Source: Chloroflexota bacterium (lineage in GTDB: Bacteria > Chloroflexota > Anaerolineae > Anaerolineales > Villigracilaceae). From it: 53,553 nucleotides of DNA. The position numbers were made by a program, and so were the translations under genes. The DNA is taken from the NCBI GenBank assembly GCA_026390015.1, contig JAPLGS010000093.1:1-53553 (forward strand). The letters are read 5' to 3'. This document shows, in pieces, positions 1 to 53,553 of the stretch (position 1 is its first letter; each line of letters starts with the position of its first letter). Below the pieces are notes generated by a model. The model saw nothing but the letters and a program-made list of their open reading frames with translations, did no database searches and was not told the origin of the DNA.

Positions 1-189
1 TAAGTATTTTCGTACATTCATTGCGACCGCCGTTTGATTGAACTACAGGATTTATCTCTGTTTAGACGCCGCACAACCAACAATGTTTACGAAAGTATTT
101 CTCATCCTCCCTCCTAATTACCCAAAACGGGAATTGCTGCGGCACAGCAGCTTCTCGGACTTTCGGCCAGCGTAATCGGGCACTCTTCT

Positions 190-2037
190 GTGGATGTTCT
201 AAATACGCGCCTGCACCTCGATCAAGCCATCGACTCCAAAGCTGTCAGCTTGATAGATATCCGCGTGTCAGAAAATCCGCCGCGTGATATTGAATTACAG
301 GTGCTGCCACTGCTTGACAATCGTCAAAACAACATTGGGCGCCTGCTGATTCTGCATGATATCACCGAACGCAAGCAGAACGAATTACGAAATCAGTCCA
401 TCCTCCAAACAGCCATGGACGGCTTCTGGCTGGCAGATACGCGAGGCCATTTGCTTGAAGTCAATGAGAGCTATTGTCGGATGAGCGGCTACAGCGAGCA
501 GGAATTGTTGGCCATGAGTATTTCCGATCTGGAAACCAACGAAACACCCGAGGAAATGGCCAGCCATATCGAAAAGATCATGACTCAGGGCGAAGACCGT
601 TTCGAGTCACGGCACTGCCGCAAGGATGACAGTTTTTTTGATACTGAAGTTAGCGTGCAGTACCAGCCCGGCGATGGCGGGCGGTTCATCGTGTTCCTGC
701 ACGACATTACGGTTCGCAAGCAGTCAGAAGAGTTATTGAAAGAATATTTGCATAAACTTGGCGAGCGCGCAAAGGAACTTAATTGCCTATACTCAATTTC
801 AGAAATTGTAAAAAGAAATGATATTTCTCAAGCGGAGGCATTATTGGAGTGTCTCCCAGTAATTGCGCAAGCCCACCAATTCCCTGAAATTACTGGCTGC
901 CGAATCACCCTCGGTGAATATTTATATAGCATGGAGAACTTTGCGGAAACCACATGGTCACAAAACTGCGCCATTATGATTCGTGGTGAGCAGGCAGGAT
1001 CGATCGAAGTCTGCTATCTCGAAGAAAGACCACTGGTAAATGAGAGTCCTTTTTTATTCGAAGAACGAGCCCTTCTTAAAACTGTAACAAATATCCTGGG
1101 GAAATATATCCTGCGCATGCAGGTTGAGGAAGCGCTGCGAATAGAGCATTGGCGGCTGGAGAGCATCATCGAGGCTACAAATGTAGGCACCTGGGAATGG
1201 AACATCCAGACTGATGAACTGGTTTGGAACGAAGCGGGAGCAAAAATTTTCGGTTATACGCTCAAAGAGTTGGAGCCCATCAGCAATAAGACCTGGAATA
1301 TGTTGGCCCATCCCATTGATCTCGAGCAAGGCAATAAGTTGCTTAAGCGCCACTTTGCTGGTGAACTACCTTCCTACGACTTCGAATGTCGGATGAAGCA
1401 CAAGGACGGTCACTGGGTTTGGGTTCACGATTTAGGCCGAGTCATGACCCGTAACGCTGACGGCAAGCCGCTGACTATGTTCGGCTCCATCACAGATATC
1501 AGTGAACGTAAGCAGTCAATTCTCCTGTTGGAAAAAATTGCCAAGACTGATTTCCTGACAAACCTATACAACCGTCGTTATTTTATGCAGCGCGGCACGG
1601 AAGAGTGCAAACGCACCAGTCGAAGCTATCAGCCGCTGACGCTCCTCATGCTGGATATTGACCATTTCAAAAAAGTTAATGATACCTATGGTCACGAAAT
1701 CGGAGATTTGGCGCTTCAACACGTTACAGCGATTATGAAATCCGGTCTGCGTGAAATTGATATCCTTGGACGCATGGGTGGCGAAGAATTTGCCGCGCTA
1801 TTGCCGAACACTTCGCTGGATCATGCCGTGCTATTGGCAGAACGGATTCGGTTGTCTGTAGGGAATACGCCTTTTGATACATCGGCGCAGGCATTGACTC
1901 TGACCGTTAGCATTGGCGTTGAGATGTTTACAAATGAGATGTCAGGCATTGACGAATTGCTCAGAAATGCAGACGCGGCTTTGTATCGCGCAAAAAATAG
2001 CGGGCGCAATTGCGTAGTTGCATATCCCTCTCCATAA
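190..2037 (+). CDS. PAS/GAF-like/PAS sensor diguanylate cyclase, probably 5'-truncated
   Basis: Predicted to make cyclic di-GMP from two GTP in response to a signal sensed by its PAS/GAF modules. Seen: the tail of a PAS domain ending in DITERKQ (residues 58-63), a full PAS (about 70-182), a GAF-like stretch (about 190-312), a third PAS (about 320-440) and a C-terminal GGDEF domain with the active variant GGEEF at 530-534. The start is a GTG with no clear ribosome binding site, and it falls inside the first PAS domain. The same frame stays open and protein-like back to about 118, after a TAA at 115-117 (AAQQLLGLS and following). That resembles the end of a sensor whose N-terminal membrane region is gone, so this may be a decayed gene. 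The GGDEF assignment is firm; the start and activity are not. Confidence 0.8.
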   Translation: MDVLNTRLHLDQAIDSKAVSLIDIRVSENPPRDIELQVLPLLDNRQNNIGRLLILHDITERKQNELRNQSILQTAMDGFWLADTRGHLLEVNESYCRMSGYSEQELLAMSISDLETNETPEEMASHIEKIMTQGEDRFESRHCRKDDSFFDTEVSVQYQPGDGGRFIVFLHDITVRKQSEELLKEYLHKLGERAKELNCLYSISEIVKRNDISQAEALLECLPVIAQAHQFPEITGCRITLGEYLYSMENFAETTWSQNCAIMIRGEQAGSIEVCYLEERPLVNESPFLFEERALLKTVTNILGKYILRMQVEEALRIEHWRLESIIEATNVGTWEWNIQTDELVWNEAGAKIFGYTLKELEPISNKTWNMLAHPIDLEQGNKLLKRHFAGELPSYDFECRMKHKDGHWVWVHDLGRVMTRNADGKPLTMFGSITDISERKQSILLLEKIAKTDFLTNLYNRRYFMQRGTEECKRTSRSYQPLTLLMLDIDHFKKVNDTYGHEIGDLALQHVTAIMKSGLREIDILGRMGGEEFAALLPNTSLDHAVLLAERIRLSVGNTPFDTSAQALTLTVSIGVEMFTNEMSGIDELLRNADAALYRAKNSGRNCVVAYPSP

Positions 2038-2067
2038 GAGGCGGGTATCCAAATTATAAAAATGATC

Positions 2068-2108
2068 AGCTCCCGTGTTCAGGTTGCGTTACCCTGAAGA
2101 CGGGAGCT
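2068..2108. terminator. Intrinsic terminator hairpin between GGDEF gene and tRNA-Gly
   Basis: A 16-bp inverted repeat (AGCTCCCGT...ACGGGAGCT) with one internal mismatch and an 8-9 base loop. It lies between the end of the forward GGDEF gene and the 3' end of the reverse tRNA. On the reverse strand a run of T follows six bases later, so it most plausibly ends the tRNA transcript and may serve both strands. Confidence 0.6.
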
Positions 2109-2117
2109 AATGTTTAG

Positions 2118-2189
2118 AGCGGGAGATGGGATTCGAACCCACGAATATCAGCTTGGAAGGCTGATGCCTTACCACTTGGCGACTCCCGC
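2118..2189 (-). tRNA. tRNA-Gly (anticodon TCC)
   Basis: The reverse strand folds into a complete cloverleaf: 7-bp acceptor GCGGGAG/CTCCCGC, anticodon stem TCAGC/GCTGA with loop CTTCCAA (anticodon TCC, reading GGA/GGG) and a T arm with TTCGAAT. The discriminator base is T at 2118. CCA is not encoded. Confidence 0.95.
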
Positions 2190-2464
2190 ATGTATAACCT
2201 ATATTAGCCAACCGAATTTATTTAATCGAAATGCCTTGATCGAATGTGCCAGCGAAGATGGGAAAATTATCCGATCGTATGCTTGAACCAGGGCGTTATT
2301 ATATTTGTGTTTTGTTTTTTGGGCAAGTGGAATAAGATTGAAGGGCAGGTGTCAAATCCCAGAACCTTTGCCGCGAATTTTGTATTGAACAGATAATGGT
2401 TGAATAAAAACCTTTAGCTCATGTGTAGAGAGTGTGCAGGCTGAATACTCGGTGTTCTCAAAGA

Positions 2465-2606
2465 GCTAAAAACTTAACGCGAATTACACAAATTGAGCAA
2501 ATAGCGCGAATTTTTCGCGCCATTCGTCTCATTCGGAAAATTCGTGTTAAAAGGTTTTGACCTATTGCACAGAGTCTAAACAAGAGCCAAAACTTTTACC
2601 ACTGAG
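2465..2606. repeat. Dispersed intergenic repeat, copy A (uninterrupted)
   Basis: This is the notable content of the 545-base spacer between the tRNA and the pentapeptide gene. Positions 2546-2606 match the reverse complement of 31267-31327 with one difference in 61, and 2465-2554 match the reverse complement of 31468-31531, with a 27-base stretch present here and absent there. Copy A has a single GTTAAAAGG where copy B has two copies around an inserted element, so A is the empty site. No gene is seen in the rest of the spacer. Confidence 0.8.
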
Positions 2607-2734
2607 CCACTGAGACACGGAGTTTTGCACTTATTTTTCCACCCTTTCGGGCACAATGTCAGCGGCTCATCTGCACTGCAACGAACGCAGTGCGGCGCAA
2701 GTGTCGTGCCTTATTACCCTGTGGCCGTTATTTT

Positions 2735-3568
2735 TTATGGTTTGAGTATCGCCCCAGCTAATTTTGGAAAAAATCCAAAAGGCCATTTTGTGCTTTTTGA
2801 AAATCTGGCATTGCTCAACTTGGCCCGCCACAAGTCGGCATCAGTCAAGTCAGCATCACTCAAGTTGGCATCGATCAGAATGGCCTTCGTCAGGATTGCG
2901 TCATTTAGTTTTGCTCCGCTGAAATTTGCCCTGCTTAGGTTGGCGCCTGTCAGGTTCGCTCCAGTCAAGTTGGCATTTGTCAGGTTGGCATCACTCATTT
3001 CAAGTCCGCTCAAGTCAACTCCGCTCAAGTTAGCGTGACTTAGATCGGTCATTTTTAGGATGGCGCCGGTCAATTTCGATCCTTTTAGAATTGCTTCACT
3101 CAGATTCGCTCTTGTCAGGTTAACTTTGCTGAGGTTCGCTTCATTAAGATTTATACCGATCAGATAGGCATTAGACAGATTAGACCTTATTAAAACAGCC
3201 TTCGTCAGATTTGCGCTACTCAGGTTTGCTTCACTTAGATTTGTATCGCTTAAGTTCGCGCCGGTTAGATTGGCCCTAAGCAGATTGGCCTCGATCAGGC
3301 TGGCGTTGCTCAAGTTTGTCCTGGCCAGATTGGCCCAGCCCAGATTAGCCCTGAACAGATTGGCCATGACGAGTTTGGCGTCGCCCAGGTCCGCCCTTGT
3401 TAGATCAGCTTCGTTAAGATTGGCCAGTGTTAGGTCGGCGGTATTAAAGTTGATATCGCTCAAGTCTATATTGCTCAGATCGGCTTCGTGCAAATCAAGT
3501 CCACTTAGATCTTTCACCCTGGCGATATTGATCAGATCATTAAGTTCATCCTGTAAAATTTTTTCCAT
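2735..3568 (-). CDS. Pentapeptide-repeat protein
   Basis: 277 residues, nearly all made of consecutive pentapeptide repeats of the A(D/N)LxX type from about residue 20 to 260. Such repeats fold into a right-handed quadrilateral beta helix. Some members (Qnr, MfpA) mimic DNA and protect gyrase; most have no known role, and nothing here points to a specific one. There is no signal peptide or added domain. The start is the ATG at 3568, with an AGGA about ten bases upstream. An open frame on the opposite strand is a mirror of the repeats and is not a gene. The next gene upstream on this strand begins at 4416. Confidence 0.9.
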   Translation of the reverse strand: MEKILQDELNDLINIARVKDLSGLDLHEADLSNIDLSDINFNTADLTLANLNEADLTRADLGDAKLVMANLFRANLGWANLARTNLSNASLIEANLLRANLTGANLSDTNLSEANLSSANLTKAVLIRSNLSNAYLIGINLNEANLSKVNLTRANLSEAILKGSKLTGAILKMTDLSHANLSGVDLSGLEMSDANLTNANLTGANLTGANLSRANFSGAKLNDAILTKAILIDANLSDADLTDADLWRAKLSNARFSKSTKWPFGFFPKLAGAILKP

Positions 3569-3663
3569 TGTGAAGGATTCCTTTTAACCTTGCGAGAATA
3601 ATTACAATATTTGAATTAGTGAGTTTGAATCGATTTTATTCGTATAAACTGGTTTATGTTCCA

Positions 3664-4416
3664 TCATCTCGTAGCCGCCAGGTTTATTAATTCCCATTTC
3701 CCATCCGTATGATCGAGAAGGATGCAGGTATATGTAATAGCCAGCTTTGCGTATGACACATCCACTCTGTATTGGCCATTTTCCAAAAGAAGCACATCAT
3801 TTGAATTGTAGCTTTCAGCATCAAAAGCGGAGGTCTTTAATTGACTTTCAACAAACAATGTGCACGCATACCAGGCGCTTTCCTCTGGAGTTCGGGTTGG
3901 GGTGGGAATTGCTTCAACCCCGCGTTTGGCGGCAAGAGTTAATCCGTAAATTAATGAGCAAATGATGATTACGGTAATTATGCCTATGATCGAGCTGACC
4001 AGGTTCTTTTTATTTTTTGCACCCTTCTTTGTCGGGAGTATCTTTTCTGCTTTAAGATTCCTGCCACAATATGTACACCTTGGCGCCTGTGCTCGAATTA
4101 TTTCCTGACAATAAGGGCATTTTTGAGTCGCAATGCTGGGAGAATTAGTTTGTGCCGGCGGCGGTATCAGCGTGGGCACTGGCGGAATGTGTTGGTTAAG
4201 CAGTTGATTTGTTTTTTCGTTTTTTGGATTTATGCGCAGCATTTGCTTCAAACAGTAAATGCGTTCTTTGTCATTGTTTGAAGTCTGATACATCCAGCCC
4301 CAGGCGAGTTCGCTCTGCGGGCTTTGATTAACGGCGGAGATAAAATATTTTCGCGCTTCTTCCAGTATCCCTGCTTTATACGCCGTTATGCCCTGTTGAA
4401 GTAGATCATCCATCAT
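3664..4416 (-). CDS. TPR-like, zinc-ribbon, single-pass membrane protein of unknown function
   Basis: 250 residues. The first 75 look like one or two TPR-type helical repeats. A Pro-rich linker follows, then a zinc ribbon with CPYC and CTYC knuckles (about residues 99-118), a basic stretch, one strong transmembrane helix (about 138-167) and a C-terminal domain of about 75 residues after a short Pro/Thr linker. The likely topology puts the TPR and zinc ribbon in the cytoplasm and the C-terminal part outside. No enzyme motif is visible. The start is the first of two adjacent ATGs. Confidence 0.75.
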   Translation of the reverse strand: MMDDLLQQGITAYKAGILEEARKYFISAVNQSPQSELAWGWMYQTSNNDKERIYCLKQMLRINPKNEKTNQLLNQHIPPVPTLIPPPAQTNSPSIATQKCPYCQEIIRAQAPRCTYCGRNLKAEKILPTKKGAKNKKNLVSSIIGIITVIIICSLIYGLTLAAKRGVEAIPTPTRTPEESAWYACTLFVESQLKTSAFDAESYNSNDVLLLENGQYRVDVSYAKLAITYTCILLDHTDGKWELINLAATR

Positions 4417-4595
4417 CTGTTCTCATTGAAAAATACGGTTGGCAGTTTTACACTTTCACAACTGAAGGATACACTTTTCCATGCCTTTTGTCATGTGATA
4501 TTTGTCATCAAACCCTGATGCTCTCAAAAAAACCCAGCCGCGAATTATGCGCCTATCGTTGAAATTCTCGCATGGGTTCCTCTTTTTGATACAGT

Positions 4596-4601
4596 TATAA
4601 T
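4596..4601 (+). promoter_or_regulatory. -10 box of rlmD, leaderless arrangement
   Basis: A perfect TATAAT ends seven bases before the ATG of rlmD, which would place transcription start at or next to the A of the start codon. There is no Shine-Dalgarno sequence between them. No convincing -35 box is seen at the right distance. Confidence 0.6.
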
Positions 4602-4608
4602 ATCAAGC

Positions 4609-5862
4609 ATGAATACAAATTCAACTTCTGCTTTGCATGACATTCATTTAGAAAAATTCACCTACGGCGGCGAAGCCATGGGACGCCTGCCCGACGGCCG
4701 CGCAGTCTTCGTGCCATTCGGCTTGCCCGGCGAATCAGTCCGCGTGCGTTTGGTTCAAGACAAGCAAAGCTTTGCGCGTGGAGAATTGCTTGAAATATTA
4801 ACCCCATCACCCGAAAGAATTGACCCGAAATGCAGGCACTTCGGCAAATGCGGCGGATGTCATTACCAAAACCTTTCCTACGAAAAACAACTGCAGGCGA
4901 AAACGGAAATCTTGCGCGACCAGTTAAAGAGAATTGGGAAAATTGAAAATCCGCCCCTGACACAAATGATCGCATTGCCGCTTGAATGGAATTATCGCAA
5001 TCATATTCAATTCCATCTGACCGCCGAAGGCAAACCAGGCTTTATAAATTCAAAAGGAAACTCGGTTTTCCCGATTGAGGAATGTCATCTGCCCGAAACA
5101 GGTATTGACTCTTTCTGGCGCGAACTGCAATTTGAATCCAATAAAGATATTGAGCGCGTATCTCTGCGGGCGGGAACTAATGAAGAATTAATGGTCATAC
5201 TTGAATCTGAATCTCCTGAAACGCCCGAGCTTGAAATCGAAGCGGATGTTTCTGTTGTGCATTTATTTGACGAACATCCTGTTGTCATTGCGGGGCGGGA
5301 TCATTTTGTCGTCAGTATTCTTGAAAAAGATTTCCGCGTTTCTGCCTCGGCATTCTTTCAAGTCAACACAAAAATGGCAGAGAAGATGGTGGAACTCTTG
5401 CTCGCAAAATTGCCTGTTACAACATCGTCCACTTTATTAGATGTCTATTGCGGCGTTGGATTATTCAGCAAGTTCTTCGCGCCTAAATGCAAACTGGTTA
5501 TTGGAATTGAATCATCCGAATCAGCCGGCGAAGATTTCACATTCAATCTCGACGAATTTGACAATGTCGAACTATACGAAGGCGCTGCTGAAGAAATTTT
5601 GCCCGCGCTGACAGGCCGGCTGGATAGTTCAACCTTCATGATCGTTGATCCGCCGCGCGCAGGAATCGAAAAACAAGCCTTGGACGCGATCATCGATATC
5701 AAGCCGCAGTTCATCGCTTATGTTTCCTGCGACCCAGCCACCCTTGCGCGTGACGCCGCGCGATTAATTCACGGCGGCTATCGTTTGCTGGAAGTGACGC
5801 CCTTTGATCTTTTTCCGCAAACCTATCACATCGAATCAATTTCAATTTTTGAAAACATGTAA
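4609..5862 (+). CDS. rlmD: 23S rRNA (uracil-C5)-methyltransferase, RlmD/RumA family
   Basis: 417 residues, normal for the family. It methylates C5 of a uridine in 23S rRNA (U1939 in E. coli) using S-adenosylmethionine. Seen: an N-terminal TRAM RNA-binding domain (about 10-68), an iron-sulfur cluster motif with Cys75, Cys81 and Cys84 (C-x5-C-x2-C), the SAM motif with LLDVYCGVGLFS, DPPRAG, and the catalytic-Cys motif SCDPATLARD near the C-terminus. Paralogues RlmC and TrmA share the fold, so the exact target base is inferred. The gene appears leaderless. Its TAA is followed at once by the ATG of pxpB, so the two are probably cotranscribed. Confidence 0.88.
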   Translation: MNTNSTSALHDIHLEKFTYGGEAMGRLPDGRAVFVPFGLPGESVRVRLVQDKQSFARGELLEILTPSPERIDPKCRHFGKCGGCHYQNLSYEKQLQAKTEILRDQLKRIGKIENPPLTQMIALPLEWNYRNHIQFHLTAEGKPGFINSKGNSVFPIEECHLPETGIDSFWRELQFESNKDIERVSLRAGTNEELMVILESESPETPELEIEADVSVVHLFDEHPVVIAGRDHFVVSILEKDFRVSASAFFQVNTKMAEKMVELLLAKLPVTTSSTLLDVYCGVGLFSKFFAPKCKLVIGIESSESAGEDFTFNLDEFDNVELYEGAAEEILPALTGRLDSSTFMIVDPPRAGIEKQALDAIIDIKPQFIAYVSCDPATLARDAARLIHGGYRLLEVTPFDLFPQTYHIESISIFENM

Positions 5863-6516
5863 ATGTTCAAACCTCTCGGCGATTCTGCTGTGCTTGTCCA
5901 ACTCGGCGACAAAATAGACTCTGCCATCAATCAACGCGTTCACGCACTCAATGCGCTCTTGCAAAAAAACAGCATCGCGGGCATTGTTGAAACTGTTCCC
6001 GCGTATTGCACATTGCTCATCCACTATGATCCATTGATATTAACATTTGATCAAGTCAAACGTTGGGTGCGGGATGAAATGACTCAGCTGGCTGATTCTT
6101 TTCATCGGACGCCTCGCAGGCTTGAGATCCCGATAAGATATGGCGGCGCATCTGGTCTTGACCTGGAAACTGTTGCGGCCGCGAAAAACATTTCCATCGC
6201 TGACGTGATCCGCATCCACAGCGAGCGCGAATATACCGTGTACATGATGGGTTTCACGCCGGGCTTTCCATATCTTGGAACATTGGATGAACGCCTCAGC
6301 ATGCTAAGAATGGAATCGCCGCGCACATTAGTAAAGGCTGGTTCAGTCGCCATCGGCGGTTCGCAGACGGGAATCTATCCGCTTGATTCACCCGGCGGCT
6401 GGCATCTCATCGGCTGGACTCCGCTCAAACTATTTGACCCAACCCGCGAATCGCCATTTCTATTTGCGCCTGGTGATGTTATTAATTTTATTCCCTTTGC
6501 GGATGACCATGCTTGA
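5863..6516 (+). CDS. pxpB: 5-oxoprolinase subunit B (KipI-like)
   Basis: 217 residues. With PxpA and PxpC it forms the ATP-dependent 5-oxoprolinase that opens 5-oxoproline (pyroglutamate) to glutamate; the Bacillus homologue KipI also inhibits a sporulation kinase. Family motifs are GFTPGFPYLG, RTLVKAGSVAIGG and SPGGWHLIGWTP. The start ATG touches the rlmD stop codon and the 3' end overlaps pxpC, so translation is probably coupled along the operon. Confidence 0.93.
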   Translation: MFKPLGDSAVLVQLGDKIDSAINQRVHALNALLQKNSIAGIVETVPAYCTLLIHYDPLILTFDQVKRWVRDEMTQLADSFHRTPRRLEIPIRYGGASGLDLETVAAAKNISIADVIRIHSEREYTVYMMGFTPGFPYLGTLDERLSMLRMESPRTLVKAGSVAIGGSQTGIYPLDSPGGWHLIGWTPLKLFDPTRESPFLFAPGDVINFIPFADDHA

Positions 6517-7456
6517 AGTTCTGGAAGTTTCAGGTTTGGTCACGTTTCAGGATTCTGGCAGACATGGTTTTGCAAGTTTTGGTGTGCCAACTTCGGGCCC
6601 AATGGATTGGTTCGCGCATCACGCCGCGAATTCTTTGGTGGGCAATTCTACAAACTCAACGGTTATCGAAATCGGTTTGGGCGAAGCTGTTTTCCGCGCA
6701 AAACGCAATTGTGTTCTGGTAGTCACCGGCGCGGGCTATGAAGTTTTAAACTACGTGTGGACATTTCCATTATGGACATCGTTCTTCGTGCGCGCAGGCT
6801 GGATCGTGCACATCAAAAAGATAAGCGGCGGCAATTGGGCTTATCTTGCATGCGCCGGCGGATTTGAAGTTGACTCGATTTTAGATTCGCATTCCACTTA
6901 TCTACGCGGCGTGCTTGGAGACTCAATTCATGCGGGAGATATTTTGCAAACAGGGAAACCTTCCAATGAATTATTGAAACTTGCGGCGCAGAATTTTCCC
7001 GTTAAAAAATATATGGTTTACAGTCAATCACCTGTCATTGAAGTGATTGAGGGCCCACAGAAAGATAGATTCACTGAACAAGGAAATCAAACTTTTCTAA
7101 ATAGCGAATACACATTAAGCACATCCTTTGACCGCATGGGCTATCGGCTGGAAGGAAATCCCGTCACTCATAGCGCGGGCGCGGATTTGATCTCGGAAGG
7201 GATGACGATGGGCAGTGTGCAAATCCCCGCGAATGGACAGCCGATCGTGATGATGGCAGATGCTCCCACCACGGGAGGTTATCCAAAAATTGCGAATGTC
7301 GTAAAAGCCAGTTTGCCATTATTGGCGCAATGTGAAACTGGTGTGAGTAAAATAAAATTTAAAGAAATAACAGTGGAAGAAGCACAGATAAAGTATAAAA
7401 AGATCTCCGAGGTTTTTGCGAAGCACCCTGTGGGTAAAATCTCAGAGGTCTTGTGA
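6509..7456 (+). CDS. pxpC: 5-oxoprolinase subunit C (KipA-like, biotin-dependent carboxyltransferase fold)
   Basis: 315 residues from the chosen ATG. Starts with the family signature MLEVLEVSGLVTFQDSGRHG and contains SGPMDWFAHHAAN, then a C-terminal region with GMTMGSVQIPANGQPIV and TTGGYPKIA. A second ATG six bases upstream is equally possible. A much longer open frame upstream lies wholly inside pxpB and is not coding. The start overlaps the pxpB stop by eight bases; pxpA follows six bases after the stop. Confidence 0.92.
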   Translation: MLEVLEVSGLVTFQDSGRHGFASFGVPTSGPMDWFAHHAANSLVGNSTNSTVIEIGLGEAVFRAKRNCVLVVTGAGYEVLNYVWTFPLWTSFFVRAGWIVHIKKISGGNWAYLACAGGFEVDSILDSHSTYLRGVLGDSIHAGDILQTGKPSNELLKLAAQNFPVKKYMVYSQSPVIEVIEGPQKDRFTEQGNQTFLNSEYTLSTSFDRMGYRLEGNPVTHSAGADLISEGMTMGSVQIPANGQPIVMMADAPTTGGYPKIANVVKASLPLLAQCETGVSKIKFKEITVEEAQIKYKKISEVFAKHPVGKISEVL

Positions 7457-7462
7457 GGAAAA

Positions 7463-8197
7463 ATGAAAATAGACTTAAACTGTGACCTCGGTGAATCCGC
7501 TGGCAATGATGAATCCATTATGCGTCACATCACGTCCGCCAACATTGCCTGCGGATTTCACGCGGGCGATGCGAGCATCATGCAAGCCACAGTGAAACTG
7601 GCAAAGCAATATGGTGTGAACATCGGTGCGCATCCAAGTTGGGATGATAGGCAAAATTTTGGCAGGCTTGAAATGAATGTCCTTGCGGATGAAGCTGAAG
7701 CGATCGTTTTTCAGCAAATCAACGCGCTCTCAAAAATTGCAAACGCCGAGGGCGTTGCATTGACGCATGTCAAGCCGCATGGAGCGTTATACAATCAATC
7801 CGCGACAGATCTCAAATTAGCTGACGTCGTTGCGCGCGCGGTAAAAAGATTCAGCGTGGATTTAATTCTGGTCGGGCTAGCAGGCTCGGGGTTGTGCGAA
7901 GCAGGACTCGCAGCGGGGATAAAAGTCGCAGGCGAGGGATTCCCCGACCGCGCGTACAATCCTGACGGCACATTAATGTCACGCAGTAAATCAGGCGCGG
8001 TCATCGAATCTCCGGAAAAGGTCGCGAAGAATGCGGTGAAGTTAATTAAGGATGGAATTATGTTTGGGGAAAGACGAGTATTCGTAGATACTCTATGTTT
8101 GCATGGCGATAACAAACGCGCGGTAGAAAATGCAATTCTACTGCGCGAGGTGTTAACTAAAAATGGAATTGAAATTAAAAAACTGGTGGTCGAGTAG
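7463..8197 (+). CDS. pxpA: 5-oxoprolinase subunit A (LamB/YcsF family)
   Basis: 244 residues, the usual family length. Signature N-terminus MKIDLNCDLGES, then IACGFHAGDAS, GAHPSWDDRQNFGR and HVKPHGALYNQ. It is the third component of the ATP-dependent 5-oxoprolinase and completes the pxpBCA set. A GAGG ribosome binding site lies six bases before the ATG. The product likely acts in the cytoplasm to recycle spontaneously formed pyroglutamate. Confidence 0.94.
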   Translation: MKIDLNCDLGESAGNDESIMRHITSANIACGFHAGDASIMQATVKLAKQYGVNIGAHPSWDDRQNFGRLEMNVLADEAEAIVFQQINALSKIANAEGVALTHVKPHGALYNQSATDLKLADVVARAVKRFSVDLILVGLAGSGLCEAGLAAGIKVAGEGFPDRAYNPDGTLMSRSKSGAVIESPEKVAKNAVKLIKDGIMFGERRVFVDTLCLHGDNKRAVENAILLREVLTKNGIEIKKLVVE

Positions 8198-8217
8198 GAA
8201 GAGTATTTTTCTCTTCC
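8197..8217. terminator. Hairpin between convergent pxpA and ion-channel genes
   Basis: A 7-bp perfect stem GGAAGAG/CTCTTCC with a T-rich 7-base loop begins at the last base of the pxpA stop codon. It sits in the 45-base gap between two convergent genes. The U-tract is weak, so termination is inferred from position and symmetry. Confidence 0.45.
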
Positions 8218-8242
8218 GTATCGAGACCATCCTCACAACGGG

Positions 8243-10153
8243 CTACCCTTCTGAAATGACGATCAATTTATCTTCCGCACTGAACGATACTTTTTCAATT
8301 TTCTTCGGATTGGTGTGAATGCCATACGATTTTTCGGCGTCGTGGTTTTCGCTCATCAGACGATAGCCAATGGCGGTTTCGCCGCGCCGTCGGGCGGCTT
8401 CGGTGACGGTATAGAAATTAACAGGTTGACCTGTGACCACGTAATCGCTGATCGGCTTGAGGTAGATCTCTGCGCCTTCGGGGTCAAACATATCGGTAAA
8501 TACACCGAGCAATTCTGCGCTCTCTGAAAGCTGTGCCATCATCAAACTGATGAGATGTTCGCTGACGATGAAATCGTCCACCTTGGCGGCTTCGGCGAGT
8601 TCACGATTACGCAAGTCCAGCATTTCGCTGACGATGGAGAATGGGGTTGCATCACGTTCTGCGATATCGCGCAGATGCAATAATGTAATGAGTGTGATCG
8701 CATCTGCTTCCTGCGGTTCAAGGTGACTGTATGCCAGAACGATGACGTGATCGTATTCCGCAGCTTCAAGTTTTTCAAGCAATCCGCGGTCACGGATATC
8801 ACCTGCCTGCACGGTAATTTTTTGATTTACAAGTTTGCCGCTATCAAGGAGTATCTGATGCTCAAGATCTTCGATATTTGAAACCACTGTCACTTGCGAG
8901 CCTTTGGTAACATAGTTATCCAGTTCGCGGATGATGATGGCGCCAGAGCGATTCCAGCCAAGGATGAGTACTCTTTCAGGCTTGGAGCGGGAAGCATTCT
9001 CGTTGATCTGAATCAGGCTTTCGTCAAGTGGGGTGTGTGAAAGTCCTGTAAGATGGATCTTGTCATCATCTTCCGCAATGACAAATATCTGGTCGTCAGA
9101 TTGAATGCGGGTGTCCATGGCGGGATTCAGCGCGACGGTACCATCCGCTTTGCGAATGCCCATTAAGGTGGATGTTTCATAAGCGTTCAAAGCCTCGCCG
9201 TAGGTTTTGCCTGAAAGCGCAGGTTCCAGTTTAAAATAAATTTCATCCCCGCCGAAATTCATCAACTCTGTATAAACAAGCGACAGCCCGCTTTGGCGGG
9301 AGGTCTGTGCAACGACGCGCGCGATGAGTTCGTTGGTTAGGATCGGCTGCACGGTATCTTTCGCGCTGATCATCTTAACCACATCCAGGTTCTTGGGGTC
9401 GCGAATTTGCGTCACAATGTGATACGGCTGCGCGTGGCGATTGGGATTATTCGTGATCGCCAATACAGATTTGATAACATGTGTATCTGGATCTGCGCCT
9501 TCAGCGAGCACAACAATGGAACGCGCGCTGTGCGGGCTGGCGATTTCAAGATCAGTCAGGTCAATCGGACTTCCTGAACGGCAGATAACTTTTGTGTTTT
9601 TCGTATCAGGAATACGCTCATTGATGGCGTCTTCCATCTCGACCTTATCTTCATCTGCCAGAACGACGATGACCGCTCCGCTCTTGCGACTCTCATTGGC
9701 AAGAATAATTTCAGAGATGATTGTGAATACTTGCGGCGTCCAGCCGAGGATGACGGTGTGATCATTTTCAAGAACCTGCGAACGTCCCTTGCGAAGCTCA
9801 TCGAGTTTATCTTCGAGACCATTGTTGATGATGCCGATCAAAGCGCTGACGAAGAGCACGCCGCCAGCGGTCACAGCGAACATGACGAAGCGAAATCCCC
9901 AGCCTTGGTCCCCGCCCATGGTGCCGGCATCAAGCGTACGCATAAGACCTTCCCATGCGGCTTCAAAAAAAGACATGCCGCTGTCGCTGCCAGCTGGCGC
10001 AAATGGCAACCCGCCGATGCTGATGACTGCCGCTGCGACTACAATAACGATCAGTGCAATAATAGATAACCCGCCGATCAGAGCGCCTGTGCCGCGCGAC
10101 ATGTAATTATCGAACCAATATTGAAACCGTTGTTTAAAGCTATATGTTTTCAT
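8243..10153 (-). CDS. CASTOR/POLLUX-related ion channel with two RCK/TrkA-N-like domains
   Basis: 636 residues, matching the bacterial CASTOR/POLLUX family. One transmembrane helix lies at about 22-47 and a second at about 87-110. Between them is a Gly-rich segment (GTMGGDQGWGF) in the place of a pore or selectivity region. The conserved linker KLDELRKGRSQVLENDHTVI leads into two successive Rossmann-type nucleotide-binding lobes (about 130-370 and 390-630), the second starting at RVLILGWNRSG. Known members conduct cations and are gated by ligands on the cytosolic ring. A good AGGAG site precedes the ATG. Ion selectivity cannot be read from the sequence. Confidence 0.85.
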   Translation of the reverse strand: MKTYSFKQRFQYWFDNYMSRGTGALIGGLSIIALIVIVVAAAVISIGGLPFAPAGSDSGMSFFEAAWEGLMRTLDAGTMGGDQGWGFRFVMFAVTAGGVLFVSALIGIINNGLEDKLDELRKGRSQVLENDHTVILGWTPQVFTIISEIILANESRKSGAVIVVLADEDKVEMEDAINERIPDTKNTKVICRSGSPIDLTDLEIASPHSARSIVVLAEGADPDTHVIKSVLAITNNPNRHAQPYHIVTQIRDPKNLDVVKMISAKDTVQPILTNELIARVVAQTSRQSGLSLVYTELMNFGGDEIYFKLEPALSGKTYGEALNAYETSTLMGIRKADGTVALNPAMDTRIQSDDQIFVIAEDDDKIHLTGLSHTPLDESLIQINENASRSKPERVLILGWNRSGAIIIRELDNYVTKGSQVTVVSNIEDLEHQILLDSGKLVNQKITVQAGDIRDRGLLEKLEAAEYDHVIVLAYSHLEPQEADAITLITLLHLRDIAERDATPFSIVSEMLDLRNRELAEAAKVDDFIVSEHLISLMMAQLSESAELLGVFTDMFDPEGAEIYLKPISDYVVTGQPVNFYTVTEAARRRGETAIGYRLMSENHDAEKSYGIHTNPKKIEKVSFSAEDKLIVISEG

Positions 10154-10353
10154 TTCTTCTCCTCATACCTTGATGTGTTTCTATTATAAGAGGTTATACT
10201 CGAAAATTAGCGAAAATTTGAATTGCAATCTCTTTGCATCCATACTTGGAAATTCAGTAAGTTAAGAGAACTATAATCTTTTACAGGTAACATCAAATCA
10301 GTATAGAGAGTCTATTCTATATCGTAATTTTATATTTATAAAGTGAGGCACCC

Positions 10354-10995
10354 ATGTTTTCATTCGAAGGTTTTGACCGCCGCAAGGAAGAGGATCGCAT
10401 CCGCGCCGAGCATAGACTGCCGCCCGGCCAGTCACTGACTTTAAAGTTCCCAGTTCTGCATTATGGTCCCGTGCCGTCATTCAACGCCGCCACCTGGGAC
10501 TTGCGCGTGTGGGGCGAAGTGGAAGAGGAAAAACACTGGTCGTGGGATGAGTTCAATCAGCTGCCGCGTACCGCCATAAAAATGGATATCCATTGTGTGA
10601 CCCGCTGGAGCAAAGCCGATACAACCTGGGAAGGTGTCTCTGTCAAAACAATGCTGGATAGCGGCTTGATCAAGATCAAGCCGACAGCGACACATGTGAT
10701 GCAGCACGCCGAATACGGATTCACGGTCAATCTGCCGCTTGAAGTTGTCTTGCAGGATAATTTTTTACTCGCCACTCATTTGGACGGCGAACCGATCACA
10801 GCTGACCACGGCTATCCACTACGCGGCATGGTGGGGTTTATCCCCGCCAAAAAAGATCTGGAAACTCCCTATCTTTGGAAGGGCGCCAAGTGGCTCAGGT
10901 CTTTGGAATTTATGCCAAAAGACAAACGCGGATTTTGGGAGCAGGCCGGTTATCATAACCGGGCAGATATTTGGCGCGAAGAAAGATTTGGTTAA
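10354..10995 (+). CDS. Sulfite-oxidase-like molybdopterin oxidoreductase, cytosolic
   Basis: 213 residues of the sulfite-oxidase-family molybdenum domain alone. The molybdenum-ligating cysteine is probably Cys81 in IHCVTRWS, and ADHGYPLRG followed by KWLRSLEF are further family signatures. There is no heme or dimerisation domain and no Tat or Sec signal, so it should stay in the cytoplasm. The substrate is unknown; sulfite is not assured. A GAGG site precedes the ATG. The convergent neighbour is a cytochrome b561-like membrane protein, a conceivable electron partner but not shown to be one. Confidence 0.85.
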   Translation: MFSFEGFDRRKEEDRIRAEHRLPPGQSLTLKFPVLHYGPVPSFNAATWDLRVWGEVEEEKHWSWDEFNQLPRTAIKMDIHCVTRWSKADTTWEGVSVKTMLDSGLIKIKPTATHVMQHAEYGFTVNLPLEVVLQDNFLLATHLDGEPITADHGYPLRGMVGFIPAKKDLETPYLWKGAKWLRSLEFMPKDKRGFWEQAGYHNRADIWREERFG

Positions 10996-10997
10996 AT

Positions 10998-11035
10998 AAA
11001 AAATCCCGAATTCATTATGAATTCGGGATTTTTTT
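10998..11035. terminator. Bidirectional intrinsic terminator
   Basis: A perfect stem TCCCGAATTC/GAATTCGGGA with a 5-base loop, preceded by six A and followed by six T. It therefore works for the forward oxidoreductase gene and for the reverse cytochrome gene. Confidence 0.93.
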
Positions 11036-11043
11036 AATCAAGG

Positions 11044-11583
11044 TCAGTTTTTACCAAACCACATGCGGGCGAGTAGATTATCCTTTTTGATGAATTGATG
11101 ATACATGGCTGCGCCGAAATGCAGGAGCGTCAGCAACAGCAATAAAGTTGCTGACAGCCCGTGACCCAAGCGCGGCAGGAATTCAAAGAAATTCTGTGGA
11201 TACGGTTGTGCGCCGCTGAACACAGCCGGTAAATTCGCGGCCTTGAATAGCCCAAATCCGCTGGCGGCCATGCCGAGCATTAATACGTAAAGCAGGATGT
11301 GAGTTGCTTTTGCTACAAACTCTAAAAAGGCGTTGCCGGCATTCGTATCCGCGGCTGGCTGTTTGACCGTGAATCGCATGATCAGACGGATGATAAGCAG
11401 CACAGCGATCGCTCCGCCAATGAACGTGTGGCTTTGCAGCATCATAGGTTTTTGCGGGTCAGTCGATGAGATGCCGGGCATGGCAAATTTTCCGATCGCG
11501 AGCATTAAAAAAACAAGCAATGCCATTAGCCAGTGAATCACAACGTGGATAGGGTGGTAACGTTTCGGGGCTTCGTCAGACAT
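11044..11583 (-). CDS. Cytochrome b561-family membrane protein
   Basis: 179 residues with four transmembrane helices. Conserved histidines sit in helix 1 (HPIHVVIHW), before helix 2 (MLQSHTFIGG), in helix 3 (ATHILLYVL) and in helix 4 (LHFGAAMYHQF), matching the two b-type hemes of YceJ/CybB-like proteins. These pass electrons between quinol and periplasmic or cytosolic partners. The start is the ATG at 11583, with GGAGG nearby upstream. It ends just past the shared terminator. Confidence 0.88.
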   Translation of the reverse strand: MSDEAPKRYHPIHVVIHWLMALLVFLMLAIGKFAMPGISSTDPQKPMMLQSHTFIGGAIAVLLIIRLIMRFTVKQPAADTNAGNAFLEFVAKATHILLYVLMLGMAASGFGLFKAANLPAVFSGAQPYPQNFFEFLPRLGHGLSATLLLLLTLLHFGAAMYHQFIKKDNLLARMWFGKN

Positions 11584-11726
11584 GGTTTCCTCCAGTGGAA
11601 TAATGATTTTATCATGAGGTTTTTATATTGCGATCACTTACGAATGAAGTTAGTGTAAAATACACATTGTCTCATTTTCCCCGTCGGCGTTCGATGGGTA
11701 CCTTTAACTAAAAATGGCCTGTACAA

Positions 11727-12341
11727 ATGAAAAATCAAGTTTCGAATGCACGGACATCATCGATACACCTGTTTTCTGAGATTGTAAAAGAAAATTCTGA
11801 AAAAATGATGTTTCTTGAAATGCGTATAAAAGAACTTGAGGAAAAAGACATAAAGATAAAAGGGGAAGATGAAGCAATTTTGTTTGAACAGAAAATTGTC
11901 CCGCTTCCGAAAGATTTGGCGAAATCATCCCTAATTATTATTGTTTTTTCAGCCATGGCTGTTGAGGCGTATATATACGATTACGCCGCCCGCCATTTAG
12001 GCGATGTGTTTGTCAAAGATCATTTGGATAAACTTGATACATTAAGCAAGTGGATCATTGTTCCAAAACTGATTACGGGTAGAGAATTACCCCGTCAACA
12101 AAAATGGTTTGAACTTTTGAAAAAATTGATTAAAGCAAGAAACTCCATCATCCACCATAAATCATCCGATGCACCAACCTTTTCCACAGATATGCAACAA
12201 TATATAAAAAAACAGGAGGCCAATTCGGGGTTGTTAGACGAAGCTGCCAGACAATCTGCCATGCTACTTAATTTACTTGCTGATAAAATTGCTGAAATAG
12301 ACCCACAAGAATCTGTGTGGGTTAATGCATATCTTACATGA
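11727..12341 (+). CDS. HEPN-like protein of unknown function
   Basis: 204 residues, mostly helical and rich in Lys and Glu. I do not recognise the family with certainty. A charged, coiled-coil-prone N-terminus (about 20-50) leads to a hydrophobic helix (LIIIVFSAMAVEAYIYDY, about 69-86). A later helix carries KARNSIIHHK: Arg138-Asn139 followed by His143-His144, the R-x(4-6)-H arrangement of HEPN ribonucleases and their relatives. Many HEPN proteins are toxins, abortive-infection factors or RNA-processing enzymes; no partner gene is evident. No clear ribosome binding site precedes the ATG. ssb starts 28 bases after its stop. Confidence 0.55.
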   Translation: MKNQVSNARTSSIHLFSEIVKENSEKMMFLEMRIKELEEKDIKIKGEDEAILFEQKIVPLPKDLAKSSLIIIVFSAMAVEAYIYDYAARHLGDVFVKDHLDKLDTLSKWIIVPKLITGRELPRQQKWFELLKKLIKARNSIIHHKSSDAPTFSTDMQQYIKKQEANSGLLDEAARQSAMLLNLLADKIAEIDPQESVWVNAYLT

Positions 12342-12369
12342 CGTATCTATTCATACCCTCGGAGGAAAA

Positions 12370-12807
12370 ATGAGTTATCAAAAGATTATCATCACAGGCA
12401 ATTTGGGGCGCGATCCTGAAATGCGTTATATCCCATCAGGTCAGGCGGTCACCAGTTTTTCTGTTGCGGTCAACGAGTCTTACACCAATTCCAACGGCGA
12501 AAAGGTAAAGAAGACCATTTGGTTCCGTGTGACTGCCTGGGGCAAACAAGCTGAAATTTGCAATCAATATCTCAAGAAAGGTTCACAGGTTCTTGTGGAT
12601 GGGCGTATGAGTGCTGACCCATCTACAGGAGGTCCAAAGGTTTGGACCAAGCAAGATGGCACTGTGGGGTCATCTTTTGAGATCACGGCATCCACAGTTC
12701 GTTTTCTTTCCACACGTGGCGATGGTGGCGAAGGCGGTCCTGTATCTGGCGGAGGTGGCGGTATGGAAATGGCTGAGCTTCCTCCTGAGGATGATATTCC
12801 GTTCTAA
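12370..12807 (+). CDS. ssb: Single-stranded DNA-binding protein
   Basis: 145 residues. An OB-fold domain spans residues 1-110 (KIIITGNLGRDPEMRY, TIWFRVTAWGKQAE, GSQVLVDGRM). A short Gly-rich linker follows, and the C-terminus PPEDDIPF is the acidic tip that recruits DNA-repair and replication partners. The start is the ATG after a strong GGAGGAAAA site; the in-frame ATG 45 bases upstream overlaps the preceding gene and lacks a site. A hairpin follows the stop. Confidence 0.95.
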   Translation: MSYQKIIITGNLGRDPEMRYIPSGQAVTSFSVAVNESYTNSNGEKVKKTIWFRVTAWGKQAEICNQYLKKGSQVLVDGRMSADPSTGGPKVWTKQDGTVGSSFEITASTVRFLSTRGDGGEGGPVSGGGGGMEMAELPPEDDIPF

Positions 12808-12815
12808 CCTCATGA

Positions 12816-12852
12816 ATGGATCCAGTCTGACGATCTGTCAGGCTGGATCCAT
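12816..12852. terminator. Hairpin after ssb
   Basis: ATGGATCCAG and CTGGATCCAT form a 10-bp perfect stem, continued by TGAC/GTCA after a 2-base internal mismatch, with loop GATCT. The sequence AAAATTT follows instead of a long T run, so it may attenuate instead of fully ending transcription before the DUF3467/translin genes. Confidence 0.5.
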
Positions 12853-12870
12853 AAAATTTGGATATATCCC

Positions 12871-13160
12871 ATGACTACTCCCCAAACACCCCCCAAACAA
12901 AACGGCCCCGTTCTTGAATTTCCCGCGGATCTTGAGCTTGTTTACGCCAACCTCGCGCGCATTGCCCATTCTCCCGCAGACATTGTCATCGATTTTGCTC
13001 ATCTCCTGCCGGGCGAACCAAGAGCAAAGATCCGCTCGCGTGTGGTGATGACTCCGCTCAAACAGCTTTTGGCGAGATCAATTTGCCCACCAACATCACG
13101 CTCGCTGATAATCTCTTCCGTCCCTTTCAACAACCGCCCGAACCGCCCAAAGAAGCGTAG
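12871..13160 (+). pseudogene. DUF3467-family gene with internal deletion and frameshift
   Basis: The first 63 codons encode a typical DUF3467 N-terminus (LELVYANLARIAHSPADIVI ... RVVMTPL). The family would then continue with a helix of about 20 residues. Instead the reading frame changes at about 13060-13067, and the expected C-terminus resumes in another frame (AFGEINLPTNITLADNLF and on, ending EPPKEA at the TAG 13158-13160). About 55-60 bases seem to be missing. The frame from the ATG runs on to 13263 as unrelated residues across the start of the next gene. DUF3467 has no known function. A true mutation or an assembly error would look the same. Confidence 0.75.
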
Positions 13161-13166
13161 ATCAAC

Positions 13167-13856
13167 ATGCACAAACTTGAACAGATCACAGATGGAATTC
13201 GAAAAGTATTTGACGTGCGCACTTCTGCGCGTGACCAGGCTCTCGCGCAAGCCCGTCAATTAACGCGGTCATGTTCGCTCGCCATCCGCGCCTTGCATCG
13301 TGACGAATCAGATGGTATGAATGGGCATTTACAGGATGCCCGTCAACTGGCTGATACGCTGCGCGCTTCCCTTTCAAATTTTCCCGATCTATTCTATGCA
13401 GGCTATACACAGGATGCGCTTAAGGAATTTGTGGAAGCGAACGTTACCTGCGCTTTGATACGAAACGAACCGCTTCAGACTCCCGAACAACTGCTCGTTG
13501 AACCCTCGACATATCTCAACGGGTTGGCAGAAGTCGTCGGTGAATTACGCCGCCGTATTCTGGATATTCTTCGTCATGGCTATTCACAGGAAGCTGAACG
13601 TTTGCTTGGCTATATGGATGAGATCTATTCCGTGCTGGTCACCATGGATTATCCAGATGCGATCACCAATGGATTGCGCCGCCAGACAGATCTCGCGCGC
13701 AGTATCATCGAAAAGACGCGCGGAGATATTACCTTTAGTTTGCGCGGCGAGCACCTCACTCAAGCCATCAGCCAATTAAGCGCCCAATTAAATAGTGACC
13801 TGCTCAAGGGCAAGGAAAGAAACGCGCGTCCACTTAATTCAGAAGAGGATCAATAA
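13167..13856 (+). CDS. Translin-family protein
   Basis: 229 residues, nearly all helical, matching bacterial and archaeal translin-like proteins. Recognisable stretches are ARDQALAQARQLTRSCS, an Asp/Ala-rich helix with FYAGYTQDALKEFVEANV, YLNGLAEVVGELRRRILD and MDYPDAITNGLRRQTDLARS. Eukaryotic translin binds single-stranded DNA and RNA as an octameric barrel, and with TRAX forms the C3PO ribonuclease. Bacterial members are uncharacterised and often mislabelled as haloacid dehalogenases. The start follows the DUF3467 stop by six bases, indicating one transcript. The Glu/Asp residues here could contribute to metal binding, but activity is not shown. Confidence 0.75.
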   Translation: MHKLEQITDGIRKVFDVRTSARDQALAQARQLTRSCSLAIRALHRDESDGMNGHLQDARQLADTLRASLSNFPDLFYAGYTQDALKEFVEANVTCALIRNEPLQTPEQLLVEPSTYLNGLAEVVGELRRRILDILRHGYSQEAERLLGYMDEIYSVLVTMDYPDAITNGLRRQTDLARSIIEKTRGDITFSLRGEHLTQAISQLSAQLNSDLLKGKERNARPLNSEEDQ

Positions 13857-13860
13857 AAGC

Positions 13861-14475
13861 ATGGCAAAAGGTGGACGTCGCTATCCGCTGGTGATCTATA
13901 CTCACATGCTCGATCGTTGGTGGCCCGCGATCTTTGTGCTGGGGCTTGCCTTGCTTGGATTGGCGTGGGCTATTAATAATTTGGGATTTGAAGAATGGCG
14001 CTGGCTTGCTTTTTCCAGTATCGGCGGGTTGAATGTGTTCGCGGGTTTTTTAATGTTGATCCTGCGCAAAAGCGCTTATGTGCAGCCTTATAATGATCAT
14101 CTTAAATTGGTTACGCCGTTCTTGCGTCTAAATATTTCCTATAAAAGATTAATACGTTCAACATCTGCCAACATGGGTACGTTGTTCCCGCCAAATGATG
14201 TTTCAAACTGGCAGGCCGGTATCATTCAACCTGTGGCAAAAATGACAGCGATCATCATTGAGCTGAATGCCTATCCCATGCCCCGCTCCTTTTTGCGTTT
14301 TTTTCTATCACCGCTATTCTTCAAAGATAAAACCCCGCATTTTGTTATTTTGGTCAACGAATGGATGAAGTTTAGCGCTGAATTGGAAAGCATGCGCACC
14401 ACCTCGGGTCCTTCCGCTCCGCAACAAAAGCGTGACAATTCGATCCTTTCAAGATTGCCGAACAAGAACAAATGA
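13861..14475 (+). CDS. Two-helix membrane protein of unknown function
   Basis: 204 residues from the ATG at 13861, four bases after the translin stop. Two transmembrane helices (about 20-42 and 50-72) are followed by a soluble cytosolic domain of about 130 residues. Its beta-rich pattern after the helices (YVQPYNDHLKLVTPFLRLNI) resembles the small PH-like domains of YdbS/YdbT-type membrane proteins, but I cannot assign it. Its stop overlaps the next gene's start in ATGA, so it is translationally coupled to the nucleotide hydrolase. Confidence 0.7.
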   Translation: MAKGGRRYPLVIYTHMLDRWWPAIFVLGLALLGLAWAINNLGFEEWRWLAFSSIGGLNVFAGFLMLILRKSAYVQPYNDHLKLVTPFLRLNISYKRLIRSTSANMGTLFPPNDVSNWQAGIIQPVAKMTAIIIELNAYPMPRSFLRFFLSPLFFKDKTPHFVILVNEWMKFSAELESMRTTSGPSAPQQKRDNSILSRLPNKNK

Positions 14476-14888
14476 ATATTTATTTTGCATGTTCCATCAC
14501 AGGCGGCCGTGAATTTGAATCTACTTATCAGGACATCGTCGCCGAACTGCTAAGGGACGGGCATGAAATTCCAACTTCACATTTGGCTCAAACTGAAATT
14601 ATGGAAAACGAGCGTGCGCTTGCCCCTTGTGATGTCTACGAACGTGATGTAAATTGGATAAAAAGTTGTGATGTTTTGATCGCGGAAGTCAGTGTTCCGT
14701 CACACGGGGTGGGGTATGAGATCGCTTTTGCGTTGGGCATTGGAAAACGTGTTTTATGCCTTCATCAAAAAGATAAACAAGTATCAAAAATGATCACTGG
14801 GAATTTGGATCCTGCGCTCAAGGTAATTGCTTATTCCAACGTCGTAGATGCAGTATTGGAGGCACGTATTTTCCTGCGAGAGTTATAA
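14472..14888 (+). CDS. DNPH1-like deoxynucleoside 5'-monophosphate N-glycosidase
   Basis: 138 residues of the nucleoside 2-deoxyribosyltransferase fold. It matches DNPH1/Rcl more than the transferases: N-terminus IYFACSITGGRE, then VYERDVNWIKSCDVLIAEVS and PSHGVGYEIAFALG, where the Glu after GY is the likely catalytic nucleophile. DNPH1 hydrolyses deoxynucleoside monophosphates, notably 5-hydroxymethyl-dUMP, to free base and deoxyribose phosphate, keeping damaged bases out of DNA. Its place at the end of the ssb/translin run fits a role in nucleic-acid or nucleotide upkeep; that link is inference. Confidence 0.8.
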   Translation: MNIYFACSITGGREFESTYQDIVAELLRDGHEIPTSHLAQTEIMENERALAPCDVYERDVNWIKSCDVLIAEVSVPSHGVGYEIAFALGIGKRVLCLHQKDKQVSKMITGNLDPALKVIAYSNVVDAVLEARIFLREL

Positions 14889-15021
14889 AGTATTTGTGAT
14901 TATTATCACATACAATCCGTGACATTCAACGATGGTCGAAAAAATTGAAATGGGCTATTATTGAATTGGAGATGGAACATAGATACCTCCAAAATGCTCC
15001 TCCTGTCTCCTCCTTTGGCGA

Positions 15022-15055
15022 ACGTTGCCGCCGAGTGCACACTCGGCGGCAACGT
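15022..15055. terminator. Strong hairpin between convergent genes
   Basis: A perfect 16-bp inverted repeat, ACGTTGCCGCCGAGTG and its complement, separated by CA. It lies between the forward DNPH1-like gene and the reverse DUF2142 gene. No long U-tract follows, but the position and stability argue for a bidirectional terminator. Confidence 0.6.
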
Positions 15056-15063
15056 ATTTAAGG

Positions 15064-16950
15064 TTATGGTGTACCTGTCTTGAGAATCTTCTCAAGGCCA
15101 GCGACACAGCCGGTTTGAAAGATCAGATCTTTTTCGATTTGCTGACCGTTTTCGTATAGTTTTCCAGTCATGTATTCAGGTTTTAGTGAATATGCGATTC
15201 TTAATCCACTCTCGTTTGTTCTATTTTGACTGATTGTAAGCAAATATAATTTTCCTTTTGAGTCCCAGTCAGGCGGGAAGTTTAATGTATACCAGCTTCC
15301 TTTTGGCAGGTTGGAATTCAACGTTTCAATGTTTACTGCTTCACGATCAAGCCTTGTGTCTCTGAAAATAAAATTTGTTGTTGTGTCTGGGTTTGCCGTT
15401 GCAGAATTTACCCATACGCGAAGTTCAGTCAAGCCATTGCAGTCCGGGACGATTTCCTGTGAAAGTGAGAAATTCCTGGAGATGTGTGGCGAGTACAGAT
15501 TGTTCGGCGCCCAATTTTTATAATTTGGTTGATAGCAATTTCCTGCCTTGTAAAGTTGGGAGCCACAGGTCACATAATATGAAAGATACATTCCACCGGT
15601 GTAAATGAACAGACTTGCCATAATAAAGATGACACCCAGACTTGGTGGAATATGAATACGCTTCGAGAGAGGGAGATTTGTTACAGCAAGGAAAAGAAGC
15701 GGCATAACAGGCGTAAAATATCTTCCCTGTACACCCATAATCGTTGCGCTTCCTACTGGATTGAACGAAATGTAGAGAAGCACAATCGTTGTCAGAAACA
15801 TTAGGCTGAAAACAATTCCCAACCCCATACGCATCTGTTTTTTGAATACTTCATTCTCCTTTATTAGGAGTGTGGCGAAGAGTCCGACAGCATAAAAGTA
15901 AAATACTGCTGTTGGAACAGGCCAATAATCGTATCCATAAATAGCGGACCAGCCTCGCATGTAGCTAACAATATTTTTAAATACATCATTTATGAGAATG
16001 TTCGAAAATTTCAAAGGATGCGTCAGAATGAATTTAATTTGACCTGTGGGATCTGTTCCTTCAGGCGCTGTGTGCAGGCTTGAATAAGCTATTATGTTCC
16101 AGCCGAGTACTTCCGCGAGGAAGAGGAAAATAGCGATTACCAATAAGGTAAGATACCCATACTTGATCGTGAATTGTGATGGTTTGATAAGCAGGAAAGG
16201 CAATAAAGCAAGTGGGACGATATTTACTTTACCCCAGAACAACAGCATGAAAAGTAAGGCGAGAATGCTCCATTCCTTCCACCGTAATTCTTTCCGCATT
16301 GAAATTGCAACTGTACCCCCGATGAAAAGAATTGCAATTCCGTTGGAGATGGCGTCTGCGCTAATGGTGGATGCTTGAAGAATCGCTACTGGTGACGTAG
16401 CGAGAATAGCTAATACCCATTTGCCGGTTGGGATAAAGCGCACAGCCAACCAAGATAGAAAAAGATAACACAATAATCCAATCAGGCGGCAGGCATAGAA
16501 GACGGTGAGCGCAGAGATTTGTAGTTTCCTGCCCAAAAAGCGCATAACAAGTGCCTGTGGCAGCAATAATGGGGGAGAGTAGACTGATCGCGTTTCGACA
16601 TCTCCATATATATAATCATGCGCATCAAGCGCAAGATTGCTATAATTTTTCCAAAAACTATTATCAACTATGCTGACAATTGGCTGTCTTCTATAGGACA
16701 TCTCCCAATAAACCGCTGGGTACGGCGTTTTTTCTGCCAATGCATTGTTTGGGATGAAAGTATAAGCGGACATTTCCCATACGCGTATAAGATGTGTTTC
16801 CTCATCATATCCGGCACCGACTGGAAGAAGGAAACAGATGCCAATTCCAAACAAGAGCGTAATGATGAGCAGAAAAGCTTCTGCTTTATGGAAATGTTTG
16901 CTGGAAGCCATAGCTTGAGATTGGCTTGTTAACTTTTTTGAATCAGACAA
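15064..16950 (-). CDS. DUF2142-family polytopic membrane protein
   Basis: 628 residues with about 11-13 transmembrane helices and a soluble C-terminal domain of about 150 residues. The loop after helix 1 has GAGYDEETHLIRVWEMS, the DUF2142 version of the acidic motif in GT-C-fold glycosyltransferases. These are thought to use lipid-linked sugars at the outer face of the membrane, but the reaction is not established. The start is a TTG (residue 1) with AGGA about eight bases upstream. It begins only four bases after the histidine kinase gene, so it belongs to the same operon. Confidence 0.78.
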   Translation of the reverse strand: MSDSKKLTSQSQAMASSKHFHKAEAFLLIITLLFGIGICFLLPVGAGYDEETHLIRVWEMSAYTFIPNNALAEKTPYPAVYWEMSYRRQPIVSIVDNSFWKNYSNLALDAHDYIYGDVETRSVYSPPLLLPQALVMRFLGRKLQISALTVFYACRLIGLLCYLFLSWLAVRFIPTGKWVLAILATSPVAILQASTISADAISNGIAILFIGGTVAISMRKELRWKEWSILALLFMLLFWGKVNIVPLALLPFLLIKPSQFTIKYGYLTLLVIAIFLFLAEVLGWNIIAYSSLHTAPEGTDPTGQIKFILTHPLKFSNILINDVFKNIVSYMRGWSAIYGYDYWPVPTAVFYFYAVGLFATLLIKENEVFKKQMRMGLGIVFSLMFLTTIVLLYISFNPVGSATIMGVQGRYFTPVMPLLFLAVTNLPLSKRIHIPPSLGVIFIMASLFIYTGGMYLSYYVTCGSQLYKAGNCYQPNYKNWAPNNLYSPHISRNFSLSQEIVPDCNGLTELRVWVNSATANPDTTTNFIFRDTRLDREAVNIETLNSNLPKGSWYTLNFPPDWDSKGKLYLLTISQNRTNESGLRIAYSLKPEYMTGKLYENGQQIEKDLIFQTGCVAGLEKILKTGTP

Positions 16951-16954
16951 TTCT

Positions 16955-18403
16955 TTATTCCTGAGTGGGGAGAATCACAATGAATAATGATCCCTTTCCC
17001 TGACTCGATTCCACCCATACGCGTCCTTGATGGCTATCCACAATTGACTTGACAATGGCCAGACCCAACCCGGATCCCTGCACTCCTTCCGGGGCATTTG
17101 TGGCACGATAAGATTTTTCGAATATGTGGCTTTGCTCATTGGGTAGGATGCCGGGACCATTATCTTCAATTTTAAAAATGATCTGGTCTTCCTGCATGGA
17201 TATGCTCACTCGAACCACGCCTTCGATTGGAGTGTATTTGATCGCGTTACCGATCAAGTTGTCCATCATTTGACGGATGCGGGTCGGATTTGCACGTATG
17301 GATTGAGCATCCGGGGTTATCGCTTTTATGATCTGCAACTTTTTGTTCTTTATTTGGGTGTCAAACATATCCAGCGAATATTTTAAAATACTCTCAAGGT
17401 TAACGATTTCACGGCTTGTATCAAAGCCCGCCTCAAGACGTCCCAGGTCAAGCAGGTCATTTACCAGTGTCGTGATGTGTTGAATGCTTCCCTGCAAGCG
17501 CTGGATAAATTCAGTTTGGTTCTCATTCAAAGGGCCGGTGCGTTCGATCAATTCTGTATAACCGAGGATCGAAGTCAAGGGGGATCGCAAATCGTGCGAG
17601 ATCGTGTGAATAAAATCGCTCTTTATTCGATCAAGCTCCTTGAAGTGGGTGATGTCCTGCATGGTCACAGCCGCGCCGATCTTGGGGATGAACGTGTATT
17701 GCGCATTGAACACGCGGCCATCGTCAAAATTGATCTCATGATGTTTCAATGTCTCTTCCATCGAGCGTACCAATAAGGCCTTTAAATCCTCGTTAGGAAT
17801 TACATCTACGAGCGATCTGCCCGTGATCTCTTTTCCCTCAAGTTTGAAAATTTCACGTATGGCATGATTGACAAACAGGATGTTTTGATTCTGATCGATC
17901 ACCATCACCCCGTCCTGGATGTTCGCGATGATCGCTTCCAGTTTGTTGCGTTCAGCCTCAGAGATCTGGGCTTTTTCAGCAAGTGAAGATGTGGTACGCC
18001 TTACTTCGCGTCGCAACCAATCTCCCAATCTTCTTCCGCGCGCGAGACTCTTTTGAACCTCATCAACAATATCATCTATTTTGAGCGGAGGGTAGAGATA
18101 ACCGCTCATTCCCGTTTTAAGGGCGGCTTTGGCTAGATCGCTGGAATCCTTATTTGTATATAATATGATGGGCAATGTTGGAAAGCGTTCGAGCATATCT
18201 TTTGAAACAGATAAGCCATCGCTGTCTGAGAACTTTTCGCCAACGATCAATAAAGCTGGTATGGCTTCCTGCACAGATTTATCCAGCCCGCTTCGGTCGC
18301 TGGCTCGTGCCACTTCATATCCCGCAGCACGCAGGGCGCGATCCATTAGATCTAAGATCGGAGCGGGATCAAGGGCGAGTAAAATTAAATCTTGTTTTGC
18401 CAT
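16955..18403 (-). CDS. Hybrid histidine kinase: degenerate receiver, PAS, HisKA, HATPase
   Basis: 482 residues. A receiver-like domain (1-120), a coiled coil, a PAS domain (about 148-255), HisKA with the phosphorylatable His in FIHTISHDLRSP, and an ATPase domain with N, G1 and G2 boxes (DNLIGNAIKYT, DNGPGILP, GSGLGLAI). The kinase core looks intact. The receiver does not: Gly55 is at the phospho-acceptor Asp position (PALLIVGEK) and Pro106 replaces the conserved Lys. It lies 15 bases downstream of a second protein with a degenerate receiver, so both probably work together without receiver phosphorylation. Confidence 0.87.
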   Translation of the reverse strand: MAKQDLILLALDPAPILDLMDRALRAAGYEVARASDRSGLDKSVQEAIPALLIVGEKFSDSDGLSVSKDMLERFPTLPIILYTNKDSSDLAKAALKTGMSGYLYPPLKIDDIVDEVQKSLARGRRLGDWLRREVRRTTSSLAEKAQISEAERNKLEAIIANIQDGVMVIDQNQNILFVNHAIREIFKLEGKEITGRSLVDVIPNEDLKALLVRSMEETLKHHEINFDDGRVFNAQYTFIPKIGAAVTMQDITHFKELDRIKSDFIHTISHDLRSPLTSILGYTELIERTGPLNENQTEFIQRLQGSIQHITTLVNDLLDLGRLEAGFDTSREIVNLESILKYSLDMFDTQIKNKKLQIIKAITPDAQSIRANPTRIRQMMDNLIGNAIKYTPIEGVVRVSISMQEDQIIFKIEDNGPGILPNEQSHIFEKSYRATNAPEGVQGSGLGLAIVKSIVDSHQGRVWVESSQGKGSLFIVILPTQE

Positions 18404-18418
18404 AGAGTCAGGTCGCTT

Positions 18419-19570
18419 TTATTTTTTGGTATTAACAGTTTTTTCAGAAGAACGGTAAATTCGATTTAAAGCCGATAGCACAGATTCAAGTTCTTTTTTT
18501 TGCTCAGCATTGAGCGAACCCGGCATTTCCGTCAACACCAGGTTGAGGGGAGAACTGGCTGCCTGTAATTCATCATGGATCGTCGCCTGCGCTGACGCAA
18601 GTGCTGCTAAATATTGCTTTTCGATCGCGCGTGTATTTTCGAATGTTTGCGCCAGCGCACGGAATAATCGCGCGTTGACCAGCGAAATGGATGCATAATT
18701 TGCCATTGCTTCAAGCAGGATCTGCGTATCACGGGTGATTTCACGATTTATCTTTCTCACAAAAATCAATAGCCCGATCACCTCGTTTTGGATTTTGATC
18801 GGGATCACTCCAACCGCTTTCCCCAGCGCGGCGATCTTGAACTTCTCGAGCGGAGAGCCATTTATCACAAGGCTTTCACCTGACTGTGACACAAGCGAAC
18901 TGATCCCATCATCCACAGGTTGATTCAATTTTCTGGCCCATGCTTCAGGTAAATTACGATGAGCACGAAGTAAAAAAGCATTGGTGCGTTCATCGCGCAA
19001 GGATAACCAGCAAATATCCGCTTCTGCCAATTGCGAGGCGCTTTCAAGGATGCGGTCAAATAGCACGCGCTGGTCTGTGATCGAAACCACGGCTTTTGCT
19101 GTGGAAATGATCGTTGTCAGATCGCGCAACCGTCGTTGCTGTTCTTCATTTGCAATTTTTAATTGATGGTCAAGTTTGAGGCGTTCGCGTGTTTCCTGTG
19201 TCTGACGCATTGCCCGCTCAACAATGGAAACCACTTCTGTATCGCGCAAGGGCCAGAAGATAACGTCTGAAGCGCCAAGGCGGAAGGCCTGAATCGCATC
19301 CGTTTCCTGTCCCTTCTCGGCGATCACAATCAAGGGCGAGCGAACACCATGCGAAACTAACGCGGTGATCAGATCTTTACCGCTCAAGCCGGGTAAATTT
19401 AAATTGGCCAAGATCAGGTCGGGGGGAGTCTGAGCTGCGCGTTTGAGCGCAGAATCCGCATCACCTACAACTGTCACCTGATATCCAAGTGGTTGGAGCG
19501 ATTGTCTCCCGATCAAATCAGCAATATCTGGATCACTTTCAACAATTAATATTTGTTCCCCGGGCGCCAT
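18419..19570 (-). CDS. Degenerate receiver plus GAF domain protein
   Basis: 383 residues: a receiver-like domain (1-125), a coiled-coil linker, a GAF domain (about 160-310) and a C-terminal helical tail resembling a HisKA-like dimerisation segment without the His. In the receiver, Asn56 stands where the phosphorylated Asp should be (PDLILANLNLPG) and Trp replaces the conserved Lys (FWPLRD). There is no output enzyme. The first gene of the reverse operon, it likely senses a ligand through GAF and acts by protein contact with the kinase encoded next. The start has AAGGA about ten bases upstream. Confidence 0.8.
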   Translation of the reverse strand: MAPGEQILIVESDPDIADLIGRQSLQPLGYQVTVVGDADSALKRAAQTPPDLILANLNLPGLSGKDLITALVSHGVRSPLIVIAEKGQETDAIQAFRLGASDVIFWPLRDTEVVSIVERAMRQTQETRERLKLDHQLKIANEEQQRRLRDLTTIISTAKAVVSITDQRVLFDRILESASQLAEADICWLSLRDERTNAFLLRAHRNLPEAWARKLNQPVDDGISSLVSQSGESLVINGSPLEKFKIAALGKAVGVIPIKIQNEVIGLLIFVRKINREITRDTQILLEAMANYASISLVNARLFRALAQTFENTRAIEKQYLAALASAQATIHDELQAASSPLNLVLTEMPGSLNAEQKKELESVLSALNRIYRSSEKTVNTKK

Positions 19571-19607
19571 GGGTTTTTCCTTGGCGTGATTCTAACACCT
19601 TTTCGAG

Positions 19608-19613
19608 TACAAT
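19608..19613 (+). promoter_or_regulatory. -10 box of glycosyltransferase gene, leaderless arrangement
   Basis: TACAAT ends seven bases before the ATG at 19621, the same spacing as before rlmD. No ribosome binding site is present between them. Confidence 0.45.
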
Positions 19614-19620
19614 CTTTCCA

Positions 19621-20574
19621 ATGAATTTCAAAAAATTCACCATCGCAATTGTGATTCCCGCCTATCGTGTGGAGCGCGATATCCTCTCGGTTCTTCGCGG
19701 ATTGCCGCCTTACATCAAACATATTATCGTTGTGGATGATGCTTCGCCCGACTCAGGCGCGGATCTGGTAGCTGCTACGGCGAAAAGAAATAAACGCATT
19801 ACCCTGATCGTACACCCGCAAAACCAGGGCGTGGGCGGAGCGATGGTTTCAGGTTTTCGAAAAGCGATCGAGCTTGGCGCACAGATCATCGTCAAGCTGG
19901 ATGGTGATGGGCAAATGGACCCGACACACATTCCCACGTTGATCTTGCCGCTTATTGAAGGCAAAGCTGACTATGTCAAAGGCAATCGCTTTCGAGACTT
20001 TAATTCACTTCAACAAATGCCCCTTCTGCGACGCATAGGAAATCTTGGATTAAGTTTTCTCACCAAGGCCGCGACAGGTTATTGGAATATCTTTGATCCT
20101 ACGAATGGTTTTTTTGCCATCCGCGCCGAAATACTTTTACAGATTCCACTTGATCGGCTTGATAAGCGTTATTTCTTTGAGACCTCCATGCTCGCGAATT
20201 TATACATGCTGGATGCCTTTGTTCTCGATGTTCCCATCCCCGCGAAATATGGGAATGAAATTTCCAACCTGTCCATTCGACACGTGCTCTTCGAATTTCC
20301 GATCAAACTCACTCGTACATTCCTGCGCCGTATCATCCTGAAATATTTTATCTATGATTTTTCCATGATCTCAATATATTTGCTTACGGGGATTCCCCTT
20401 TTACTGTTCGGTTTGATCTTTGGCGTCATCAAATGGATTCACTACGCTGAGCTCGGAATCCCTGCGCCCACAGGGACTGTTATGCTTCCCACAATTTCGG
20501 TCATTCTTGCAATCCAGATACTGCTCTCTGCAGTTGAACAGGATCTGAATGCCGCGCCGCGCCGCAAACTCTAA
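19621..20574 (+). CDS. Family 2 glycosyltransferase (polyprenyl-phosphate type)
   Basis: 317 residues. A GT-A fold N-terminal domain has IAIVIPAYRVE, the nucleotide-binding VVDDASPDSG and the metal-binding DGDGQMDP. Two C-terminal transmembrane helices lie at about 243-267 and 283-303. This architecture is typical of dolichol/undecaprenyl-phosphate mannose or glucose synthases, which load a sugar on a lipid carrier at the cytoplasmic face. The long upstream extension in the same frame overlaps the divergent GAF gene and is not coding; the -10 box and family N-terminus support 19621. The sugar cannot be told. Confidence 0.85.
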   Translation: MNFKKFTIAIVIPAYRVERDILSVLRGLPPYIKHIIVVDDASPDSGADLVAATAKRNKRITLIVHPQNQGVGGAMVSGFRKAIELGAQIIVKLDGDGQMDPTHIPTLILPLIEGKADYVKGNRFRDFNSLQQMPLLRRIGNLGLSFLTKAATGYWNIFDPTNGFFAIRAEILLQIPLDRLDKRYFFETSMLANLYMLDAFVLDVPIPAKYGNEISNLSIRHVLFEFPIKLTRTFLRRIILKYFIYDFSMISIYLLTGIPLLLFGLIFGVIKWIHYAELGIPAPTGTVMLPTISVILAIQILLSAVEQDLNAAPRRKL

Positions 20575-20603
20575 CACGAGTTTATTCCGCATAAAATATT
20601 CAA

Positions 20604-22829
20604 ATGGATTTTCAACCTTATATTGCTGGATTGAAACCCGCTGACTCAGGACCTCTTGCGCGATTTTTACCTGCGCTGGAAGATGGCGTCATCTCTGCTT
20701 GGCTCTTGCAGCTTAACTTACCCTTCGACGCGGCTCAGGGCAAGTCTGGAAGTTGGCTGCTCGACCCGTTCGGGTTCTCTCCGCGGCTGGTGCTTGAAGC
20801 CGCGCGCAGCGGGTATCGCGTGCTGGTCACCGCGAATAACCCAGTCACGCGCTTTCTGTTGGAAATGTTCGCCAATCCGCCTGAGCAATCAGAATTCACC
20901 GCCGCGCTCGCAGACCTGGGCGCGGTCAAAAAAGGGGACGAGAGACTCGAAGGTCATCTTCAATCTTTATATTTCACCAATTGCGAAAAATGTGATCAAC
21001 AAATTTACGCGCAGGCTTTCCTGTGGCGTAAGGACGCAGACGCACCTTATGCCCGCATCTATGAATGTAAACATTGCGGTGATTCTGGCGAGCGTGTTGT
21101 GACCGATGAAGATGTTGAGCGTGCCAAAAAAATTGCCGCGACAGATGGCTTGCATCGTTCACGCGCAATTGAAAAAGTTGTTGCACTAAATGACGCAGAC
21201 CGCGTTTACGCAGAAGAAGCCATTCAATATTATCTGCCGCGTCCGTTGTATGTACTCACTACCATTATTAATCGCCTCGACAGCCTGGATTTATCTTCAG
21301 AAAGAAAACGTGCATTGACAGCGCTCGTTCTGCTCGCGTGTGACGCGGGCAATACTATTTGGGCGCATCCTGCAGAACGTCCGCGCCCGAAACAGTTAAG
21401 CACGCCGGGCCAATTCCGCGAGAATAATGTGTGGATGATCCTTGAGCGTGGATTAAGCCTGTGGGCAGAAACAGGTTCAACGGTCACGGTTGAAGCGTGG
21501 CCTAAAAAAATTCCAGAGAGTGGCGGCATCTGTATCTATGAAGGTCGTTTGAAAGATCTCGCGAAGATCGTCAAAAAAGAAATCCCAATTGCGGCCGTCA
21601 TTGGTTCTGTGCCGCGTCCCAACCAGGCCTTTTGGACTCTCTCTGCGTTATGGGCCGGGTGGTTGTGGGGCAAGGATGCGGTGGAACCGTATAAGACCGC
21701 ACTGCGCCGACGCAGATATGATTGGGCATGGAATGCAACCGCCTTACATTCGGCGTTCAATCATTTGAATGAATTGCTGCCTGAGGGTGTTTTGTTTTTT
21801 GGCCTGCTGCCTGAGCCTGAACCTGCTTTTCTTACATCTGTTTTTACAGCTGTAAACCCTTTGATATTTTCAGCGCAGAGTGTGGCTTTGCGAACTGAAT
21901 ACGATCCGCTGCAGATCGTTTGGAAAAAAGAACAAAAACAAAACGTGCAGAACGCATCCGTAAATATTTTACAAAACGCCATTCAGGAATATCTGATAAT
22001 GCGCGGCGAGCCGTCAATCTATTTGCACGTTCACACAGCCGGATTAATTGCGCTGGCAAAAATAAACGCGCTCAGACAACCTGACTTTGAATTTGACGAA
22101 GCGTTAAGAAAGACTCATGCGCTGTTTGAGTCCACTTTGAAAGATGAACGATTTATTCATTATTCATCCGGTGAAAATATAGAAACAGGATTGTGGGGAC
22201 TTCGCTCTGAGCGTCCGAAAGGAGACTCGCTTTCAGATCGCGTTGAAATAGCGATCGTCACATTCTTGCAAAAGAAACCGAAGGCGATCTATCTTGAAAT
22301 TGAAAATGATCTGTATCCGCGCTTCACGGGTTTGCTCACGCCTTCCAAAGGTTTGGTGTATGCCATTTTGAATTCGTATGCAGAAAAAGAATCAGGCTAT
22401 TGGAAGTTGCGCGCTGAAGATGTCGCAGCTACGCGGCGCGAAGAGTTGAATAATATTTCTGCGTTGATCGACTCTATTGGAAAAAGATTGGGCTACAAAA
22501 TACGCAGGAAGGATAAACTTTTATTTTGGGAGGAAGACGGCCAGCCCGCGCGTTCATTTTGTGTTTTAGCTTCCGCGTTGATCAACCGCGCACTGGATAT
22601 GTCCAGACCGGATACCATCCTTGTTGTGCCAGGTGGACGCGCCGCACTTGTGGCCTACAAACAGGATGGCGACCCAGCGCTTGCGGCGCGTTTAAAAAAA
22701 TATCGAGTGGTGAAATATCGTTTATTGCGCGCCATTTCCGAAGTCTCGATCTTGACGCGCGAGTCTTTTGATGCGCAGATCAGCAGTGACCCCGTTGAAC
22801 AATCTACTGGACAGATGATGATGTTTTGA
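20604..22829 (+). CDS. Degenerate DNA-methylase-like protein with zinc ribbon
   Basis: 741 residues. The N-terminal part looks like a SAM-dependent DNA methylase that has lost its signatures. Residues 54-88 resemble motif I (DPFGFSPRLVLEAARSG then NNP), but the usual GSGT is absent. A zinc ribbon follows with CEKC (127-130) and CKHC (155-158). HPAERPRPKQLSTPG resembles DUF1156-type adenine methylases. Around residue 331 AVIGSVPRPNQAFW stands where a catalytic DPPY would be expected. The last 250 residues are unassigned. It may bind nucleic acid without methylating. A TAAAAT ends six bases before the ATG. A palindrome is inserted in frame at residues 40-48. Confidence 0.6.
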   Translation: MDFQPYIAGLKPADSGPLARFLPALEDGVISAWLLQLNLPFDAAQGKSGSWLLDPFGFSPRLVLEAARSGYRVLVTANNPVTRFLLEMFANPPEQSEFTAALADLGAVKKGDERLEGHLQSLYFTNCEKCDQQIYAQAFLWRKDADAPYARIYECKHCGDSGERVVTDEDVERAKKIAATDGLHRSRAIEKVVALNDADRVYAEEAIQYYLPRPLYVLTTIINRLDSLDLSSERKRALTALVLLACDAGNTIWAHPAERPRPKQLSTPGQFRENNVWMILERGLSLWAETGSTVTVEAWPKKIPESGGICIYEGRLKDLAKIVKKEIPIAAVIGSVPRPNQAFWTLSALWAGWLWGKDAVEPYKTALRRRRYDWAWNATALHSAFNHLNELLPEGVLFFGLLPEPEPAFLTSVFTAVNPLIFSAQSVALRTEYDPLQIVWKKEQKQNVQNASVNILQNAIQEYLIMRGEPSIYLHVHTAGLIALAKINALRQPDFEFDEALRKTHALFESTLKDERFIHYSSGENIETGLWGLRSERPKGDSLSDRVEIAIVTFLQKKPKAIYLEIENDLYPRFTGLLTPSKGLVYAILNSYAEKESGYWKLRAEDVAATRREELNNISALIDSIGKRLGYKIRRKDKLLFWEEDGQPARSFCVLASALINRALDMSRPDTILVVPGGRAALVAYKQDGDPALAARLKKYRVVKYRLLRAISEVSILTRESFDAQISSDPVEQSTGQMMMF
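20717..20746 (+). repeat. In-frame palindromic insert (FDAAQGK type)
   Basis: About 30 bases with near-palindromic ends (ACTTACCCT / AGGGCAAGT, 8 of 9 paired) encode the peptide LPFDAAQGKSG in frame. The core CTTCGACGCGGCTCAGGGCA is of a type I recall as a dispersed small repeat in many environmental genomes. It interrupts the stretch before the methylase-like motif I without breaking the gene. Confidence 0.6.
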
Positions 22830-22843
22830 TCAGGTGTTTGAGA

Positions 22844-23860
22844 ATGTATAAAAAAATAATCCTTGCTTTTCTGGTTGTAAATTTTCTCTGTTCCTGTATT
22901 TCCATCAAAGTTGATTCGGCTACAGAAACCCCGATTGAAATAGGTTTTGTAACGGCGGCTTTACCGCCAACGAAACCCGGGTTTGTGCCAGCCACTTTGA
23001 CTCCAATACCTGTGGCGACTATTTCAACTACGCTTGAGATCACCGCGCCTGTGAATTGCAAAGATAGCGCGGTGTTGCTGCGTGATGTGACCATTCCAGA
23101 TAACACACAAGTAAAGGCGGGCGAAAAATTCATCAAGACATGGGAATTACAAAATACGGGCAAATGTTCTTGGACGGATTACACACTCGTTTTTTCGGAA
23201 GGCGACCAAATGAACGCGCCGCTCTCCGCGCCGATACCTGATACTGCTCCGAATAAAAAAGTTCAAGCCTCAGTGGAACTGACCGCGCCTGCCACGGATG
23301 GCGCGTATACCGGTTATTTCACATTGAATGATTCGTCCGGAAAAAGCCTTGCCATCGGAATTGAAAAAACATTTTGGGTAAAGATCCTGGTTGGGAATGT
23401 TTCGCCGCAGCCAACCAGCGCGAGTACACCTTTTATGCCCAGCTCTGGAAATAGTAACTGCACCTATACCCAGAACGGTGGATATGTGCAGGAATTGATC
23501 TCACTTATTAATCAAGCGCGAGCGGCTGCAAAGTTACCCGCATTGATCGTCAACGCGCAACTGACGTCTGCCGCGCAGTCACATAGCGCAGACATGGCTT
23601 GTAACAACTTCCTCGACCATACTGGCTCGGACGGTTCCTGGATCGGAGACAGAATTCTCCGCGCGGGTTATCCAAATACCAATTACACAGAGATCATTGC
23701 CATCGGTACGCCGCAAAATGCAATGGATCAATGGCAGGCTGATGGGCCGCATTGGGATGCTGTTCTGGATTCAAGTTCCACCGAGTTTGGAGTTGGGTAC
23801 GCGTATTATGCAAATAGTACTTTCGGAGGCTATTTTACAGTGGACATGGGCGGGCAGTAA
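22844..23860 (+). CDS. Lipoprotein with NBR1-type Ig-like domain and CAP domain
   Basis: 338 residues from the ATG at 22844; a TTG start six codons earlier is less likely. The N-terminus is a signal peptide ending in FLCSC, a plausible lipobox. A Thr/Pro-rich linker is followed by a domain with the Trp-containing pattern of the NBR1-like next-to-BRCA1 domain (KFIKTWELQNTGKCSWTDY, about 110-200), a second linker, then a C-terminal CAP/SCP domain (about 215-338) with LINQARAAAKLPAL, SHSADMACNNFLDHTG and DGPHWDAVLD. CAP proteins are secreted and often bind lipids or act at the cell surface; the role here is unknown. Confidence 0.82.
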   Translation: MYKKIILAFLVVNFLCSCISIKVDSATETPIEIGFVTAALPPTKPGFVPATLTPIPVATISTTLEITAPVNCKDSAVLLRDVTIPDNTQVKAGEKFIKTWELQNTGKCSWTDYTLVFSEGDQMNAPLSAPIPDTAPNKKVQASVELTAPATDGAYTGYFTLNDSSGKSLAIGIEKTFWVKILVGNVSPQPTSASTPFMPSSGNSNCTYTQNGGYVQELISLINQARAAAKLPALIVNAQLTSAAQSHSADMACNNFLDHTGSDGSWIGDRILRAGYPNTNYTEIIAIGTPQNAMDQWQADGPHWDAVLDSSSTEFGVGYAYYANSTFGGYFTVDMGGQ

Positions 23861-23890
23861 AAGTGGATTGGAGAGCTACCGCCGACACAA

Positions 23891-23942
23891 AAGAAAGAGC
23901 GGATTTGCCAGCTTCATAAGCCAGGGCAAATCCGCTCTTTCT
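23891..23942. terminator. Bidirectional intrinsic terminator
   Basis: A perfect 19-bp stem, AAGAAAGAGCGGATTTGCC and its complement, around a 14-base loop, ending in T-rich sequence on both strands. It lies between the convergent CAP lipoprotein and acyl-CoA ligase genes. Confidence 0.85.
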
Positions 23943-23947
23943 TAAAA

Positions 23948-25573
23948 CTAATCTGGTAATTTGAAGTCTTTGAACTGCACTCGCAAAACCTTTTTATCAA
24001 ACTTGCCAACACTGGTCTTTGGCACGGCTTCGATAAAGACAATATCATCGGGTAGGTACATTTTGGTAAAGCGCGGTTTGAGATGTTCGAAGATCTCATC
24101 CTTGGTTATCGAATCTTTGAAGTCGGGTTTCGGCACCACACAAGCCAGTGGACGTTCCTGCCATTTTGGATGCGGCAGGGCGATCACAGCGGCTTCCAAA
24201 ACTTTAGGGTGCGACATGATCGCGTTTTCCAGATCCTGACTAGAGATCCATTCACCGCCGCTCTTAATCACATCTTTGGCACGATCCACGATTTGCACAA
24301 AACCTTCAGAGTCGATCGTGACTACATCACCAGTGCGGAACCAGCCATCGTGGAATGATTCAGCAGTACGGTCATCATTGTAATAACTGCTGATGACCCA
24401 CGGGCCGCGCACTTCCAGTTCTCCGAAAGCCTTGCCATCCCAAGGGATTTCCTTTCCACTTTCTTCAATGGCGCGGATCTCAACGCCCGGTACGGAAGTC
24501 CCCTGTTTTGCGCGGATTGAAAATTTTTCAGCCTCGGGCAGATCGTTCTGATAACTCTTGAGGCGGCTGGTCGTTCCAAGCGGACTCATCTCGGTCATAC
24601 CCCAGGCATGCATGACGGTGATGCCGTGTTTCTTTTCGAAGGATTCAATCATGAATTGCGAGGCTGCCGCGCCGCCAACGATCATGCCGCGCAGACTGCT
24701 CAGATCGTAACGCTCATTCTCCAGCAGATTCAAGATGCCCATCCACAAGGTTGGCACGCCGGCTGTGAGAGTGACTTTCTCGGCCTGGATCAATTCTGCC
24801 AGATCGCGCGGCTGCATGTGCGGGCCAGGGAACACCAAACTTGTACCGAGCATAATGGTGGCAAATGGGGTGCCCCAAGCCAGTACATGGAACATCGGTA
24901 CGACCGGCATGAAAATATCGCGTTCTGACAGTCCGAACGAATCCGCCATGCTTAATCCAAGACTATGAAGATAAATGGCGCGATGTGAATACACAACACC
25001 TTTTGGATTTCCCGTTGTGCCGGATGTATAGCACATCGCGGCGGCATCGTTCTCGTTGAGATTCGGCCAGGGATGGTCGGGGCCGGAGCCTTTGATCAAA
25101 TCCTCGTAGGCGTGAACAGGACTGAGCGTGGTGCCCTCCGGTACTTTATCCGCCATAACGATAAAATGTTTTACTCCCTTAAGATAGGGGGCTAGTTTTT
25201 CAACGGCGGGTAAAAGAGTTGGATCAACAAACAGCACTTGATCATCTGCGTGATTGACGATGAATGCGATCTGGTCACCGGGTAAACGCAAATTGATCGG
25301 GTGCAGGACTGCACCCATGCAGGGCACGGCAAAATAAATTTCAAGGTGACGGGAGTTGTTCCAGGCAAAAGTGGCAACTCGGTCGCCGCGTCGAACTCCA
25401 AGTTTTTCCAACGCATTTGCCAGCCGCCCGACTCGTTCCGTCATCTCCGCGTAGGTGTAACGCTCGAGGGAAGGGCCAGCCTTCGTGACGATCTCTTTCT
25501 TTGGAAAGAGACGACGCGCGCGTTCCAACAGCGGCGTAAGTGTCAATTGGTAATCCATCATTTGTCCTTGCAT
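23948..25573 (-). CDS. Fatty acyl-CoA ligase (AMP-forming)
   Basis: 541 residues, ANL superfamily. It activates a carboxylate with ATP to an acyl-adenylate and then transfers it to CoA. Seen: the P-loop motif [11 protein letters not shown] with CYTSG just before it, MTEMSPLGT, the hinge region [16 protein letters not shown], and the catalytic C-terminal Lys in [11 protein letters not shown]. The overall pattern is closest to medium- or long-chain fatty acid ligases such as those labelled FadD or AlkK; chain length is not determinable. GGAGG lies about five bases before the ATG. No neighbouring beta-oxidation genes are present. Confidence 0.88.
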
Positions 25574-26031
25574 AAAAGCCTCCTTTGGTGAAATACGTTT
25601 GTATTTTTTACTGCTTTATATAACCATCCGAACTTGTATGCGCCTTTTATTAGGTGTTGGGCTTGAATGGTTGTGCAGCTCTCTGGAAGAACAGGCATTT
25701 CCTTGACAATGACTTACGGATCATTATTCAGATTTATCAGATTAAATTAGAAATATTTTGCATTATACAGGAAATATACCTGCAATGTGAGTATCAAAAT
25801 CTACAAAGGTGATTTGTCGGGATGGAAAGAGTATGCCAATACTTTACCAAGAGACATAAAGACATTATCTGCAATTGTTTTAGCACGCTGATCTCGAAGC
25901 GCGCAGAAAACTCAGATTTATTTTTTGAATTAGCAAAATCCGCATCCACCAGTTTTTCTGTTTTTTTTGAAGGCGGCATTACAATAGGGCGCGTTTGACA
26001 GGTTAGAGTCGCAGGAATTAACGGAGAGCTC
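25574..26031. other. 458-base divergent intergenic region without a recognised gene
   Basis: It lies between the reverse acyl-CoA ligase and the forward azlC genes. AT-rich, with no tRNA, clear hairpin or protein-like frame. One reverse open frame (25794-26033) has unconvincing composition. Promoters for both neighbours are expected here; a TTGACA at about 25702 is the only visible box and lacks a good -10 partner. Confidence 0.5.
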
Positions 26032-26715
26032 ATGAGTGAATCAAGGAAGGCGTTTTGGAGTGGTGTGCGCGCTGAATTTCCATTATTGGTCGGCGTGTTT
26101 CCCTTTGGAATGATCTATGGTGCGCTGGCGCTCAACGCGGGATTATCCACGCTGGCATCCCAATTAATGTCCTCGATCGTGTTCGCGGGGTCATCGCAAT
26201 TTGTCACCGCGCAGCTCGTGCACGATGCCGCGCCCGGGTTCGTGATCGTGTTGACTATTGTGGTGGTCAACTTGCGTCACATGTTATACAGCGCGTCTCT
26301 CGCTCCATATCTAAAAAATCTTTCATTAAAATGGAAGGCACTGCTTTCCTACTTGTTGACAGACGAAGCATACGCGCCAAGCATTCTAAAATATGAAGAA
26401 GAGGGCATCACGCCCGTCAGTCATTGGTTTTTGTTGGGCGCGGGATTCTCGTTATGGTTCATTTGGCAGATCAGCACCGCGCTCGGCATCTTCCTTGGCG
26501 CAACGATCCCAAAGGACTGGCCGCTGGATTTTGCGCTCCCTTTAACTTTTATCGCGATGGTTGTGCCGGCCTTGAAAAACCGCCCGATGATCGCCGCCGC
26601 TTTAAGCGCGGGATTGGTGGCGCTACTGGCATATAGCCTCCCATTCAAACTGGGATTGATCCTGGCTGCGCTGGCGGGCATTACGGTGGGAACTATTCTG
26701 GAGAATAAAAAATGA
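26032..26715 (+). CDS. azlC: AzlC-family branched-chain amino acid exporter, large subunit
   Basis: 227 residues with about six hydrophobic segments and the AzlC signatures GVFPFGMIYGALA, FAGSSQFVTAQL and NLRHMLYSASLAPYL. Together with AzlD it forms an inner-membrane permease; BrnFE and AzlCD export isoleucine, leucine, valine or analogues. A GGAG site precedes the ATG. The stop overlaps the azlD start in ATGA, so the two are coupled. Confidence 0.92.
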   Translation: MSESRKAFWSGVRAEFPLLVGVFPFGMIYGALALNAGLSTLASQLMSSIVFAGSSQFVTAQLVHDAAPGFVIVLTIVVVNLRHMLYSASLAPYLKNLSLKWKALLSYLLTDEAYAPSILKYEEEGITPVSHWFLLGAGFSLWFIWQISTALGIFLGATIPKDWPLDFALPLTFIAMVVPALKNRPMIAAALSAGLVALLAYSLPFKLGLILAALAGITVGTILENKK

Positions 26716-27029
26716 ACATTTGGCTGATCATGCTGATTGGCGGACTGCTTACTTTCGGGATGAGATTCTCCCTCATATTTTTATTCGGCAGGTTCGAGGT
26801 CCCGGAAACGATGCGCAAGGCTTTGCATTATGTTCCGCCGGCAGTCCTCTCCGCGATCATCGTCCCCGAATTGCTCTATCCATCAGGCAATCTGGATTTG
26901 TCTTTTGGAAATACACGTTTGCTGGCAGGCATTATCGCAATGCTGGTGGCATGGTATACCAAAAACACATTGCTGACCATCCTGGCTGGGATGGCCGGGC
27001 TGCTCATCCTGCAAATTTTTTACACGTAG
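26712..27029 (+). CDS. azlD: AzlD-family branched-chain amino acid exporter, small subunit
   Basis: 105 residues with four hydrophobic segments. Signatures include LIMLIGGLLTFGMRFS, RKALHYVPPAVLSAIIVPELL and AWYTKNTLLTILAGM. It starts in a 4-base overlap with azlC. The last ten bases overlap the 3' end of the convergent GGDEF gene. Confidence 0.92.
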   Translation: MNIWLIMLIGGLLTFGMRFSLIFLFGRFEVPETMRKALHYVPPAVLSAIIVPELLYPSGNLDLSFGNTRLLAGIIAMLVAWYTKNTLLTILAGMAGLLILQIFYT

Positions 27030-27925
27030 ATCAAAAAAACCTGATTGCCCCCCGCCTCTTTGGCGCGCGCCATGGCCTGCCGCGCCTGCTGGATCAACGG
27101 TTCCACTTCTGTCGATGCGCTGATGCGGGCTGCGGACGCGATGCCTGCGCTGATCTTTACCAGAACTGGTGGTTTGTTCTCGACATTGACATGGGTCCCG
27201 CGTACTCCGGCGATTACCCGTTCTGCGATCTTCTCCGCATCCGCGCCGATGACGCCGGCCAGCATAACGATGAATTCATCCCCCATCCAGCGGCCGATAC
27301 AATCATAGGGACGGCTTTTCTCTCGGACGGCTTGTGAGGTCATTCGCAGGACATCATCACCGATCTCAAGGCCGAATGTATCGTTGATGACCTTGAAGTT
27401 GTCAATATCCAAAGCGATCAAACTTAATGGAAGGGATGCCCGCCGGGCGCGTTCCAATTCGCCATTCGACTGCCTGAAGAACCCCGAGCGATTCATGAAA
27501 CCTGTCAGTGGATCGAAGACAGCCTGACTTTCCAGTTGATCGTGGGCTGTCAAGAGACTGTTTGAAAGTGAAATGACCCGCTCCGCCATCACGACACGGT
27601 TCTTTAAATCCTGTGCCCGGAACGGCCTTTGGATAACATCATCTGCGCCGGACGGGGCGAGTTCTTCATCTAAATTCATTGCGGTGGTTAACAAAATGAA
27701 AAAGGGATCGGCGATTTTCATGGAGCGAACACGAGAAATAAACTGCATTCGGTGCAGGTCACTGGTATCCCAATTGGCGATGAGGAAATGAGATTCGCCG
27801 GATCGAACATAAGGCCAGAGATCCTCACTCGAGACAAGCGGAATGAGTATATACCTGTTGTTAGGCAGGGCTTTTTGGATGATCGCGAGTTCTTTTGGGT
27901 TGTTTTCAAGCACCAATATTTTCAT
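27020..27925 (-). CDS. Degenerate receiver plus GGDEF-variant protein
   Basis: 301 residues: a receiver-like domain (1-118) and a GGDEF domain (about 135-298). The receiver has Asn51 in place of the phospho-acceptor (HFLIANWDTSD), ENN in place of the acidic pair, and Arg for the conserved Lys (QRPF). The GGDEF signature reads MGDEF at 214-218. The metal-binding Asp-Ile-Asp and the Phe/Asn of DNFKVIND remain, so weak cyclase activity or GTP binding cannot be excluded. More likely it is a regulatory or c-di-GMP-binding relative. Start ATG has AAAGG upstream. It overlaps the azlD end. Confidence 0.8.
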   Translation of the reverse strand: MKILVLENNPKELAIIQKALPNNRYILIPLVSSEDLWPYVRSGESHFLIANWDTSDLHRMQFISRVRSMKIADPFFILLTTAMNLDEELAPSGADDVIQRPFRAQDLKNRVVMAERVISLSNSLLTAHDQLESQAVFDPLTGFMNRSGFFRQSNGELERARRASLPLSLIALDIDNFKVINDTFGLEIGDDVLRMTSQAVREKSRPYDCIGRWMGDEFIVMLAGVIGADAEKIAERVIAGVRGTHVNVENKPPVLVKISAGIASAARISASTEVEPLIQQARQAMARAKEAGGNQVFLIYV

Positions 27926-28055
27926 CAGGCACCTTTTTACTAATTATAGCATTGTGGTTTATAGAATTGAATTTTGGTCTGATTTTAATATGAAGTTTAG
28001 CTTACGTTGACAAATGCTCTTTCCCATAGTAATATTTGCGGCGCTCTCCCTAAAT

Positions 28056-28127
28056 GCCGAGGTAGCTCAGTGGCAGAGCAAAGGACTCATAAGCCTTCGG
28101 TCGAGAGTTCAAATCTCTCCCTCGGCA
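28056..28127 (+). tRNA. tRNA with anticodon CAT (Met, possibly Ile2)
   Basis: Complete cloverleaf: acceptor GCCGAGG/CCTCGGC, D stem GCTC/GAGC, anticodon loop CTCATAA and T arm GAGAG-TTCAAAT-CTCTC, discriminator A. The base of the anticodon stem has one A-G mismatch. It lacks initiator features, so it is an elongator Met or a lysidine-modified Ile tRNA; I cannot tell which. CCA is not encoded. Confidence 0.92.
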
Positions 28128-28131
28128 CTCC

Positions 28132-28156
28132 AGAACCCGCGTGAGCGGGTTCTTTC
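28132..28156 (+). terminator. Intrinsic terminator after tRNA(CAT)
   Basis: AGAACCCGC, a GTGA loop, then GCGGGTTCT followed by TTCTT, beginning five bases after the tRNA. The next gene starts only about six bases beyond it. Confidence 0.75.
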
Positions 28157-28161
28157 TTATC

Positions 28162-28830
28162 ATGCAAATTGAAATTAACAAACTCAGTCGCAGTAAGCGC
28201 AGGACCATTGCTCTGATCATTGAGCACGATGGTTCGCTCACCGTTCGCGCGCCGATGCGTGCTTCGAAAATCTTGATCGAACAATTCATTCAGCAAAAAA
28301 TGGATTGGATCAATAGTACGCGTGAAAAACTGAAGCGCATTCCACATGTTCCTGCAAGGCAATACACCGACGGTGAGTCCTTTTTGTTCCTCGGCAATTC
28401 CTTTGACTTAAAACTGGTCAGGCCGCAGCGGCCTGCGCTGCAATTTGACGGCGGATTTACCCTCAGCCAAGGCTCACAAATGAACGGGGAGCAATTCTTT
28501 ACGCGCTGGTATAAGGAACGCGCGTACGACATTATTTCTGAACGTGTGAGGGAATACGCGCGTCTACATGGATTTGCTCCCAAACAAGTGAAAATTACCT
28601 CTGCGAAAACCCGGTGGGGATCATGCAGCCCAAACGGGACGCTTAACTTCACCTGGCGTTTGGTCATGGCTCCGCTGGATGTGATCGATTACGTGGTGAT
28701 CCACGAGCTCGCACATCTGCGGGTTAAGAATCACTCCAGCAAATTTTGGAAAGAGGTTGAGTTGATCGATTTGAAATATAAGGAAAAGAGAAAATGGCTG
28801 CGTGAGAACGGGCAGAAATTAAATTTATAA
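28162..28830 (+). CDS. YgjP-like M48-type metal-dependent hydrolase
   Basis: 222 residues from the ATG at 28162. The zinc-binding motif HELAH is at 181-185, followed by the third ligand in KNHSSKFWKEVE. RWGSCSPNGTLNFTWRL is typical of the YgjP/DUF45 family. E. coli YgjP (UpP) is described as a UTP pyrophosphatase; most members are called metallopeptidases by fold. An in-frame GTG seven codons upstream lies inside the tRNA terminator. No Shine-Dalgarno sequence precedes the chosen ATG. Confidence 0.83.
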   Translation: MQIEINKLSRSKRRTIALIIEHDGSLTVRAPMRASKILIEQFIQQKMDWINSTREKLKRIPHVPARQYTDGESFLFLGNSFDLKLVRPQRPALQFDGGFTLSQGSQMNGEQFFTRWYKERAYDIISERVREYARLHGFAPKQVKITSAKTRWGSCSPNGTLNFTWRLVMAPLDVIDYVVIHELAHLRVKNHSSKFWKEVELIDLKYKEKRKWLRENGQKLNL

Positions 28831-28848
28831 TCCACTACAGACTCTATT

Positions 28849-28935
28849 GCAAAAAGTTCATTTAGCCACAGAGGACACAGAGTTTTTGAATTTTTTTTCT
28901 CTTGTTTTCTCTGTGTGCTTATTACCCTGTGCCTC
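28849..28935. repeat. Fragment of a CACAGAG-type intergenic repeat
   Basis: GCCACAGAGGACACAGAG followed by T-rich sequence and TCTCTGTGTGC resembles the stretch at 31214-31265 and the edge of copy A near 2600-2625. It fills much of the 155-base gap between two convergent genes. The similarity is short and patchy, so this is only a family-level call. Confidence 0.4.
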
Positions 28936-28985
28936 ACTACAATAAAAAACACAGGCCTGAAGAGTATATCTTTGCGCTTGTGTTT

Positions 28986-29876
28986 TTATTGCTTTCGTTT
29001 GTCTGGAAAAGGAGCGAATTGTTCATATCCTTCTCCTACAGTTTTTGATATTTTCTTAATTCGATCAGCTGTTTTCCTGTTCAAGGGTAATATCTGATGC
29101 AGGTATAACTCGCCAAACGGGGTCAATGCCAGCAGCGATTCGGTCGCCACAAACGAATGCGCGTTATTTGGATCCGGCTTCTGGATCTGGAGGGCAAAAT
29201 CATCATTATCTTCAAATAATATCTTTTTCCAACTTCTCTCAAAAGAAGGATACTTGCCACTATCAAGTAGTTCGGCCAGAAGTTTGGCGAAATAAGGCTT
29301 GGAGCGGACATGCAGGGTTCGTCGGCGAAAATAGCGGGCATTGATCAATTCCAGCCTTTCCAAATTATCATCAGCGATCGTCCCGGGGAAATTGGAATGT
29401 GGATCAAATATATAGCGCATCGTGTTATATCCGCCGATAAGGGTATCGGCAGATTGTAGTAATTCCGGGGAGACGCCATAAAAACCTATCAAACAATGAT
29501 TGGCAAGTAAAATATCACAAAATGCATCTGTCACGAGGATCGGTAATGTAACGCAGGCGATGTGCTCGCCTGTTTCTCTAAGAAAGATCTTGGGGTTGAA
29601 TTGGTTCTTTGTGAGAACATTGTCTTTTCGAATCTTCTCAACTTCCGTCACACCGCTGGCGGTAAACAGGAATTCCATTCTTTCCATGGATGTTAAATGA
29701 AGTCCATCGGCCAGTTTCACCAATAGATTATTCTTTAACAACGTTCTTCTTTCCCCGCGTTCAATATTGCTGATCGCGGAAATATCCACCCCAGATCTCT
29801 CCGCCAGCTCCTTTTGGGACCAACGCATATCTTTGCGCAGGGATTCTACTAGAATGCCAAATTCGAAACGGTCCAT
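28986..29876 (-). CDS. XRE-family regulator with MmyB-like ligand-binding region (paralogue 2)
   Basis: 296 residues. The helix-turn-helix (about 8-70) contains WSQKELAERSGVDISAISNI ahead of ERGERRTLLK. The C-terminal 200 residues have ITLPILVTDAFCDILLANHC-like and ALTPFGELYLHQILPL stretches that fit the MmyB-type domain seen after XRE HTHs. It is clearly a tandem paralogue of the gene at 29930-30820: same length and ends, with the same C-terminal FPDKRKQ. AGGAG lies upstream of the ATG. The target is unknown. Confidence 0.82.
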   Translation of the reverse strand: MDRFEFGILVESLRKDMRWSQKELAERSGVDISAISNIERGERRTLLKNNLLVKLADGLHLTSMERMEFLFTASGVTEVEKIRKDNVLTKNQFNPKIFLRETGEHIACVTLPILVTDAFCDILLANHCLIGFYGVSPELLQSADTLIGGYNTMRYIFDPHSNFPGTIADDNLERLELINARYFRRRTLHVRSKPYFAKLLAELLDSGKYPSFERSWKKILFEDNDDFALQIQKPDPNNAHSFVATESLLALTPFGELYLHQILPLNRKTADRIKKISKTVGEGYEQFAPFPDKRKQ

Positions 29877-29929
29877 GCCTGCTCCTGAATGTGGATCACT
29901 TTAAAAAAACTTCGAGCTTGAAAAATCGA

Positions 29930-30820
29930 TTATTGCTTTCGTTTGTCCGGAAAGAGGGCGAATGTTTGATATCCTTCCCCGGCTTTTTTGGATATTTTTT
30001 CCATTCGGTTCGCAGTTTTTTGATTCAATGGCAATAGCTGATGTAAATATATTTCGCCGTAGGGTGTTAATGCGAATAGGGTTTCAGTGGATATAAATGA
30101 ATGATTGTAATTCGAATCTGCTCTTTGAATTGGCAGGGCGTAATCATCGAAGTCATCAAATAATATCTTTCGCCAGCACCTCTCAAAAGAAGGATATTTC
30201 TTGTTGTCGAGAAATTCATTCAGCAGTTTGGCAAAATAAGGCTTGGATCGAACGCGCAAAGTTCGTCTTCGAAAATAGCGCACGTTGATCAATGCCAGTC
30301 TCTCGAGGCTGTCATCGCCAATGATAGCGGGGAAATTTGTGTTCGCGTCAAAAATATAGCGCATTTCGTTGTATCCTCCAATAAGGGAGTCTGCGCCTTG
30401 AAGTAATTGCGGGGGGATGCCATAAAAACCCATCACACAATAATTGGCCAATAAAATGTCACAAAATGCATCCGTAATAAAAACCGGCAAAGTGATGCCG
30501 GCGATGTGTTTCCCTGTTTCTTTAAGGAAAGACTTGGGATCGAAATGCTTCTTTGTGTAGGCGCTTTCTTTTCGAACCTTTTCAACTTCCGTCACACCGC
30601 TGGCCGCAAACAGGAATTCCATTTTTTCCATGGAGGTTAAATGAAATCCATCGGCGAGTTTTACCAGCATATTATCCTTTAATAGGGTTCTCCTCTCCCC
30701 GCGTTCAATATTGCTGATCACGGAAATATCCATGCCTGATCTCTTAGCAAGCTCCATTTGTGTCCAGCGCATATCCTCGCGTAAAGAGGCCACGAGGGTG
30801 CCAAATTCAAAGCGATTCAT
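29930..30820 (-). CDS. XRE-family regulator with MmyB-like ligand-binding region (paralogue 1)
   Basis: 296 residues from the ATG at 30820, which follows a strong AGGAGG; the open frame extends 51 codons further upstream but that part has no family resemblance. The HTH (about 8-70) has WTQMELAKRSGMDISVISNI. C-terminal stretches ITLPVFITDAFCDILLANYC and ALTPYGEIYLHQLLPL align with paralogue 2 throughout. Gene order suggests duplication in place, with the two transcribed together (gap 53 bases). Confidence 0.84.
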   Translation of the reverse strand: MNRFEFGTLVASLREDMRWTQMELAKRSGMDISVISNIERGERRTLLKDNMLVKLADGFHLTSMEKMEFLFAASGVTEVEKVRKESAYTKKHFDPKSFLKETGKHIAGITLPVFITDAFCDILLANYCVMGFYGIPPQLLQGADSLIGGYNEMRYIFDANTNFPAIIGDDSLERLALINVRYFRRRTLRVRSKPYFAKLLNEFLDNKKYPSFERCWRKILFDDFDDYALPIQRADSNYNHSFISTETLFALTPYGEIYLHQLLPLNQKTANRMEKISKKAGEGYQTFALFPDKRKQ

Positions 30821-30899
30821 AGCTCCTCCTGAATATGGGCGGACTCGAAAAAATCTTTGAATCAATCCACATAATTTTATTTTGATATTTACGCAAGGT

Positions 30900-31146
30900 A
30901 AACGATAATTATACAACATACATGTTATTCGAATATGTTCTTGAAAAAAATAATGGCTTCCGCAGATACACATATTGCCATCTCCTCAGATTCAAGAAGT
31001 CTCGATTTGTTTTCATATCACGATAGCCGAGAGCGCTTACTGAGTTCAACAGGGGTACCCGCCTCGGAATTTAATTAACATGGGGCAGACCTTTAAGAGG
31101 CTGCCCCATGGGGGTAGACCAGCCGTTGGAGCTGGTTTTTTTTTAT
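30900..31146 (+). ncRNA. Possible small RNA ending in an orphan terminator
   Basis: A strong forward-strand intrinsic terminator at 31118-31144 has no forward gene within 2.2 kb upstream. Before it, CATGGGGCAG/CTGCCCCATG (31079-31110) forms a 10-bp stem extended by CCT/AGG, and CCGAG (about 31028) can pair with CTCGG (about 31063). The 5' end is unknown; there is no confident promoter. It could be a small RNA or a remnant of one. No known RNA family is recognised. Confidence 0.35.
31118..31144 (+). terminator. Orphan intrinsic terminator
   Basis: ACCAGC, loop CGTTGGA, GCTGGT, then ten T in a row counting those of the stem. A textbook terminator on the forward strand, but no forward coding sequence lies close upstream. 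Confidence 0.8.
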
Positions 31147-31266
31147 ATATAGCCTTATACAGTTTAAAATCTTTCAGCCACCAATTATGTATGAGTCCAC
31201 TGCAAAACCAGTTATGCCACAGAGAAAACAAGAGAGAAAAACTCAAAAACTCAAAAACTCTGTGCC

Positions 31267-31531
31267 CTCAGTGGTAAAAGTTTTGGCTCTTGTGTAGACT
31301 CTGTGCAATAGGTCAAAACCTTTTAACGCAGTACAGCATAACTTGCTATTCAGTTTTCAAAATGCCGCTTTGCCCTGTCAAAAAGTCTGAAAACACTCTT
31401 GAATTTGGTCCGTTGACGCTATTGAAAAATATAGACAAATTTTTCAATAGCAAGTTATGCTCCATTGCCTTTTAACACAAATTTTCCGAATGAGGCGAAT
31501 GGCGCGAAAAATTCGCGTTAAGTTTTTGGCT
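31267..31531. repeat. Dispersed intergenic repeat, copy B, split by a MITE
   Basis: 31267-31327 and 31468-31531 together are the reverse complement of copy A (2465-2606). A 140-base element separates the two halves, and CCTTTTAAC is duplicated on either side of it. Copy B also lacks a 27-base stretch found in A between two AATTCGCG repeats. Confidence 0.8.
31328..31467. mobile_element. 140-bp MITE-like element with 9-bp target duplication
   Basis: Perfect 15-bp terminal inverted repeats GCATAACTTGCTATT lie at 31336-31350 and 31446-31460, with weaker pairing out to the ends. The flanks are a 9-bp direct repeat CCTTTTAAC at 31319-31327 and 31468-31476. Copy A of the host repeat has a single CCTTTTAAC and no insert, which is direct evidence of insertion. 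It contains no gene; movement would need a transposase supplied elsewhere. Confidence 0.8.
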
Positions 31532-31847
31532 CAACCAGTATCTGATCAATACAGTTAAACCGAAACAAAGTAAAGATAATTTGCCTCCTCAGCGCTGGCA
31601 ATTGTATGGATTTTCGTATCCGGTGCGCTACGGGGGTCAATTTCGGCAATATTTTGGGGGAGTAAAAAACATATAAAAAAACAAAAATGTTAGCTTGTGC
31701 AATCTAAGACAATGGTATCATCTTCAAAGAAACCACCGAACCGCTACAGCGCTGTGATCTTTCAATCGGGTCCGTTGGATTTATTGATCTTGGTAAATAA
31801 ATTTCACAACAGAGATACTTTTTATAAAATATGTAGTGAAGGTAAGT

Positions 31848-33602
31848 ATGATGATAGGAACGGAGAATCACATCCCGCAAATTCTGATCGTAGACGACGA
31901 CCCACACCTGCTCCTTACACTGGGTGAAATCCTCAAAGTCAAAGGCTTTGAGCCTCTCCTCGTGCAGACTGGCGGCGCTGCGCTGACTTATATCGAGCAG
32001 CAACCGATCGATGTGGTCTTGATCGACCTAAAATTGGGGGACATGTCCGGCCTGGATGTTTTGCGTGGGATCAAAGCCAGCTCTCCCGAGAGTGAATGTA
32101 TCATGTTGACCGGGAATGCCTCACAGGCTTCAGCTATTGAATCCATTCAGATGGGCGCTTTTGGTTACTTCCAAAAGCCATTTGATATTGATCAGGTGGT
32201 TCTGTCTGTTCAAAGGGCGGTGGATAAATATAGGTCTACGCTGGCTTTGCGTGCAAGCGAAGAAAAATATCGCATGGTGGCTGATTTTACGTACGATTGG
32301 GAAGGGTGGCGTACGCCAGACGGAACTTATGTGTATATATCTCCCTCCTGCGAGCGGATCACGGGTCACAGCGCCGAGGAGTTTTTATCTGACCCGAATC
32401 TTTTTCTGGAGATCATTCACCCGAATGACCGCGCAATGGTTATTGAACATAATGATCTGGTTGCCCGTCTTCCAAATGAACAGGATCTGCAAATAGCTTT
32501 TCGAATTATTACCGCCAGCGGCGAGACTCGCTGGATTGAACATTCCTGCACCTCAGTGCATGGATATGGCGGGCAGTGGCTTGGGCGGCGTGAAAGCAAT
32601 CGCGATATCACCACGCGCAAACAGGCGGAAGAGACGCAAAGGGAAAGCGAGGAGCGTTTCCGCCTGGCGTTCGAATATACTCATATCGGCATGTGTCTGG
32701 TAGATCTCAAGGGACAATTCCTGAAAGTTAACCCACAGCTGTGTGAGATGTTTGGATATTCAAGCGCGCAGCTTGAAGGTAGATTGGTGGATGAGATCAC
32801 GCACCCCGATCATCAGAAAGCGTATCCGTCATTCCTGCAGCAGTCCATATCCGGCGATATGAGTCATACTGAATTTGAGGCTTTATACATCCATAAGAAC
32901 GGAAGCCTTGTTTGGGGGCAGGTGTCCAGTTCGCTGGTGCAGGATGCCGCCGGCGCGCCATTGTATTTTATTAATCATATTCAGGATGTGACCGCTCGTA
33001 AACAAACGGAACGAGAATTGATCATTACGAAAGAATCGCTCGAAGAAGCGAATCGTGAATTGCAGACTGCTCTGGTACGCGAACAAAAATTATCACACAC
33101 CGATTCGTTGACAGGCATTAACAACCGCCGTTACCTGTTTGAACTTGCCGAGAACCAGATCGCGATCGCCTCACGCTATCAACAACCGCTGGCTGTGATG
33201 ATGTTCGACATCGATCACTTTAAGCAGGTCAACGATACTTTTGGGCACGATGTCGGCGACCAGATGTTAAGACGCGTGGCGCAAATCGCGTGTGCAGAAC
33301 TGCGCAGTGCAGATGTGATCGGACGCTATGGCGGCGAGGAATTCATCGTACTTATGCCGATGACCAACGCCCAGCAAGCCTGCCTGCTGGGGGAGCGCAT
33401 CCGCGCGGGTGTGGCGGCCCTGCATGTGCTATCTGAAAAAGGGGATACATCCACCACCCTCAGCATTGGCATTGTGGAGATCAGCCATGCCCCGCGTTCG
33501 CATTCCAAATCAGTGGAAGATGTGTTTCGCAGCGCCGATAAGGCAATGTATAGCGCCAAGCAAGCCGGGCGTAACCGTGTGGTGGCCATACCTTCACAAT
33601 AA
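31848..33602 (+). CDS. Response regulator with two PAS domains and GGDEF output
   Basis: 584 residues from the ATG at 31848 (AAGG six bases upstream; a GTG four codons earlier is possible). Domains: intact receiver (about 8-125; phospho-acceptor in VVLIDLKLGD, Lys in FQKPF), PAS (about 130-258), PAS (about 262-388), coiled coil, GGDEF (about 415-582) with an active-type GGEEF in RYGGEEFIVL. It should make c-di-GMP when phosphorylated. First gene of a six-gene forward signalling cluster; the next gene starts 25 bases on. Its receiver is closely similar to that of the 1972-residue kinase in the same cluster. Confidence 0.9.
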   Translation: MMIGTENHIPQILIVDDDPHLLLTLGEILKVKGFEPLLVQTGGAALTYIEQQPIDVVLIDLKLGDMSGLDVLRGIKASSPESECIMLTGNASQASAIESIQMGAFGYFQKPFDIDQVVLSVQRAVDKYRSTLALRASEEKYRMVADFTYDWEGWRTPDGTYVYISPSCERITGHSAEEFLSDPNLFLEIIHPNDRAMVIEHNDLVARLPNEQDLQIAFRIITASGETRWIEHSCTSVHGYGGQWLGRRESNRDITTRKQAEETQRESEERFRLAFEYTHIGMCLVDLKGQFLKVNPQLCEMFGYSSAQLEGRLVDEITHPDHQKAYPSFLQQSISGDMSHTEFEALYIHKNGSLVWGQVSSSLVQDAAGAPLYFINHIQDVTARKQTERELIITKESLEEANRELQTALVREQKLSHTDSLTGINNRRYLFELAENQIAIASRYQQPLAVMMFDIDHFKQVNDTFGHDVGDQMLRRVAQIACAELRSADVIGRYGGEEFIVLMPMTNAQQACLLGERIRAGVAALHVLSEKGDTSTTLSIGIVEISHAPRSHSKSVEDVFRSADKAMYSAKQAGRNRVVAIPSQ

Positions 33603-33627
33603 AATAAACGGTCAAAGGAAATCATCC

Positions 33628-36231
33628 ATGAGCCAATATTCTCAAAAGGAAAAACGAACAACTTACGTTTTTATTTTTATTTTCCTTTTGCTGGCGGTGA
33701 GCATTTCTGCGATCGGGTATGTTTCCTATCATAACTTTGAACAGCAATTCCGTACTCAAGCCGAGAGACAACTATCATCCATCGCGCAACTTAAAGTAAA
33801 TCAACTGGCTGGCTGGCGTGTGGAACGGCTGGCAGATGCCGAGTTGCTTCATCAGAACCAGGCCTTTGCATCTCTGGTGCAGGCCTACTTCAAAGATCCG
33901 CAGGATGCTTCAGCGCGGGCGCAGTTACAGAATTGGCTGGAGAGTTATAAAATATACAGTGAATATGACCGCATTCGTTTGCTGGATGCAGACGGTTTGA
34001 CTCGTCTTTCCATCCCTCAAGAATTGCCGCCCATCTCATCTGTCGTTGCCAGCCGTATCCCGCAAGTGTTGCAATCTAAACAAGTGACGCTGGTGGATTT
34101 TTATCGCAGAGAGAATGATTCACAGATACGCCTCTCTCTCCTGATTCCGATCGTGTATGCCCTGACGGGTGATCAGGTATTGGGAGTGGTATCCATCAGT
34201 ATAGATCCTGAAATATTTTTGTACCCATTAATCAAAGAATGGCCTTCCGAGAGCGCCACCGCCGAGACTCTGCTTGTGCGTCGTGATGGAAATGACGTGC
34301 TCTATTTGAACGAGCTGCGTTTTAAAACAGACACCGCCTTGCATCTGCGCTTTCCACTGGAGCAGACTGAAATTTTGGCTGTTAAAGCTGTGCTGGGGCA
34401 AACTGATATTGTAGAAGGCAGAGATTATCACGGCAATCAAGTGTTTGGCGCACTGCGCGCCATTCCTGATTCACCCTGGTTCATGGTTGCACGCATGGAT
34501 TCCGCTGAAGTATATGCGCTGTTGAATACAAGATTATGGCAAACCTTCGGAGTGATCGGCATGGCAATTTTTGTGGCGGGTACAAGCCTGATGGCCATCT
34601 GGCGGCGGCAGCGCCTTCTATACTATCGTGACCAGGCTGAGGCGGAGAAATTAGCCCGCGAAAACGAAATACAGCTTAACGAAGCACAGGTTATCGCAAG
34701 GATGGGAAGTTATCGATTTGATTTTTCCACTGGAAAATGGAAAAGCTCGGAAGTGCTGGATAAAGTGCTTGGGATAGATAAAAATTATGATCGTTCCATC
34801 GAAAGCTGGTCGGCACTCATTCATGCCGATGACCGCCATTTAATGACCGATTATTTCGCGAACGAAGTCATTGGCAATCGAACACGCTTCGATCAGGAAT
34901 ACCGCATCGTTAGGAACGATGATCATGTTGAACGCTGGGTGCATGGCTTGGGGGAATTGGAATTTGATGCCGAGGACAAACTCGTTTCCATGCTGGGCAC
35001 CATCCAGGATATTACCGGGAGCAAGCGCGCCGAAGAAGTGATCAGCAAGAGCGAGGAAAAATACCGACGGGTGGTCGAGACCGCATTCGAAGGCATCATC
35101 TTTTTAGACGCCGACACCCGCATGACCTTTGTCAATAATCAAATGGCGTTCATGCTCGGATATACAGTTGAGGAAATGCTTGGGCAAAAGCTCGAATCTT
35201 TTCTTGATGAAAACCAATTAAGAGATCATCAACTGCAGATGAAAGAGAACGCGTTTGAGATGAAAGATGTTTATGAGCAGTGTTTCAAGAGAAAAGATGG
35301 CGGAAAACACTGGACGCTGATGTCGCCCAGGGCGATCTTTGACTCGGACGGAAACCTGGAAGGTTTCTTTGGGATGATAACCGATATCAATGAACGCAAA
35401 ATTGCAGAACAACAGCTCACTGAATATACTGGGCGTCTTGAAGAAATGGTGGATGACCGCACGCGTGAATTACGTGATGCCCAGGAACAACTTATGCGGC
35501 AGGAACGGCTGGCTTTACTGGGGCAGGTGGCGGGCAGCATCGGCCATGAACTGCGCAATCCGCTTGGGGTTATTTCAAATGCCGTCTACTTCCTAAAAAT
35601 GTCCCAACCCAATGCCAGCGAGAAGGTGAAGGAATATCTGACCATTATCGAGAAGGAAGCGCGTACCTCCGATAAGATCATCACCGATCTGCTGGACTTC
35701 GCCCGCCACAGATCCGTTGACCGTGAATCTGTTCCAGTTGTGGATTTGATCCAGGAGACGTTTGAGCGTTTCCCCGTGCCCCTGTCTGTGACGGTGGCGC
35801 TTGACATTCCACCAGAGCTTCCGAATTTATTTGTAGATCCTCATAATCTGGTTCAGATCCTTGGCAACCTGACGGTTAATGCCTGTCAGGCCATGCCAAA
35901 GGGAGGACAGTTGTCAATTGCATGTCGTCAGTCATCAACGATTAAGGAGCAGGCATCAATAAGTTCTGATCCACTGATCACTGAACCATCGACTGCGCCA
36001 AGCACAAATAATTGGGTCTTAATGACCATTAAAGATAGTGGCATGGGCATCCCTGTTGAAAATATGCCCAAGCTCTTCGAGCCGCTCTTCACGACCAAAA
36101 CCAAAGGGATCGGATTGGGGCTGGCTGTCAGCAGGAAATTGATCGAGGCAAATGGCGGCTATATCGAGGTCGAAAGCGAAGCGGGGCTGGGTTCCACCTT
36201 CACGCTTTGGCTGCCTGTCGCCCAGGATTAA
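33628..36231 (+). CDS. Membrane sensor histidine kinase (extracytoplasmic sensor, two PAS)
   Basis: 867 residues from the ATG with AAAGGA about nine bases upstream; a longer open frame upstream overlaps the previous gene. Transmembrane helix at about 11-33, an extracytoplasmic Cache-like sensor region (about 35-300), second helix (about 310-330), PAS (about 345-470), PAS (about 475-600), coiled coil, HisKA with the His in GSIGHELRNPLG, and an ATPase domain with NLTVNACQAM, DSGMGIP and GIGLGLAV. No receiver is attached, so phosphate would pass to a partner in the cluster. Its kinase core closely matches that of the next gene. Confidence 0.9.
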   Translation: MSQYSQKEKRTTYVFIFIFLLLAVSISAIGYVSYHNFEQQFRTQAERQLSSIAQLKVNQLAGWRVERLADAELLHQNQAFASLVQAYFKDPQDASARAQLQNWLESYKIYSEYDRIRLLDADGLTRLSIPQELPPISSVVASRIPQVLQSKQVTLVDFYRRENDSQIRLSLLIPIVYALTGDQVLGVVSISIDPEIFLYPLIKEWPSESATAETLLVRRDGNDVLYLNELRFKTDTALHLRFPLEQTEILAVKAVLGQTDIVEGRDYHGNQVFGALRAIPDSPWFMVARMDSAEVYALLNTRLWQTFGVIGMAIFVAGTSLMAIWRRQRLLYYRDQAEAEKLARENEIQLNEAQVIARMGSYRFDFSTGKWKSSEVLDKVLGIDKNYDRSIESWSALIHADDRHLMTDYFANEVIGNRTRFDQEYRIVRNDDHVERWVHGLGELEFDAEDKLVSMLGTIQDITGSKRAEEVISKSEEKYRRVVETAFEGIIFLDADTRMTFVNNQMAFMLGYTVEEMLGQKLESFLDENQLRDHQLQMKENAFEMKDVYEQCFKRKDGGKHWTLMSPRAIFDSDGNLEGFFGMITDINERKIAEQQLTEYTGRLEEMVDDRTRELRDAQEQLMRQERLALLGQVAGSIGHELRNPLGVISNAVYFLKMSQPNASEKVKEYLTIIEKEARTSDKIITDLLDFARHRSVDRESVPVVDLIQETFERFPVPLSVTVALDIPPELPNLFVDPHNLVQILGNLTVNACQAMPKGGQLSIACRQSSTIKEQASISSDPLITEPSTAPSTNNWVLMTIKDSGMGIPVENMPKLFEPLFTTKTKGIGLGLAVSRKLIEANGGYIEVESEAGLGSTFTLWLPVAQD

Positions 36232-36246
36232 AAAACGGAGAACCCC

Positions 36247-39200
36247 ATGAACGAAATCCAGAATAGGTTGTTGATAGATCAACCAGAGCGGTTTTGGCCG
36301 CAGATGCTTCGCTGGGCATTGATCGCGTTCGCTTACTGGGTTGCGGTACGCCTTGGGCTTTTGTTCGTGGCACAGCCTGAAGAGATCGCCTCAGTTTGGC
36401 CCGCGAGCGGTTTGGCTCTGGCGGTTTTATTGCTTCACCCTAAAAGTCAGTGGACAAAACTTCTTGCGGTTATTTTTGTTGTGAATGTGGCCGGGAATTG
36501 GAGCGGCGGTAACACGATTGCTGTGAGCCTGGGGTTTGCGCTGGCCAATTCGCTTGAGGCGTTTCTCGGTGCTTGGGTCATGACGTATTTTTGTAGATCT
36601 AAAATTACCTTCGAGAGCATCCGGGAAGTAATGGCTTTATTTAGTGTAGCACTTATTGTAAATGGCGTTAGCGCCTTGCTGGGAGCGGCCATACCCGCGA
36701 TCGCTTACAATGTTCAATTTTTTAAGGCATGGCAGCTTTGGTGGGCCGCAGATGGGTTGGGGATAATTCTTTTGACGCCGCTAATTGTCAGCCTGTTCAC
36801 CAGCCCGACAGAACTCCGACCGATCACAGCGCGTCGCACGCTTGAAGCAGTTTTCCTTTTGTCGATCTTGCTTTCATTTGCCTGGTTGTTATTTGGCAGG
36901 TTTACTGATCCCGCACACCCGCTGCTGCGGAGTTATATGATCTTCCCGTTCGTGATCTGGCTGGCGTTCAGATTCAGACTCCACGGCATGACAGGCGCGC
37001 TGTTGTTGTTCGCCGCCTTTGCCATCGGATACACTCTGCAGGATATTGGCATCTTCGCAATTGGAGGTAAGACCCTGCCCGAACACCTCGTATCAGTTCA
37101 AATATTTCTCAGTGTAATAACCTTTTCGGGCTTGCTGTTGAGCGCCTTGATCACAGAGCGCAATCATGCGGAGATCGTTTTGCAGACGAGTGAGTCAAAC
37201 TTCAGGAACCTGGCTGAGAATACGCCGGACGGCATCTTGATCGCCTCATCTGACGGACGGCATGTCTACTCCAACCGCCATGCTGTCGAAATTCTGGGTT
37301 ACTCATCCGATGAGATTTTACTAACCAAGCAAAAAGATCTGGCAGATTCGGCGGCTTACCCCCTTTTGAGGCAAAGGTTGGAGGATCGTATTGCGGGGAA
37401 GCCGTTGCCACCCACCTATGAAACAATTATCCGCCGCAAAGACGGTTCGAGCTTTCAGGCGGAGATCACTGGATCGCGAACCAACTGGCAGGGACAAATC
37501 AACGATCTGGTCTTCATCCGCGACATTACCGAACGTAAACAGGCTGAGCAAACTCTGCAAAAAAAGGAATCCAATCTAAGTGCTTTAATATCCAACACAA
37601 AAGACAGGATCTGGGCAGTAGATGCGGAATATCGTTTGATCATCAACAACCCGCAGTTTTTAGGGGCGATACAGGAAACAATAAAAAACTCGATTGGAAT
37701 AGGAAAAAGTGTGCTGTTGGAAGAAATTCCACAGGAAGTACGCGAACGCTGGCGCAGCTATTATGACCGCGCCTTGGGCGGTGAAATATTCAGCATCGAA
37801 TCTAAAATGGCTTTTTCCGATCAAGACTTGTATGTGGAATATAGCTTTCATCCCATCCGGAACTTGGATGAAAGCATTAGCGGAGTTGTTGTTTCAGGGC
37901 GCGACATTACTGAACGCAAACAAGCTGAGGAAAGAACCCAGACCCTGATGGAACGCTGGTCGATCGTCTATCGGGCAGGCGAGGAGATCGGCGCCAGTTT
38001 GGATACAGAGCAGGTTTTTCGGGCGGTCTATCACGCCGTTGGGCAGGTCATGCCCTCCGAAGATTTCCTGATCAGTCTATACGATGAAAACCGCAATCTA
38101 TTGTGGGGAGATTATATTATTGAGAACGGTATACGGGTATCGTCGAATTCACATCAGTATGAAAACAATAAAAAAGTTGCACCGAATCCACAACTGGCAG
38201 ATCAGGGACTGGGAGGTTTCATCATCCATTCCGGCCGATCTGTACTCTTGAATAGCCCGGAGCAGATCAATGCAAGCGGAATAAAGTTTTTACCGTATGG
38301 AAGCGGAATTCCCACTTCCTCGGTGCTGGCGGTTCCGATGCAGCTTAAGGGAAAGATGATCGGTATCATCTCTGCTCAGAGTTATCAACCGGGCGCGTAC
38401 ACATTGGAGGATCAGGAACTGCTTGAGATTTTGGCCAGCCATGCCGCCATCGCCATTGATAATGCCAGCCTGTTCGAACGGGCTCAACAAGAGATCGTTG
38501 AACGGGTGCAGGCTGAAGAGGAAGTTCGCCAACTTAATTTGACTCTCGAAAAACGCATCAAAGAACGCACCCGCGAATTGAGCGATGCCCAGGAACAGCT
38601 GGTGCGCCACGAGAAACTGTCTGTGCTCGGGCAAATGGCAAGCAGCGTTGGACATGAACTGCGCAATCCGCTCGGCGTGATCACCAGCGCGGTTTACTAT
38701 CTAAAACTTGTACAGCCGAATGCAGATGAGAAGATCAAGCAATATCTTGGCATCATTGAACAGGAAGTTCATACCTCTGAAAAAATTATCACCGATCTGC
38801 TGGATTTCTCCCGCATCAAATCTGTCGACCGTGAGGCTGTTGCAGTTTCCGAGTTGGTCCATCAAACCCTGACTCGTTTCCCCGCGCCAAACAGCATGGA
38901 TGTGACCATCGAGATCCCAAAGGATCTGCCGCAAGTTTTCGTTGATACACGCCAGATCGTTCAGGTGCTTGGAAACATTATTCTCAATGCCTGTCAGGCG
39001 ATGGCTTCTCCTGCGGCAGATTCCGCATCAACTGACGGCGTGCCAAAACGTGGACTTTTGTCACTTCACGCCAGTTTACAAGGTGATATGATAAATATTG
39101 TCATAAAAGACGATGGAATTGGTATTCCAATGGAAAATATCCAAAAAATTTTTGAACCGCTTTTTACCACAAAGGCCAAGGGCGTCGGTTTGGGACTCCC

Positions 39201-39312
39201 CGTCAGCCAGAAGCTGGCCCAGGCAAACGGCGGCAGTATTGAGGTACAGAGTGAAGCCGGTAAGGGTAGTTCGTTTAATGTGCTTTTACCGATCTATAAG
39301 GAGGCAAAATGA
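36247..39312 (+). CDS. MASE1-PAS-PAS-GAF sensor histidine kinase
   Basis: 1021 residues. An N-terminal MASE1 membrane domain (about 15-305, eight or so helices) begins with AYWVAVRLGLLFVAQPEE and IASVWPASGLALA. It is followed by PAS (about 315-435), PAS (about 440-560), GAF (about 575-745), coiled coil, HisKA with the His in SSVGHELRNPLG, and an ATPase domain (NIILNACQAM, DDGIGIP, GVGLGLPV). MASE1 is usually found in kinases and cyclases as an integral-membrane sensor. The preceding gene ends 15 bases upstream; the 3' end overlaps the double-receiver gene in ATGA. Confidence 0.92.
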   Translation: MNEIQNRLLIDQPERFWPQMLRWALIAFAYWVAVRLGLLFVAQPEEIASVWPASGLALAVLLLHPKSQWTKLLAVIFVVNVAGNWSGGNTIAVSLGFALANSLEAFLGAWVMTYFCRSKITFESIREVMALFSVALIVNGVSALLGAAIPAIAYNVQFFKAWQLWWAADGLGIILLTPLIVSLFTSPTELRPITARRTLEAVFLLSILLSFAWLLFGRFTDPAHPLLRSYMIFPFVIWLAFRFRLHGMTGALLLFAAFAIGYTLQDIGIFAIGGKTLPEHLVSVQIFLSVITFSGLLLSALITERNHAEIVLQTSESNFRNLAENTPDGILIASSDGRHVYSNRHAVEILGYSSDEILLTKQKDLADSAAYPLLRQRLEDRIAGKPLPPTYETIIRRKDGSSFQAEITGSRTNWQGQINDLVFIRDITERKQAEQTLQKKESNLSALISNTKDRIWAVDAEYRLIINNPQFLGAIQETIKNSIGIGKSVLLEEIPQEVRERWRSYYDRALGGEIFSIESKMAFSDQDLYVEYSFHPIRNLDESISGVVVSGRDITERKQAEERTQTLMERWSIVYRAGEEIGASLDTEQVFRAVYHAVGQVMPSEDFLISLYDENRNLLWGDYIIENGIRVSSNSHQYENNKKVAPNPQLADQGLGGFIIHSGRSVLLNSPEQINASGIKFLPYGSGIPTSSVLAVPMQLKGKMIGIISAQSYQPGAYTLEDQELLEILASHAAIAIDNASLFERAQQEIVERVQAEEEVRQLNLTLEKRIKERTRELSDAQEQLVRHEKLSVLGQMASSVGHELRNPLGVITSAVYYLKLVQPNADEKIKQYLGIIEQEVHTSEKIITDLLDFSRIKSVDREAVAVSELVHQTLTRFPAPNSMDVTIEIPKDLPQVFVDTRQIVQVLGNIILNACQAMASPAADSASTDGVPKRGLLSLHASLQGDMINIVIKDDGIGIPMENIQKIFEPLFTTKAKGVGLGLPVSQKLAQANGGSIEVQSEAGKGSSFNVLLPIYKEAK

Positions 39313-40061
39313 ATCAAAATTTAAGCATTCTGATCGTGGACGATGACCGCCGCATGACGCGCACATTGGCCGATATCTTATCCTTATCGGGGCATACTGT
39401 GACGGAAGCCGAGTCAGGTTTGGATGCGCTCGAAAAAATCCGCACGACGGAATTTGACTGTGTGTTGAGCGATATAAAAATGCCTGAGATGGATGGAGTG
39501 GAATTGCACCGTCGTTTGCACGAGTTTCAGCCCGGCTTGCCAGTTGTGCTGATGACTGCCTATGCCGCCGACGAGCTTATCCGCCAGGGGTTGGAGGAGG
39601 GTGTAGCTGGCGTTTTCGATAAACCATTAGACATTAACTATTTGTTGGGTTTCTTCACCTCGCTCGCAAAGAATCGCACGATCGTGATCGTGGATGATGA
39701 CGAGGTTTTTTGCAAGACTCTGGATGACATTTTGCATCATCGCGGATTCAAAGTCTCAATGATTACCAACCCGCAGGCGGATGTGAGTTCGATCACATCC
39801 GATGCGCAGGTGATCTTGCTGGATCTGAAATTAAACGGCATCAGTGGATTGGATGTACTCACGGAGATCCGTAAGAATAACCCAACCCTGCCCGTGTTAA
39901 TGGTGACCGGACACCGCCAGGAAATGTCATCTTCCATTGAGGCCGCGCTGCAGATCAACGCTCATGCCTGCCTGTATAAGCCATTGGAGATACCGAAACT
40001 GCTTGAGATGCTGTCGCAGCTTCAAACGAAACGCTTGAGAGGCTTTATCAAGGAAAATTAG
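39309..40061 (+). CDS. Stand-alone double receiver protein
   Basis: 250 residues made of two complete receiver domains (about 5-118 and 122-240) and no output domain. Both keep the phospho-acceptor (CVLSDIKMPEMDG and VILLDLKLNGISG), an acidic pair (VDDD in each) and the Lys (FDKPLD and LYKPLE). It is probably a phosphate relay or sink between the kinases of this cluster. Translation is coupled to the MASE1 kinase through a 4-base overlap. Confidence 0.9.
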   Translation: MNQNLSILIVDDDRRMTRTLADILSLSGHTVTEAESGLDALEKIRTTEFDCVLSDIKMPEMDGVELHRRLHEFQPGLPVVLMTAYAADELIRQGLEEGVAGVFDKPLDINYLLGFFTSLAKNRTIVIVDDDEVFCKTLDDILHHRGFKVSMITNPQADVSSITSDAQVILLDLKLNGISGLDVLTEIRKNNPTLPVLMVTGHRQEMSSSIEAALQINAHACLYKPLEIPKLLEMLSQLQTKRLRGFIKEN

Positions 40062-40099
40062 ATCGTTTTACAGGTGCAACATCTCTGGGAGTACTTTGA

Positions 40100-43000
40100 A
40101 TGGATGAACAGACTCCACATATCCTGATCGTGGATGATGACCCGAATATGACCGGGACCATCAGCGATATCCTCATAGCCAAAGGCTATCAGCCGACCTC
40201 TGCGTTGTCGGGCGCTGAAGCGCTGACTCAGGTCGAGGAGCATCAAATTCAGGTGGCGCTGATCGATCTGCGTCTGGGGGATATGTCAGGCATGGATGTC
40301 TTGCGGGGCATTAAAGCCCGCTCACCCAGAACAGAATGCATCCTGTTGACCGGACACGCCACCCAAAATTCTGCCATAGACGCCGTTCAAGCAGGGGCTG
40401 TCGGATATTTTCAAAAAACTTTTGATTTAGAACAGGTCTTGCTGTCCATTCAGCGCGCGGTCGAGAAATATGCTGCAGAGACAAGACTGCACGAGAGCGA
40501 AGAACGCTATCGTGGATTGTTTGAAGATTCTCCCATCGCGTTACGCGAAGAGGATTTTTCAGAAGTTAGAAAACATCTCGATCTATTGAGACAGCAAGGC
40601 GTGACTGATTTTCAAAACTACTTCGTATCACACCCCGAGCTTGTGCTTGAATTGGCCGCAAAGATCAAAATTGTAGAAGTAAACAAGGCTGCGCTAAAAA
40701 TGTACCGGGCAGATAACAAAGATAAACTGCCCTCCAACTTGATCGAGGCATTGGACGGTGAGTCCGCAGACCGCTTTAGAAAACAACTTATAAGCATTGC
40801 GGAAGGTCAGACCAAGTTCATTTGGGAGGGGATAGACCGTACAATTGATGGAAAGCAAATTTATGTGGAGGTGAACTGGTCGGTTGCCGCTGGCTATGAA
40901 AAAGATCTTTCAAAAGTAATTGTTTCCATTCAGGATATCACCGAGCGCAAACATGCCGCAGATCTGGTACGCGAACAGGGCGAACAACTCAGATTGTTAT
41001 ATGAAGCCAGTCAGCAACTAAACCGCACATTGGACTTGAAAGAGATATACCAGGCGGTCTGTGATTTCATGTCCACCATTGCTGTCAATGATGGTTTGTT
41101 TATCTCTGCATTTGACCCTGAAACTCAGTTGATTACCTGCCACGCCTATTGGATGGAGAATAAGTGGCTGGATGTCAGCCCCTTCCCAGCTATTCCGCTT
41201 GAAGAGGAAGGCAAGGGCACGCAAAGCCTTGTGATTCGATCTGGGCAGCCCATGTTGATCAATGATTATCAAGCGTTGGTAGAAACCGTTCAGAGCGGAT
41301 ATTACATCAACAGCGAGACAAACCAGATCGTCAATAATATTCCGCCGGAGGAAGATATCACGCGCTCTGCGCTGATCGTTCCGCTTAAGCTGAAGGGCAG
41401 GGTCAGCGGAGTGATTCAAGTGATGAGTTATCGCCTGAATGACTACAACGAAAACCAGTTGAAATTGCTCGAAGCCCTGGCTCTGCACGTTGCATCTGCC
41501 GAGCAAAATGCCCAGCTTTATTCTCAAGTGCAGGCTGAATTGAATGAGCGCAAGCTGGTGGAAAAATCTTTGCGCGAGAACGAAGAACAGTATCGGACCC
41601 TGGTCGAGCAGATCCCAGCCATTGTTTTCATTGACGAAGCCAGAGAGGATGGCTCCACTATATATGTGAGCCCCCAAATTGAGACGCTACTAGGATTCAC
41701 GCCGCAACAATGGCTGGAAGGATCGCCTGGCCTTTGGGCCAAACAAGTTCATCCGATCGATCTCGAGTGGATCCATGCAAGATATTTGCAATGTATCCAG
41801 TCGGGTGAGCCTTATGATGTGGAATATAGAATCAGAGCGTCTGATGGACGGTTGCTGTGGTTCCATGATCAGGCAATTGTGCTGCGCGATGAAAATGGCA
41901 GTCCTAACTTAATTCATGGGTTGATGTATGACATTACTGAACGCAAGCAGGCAGAAGAGAAACTGCGCGCCAGCGAGGAAAGATATCGTGAACTGTTTAC
42001 CAGCATGATAGATGGTTTCGCGTTGCATGCGATCATCTGCGATGAGAATGGAAAACCAGTCGACTATCGTTTCCTTGAGATCAACCCGGCTTTTGAGCGT
42101 TTGACCGGGCTTAAATCTGAGAATTTGATCGGCAAGACCGTGTTTGAAGTTCTTCCCAACAGCGAGTCTTATTGGACCGAAATATATGGAAACGTCGCCT
42201 TGACAGGCAGATCTACATTTTTTGAGAATTATTCCAGAGAACTCGATCGTTATTTTGAAGTTTCGGCTTATTGTCCGCAGCCAGGCCAGTTTGCCGTCAT
42301 TATGGTGGATATCACCGAGCGCAAACGAGCAGAGGAAGTCACCCATCAGCGTGTATTGGAGCTGGAACTGCTTTACGAAGGCGGTCTGGCTTTCAGTCAG
42401 TTGCTTAATCCAAAAGATATCGGTCAAAAGATCATTTCCCTGCTCGAACAAAAAATGAACTGGCATCATACAGCTATTCGCTTGTATGACTCGCAAACAA
42501 AAATACTACATCTGCTGGCTTTCAGCCAACCGAATTTGGATGTGATCGAATCCCTTGCGGTGGAGGAAAAACTAAAAGAAAAAGTGACGAGGCCCGATCA
42601 AGGAGTCAGCGGTTGGGCCGTTGAGCATTGTCAAATCGTGCGTTCCACTGACCTGCCAAATGATGCGCGTTATGTTGAAACTCTGCCTGGGATGCAATCC
42701 GGGCTTTATGTGCCGATCAAACTGGGCGACCACGTGATCGGAGTGATCAGTATTGAAAGTGAAAATCCGAATGCATTTAGTCAGGCAGATGAACGACTGA
42801 CAGATACATTGGCAAGCCAGGCCGCCAGTGGGCTCGAAAATGCGCGGCTCTTCGATGAAACCCGCCTGCGTATCAAAGAGTTGACTACGCTTCATAGCAC
42901 AAGTCAGAGCTTGCTTGCCGCGCGGCTCGACACCGAAGAGATATATACTGCCGTACATCAGGCTGTGGCAAAGACCATGAAATGTGACGCCTTCGTGATT

Positions 43001-46000
43001 GTGCTTGATAACGAAGATTGGGACGAATATCATGCCGTCTATTTCTTTGACAAAGGTACAACCTTCTCGCCGCGGCGATTGCCGCGTGGAACGGGATTGA
43101 GCGGGCGTGTGATCTCCGCCGGCGAAACGCTTATGATCGATGATACAAGCAAAGAGAATGTGCAGGCGACTCATTTTGGTTCAATGGAATCGACGCTCTC
43201 GATCCTGGCGGTTCCATTGCGCAGGGGAAATGAGACCATCGGCATGCTTTCCACGCAGTCCTACCAACCGAACGCCTATAACGATTCTCAGCGGGCGCTG
43301 TTGGAAACGATCGGGGCGCAGCTTTCCTCAGCCCTCGATAACACGAATCTTTTTCAGCAGACCCAGGCGCGTATCAGAGAGTTGGAATCCCTTTACATCA
43401 TAACCACGTCCCTGCGATCGATCCAATCTATTGAAGGGGCGCTTTCAACTCTACTGGATAACACCCTGGCTACCTTGGATACAAGCGCGGGAGAAATTTT
43501 ACTTTACAACCAGGATAGCAATGAATTGCGCGGTGTTGTTGCCAAGGGCTGGTTTAAAGAATTAATGGATTTCCCGGTGAAAAGTGGTACCGGTGTAGCC
43601 GGCACAGTTTTTGCAACAGGAGAACCCTATAGTTCAATTGAGTTTGCTCATGATGTTTTGCCCCAAGCCTCTTCGCGAGAGATGATCCCTCTGGGTTGGG
43701 GTGGAATTTGTCTTCCGATACGCATATCCACTGAGATCATTGGTGTGATGTTTATCTCTATCCAACAGCCCCGCCAGATCAATTCGCAACAAGTTCGACT
43801 GCTCGAGTCTCTGGTTGAGATCGCGGGTGTCACTATAAATCGTATACGCCTGTACGATGCTGCCGCCCGCCGCGCTGAAGAATTTGCCTCCCTCTATGAG
43901 ACGAGTAAAGTGCTTTCCGTAGAATATGATCTGGATACCCTGCTTGAAGTTATTGTAGAACACGCAAGAGAGATGTTGAACTCATCCACAAGCGGTATGT
44001 ATCTATATGACGCAAAGAGACAGGTATTGGAATTAAAGATGGATAATTCACCTGAAAGGCCTGTCGGAATGTTGCTGCAGATCGGCGAAGGTTTGGCTGG
44101 TAAGGTGGCGCAAACCCGTCAACCAATGAGAATAGAGGATTATTCAACCTGGGAAGGCCGTTCCCCTCATTATGAAGGCATCCCGATTCGCGCTGTGATC
44201 GAAGTTCCGATGTTGTATGCAGGCGAATTGATCGGTGTATTGGCGGCCGATGAGGATAGCAATTCGAATAGGAAATTTACCGAGTCAGATGAACGTCTGC
44301 TTTCGCTATTTGCGTCGCAGGCGGCTGGTGCCATTAATGCAATGCGTCGACGTGAGGAAACCATCCATTACGCAGATGAACTGGAAGAGCGCGTCATCGA
44401 ACGCACGGCTGAAATAGAGTCCACGCGCAAGCGACTGGATCTGGCCGCCCGCGCAGGCGGGATCGGCGTTTGGGAAATTGAAATAAAGGGAAACAAGGTT
44501 ATTTTGGATAAACGTATGCATTTTATTCTTGGTACCGATCCTGAAGAATTTGATAATACTCTTGAGGCGTGGTGGGCAAGGATCTATCCAGAAGATCTAA
44601 AACAAACTCAAAAGCACTTCGCGGAAGCCCTGAAAAAAACAGGAATATTCTCCGATGAACATCGTATCATTCGCCTGGATGGATCCTTGCGCTATACTTC
44701 CGTCAACGGCATTGTTCTGTCTGATGCGGAATATAACCCTGAGCGCATGATCGGCGTCGCTGTGGATGTTACCGACCGCAAGCAGGCCGAAGAAGCCCTG
44801 AAACATGCCGGTTTTGAAATGGAACGCGCCATGCGCACCAAGGATGAATTTCTCGCAAACATGAGTCATGAATTGCGCACTCCACTCAATGCCATTCTCG
44901 GTATTTCCGAAAGCCTTGAAGAACAGTTCGTTGGAGCTCTCAACGATAAACAACTTAAGTACACTGGAATCATCCGCGAAAGTGGGCGTCATCTGCTGGA
45001 TCTCATCAACGACATCCTCGACATTTCCAAGATCGATGCCGGCCGCCTCGAACTTGATCTTCATGATCATTCAGTTGAAAAAATATGTCAATCCAGTCTG
45101 CGCATGATCAGGGAACTCGCCCAGAAAAAAGATCTGAGCGTTTCATTCGAAATAAAAGGCGGCGTGAAAATCATCCTGGTTGACGATCGGCGTTTGAAAC
45201 AGTCGCTTGTAAATCTACTTGGAAACGCAGTTAAGTTCACTCCTCAAGGGGGAACCATTGGGTTGGAAGTGAACGGTCACCCGGAACTGAGCGAAGTCAC
45301 CTTTACTATTTGGGACACGGGCGTTGGCATTGCCAGCGAGGATATACAATACCTGTTTAAACCCTTCGTGCAATTAGATGCCGGCCTCGCGCGCGAGTTT
45401 CAGGGTACCGGGCTGGGGCTGGCGCTTGTCGCGCAAATGATCCACTTGCATGGCGGACGAGTGCATGTGGAGAGCACCCTCGGGCAAGGTAGTCGCTTTA
45501 TCATTACACTGCCCTGGTGGAGCAAGCAGCAGAATGCCCCGCTGACGAGGGCAACGGGCGAGATTCCGCGAGTCCGCTTGAAGGACGGCAGGAAGCTCAG
45601 TGGGAAAATCCTGCTTGTGGAAGATACGAATGTTGTCATTACCCTTATGAGTGAATATTTAATTTACAAGGGTTATAAGGTGTATATTGCAGGTAACGGT
45701 CTGGAAGGCGTTCAGATCGCAAAAGAGGAACATCCGGACCTCATTCTTATGGATGTGATGATGCCGGTTATGGATGGGCTGGAAGCCACGCGTCGTATTC
45801 GCGCCGATCAATCTTTGCGAGACGTACCCATAATTGCGCTGACAGCCCTTGCGATGGCAGACGATCGTGAACATTGCCTTGCTGCAGGCATGAATGATTA
45901 CATGAGCAAACCCATTAAGATGCAGGAATTGTCAGATGTGATCGAAAAATATTTGGGCGCAGGTAGCGCGTCTGGCGGAAAAAAAAGCTCGGTTGATAAT

Positions 46001-46018
46001 GAAAGCCACGTTCAATGA
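40100..46018 (+). CDS. Giant hybrid histidine kinase (REC-PAS-GAF-PAS-PAS-GAFx4-PAS-HisKA-HATPase-REC)
   Basis: 1972 residues, cytoplasmic (no transmembrane helix). Approximate layout: receiver 5-125; PAS-like 135-295; GAF 305-475; PAS 490-625; PAS 630-755; GAF 765-930; GAF 935-1090; GAF 1095-1250; GAF 1260-1430; PAS 1450-1575; HisKA with the His in NMSHELRTPLN; ATPase to about 1815 (NLLGNAVKFT, DTGVGIA, GTGLGLAL); C-terminal receiver about 1835-1950 (LILMDVMMPVMDG, SKPIK). The first receiver has the acceptor Asp but KT instead of KP. It probably integrates several small-molecule signals and relays phosphate. A GGGAG precedes the ATG. Confidence 0.92.
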   Translation: MDEQTPHILIVDDDPNMTGTISDILIAKGYQPTSALSGAEALTQVEEHQIQVALIDLRLGDMSGMDVLRGIKARSPRTECILLTGHATQNSAIDAVQAGAVGYFQKTFDLEQVLLSIQRAVEKYAAETRLHESEERYRGLFEDSPIALREEDFSEVRKHLDLLRQQGVTDFQNYFVSHPELVLELAAKIKIVEVNKAALKMYRADNKDKLPSNLIEALDGESADRFRKQLISIAEGQTKFIWEGIDRTIDGKQIYVEVNWSVAAGYEKDLSKVIVSIQDITERKHAADLVREQGEQLRLLYEASQQLNRTLDLKEIYQAVCDFMSTIAVNDGLFISAFDPETQLITCHAYWMENKWLDVSPFPAIPLEEEGKGTQSLVIRSGQPMLINDYQALVETVQSGYYINSETNQIVNNIPPEEDITRSALIVPLKLKGRVSGVIQVMSYRLNDYNENQLKLLEALALHVASAEQNAQLYSQVQAELNERKLVEKSLRENEEQYRTLVEQIPAIVFIDEAREDGSTIYVSPQIETLLGFTPQQWLEGSPGLWAKQVHPIDLEWIHARYLQCIQSGEPYDVEYRIRASDGRLLWFHDQAIVLRDENGSPNLIHGLMYDITERKQAEEKLRASEERYRELFTSMIDGFALHAIICDENGKPVDYRFLEINPAFERLTGLKSENLIGKTVFEVLPNSESYWTEIYGNVALTGRSTFFENYSRELDRYFEVSAYCPQPGQFAVIMVDITERKRAEEVTHQRVLELELLYEGGLAFSQLLNPKDIGQKIISLLEQKMNWHHTAIRLYDSQTKILHLLAFSQPNLDVIESLAVEEKLKEKVTRPDQGVSGWAVEHCQIVRSTDLPNDARYVETLPGMQSGLYVPIKLGDHVIGVISIESENPNAFSQADERLTDTLASQAASGLENARLFDETRLRIKELTTLHSTSQSLLAARLDTEEIYTAVHQAVAKTMKCDAFVIVLDNEDWDEYHAVYFFDKGTTFSPRRLPRGTGLSGRVISAGETLMIDDTSKENVQATHFGSMESTLSILAVPLRRGNETIGMLSTQSYQPNAYNDSQRALLETIGAQLSSALDNTNLFQQTQARIRELESLYIITTSLRSIQSIEGALSTLLDNTLATLDTSAGEILLYNQDSNELRGVVAKGWFKELMDFPVKSGTGVAGTVFATGEPYSSIEFAHDVLPQASSREMIPLGWGGICLPIRISTEIIGVMFISIQQPRQINSQQVRLLESLVEIAGVTINRIRLYDAAARRAEEFASLYETSKVLSVEYDLDTLLEVIVEHAREMLNSSTSGMYLYDAKRQVLELKMDNSPERPVGMLLQIGEGLAGKVAQTRQPMRIEDYSTWEGRSPHYEGIPIRAVIEVPMLYAGELIGVLAADEDSNSNRKFTESDERLLSLFASQAAGAINAMRRREETIHYADELEERVIERTAEIESTRKRLDLAARAGGIGVWEIEIKGNKVILDKRMHFILGTDPEEFDNTLEAWWARIYPEDLKQTQKHFAEALKKTGIFSDEHRIIRLDGSLRYTSVNGIVLSDAEYNPERMIGVAVDVTDRKQAEEALKHAGFEMERAMRTKDEFLANMSHELRTPLNAILGISESLEEQFVGALNDKQLKYTGIIRESGRHLLDLINDILDISKIDAGRLELDLHDHSVEKICQSSLRMIRELAQKKDLSVSFEIKGGVKIILVDDRRLKQSLVNLLGNAVKFTPQGGTIGLEVNGHPELSEVTFTIWDTGVGIASEDIQYLFKPFVQLDAGLAREFQGTGLGLALVAQMIHLHGGRVHVESTLGQGSRFIITLPWWSKQQNAPLTRATGEIPRVRLKDGRKLSGKILLVEDTNVVITLMSEYLIYKGYKVYIAGNGLEGVQIAKEEHPDLILMDVMMPVMDGLEATRRIRADQSLRDVPIIALTALAMADDREHCLAAGMNDYMSKPIKMQELSDVIEKYLGAGSASGGKKSSVDNESHVQ

Positions 46019-46044
46019 GCATGGGCGAAAGATAAGGAGCAATT

Positions 46045-47031
46045 ATGCCAAGTACAATTTTGATCGTAGATGACGAAGCAGGCGGAAGATACACTCTGGA
46101 GTCCATTTTGGAGGAACAGGGATATCGCATTGAAATGGCGGAAAGCGGCAGGGATGCTCTTGAAAAAGCCCATCAATTTTTGCCGGATGTGATCCTGCTG
46201 GATGTAATGATGCCGGATATGGATGGGTTTGAAGTATGCGAGCGCATCAGAAAAGATCCCATCCTCGCCGAAATTCCCATCATCATGCTGACTGCGCTAG
46301 ACGACAGGAAATCTTTTCTAACCGGGCTGGAAGTGGGAGCGGATGATTACATCACAAAACCTTATGATCGCCGCGAGCTGCGGGCTCGCCTGCAAGGGAT
46401 CACACGTCTCAATCGCTATAAAAAATTGTTGGATGAACGCGCCAATATCGAGATAGCGCATGAACAACTTCTGGCCGCTTATGATGCCACGATCACCGGC
46501 TGGTCGAAAGCCCTCGACCTGCGAGATAAAGAAACCGAGGGACATTCCCAGCGTGTGGCAAACCTGTCAGGGAAACTCGCGGAAATGATAGGTATCGGAG
46601 CAGAGGAAATGCTCTTCATTCGGCGCGGCTCGCTGTTACACGATATCGGAAAACTTGGCGTGCCTGATTCTATTTTGCTCAAGCCTGATAAGCTGACCGA
46701 GGAGGAATGGGTCATCATGCGCAAACATCCGCAGTACGCCTACGACATGTTCTATCCGATCGAATACCTGCGACCCTCGCTGGATATTCCCTATTGTCAT
46801 CACGAAAAATGGGACGGCAGCGGCTATCCGCGCGGATTGAAAGCCGACGAGATCCCTTTGTCGGCGCGCATATTCGCCATTGTAGATGTATGGGACGCGT
46901 TGAGTTCCGACCGCCCATATCGCCCTGCATGGGAAAAATCAAAAGTGTTGGAATATATCCGCGAGCAGTCCGGAAAACATTTTGACCCGCAAGTGGTGGA
47001 GCTTTTCAATAATTTAATTGTGGAGGGGTAG
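46045..47031 (+). CDS. Response regulator with HD-GYP c-di-GMP phosphodiesterase
   Basis: 328 residues: receiver (1-120; ILLDVMMPDMDG, TKPYD) and HD-GYP domain (about 145-325). Catalytic motifs are the HD in LLHDIGKLGVPD, then HHEKWDGSGYPRGL, which contains the GYP signature. HD-GYP enzymes hydrolyse c-di-GMP to pGpG or GMP. AAGGAG lies before the ATG. As the last gene of the cluster it would oppose the diguanylate cyclase encoded by the first. Confidence 0.94.
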   Translation: MPSTILIVDDEAGGRYTLESILEEQGYRIEMAESGRDALEKAHQFLPDVILLDVMMPDMDGFEVCERIRKDPILAEIPIIMLTALDDRKSFLTGLEVGADDYITKPYDRRELRARLQGITRLNRYKKLLDERANIEIAHEQLLAAYDATITGWSKALDLRDKETEGHSQRVANLSGKLAEMIGIGAEEMLFIRRGSLLHDIGKLGVPDSILLKPDKLTEEEWVIMRKHPQYAYDMFYPIEYLRPSLDIPYCHHEKWDGSGYPRGLKADEIPLSARIFAIVDVWDALSSDRPYRPAWEKSKVLEYIREQSGKHFDPQVVELFNNLIVEG

Positions 47032-47060
47032 ACATATGCCTCGTTCATGTTCATTGTTTT

Positions 47061-47951
47061 TTACGCATCTTCGGTTTCACGCGCGACACGATTAATTTCA
47101 TCAAGACTCGCGCCGTTTGCTTTTTCGAGTCGTTCAAAGCGTTTGCTGAATTGCGCCATCGCGTAGTTCACAAAGTCATCCTCCTCCAATCCAAATGGGA
47201 CAATTTCATAACGCGCGAAGGCGTCGCCGATCACGCCGATGGCAAGCGGAAGCAGGTTGTTCATTTGCGTTTGGAGATGATCCCATTCCTGCGGATTTTC
47301 TGCGATAAGCCGCGAGAGCAGGTAAACGCCATACGCGATATGACGTGACTCATCCTGCTTGAGCAATGAGATTCCTGCGCGCAGTCCTGGCATTAAGTCA
47401 TTGCGCTCGAGCATGCTGAAGAAGGCGTGATAGCCAGTCTCTGCGAGCACACCTTCCACGACCATATTGTAGGTGACAGAGGCGCGGATCTGCGCGGCAG
47501 GGCTTGAATCATTTTTTAATCCAAGCAAGGCGTCGGGCAGGGCTTCGTAAAAAATTTGTTTGTAATTACTCGTATGATAATGGGAAAGATCAACCGGCGC
47601 ACCGCAGACTTCATCTAAAAATCTTTGGAAGAAATCCGTATGCTTGGCTTCTTCAAAAAGAAAAGTTGTCAGGAACATTTCCTCTTCGAGGCGGCCTTCG
47701 CGCGCGATCACTTCGATCAGTGGTAGCAAGTCCAGGGTCACGGCTTCTTCACCCGCCACGAAGAGCGCGAGTAAAAGCCAGATCAAATCTTTTTCATCAT
47801 CTTTGAAAACTGCCCAATCCAACTTATCCTTTGAAAAATCAATATCAGAAGGATTCCAGATGCCCAGTTTTTTGGCCTTCTCGTATAAGCGCATGGGCGG
47901 CAGGGCGCGGTTCAATCCGCGCGTGGTGGTGGCGAAGGATGTGTGGGGCAT
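47061..47951 (-). CDS. R2-like ligand-binding oxidase (Mn/Fe)
   Basis: 296 residues, ferritin-like fold. The six metal ligands of R2lox are all in place: Glu68 (FVAGEEAV), Glu101 and His104 (FEEAKHTDFF), Glu166 (VVEGVLAE), Glu201 and His204 (DESRHIAYG). Val71 and Tyr161 occupy the positions of the Tyr-Val ether crosslink described for the family. R2lox binds a long-chain fatty acid and assembles an Mn/Fe cofactor that activates oxygen; the physiological substrate is unknown. Often mislabelled as ribonucleotide reductase beta subunit. GGAG precedes the ATG. Convergent with the HD-GYP gene. Confidence 0.9.
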   Translation of the reverse strand: MPHTSFATTTRGLNRALPPMRLYEKAKKLGIWNPSDIDFSKDKLDWAVFKDDEKDLIWLLLALFVAGEEAVTLDLLPLIEVIAREGRLEEEMFLTTFLFEEAKHTDFFQRFLDEVCGAPVDLSHYHTSNYKQIFYEALPDALLGLKNDSSPAAQIRASVTYNMVVEGVLAETGYHAFFSMLERNDLMPGLRAGISLLKQDESRHIAYGVYLLSRLIAENPQEWDHLQTQMNNLLPLAIGVIGDAFARYEIVPFGLEEDDFVNYAMAQFSKRFERLEKANGASLDEINRVARETEDA

Positions 47952-48033
47952 GCGGGTTCTCCAGTATATAAAATATTTTTTTTGAATGTAATTATTAGTA
48001 TAAGCGTGGGAAGATTTACATGGAAGGGTCGAT

Positions 48034-48039
48034 TATAAT
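48034..48039 (+). promoter_or_regulatory. -10 box of methyltransferase gene, leaderless arrangement
   Basis: A perfect TATAAT ends seven bases before the ATG at 48047, as before rlmD. If it is the promoter, the upstream in-frame ATG at 48020 is not used. Confidence 0.5.
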
Positions 48040-48046
48040 TTTTGAC

Positions 48047-48895
48047 ATGCCCATCACCCGTGATTCTATCCGCACTTATTATGATCAGAACACGAATCTG
48101 TTTCTCAAGTTCAGCGGCCGAAACGCACGGAAAGCGGAAAATATCCATCGCTCGTTATGGACAGACGGCGCGCAGACTCTCACTGAGGCGCTGAATGTTT
48201 CAAACGCGCGTATTCTTAAGGAAATAGAATCTGTCGCCCAAACAAATGCCCGCATTGCAGATCTTGGCTGCGGCGTTGGCGCGAGTTTATTTTATATTTA
48301 TCCGCATTTGCAGGATCCCGCTCCTGCGTTTGGTTTAACGCTCAGTCCCGTGCAGGCAAAATTCGCGGGAGAATCCGCGAAACAATTAGGGTTGCAGGAT
48401 CGAATTCTATTTGCCGAAGGTGATTTCACCAGTGTGCCGCTCGCGAACAATCTGGACGCGCTGTATTCTGTTGAAGCCGTTGTGCATGCGGTGGAGCCTG
48501 AGGAATATTTTATCGAAGCGAGCCGTTTGCTGCGCGGCGGCGGGAAATTAATTCTTGTGGATGATTTCAACACGGCGCGTCCGCTTTCAGTGGCAGAGTC
48601 AAAATGGCTGAAAGCCTTTATCGACGGCTGGCATGTCGCGGGTGTGCGGACGGTGGAGCAAACCATTTCATCCGCGAAAAAAAATCATTTGCGTTTGCTC
48701 AAGAACGAAGACTTGACTCCGCATCTGCGCTTGCGTAATCTGCCAAACATGCTTGCGAATATAATTCTTTTTATTGGAAATCATTTGCCAATAAAACACG
48801 CGATACTACCGTCCATGCTTGGCAGTATGGCACTGCAACAATGCCTGTATATGGGGATCATTAAATATCGGTTTTTGGTGTTTGAGAAAAATTAG
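48047..48895 (+). CDS. SAM-dependent methyltransferase, small-molecule type
   Basis: 282 residues from the ATG placed just after a -10 box; an ATG nine codons upstream with a weak GGGAAG site is the alternative. Class I fold with motif I ARIADLGCGVGASL (about residue 75), an acidic post-I position (GLTLSPVQAKFA), GDFTSVPLANNLDALYS and LLRGGGKLILVDDF. The pattern resembles the UbiE/tocopherol/sarcosine methyltransferase group that works on small amphipathic or amine substrates. The substrate is unknown. Neighbours give no hint: R2lox is divergent and the hydroxyproline operon convergent. Confidence 0.8.
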   Translation: MPITRDSIRTYYDQNTNLFLKFSGRNARKAENIHRSLWTDGAQTLTEALNVSNARILKEIESVAQTNARIADLGCGVGASLFYIYPHLQDPAPAFGLTLSPVQAKFAGESAKQLGLQDRILFAEGDFTSVPLANNLDALYSVEAVVHAVEPEEYFIEASRLLRGGGKLILVDDFNTARPLSVAESKWLKAFIDGWHVAGVRTVEQTISSAKKNHLRLLKNEDLTPHLRLRNLPNMLANIILFIGNHLPIKHAILPSMLGSMALQQCLYMGIIKYRFLVFEKN

Positions 48896-48926
48896 CAGCT
48901 GGCTGACACGGATCTGCCAGCTTGAC

Positions 48927-50177
48927 TTAAAACCTTTCCAACCGCATCGGACTTAAACTGAAAGATGGGGTTTGTCCATTGACCAACTCCGCTACAACCT
49001 GACCTGTGCCAGGTCCAAGCGACAATCCCAACATGGCATGACCCGTGGCGACAATAAAATTTTTGCAGCGGGATGAGCGCCCTATGATCGGCATTCCATC
49101 GGGCGTGACGGGCCGCAACCCTGCCCAAGTTTCTTTGATATCAAGTTTTTCATCGAGAACAATATATTCGCGGACGGAATTTTCGATGCGTTGAATCCAA
49201 ACAGGATTCGGCGTCAGACTGTAATTTCCCACTTCGAGACGACCCGTGAAGCGCAGGAGATTCCCCAGCGGCGAGACTGCGATCCTGCGCTCCCCGAGGA
49301 TCAAAGCCTGACGAGGCATTGGTTTGTTTGCGGTCATCGTCAGGCTGTATCCGCGCGCGGGTTGAATGGGAATGTTCAGCTTCAAATCGCGTGCGACAAG
49401 CGGGGTGAACGCGCCAGCGGCGAGAATGACCTGCTCGGATTCAAAATCCCCCGCATTTGTTTTAACTTTGGTGATCTTCCCGTTCATGGATTCAAATCCC
49501 GTGACGGATGTATTCTCGAACATTTCCGCGCCCATTGCGCGGACTCGTTCACTTAATAATTTAAGGAATACCGCGGGATTCAAATGCGCGTCACCTGTGA
49601 AATGGATGCCGCCAATCACATCACTCAGCGCGGCAGGCTCGACTTCATGTACTTTGGATTTATCGTACACATTTATCGGGATGCCATGTTTTTGCATAAA
49701 CTCGGCTTCGTGTTGTCCCGCATGGAAGCCTTCTTCGTTTTTGTATAAATTGAGAAAACCTTTTTCTTGATAAGAACAGTCAAATTTTTCTTCGGTGATG
49801 AGTTGTGCGAAATTCTTCGCGCTCAATTGACCAAGACTATTCAAGGGTGAGATCGCCCGTTGGACGTTCGCTTCATTACACGCCATCACGAATTGCAGCA
49901 GCCATGAAATATATTTCGGGTCGAGGCTGACCTTCATCCCAAAGGGACTGTGCGCGGGGTCGAGCATCCACTTGAGCGCGGAGGTTACCACTCCAGGCGC
50001 GGCCAGTGGAATGATGTGACTCGGCACGATATGCCCCGCGTTGCCCGAGCCGCTGCCTTTGCCGATCTCGTGTGCGTCGAGGATGGTTACTTGACGACCC
50101 GATCTCAGAAGGTAATACGCGCAGCTTAATCCCACGGGTCCGCCGCCAATTATTAATACATCATGTTTTGAATTCAT
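48927..50177 (-). CDS. FAD-dependent D-amino-acid dehydrogenase, probably D-hydroxyproline dehydrogenase
   Basis: 416 residues, DadA/GlyOx family. N-terminal FAD-binding motif VLIIGGGPVGLSCAYYL, then SGSGNAGHIVPSHI and a C-terminal GLRPVTPDGMPIIGRS with ATGHAMLGLSLGPGTG. As the last gene of a reverse operon with a hydroxyproline epimerase and a dihydrodipicolinate-synthase-fold enzyme, it most likely oxidises cis-4-hydroxy-D-proline to 1-pyrroline-4-hydroxy-2-carboxylate. The family alone would allow other D-amino acids. GGAG lies before the ATG; gap to the preceding gene is 52 bases. Confidence 0.85.
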   Translation of the reverse strand: MNSKHDVLIIGGGPVGLSCAYYLLRSGRQVTILDAHEIGKGSGSGNAGHIVPSHIIPLAAPGVVTSALKWMLDPAHSPFGMKVSLDPKYISWLLQFVMACNEANVQRAISPLNSLGQLSAKNFAQLITEEKFDCSYQEKGFLNLYKNEEGFHAGQHEAEFMQKHGIPINVYDKSKVHEVEPAALSDVIGGIHFTGDAHLNPAVFLKLLSERVRAMGAEMFENTSVTGFESMNGKITKVKTNAGDFESEQVILAAGAFTPLVARDLKLNIPIQPARGYSLTMTANKPMPRQALILGERRIAVSPLGNLLRFTGRLEVGNYSLTPNPVWIQRIENSVREYIVLDEKLDIKETWAGLRPVTPDGMPIIGRSSRCKNFIVATGHAMLGLSLGPGTGQVVAELVNGQTPSFSLSPMRLERF

Positions 50178-50229
50178 TTAATCTCCACAAGATTTTAACC
50201 TTTGACGAAGAAGAGTCAAAAGTTGAAAG

Positions 50230-51255
50230 TCAGATTCCATTCGCGAATGGGTCACGTTCATCCACCAAAATTGTCCCTTCGGACATTACCCATGCTTCGC
50301 CTGTAATGGTTGGGATAATATTTTTGCCCTCAACTTGCACACTGCCTTCGAAGATACTGCCGACGACACTTTGCTGTTTCCATATTTGACCTTCCACGAT
50401 TTTTCCATCGGCGAATAAGCAGGCGAGTTTTGCGCTGGTGCCTGTTCCGCAGGGCGAGCGGTCGTAGGCTTTGCCTGGGCAGAGAACAAAACTTTTACTG
50501 TCCGCTTCTGGCGTGGGGGCGAACAACTCAACATGGTCAACGTTCGCGCCGTTCGCGCCTGTGATTCCGTTGGCGGTCAACTGCTCGCGCACGCGCCATG
50601 AGAAATCAGTCAGCGCTTCGAGGTTGGACATGTTCACGTCCAAGCCGTGGTCGTGGCACAGGAAGAACCAATTGCCGCCCCATGCCACGTCGCCGTGAAT
50701 GGTTTTTCCATCCACTGTGACAGGAACGTGAGTCAGATGGCGGTAAGCGGGGATATTTTTGACGGAGACACGATTTGGATATATGTCATTGCGAGGGCGA
50801 TGCTCTTCGCCCGAAGCAATCTCCTGCTCGACGAGGGGGTTGCTTCGTCGCTCACTATCGTTCGCTCCTCGCAACGACACGGGGTGCAGAGTTGCCTCAA
50901 CAACCCCAACAGGAGTCTCCACCCGAATCACTCCAGGTTGGACTTTTCCCAGATATGCCAATGATGCAATGAGACCGATGGTACCATGCCCGCACATGCC
51001 GAGGTAGCCGACGTTGTTGAAGTAGATGACTCCAAACTGACAGGTCGGGTCGGCGGGCGCTACGAGCAATGCGCCGACGAGTACATCCGAGCCGCGCGGT
51101 TCGTTGAGGACAGTGGTGCGGAATTCGTCGTGGTCTTTTTTCAGGCGCGATAATTTATCCGCAACGGAACCAGCCCCGAGGTCGAAGGGAAGCGTTTCTA
51201 TCAGGCGGGTGGGCTCACCGCCAGTGTGTGAGTCCAAGAATGGGATTCGTTTCAT
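50230..51255 (-). CDS. 4-hydroxyproline 2-epimerase (proline racemase family) with an inserted repeat
   Basis: 341 residues from the ATG at 51255. It should interconvert trans-4-hydroxy-L-proline and cis-4-hydroxy-D-proline using two acid/base cysteines, seen as Cys88 (GMCGHGTIG) and Cys269 (SPCGTGT); both Cys mark epimerases or racemases and not the Thr-containing dehydratases. The start family motif is PFLDSHTGGEPTRL. Residues 125-160 are encoded by a palindromic repeat and have no family equivalent; without them the length is 305, close to normal. The insert lies in a loop before NRVSVKNIPAYRH. Whether the enzyme tolerates it is unknown. The open frame upstream of 51255 runs into another copy of the repeat. 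Confidence 0.88.
   Translation of the reverse strand: MKRIPFLDSHTGGEPTRLIETLPFDLGAGSVADKLSRLKKDHDEFRTTVLNEPRGSDVLVGALLVAPADPTCQFGVIYFNNVGYLGMCGHGTIGLIASLAYLGKVQPGVIRVETPVGVVEATLHPVSLRGANDSERRSNPLVEQEIASGEEHRPRNDIYPNRVSVKNIPAYRHLTHVPVTVDGKTIHGDVAWGGNWFFLCHDHGLDVNMSNLEALTDFSWRVREQLTANGITGANGANVDHVELFAPTPEADSKSFVLCPGKAYDRSPCGTGTSAKLACLFADGKIVEGQIWKQQSVVGSIFEGSVQVEGKNIIPTITGEAWVMSEGTILVDERDPFANGI
50785..50878. repeat. Palindromic repeat inserted in frame in the epimerase gene
   Basis: Begins GTCATTGCGAGG and ends CCTCGCAACGAC: 12-bp inverted ends with one mismatch. Internal matches include GAAGCAATCTC and TTGCTTCGTCG. It encodes about 31 of the 36 extra residues of the epimerase, with no stop codon in the reading frame used. 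A second copy lies at 51281-51372. Confidence 0.85.
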
Positions 51256-51280
51256 AGGGTAGACATCCAGAAAATTATAT

Positions 51281-51372
51281 CGTTGCGAGGAGGGTGCACT
51301 TCGCGACGAAGCAATCCCCAACTATGAGGAGATTGCTTCGTCGCAAAAAGCAAGAGCGCTCCTCGCAACGAC
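51281..51372. repeat. Second copy of the palindromic repeat, intergenic
   Basis: CGTTGCGAGGAG at the left and CTCCTCGCAACGAC at the right, with GCGACGAAGCAATC and GATTGCTTCGTCGC inside. It fills most of the 120-base gap between the deaminase/aldolase and epimerase genes, ending three bases before the stop codon of the former. As RNA it would form a long hairpin within the operon transcript. Confidence 0.85.
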
Positions 51373-51375
51373 ATA

Positions 51376-52248
51376 TTAGTCGAGGGTTTTGAAAATTTTC
51401 TCGAATTCTGCGCGGTCTTCAGCGGTGAGTGGAAGCAGCGGCTGGCGCGGATTGCCAACGGGGATGCCGAGTAACTCACATCCTACCTTGACCTTTTGCA
51501 GATAACTTCCGCTTTCAACATTGCGGAGCAGGGGCATTAATTTTTCCATGTGTTTGCGGGCGGTGACGAAGTCGTTGGCGAGCGCGGCTTCGAGAACGCG
51601 GTGATGTTCGAGCGGAGCGCAGGAGGCAGCGCCGCCGATCCAGGCGGTGGTGCCCCAGAGGAAATAATCGAGGGCTTGATCGTCACTGCCGCAGATGATC
51701 TGGTAACGGTCACCATAACGCGCGCGAATCCCATAAACGCGGGACATGTCGCTGGAGGCTTCCTTGATGCCGATGACATGCTCATATTTGGTCAGACCAT
51801 CCATCACCTCGAAGCCGACTTCGGTGCCGGCGCGCCAGGGGAAGTTGTAAAGCACGATGGGAATTTTGACGGCTTTGGCGATAGCTTCGTAATGCGCGAG
51901 CAGTTCGCGCTGGTTGGGACGTGAATACGGAGGGACGGCGACCATGAGCGCGTCATAGCCCATGCCCTCGGCGATCTGCGAGTAGCGGACAACATCTCGC
52001 GTGGCGCCAGAGTTGGTGCCTGCAATGAGTGTGACCCGCCCGTTGAGCTTTTCTTTGGTGAATTTGAAAATGTCCAGCCGTTCGGCTTCGGTGAAAGCGT
52101 AGACTTCGCCCGTCGTGCCGCCTGGGACGAGTCCTGCGATCTTATTGGCGATCAGATATTCGATCAGTTGTTCAAGGACGGGGTAATTGATGCTTTCATC
52201 CGCATTGAAGGGGGTGACGATGGGGGCGTAGATTCCTTTGAGTTGCAT
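51376..52248 (-). CDS. DHDPS/NAL-family lyase, probably 1-pyrroline-4-hydroxy-2-carboxylate deaminase
   Basis: 290 residues, TIM barrel. Seen: GGTTGEVYAFTEAER near residue 45, the Tyr in IVLYNFPWRAGTE and the Schiff-base Lys in VIGIKEASSD (about residue 162). By operon context it should convert the hydroxyproline dehydrogenase product to 2-oxoglutarate semialdehyde with release of ammonia. Family members with other substrates (dihydrodipicolinate, N-acetylneuraminate, KDG) cannot be excluded by sequence alone. First gene of the operon. Confidence 0.85.
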   Translation of the reverse strand: MQLKGIYAPIVTPFNADESINYPVLEQLIEYLIANKIAGLVPGGTTGEVYAFTEAERLDIFKFTKEKLNGRVTLIAGTNSGATRDVVRYSQIAEGMGYDALMVAVPPYSRPNQRELLAHYEAIAKAVKIPIVLYNFPWRAGTEVGFEVMDGLTKYEHVIGIKEASSDMSRVYGIRARYGDRYQIICGSDDQALDYFLWGTTAWIGGAASCAPLEHHRVLEAALANDFVTARKHMEKLMPLLRNVESGSYLQKVKVGCELLGIPVGNPRQPLLPLTAEDRAEFEKIFKTLD

Positions 52249-52476
52249 GTGAGACTCCAGTTGGAAAGTTTGAAGGTTACAGATTTAAAAAATAAAGATT
52301 GCATATTGTTTTTTATAGTAGAAGTGGGTAAGTATTATTTCGGGAGCGGCGGAGCTATTGTGACACGAATACCCATGAAGTAGAAACCTTCTAAATATCG
52401 GTGATTGTTGAGAAATAAAAAAAAGGAATCGCCACGCAGTTGCACCTGTATCTTCGATTGCCTCAGCGGCTTCGCG

Positions 52477-52525
52477 CGGCGGGTTTGCGAAGTGCCCATT
52501 TGGGTATCAGTGCTGGAGCCCCCTA
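52477..52525 (+). repeat. Direct repeat flanking the toxin-antitoxin module, copy 1
   Basis: Shares CGGCGGGTTTGCGAAGTGCCC, then GTATCA and TGCTGGA and CCCCTA with 53369-53417, in the same orientation. It lies in the 355-base gap between the hydroxyproline operon and the toxin gene; nothing else is recognised in that gap. Confidence 0.75.
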
Positions 52526-52603
52526 AAGGGGATATATGGCATAGGAAAATGCGGAGAGGGCGGTTGGTCATAAGGATGAAGGGGGAATGATGAAGGATGA
52601 ATT

Positions 52604-52954
52604 TTATTGTTTGGCGAAGCGGACTTTTTCTTCGGTGGCTACAACGAATTGATTGGGGAGGCGGTCTGCGTAAGAAGCCAGCAACTGCTTCAAGACATCG
52701 ATTTTATTTTTGGCGCGTTCATTATCCAAACGAAGCAGAATGACCCCGTGATGGGATTTATGCTCACGGTAAATCTGATCGCCGAAATCCTTGTCGTTTG
52801 TGATCAATACCCATTTTTCTTCAAAGGCTTTTTGAACAATATCGTTGTCGTCCATCCCTCTTGCAGAGTCGTAAACGGAGAAAACTTCATGCCCCTGCGC
52901 TTGCAGCCATTAGGCTATGGCAGGTCCCGTACATTCATCTACGAGGAAACGCAT
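52604..52954 (-). pseudogene. DUF5615 PIN-like toxin gene with a nonsense codon
   Basis: The full-length frame begins at the ATG 52954 with MRFLVDECTGPAIA, the usual DUF5615 start with its acidic residues. It hits TAA at 52910-52912, then continues in the same frame as WLQAQGHEVFSV and on through DDNDIVQ, LITNDKDFGDQI and GVILLRL to 52604. Family members have a sense codon, often Gln or Glu, before the Trp. Re-initiation at the ATG 52855 would give an 83-residue product lacking the first acidic site. It abuts the DUF433 gene as TAAATG. Confidence 0.85.
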
Positions 52955-53203
52955 TTACGCGGATTCCACTGAAAGCGGCATGAAGACAGTATTTTCCATT
53001 GTTTTGCTGGCGAACAAAATACATGCTTGAATATCGGCTTTGGTCAAGCATGTATATTCATCAATGATTTCTTGAAATGATGCGCCACGAGCCATAAGAT
53101 TGAGGATAAACTCAACTGTTAATCGCGTCCCTTTGATGACGGGTTTGCCAATCATCACTTTGGGGTTGATTGTAATTCGTTCGAGTAATTTTTTATCAGT
53201 CAT
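52955..53203 (-). CDS. DUF433-family antitoxin
   Basis: 82 residues. Typical DUF433 pattern: ITINPKVMIGKPVIKGTRLT then VEFILNLMARG and the Trp/Tyr-containing helix EIIDEYTCLTKADIQACI, a winged-helix-type DNA-binding fold. DUF433 genes commonly pair with DUF5615 genes as predicted type II toxin-antitoxin modules, and the partner follows directly. AGGAG lies upstream of the ATG. Confidence 0.88.
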   Translation of the reverse strand: MTDKKLLERITINPKVMIGKPVIKGTRLTVEFILNLMARGASFQEIIDEYTCLTKADIQACILFASKTMENTVFMPLSVESA

Positions 53204-53368
53204 TTCTACTCCTTTACAACTCTTGCAGGTATCTTACTTCCGAGAAGATTAGATGTCAATTGATTACTTTTCCACATTCCAAGCCGGCCTTGAGTAGAGT
53301 TCTTCTCCGCGCTAAAGGCGAGCAAACAATCCATGCTTCGGCGCGGAGTTTTTGATACAACTCCCGTA

Positions 53369-53417
53369 CGGCGGGTTTGCGAAGTGCCCGTCAGAGTATC
53401 AATGCTGGATTCCCCTA
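53369..53417 (+). repeat. Direct repeat flanking the toxin-antitoxin module, copy 2
   Basis: Same orientation as copy 1, 892 bases away, with a few mismatches. It lies in the roughly 300-base spacer between the antitoxin gene and the forward gene at 53505; the rest of that spacer has no recognised gene. Confidence 0.75.
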
Positions 53418-53472
53418 GTGGCGTGTTTGATAAGTAATTCAACATAGTCGTGGCACATTAACAAACTGTATA

Positions 53473-53512
53473 CTTCTCATACAAAATCATCGAAGGAGTT
53501 TTGTATGAGAAG
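53473..53512 (+). promoter_or_regulatory. Inverted repeat enclosing a ribosome binding site and start codon
   Basis: CTTCTCATACAAAA (53473-53486) is perfectly complementary to 53499-53512. The loop holds GAAGGAG and the right arm holds the ATG at 53505. Folded in mRNA this would hide the start codon, as seen for some insertion-sequence transposases, where it blocks translation of read-through transcripts. Confidence 0.6.
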
Positions 53513-53553
53513 ACGTGCGCCAAAAATCATAAAATTGAGTCGAACAGATTGTC
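53505..53553 (+). CDS. Start of a truncated gene, possibly an IS630-type transposase
   Basis: Only 16 codons are inside the window: a basic start MRRRAPKIIKLSRTDC after a good GGAG. IS630-family transposases often begin with a short basic stretch of this kind, and the upstream inverted repeat also fits an insertion-sequence end. The evidence is too short for a firm call. Confidence 0.35.
   Translation, partial: MRRRAPKIIKLSRTDC

Follow-up and report, generated by a model that had tools for sequence, protein, structure and literature searches.

Unrelated dispersed palindromic repeats at one turn of a predicted 4-hydroxyproline epimerase in related Chloroflexota

Rickettsia palindromic elements (RPEs) are dispersed repeats of 105-146 bp with terminal inverted repeats (PMC2229807), each of which is said to encode a conserved peptide (PMC10969869). 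Two of them, RPE-4 and RPE-6, have been classed as CGTC-tagged repeats (PMC3733652). In a study of R. japonica, all the Rickettsia orthologues compared had an insert in the same position, and the authors preferred a common origin for RPE-4, RPE-6 and RPE-7, with hotspots described as 'still not negligible' (PMC3767692). Whether genic palindromes represent one old insertion or recurrent hits at a hotspot was a question that the Rickettsia work left open (PMC3767692). Many REPs are located in replication and repair genes, and different REPs were found at about the same recB site in X. campestris and X. oryzae (PMC3733652). In the text of this last paper, 'Chloroflex' appears once, for GTAG repeats.

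The window, i.e., the whole 53,553-nucleotide stretch of Chloroflexota DNA analyzed here, includes a palindromic repeat of a family that we named A, located in frame inside a gene of the proline racemase family. The features of this region are listed below.

48927..50177, minus strand: FAD-dependent D-amino acid dehydrogenase-like gene (NF001933, 270 bits, below the 383-bit cut-off)
50233..51255, minus strand: predicted 4-hydroxyproline epimerase gene (proline racemase family), 341 aa, ATG start; stop codon at 50230-50232
50782..50883, minus strand: insert, codons 125-158, between ...ETPVGVVEATLH and YPNRVSVKNIPAY, delimited by comparison of 52 distinct orthologous genes and by pLDDT
50784..50879, minus strand: family A palindromic repeat, in-frame copy, 96 bp (nhmmer E 1.4e-25, with a model built from such inserts, the window insert included)
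50784..50796, plus strand: outer inverted end 1, TGTCATTGCGAGG, read directly
50867..50879, plus strand: outer inverted end 2, CCTCGCAACGACA, read directly; 12 of 13 positions complementary to end 1
51278..51374, no strand assigned: second family A palindrome, between the epimerase start codon and the DapA-like gene, from repeat searches
51376..52248, minus strand: DapA-family gene (TIGR00674, 215.6 bits; cut-off 206.15)

A sequence-only reading of this DNA had proposed a palindromic repeat with 12-bp inverted ends at 50785-50878, in frame and free of stop codons within the gene of an otherwise canonical hydroxyproline epimerase with both cysteines. The repeat was confirmed at 50784-50879 with ends of 13 bp, 12 positions of which match, and there is indeed no stop in the frame used. 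The 36 residues (125-160) that it was thought to add had to be corrected to 34 (125-158), a net gain of 28 residues over the 6-residue linker found in some relatives. Folding of 116 nt of the transcript strand yielded -47.1 kcal/mol, compared with a mean of -31.5 for shuffled sequences (z -4.55; 0 of 200 shuffles as low). A 141-base query over the repeat produced at least 46 match rows in its own genome at E <= 0.001, a number that includes the repeat itself and some places on both strands and comes from scoring 40 of 73 candidates. The folding score and the dispersed matches, taken together, indicate that the palindrome is more than a chance arrangement. The second family A palindrome lies upstream of the epimerase gene, at a distance of 22 bp from its start codon, and may affect the leader of the epimerase mRNA. 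No Rfam match was detected within 48900-53553 at E <= 0.1. Farther along, a 49-bp direct repeat (52477-52525 and 53369-53417, 86% identical) coincides with no match to A or to the second family, B, described below.

The 341-aa protein matched Pfam Pro_racemase (E 7.9e-81). Its top NCBIfam model was 4-hydroxyproline epimerase at 395 bits, below the 442-bit cut-off, a shortfall probably caused by the insert. Residues C88 and C269, which we take to be the catalytic cysteine pair of the family, were invariant in all 42 aligned sequences. The structure predicted for the enzyme had a mean pLDDT of 88, and its core fitted that of a solved hydroxyproline epimerase, PDB 4j9w, with a TMt of 0.96 and an rmsd of 1.8. 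The two cysteines and the modeled fold agree in identifying the window protein as a 4-hydroxyproline epimerase, which is a predicted activity, and the dehydrogenase-like and DapA-family genes are both likely its partners in hydroxyproline breakdown. The insert was predicted to be disordered: residues 128-156 had pLDDT values below 50 and are flanked by strands 117-123 and 161-166, so that they occupy a turn between two beta strands. The loop would be surface-exposed. In the alignment with distant relatives this turn is tight and PDGS-like. In one relative, L081, a different loop, aligned near window residues 247-252, is lengthened by APASTALSAEPV.

Family A, with the peptide pattern SLRG...PRND, had matches in 40 of the 41 genus genomes searched. 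Family B is an unrelated hairpin repeat of about 40 bp, read as SPLPxGEGLGVR. Among the matches listed, B-only matches away from the epimerase gene were present in at least 19 of the 41 genomes searched; there were none outside the epimerase gene in the window's own genome and two B matches in all in G008, a B carrier. An additional element, C, is the sole occupant in two genes and was also recognized, by eye, within the A insert of L117; no further copy was among the matches listed and C is thus a candidate dispersed element only. Further hairpins are nested in some A and B inserts and also present elsewhere in the genomes, the clearest being that of L039, with 91-98% identity over about 40-50 bases in G069, G064 and G016. 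No target-site duplication was evident at the 18 of 34 A and B insert junctions inspected by eye. Two genes from non-sister species, L034 and L041, have a composite A insert in common that is 95% identical over 119 bases, with flanks that are about 82% identical.

Orthologues were obtained from 57 genus genomes, 37 of which have the enzyme at E <= 1e-40, from a wider genome collection (55 loci) and from further fetched stretches. When the occupants of the turn in the 37 genomes were assigned by insert sequence, A was found in 19 (including G062, degenerate, and G031, split by contig ends), B in 13 (including the frame-broken G017), C in one (G064) and a short 6-residue linker in four (G022, G025, G030 and G063). 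The turn was therefore filled in 33 of the 37 genomes, in 32 of them by A or B. After merging identical genes, the set consisted of 52 distinct genes with a recognizable turn (20 A, 14 B, 2 C and 16 short linkers); eight distinct Rubrivivax-like genes with a turn that did not fit the pattern were dropped, loci that were partial or more distant escaped the pattern, and one gene, L118 (from G062), was called A from its ends alone. The position of the insert is identical in all carriers, and on the genus side its length ranges from 13 to 43 aa. Thirteen genes branch outside the genus, 11 with a short linker and two with B (L093 and L095). L093 (3001-4062), an Anaerolineales epimerase gene, holds B at this turn as a tandem of three units (47 aa). 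The comparison of orthologues, which had been suggested as a check, did not reveal the same insert without repeat DNA in any of the 52 distinct genes: all of them hold repeats or short linkers, apart from those with C, whose dispersal is not established.

A tree was built from the flanks of the 52 genes without the insert (one gene, 921 columns). The four occupant states need 18 changes on this tree; A requires 14 changes, 10 of them forced by supported branches, and B requires 11, nine of them forced. As few changes were needed in about 80 of 500 label shuffles, both for A and for B, so the occupant labels are hardly clustered on the tree. The window gene, which has A, and its closest relative, that of G008, which has B, are 93% identical and yet hold different occupants. 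AU tests of three groups, chosen after inspection of the tree, rejected a single clade in each case: p-AU was 8e-75 for A, 1.5e-4 for the 12 B genes of the genus side and 0.005 for four linkers of the KNEAGE type. Insert and flank distances were compared in 19 of the 20 A genes, leaving out L118, and were uncorrelated (Mantel r -0.125; 3776 of 5000 permutations as high), whereas the 5' and 3' flank distances correlated with each other (r 0.553; 1 of 5000 permutations as high).

One of the 20 A inserts is degenerate; the other 19 are all read in frame 0 at the left outer end and in frame 1 at the right. The inner-left motif is found in frames 0, 1 and 2 in nine, seven and three inserts, respectively. 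With three reading frames in use for the interior of A, there is no conserved peptide; judging from these sequences, family A is conserved as DNA and not as peptide. The SLRG...PRND frame is open in all 16 epimerase A copies that match the both-ends pattern, in 39 of 77 other strand-copies compared, and in 11 of 28 from the window's own genome. In these numbers both strands of one palindrome can count, and the copies compared had been chosen because they resemble the epimerase insert or in the study of other genes. The pattern used to collect the 52 genes requires an unbroken frame, and for this reason frame integrity was judged instead from the 37 genus genes: 35 have a single uninterrupted frame, contig ends split the gene of G031, and that of G017 is broken within its B insert. 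The dN/dS values for the window gene and that of G008 were 0.042/0.499 before the insert and 0.020/0.178 after it, which indicates purifying selection on both sides. A pseudogene was judged unlikely in view of these values and of the open frames, with a single broken gene and a single contig-split gene among 37. An assembly artefact was also judged unlikely, considering that inserts are present in single-contig genomes (B in G021, A in G026) and in assemblies from many projects.

The own-genome survey covered the best 30 of the 46 rows, which represent 29 distinct places because one was seen on both strands; all own-genome tallies refer to the copies retrieved by searches, a part of the total. 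Two of these 29 places are in frame within a long ORF with at least 60 open codons on each side, one in the epimerase gene and the other in an AddB-family gene. A was found at one loop of the AddB-family gene in three of seven close genomes (G000, G033 and, as a decayed copy, G034), and in frame at one loop of a radical SAM gene in three (G078, G017 and G020) of the 30 loci read, out of 52 genomes that have this gene. In-frame capture of A is not unique to the epimerase gene. The epimerase turn is the most often filled of the three loops, the other two having been found because they hold A; the sorting of repeats inside and outside ORFs is biased by the loci fetched for intragenic copies and gives no rate. 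In-frame B-like repeats occur at several places, in addition to the A site, in long ORFs of the AddB-family gene (L135 1195-1233, L136 1162-1197, L137 1155-1195 and 2473-2508, L139 2110-2148). The radical SAM loop (L165-L192) contains other variable linkers in many genomes, e.g., KSKVNGDLRPSTFDR and KVDKLKPANLPTFKR, which may also be repeat-derived. We also considered the repeats as MITEs of a Y1 (IS200/RAYT-like) transposase. Y1 matches exist in 55 of 57 genomes, and at the best-scoring 30 of these loci A was present in two, compared with four of 30 radical SAM control loci, three of which are the radical SAM gene's own inserts; B was present in three of 30 and one of 30, respectively, about 1 kb from the gene. 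No link between A and Y1 genes was found in these loci, where the repeats did not show the placement beside the transposase gene expected of such a MITE.

We propose, with a probability of about 0.72, that the window insert is a copy of a dispersed palindrome lodged in a beta-hairpin turn, where it forms a flexible loop, and that A and the unrelated B came to occupy this turn in many independent events, with broken copies removed, open ones tolerated and no sequence-specific role for the peptide. According to this proposal, dispersed palindromes would be repeatedly copied into, or replaced at, one tolerant loop of the enzyme and translated as a flexible loop, and even closely related genomes would differ in their occupant. 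Frameshifting or stop-containing copies would be lost because the enzyme is under purifying selection, and open copies would be tolerated. The short linker seems to be mostly replaced rather than interrupted. Several B copies have a nearly identical right junction, which hints at a preferred target or at the replacement of one palindrome by another. The same junctions could also speak against repeated insertion, if they reflect fewer events than counted. Two more observations are in tension with the proposal: inserts that are more alike than their flanks could be due to insert exchange or to a common active subfamily, and B carriers need not be rich in B, as seen in G008 (two matches in all); the window's own genome has none listed outside the gene.

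Tolerance alone does not explain why 33 of 37 genomes have an occupied turn, given that two of the 29 own-genome places (best 30 of 46 rows) are in frame within long ORFs. A stronger version, which we consider rather doubtful, is that the epimerase turn is a true landing site where a DNA-level process, and not mere tolerance, inserts unrelated palindromes and swaps hairpins in nearly every species; if so, one protein loop would be rewritten in nearly every species. The same disproportion would be expected if selection, acting on stability, assembly or regulation, favored an extra loop for which any open hydrophilic sequence serves. This explanation is unlikely, as the peptide is not conserved, the lengths vary between 13 and 43 aa on the genus side, four of the 37 genomes lack the extra loop and the insert is predicted to be disordered. 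Somewhat less likely still is that recombination in the central part of the gene carried a few original insertions from species to species. Some non-sister species resemble each other more in the insert than in its flanks (G013/G029, 0.92 vs. 0.82; G000/G078, 0.88 vs. 0.81), and the local identity of B2-subtype genes is raised within 150 nt of the insert (4 of 300 permutations as high). However, this was the only one of 12 tests (types A, B1, B2 and short; windows of 45, 90 and 150 nt) to show it, the other 11 having no notable rise (at least 62 of 300 permutations as high), so the exchange of gene middles is apparently not the main cause. Finally, one ancient insertion inherited by the whole clade and then diverged, the view preferred for RPE-4, RPE-6 and RPE-7 (PMC3767692), would account for the common position and for sub-motifs shared by some A inserts, such as SRNVEE in three genes, but is strongly disfavored by the unrelatedness of A and B, both of which exist elsewhere in the genomes, by the rejection of a single clade for either, by the lack of correlation between insert and flank distances and by the near-identical 18-nt linkers kept in four genes.

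Repeated filling of the turn, the explanation that we prefer, bears on the question raised by the Rickettsia elements: the two views can be told apart where a single site in a well-sampled genus holds unrelated families, and the outcome favors recurrence. The epimerases also constitute a natural series in which a single turn of one enzyme varies between 6 and 43 residues in length and differs in sequence. Such a series is suitable for direct measurement of the cost or benefit of insertions and represents a natural test of the entry of repeats into proteins.

The sequence-only reading had likened the insert to the Rickettsia elements that create new peptide segments inside genes. The likeness in kind holds: as described in the accessible text, RPEs, especially RPE-4 and RPE-6, are like A in being dispersed palindromes of about 100 bp with a CGTC-type end tag, found in frame in a conserved enzyme gene. 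A is dispersed and palindromic as RPEs are, with 13-bp ends, and at 96 bp it is slightly shorter than their range; it is likewise found in frame in genes for conserved proteins (epimerase, AddB-family and radical SAM). The notion of one element making one new peptide segment fails, since unrelated repeats are found at the same turn in different species and A is read in three frames. Unlike the RPEs as portrayed there, A has no conserved peptide, its host belongs to the Chloroflexota, and unrelated families share one site without phylogenetic memory. The comparison with the Rickettsia repeats was by description, and only the tag and an ATGAC-containing end are in common. With the CGTC-tagged REP super-family, as far as the available text of PMC3733652 describes it, A shares the outward CGTC/TGTC tag followed by AT, the paired inverted units, the presence of units inside coding genes and no transposase association found. 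By eye, many A copies have TGTCATT or CGTCATT at their outer ends, some with GTT in place of ATT. The defining stem of 8-9 bp with a 4-5 nt loop (PMC3733652) was absent in three single A units folded as DNA; folding of the complete L064 palindrome gave a z of -7.75. The tails after GCAAT, by eye, are mostly CTCC or CCCC and not CCA. The nearest parallel to the turn is the recB site of Xanthomonas, where different repeats also occupy one site of orthologous genes; the recB case, in the text available, concerns two species (PMC3733652), while the epimerase turn involves two unrelated families in 32 of 37 genomes and a third element in one more. We found no published report of the epimerase case in a literature of which our coverage was partial, and we do not claim its absence from print. 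In-frame palindromes, as the accessible parts of these papers show, were already known; the epimerase case is of the same kind, with far more turnover.
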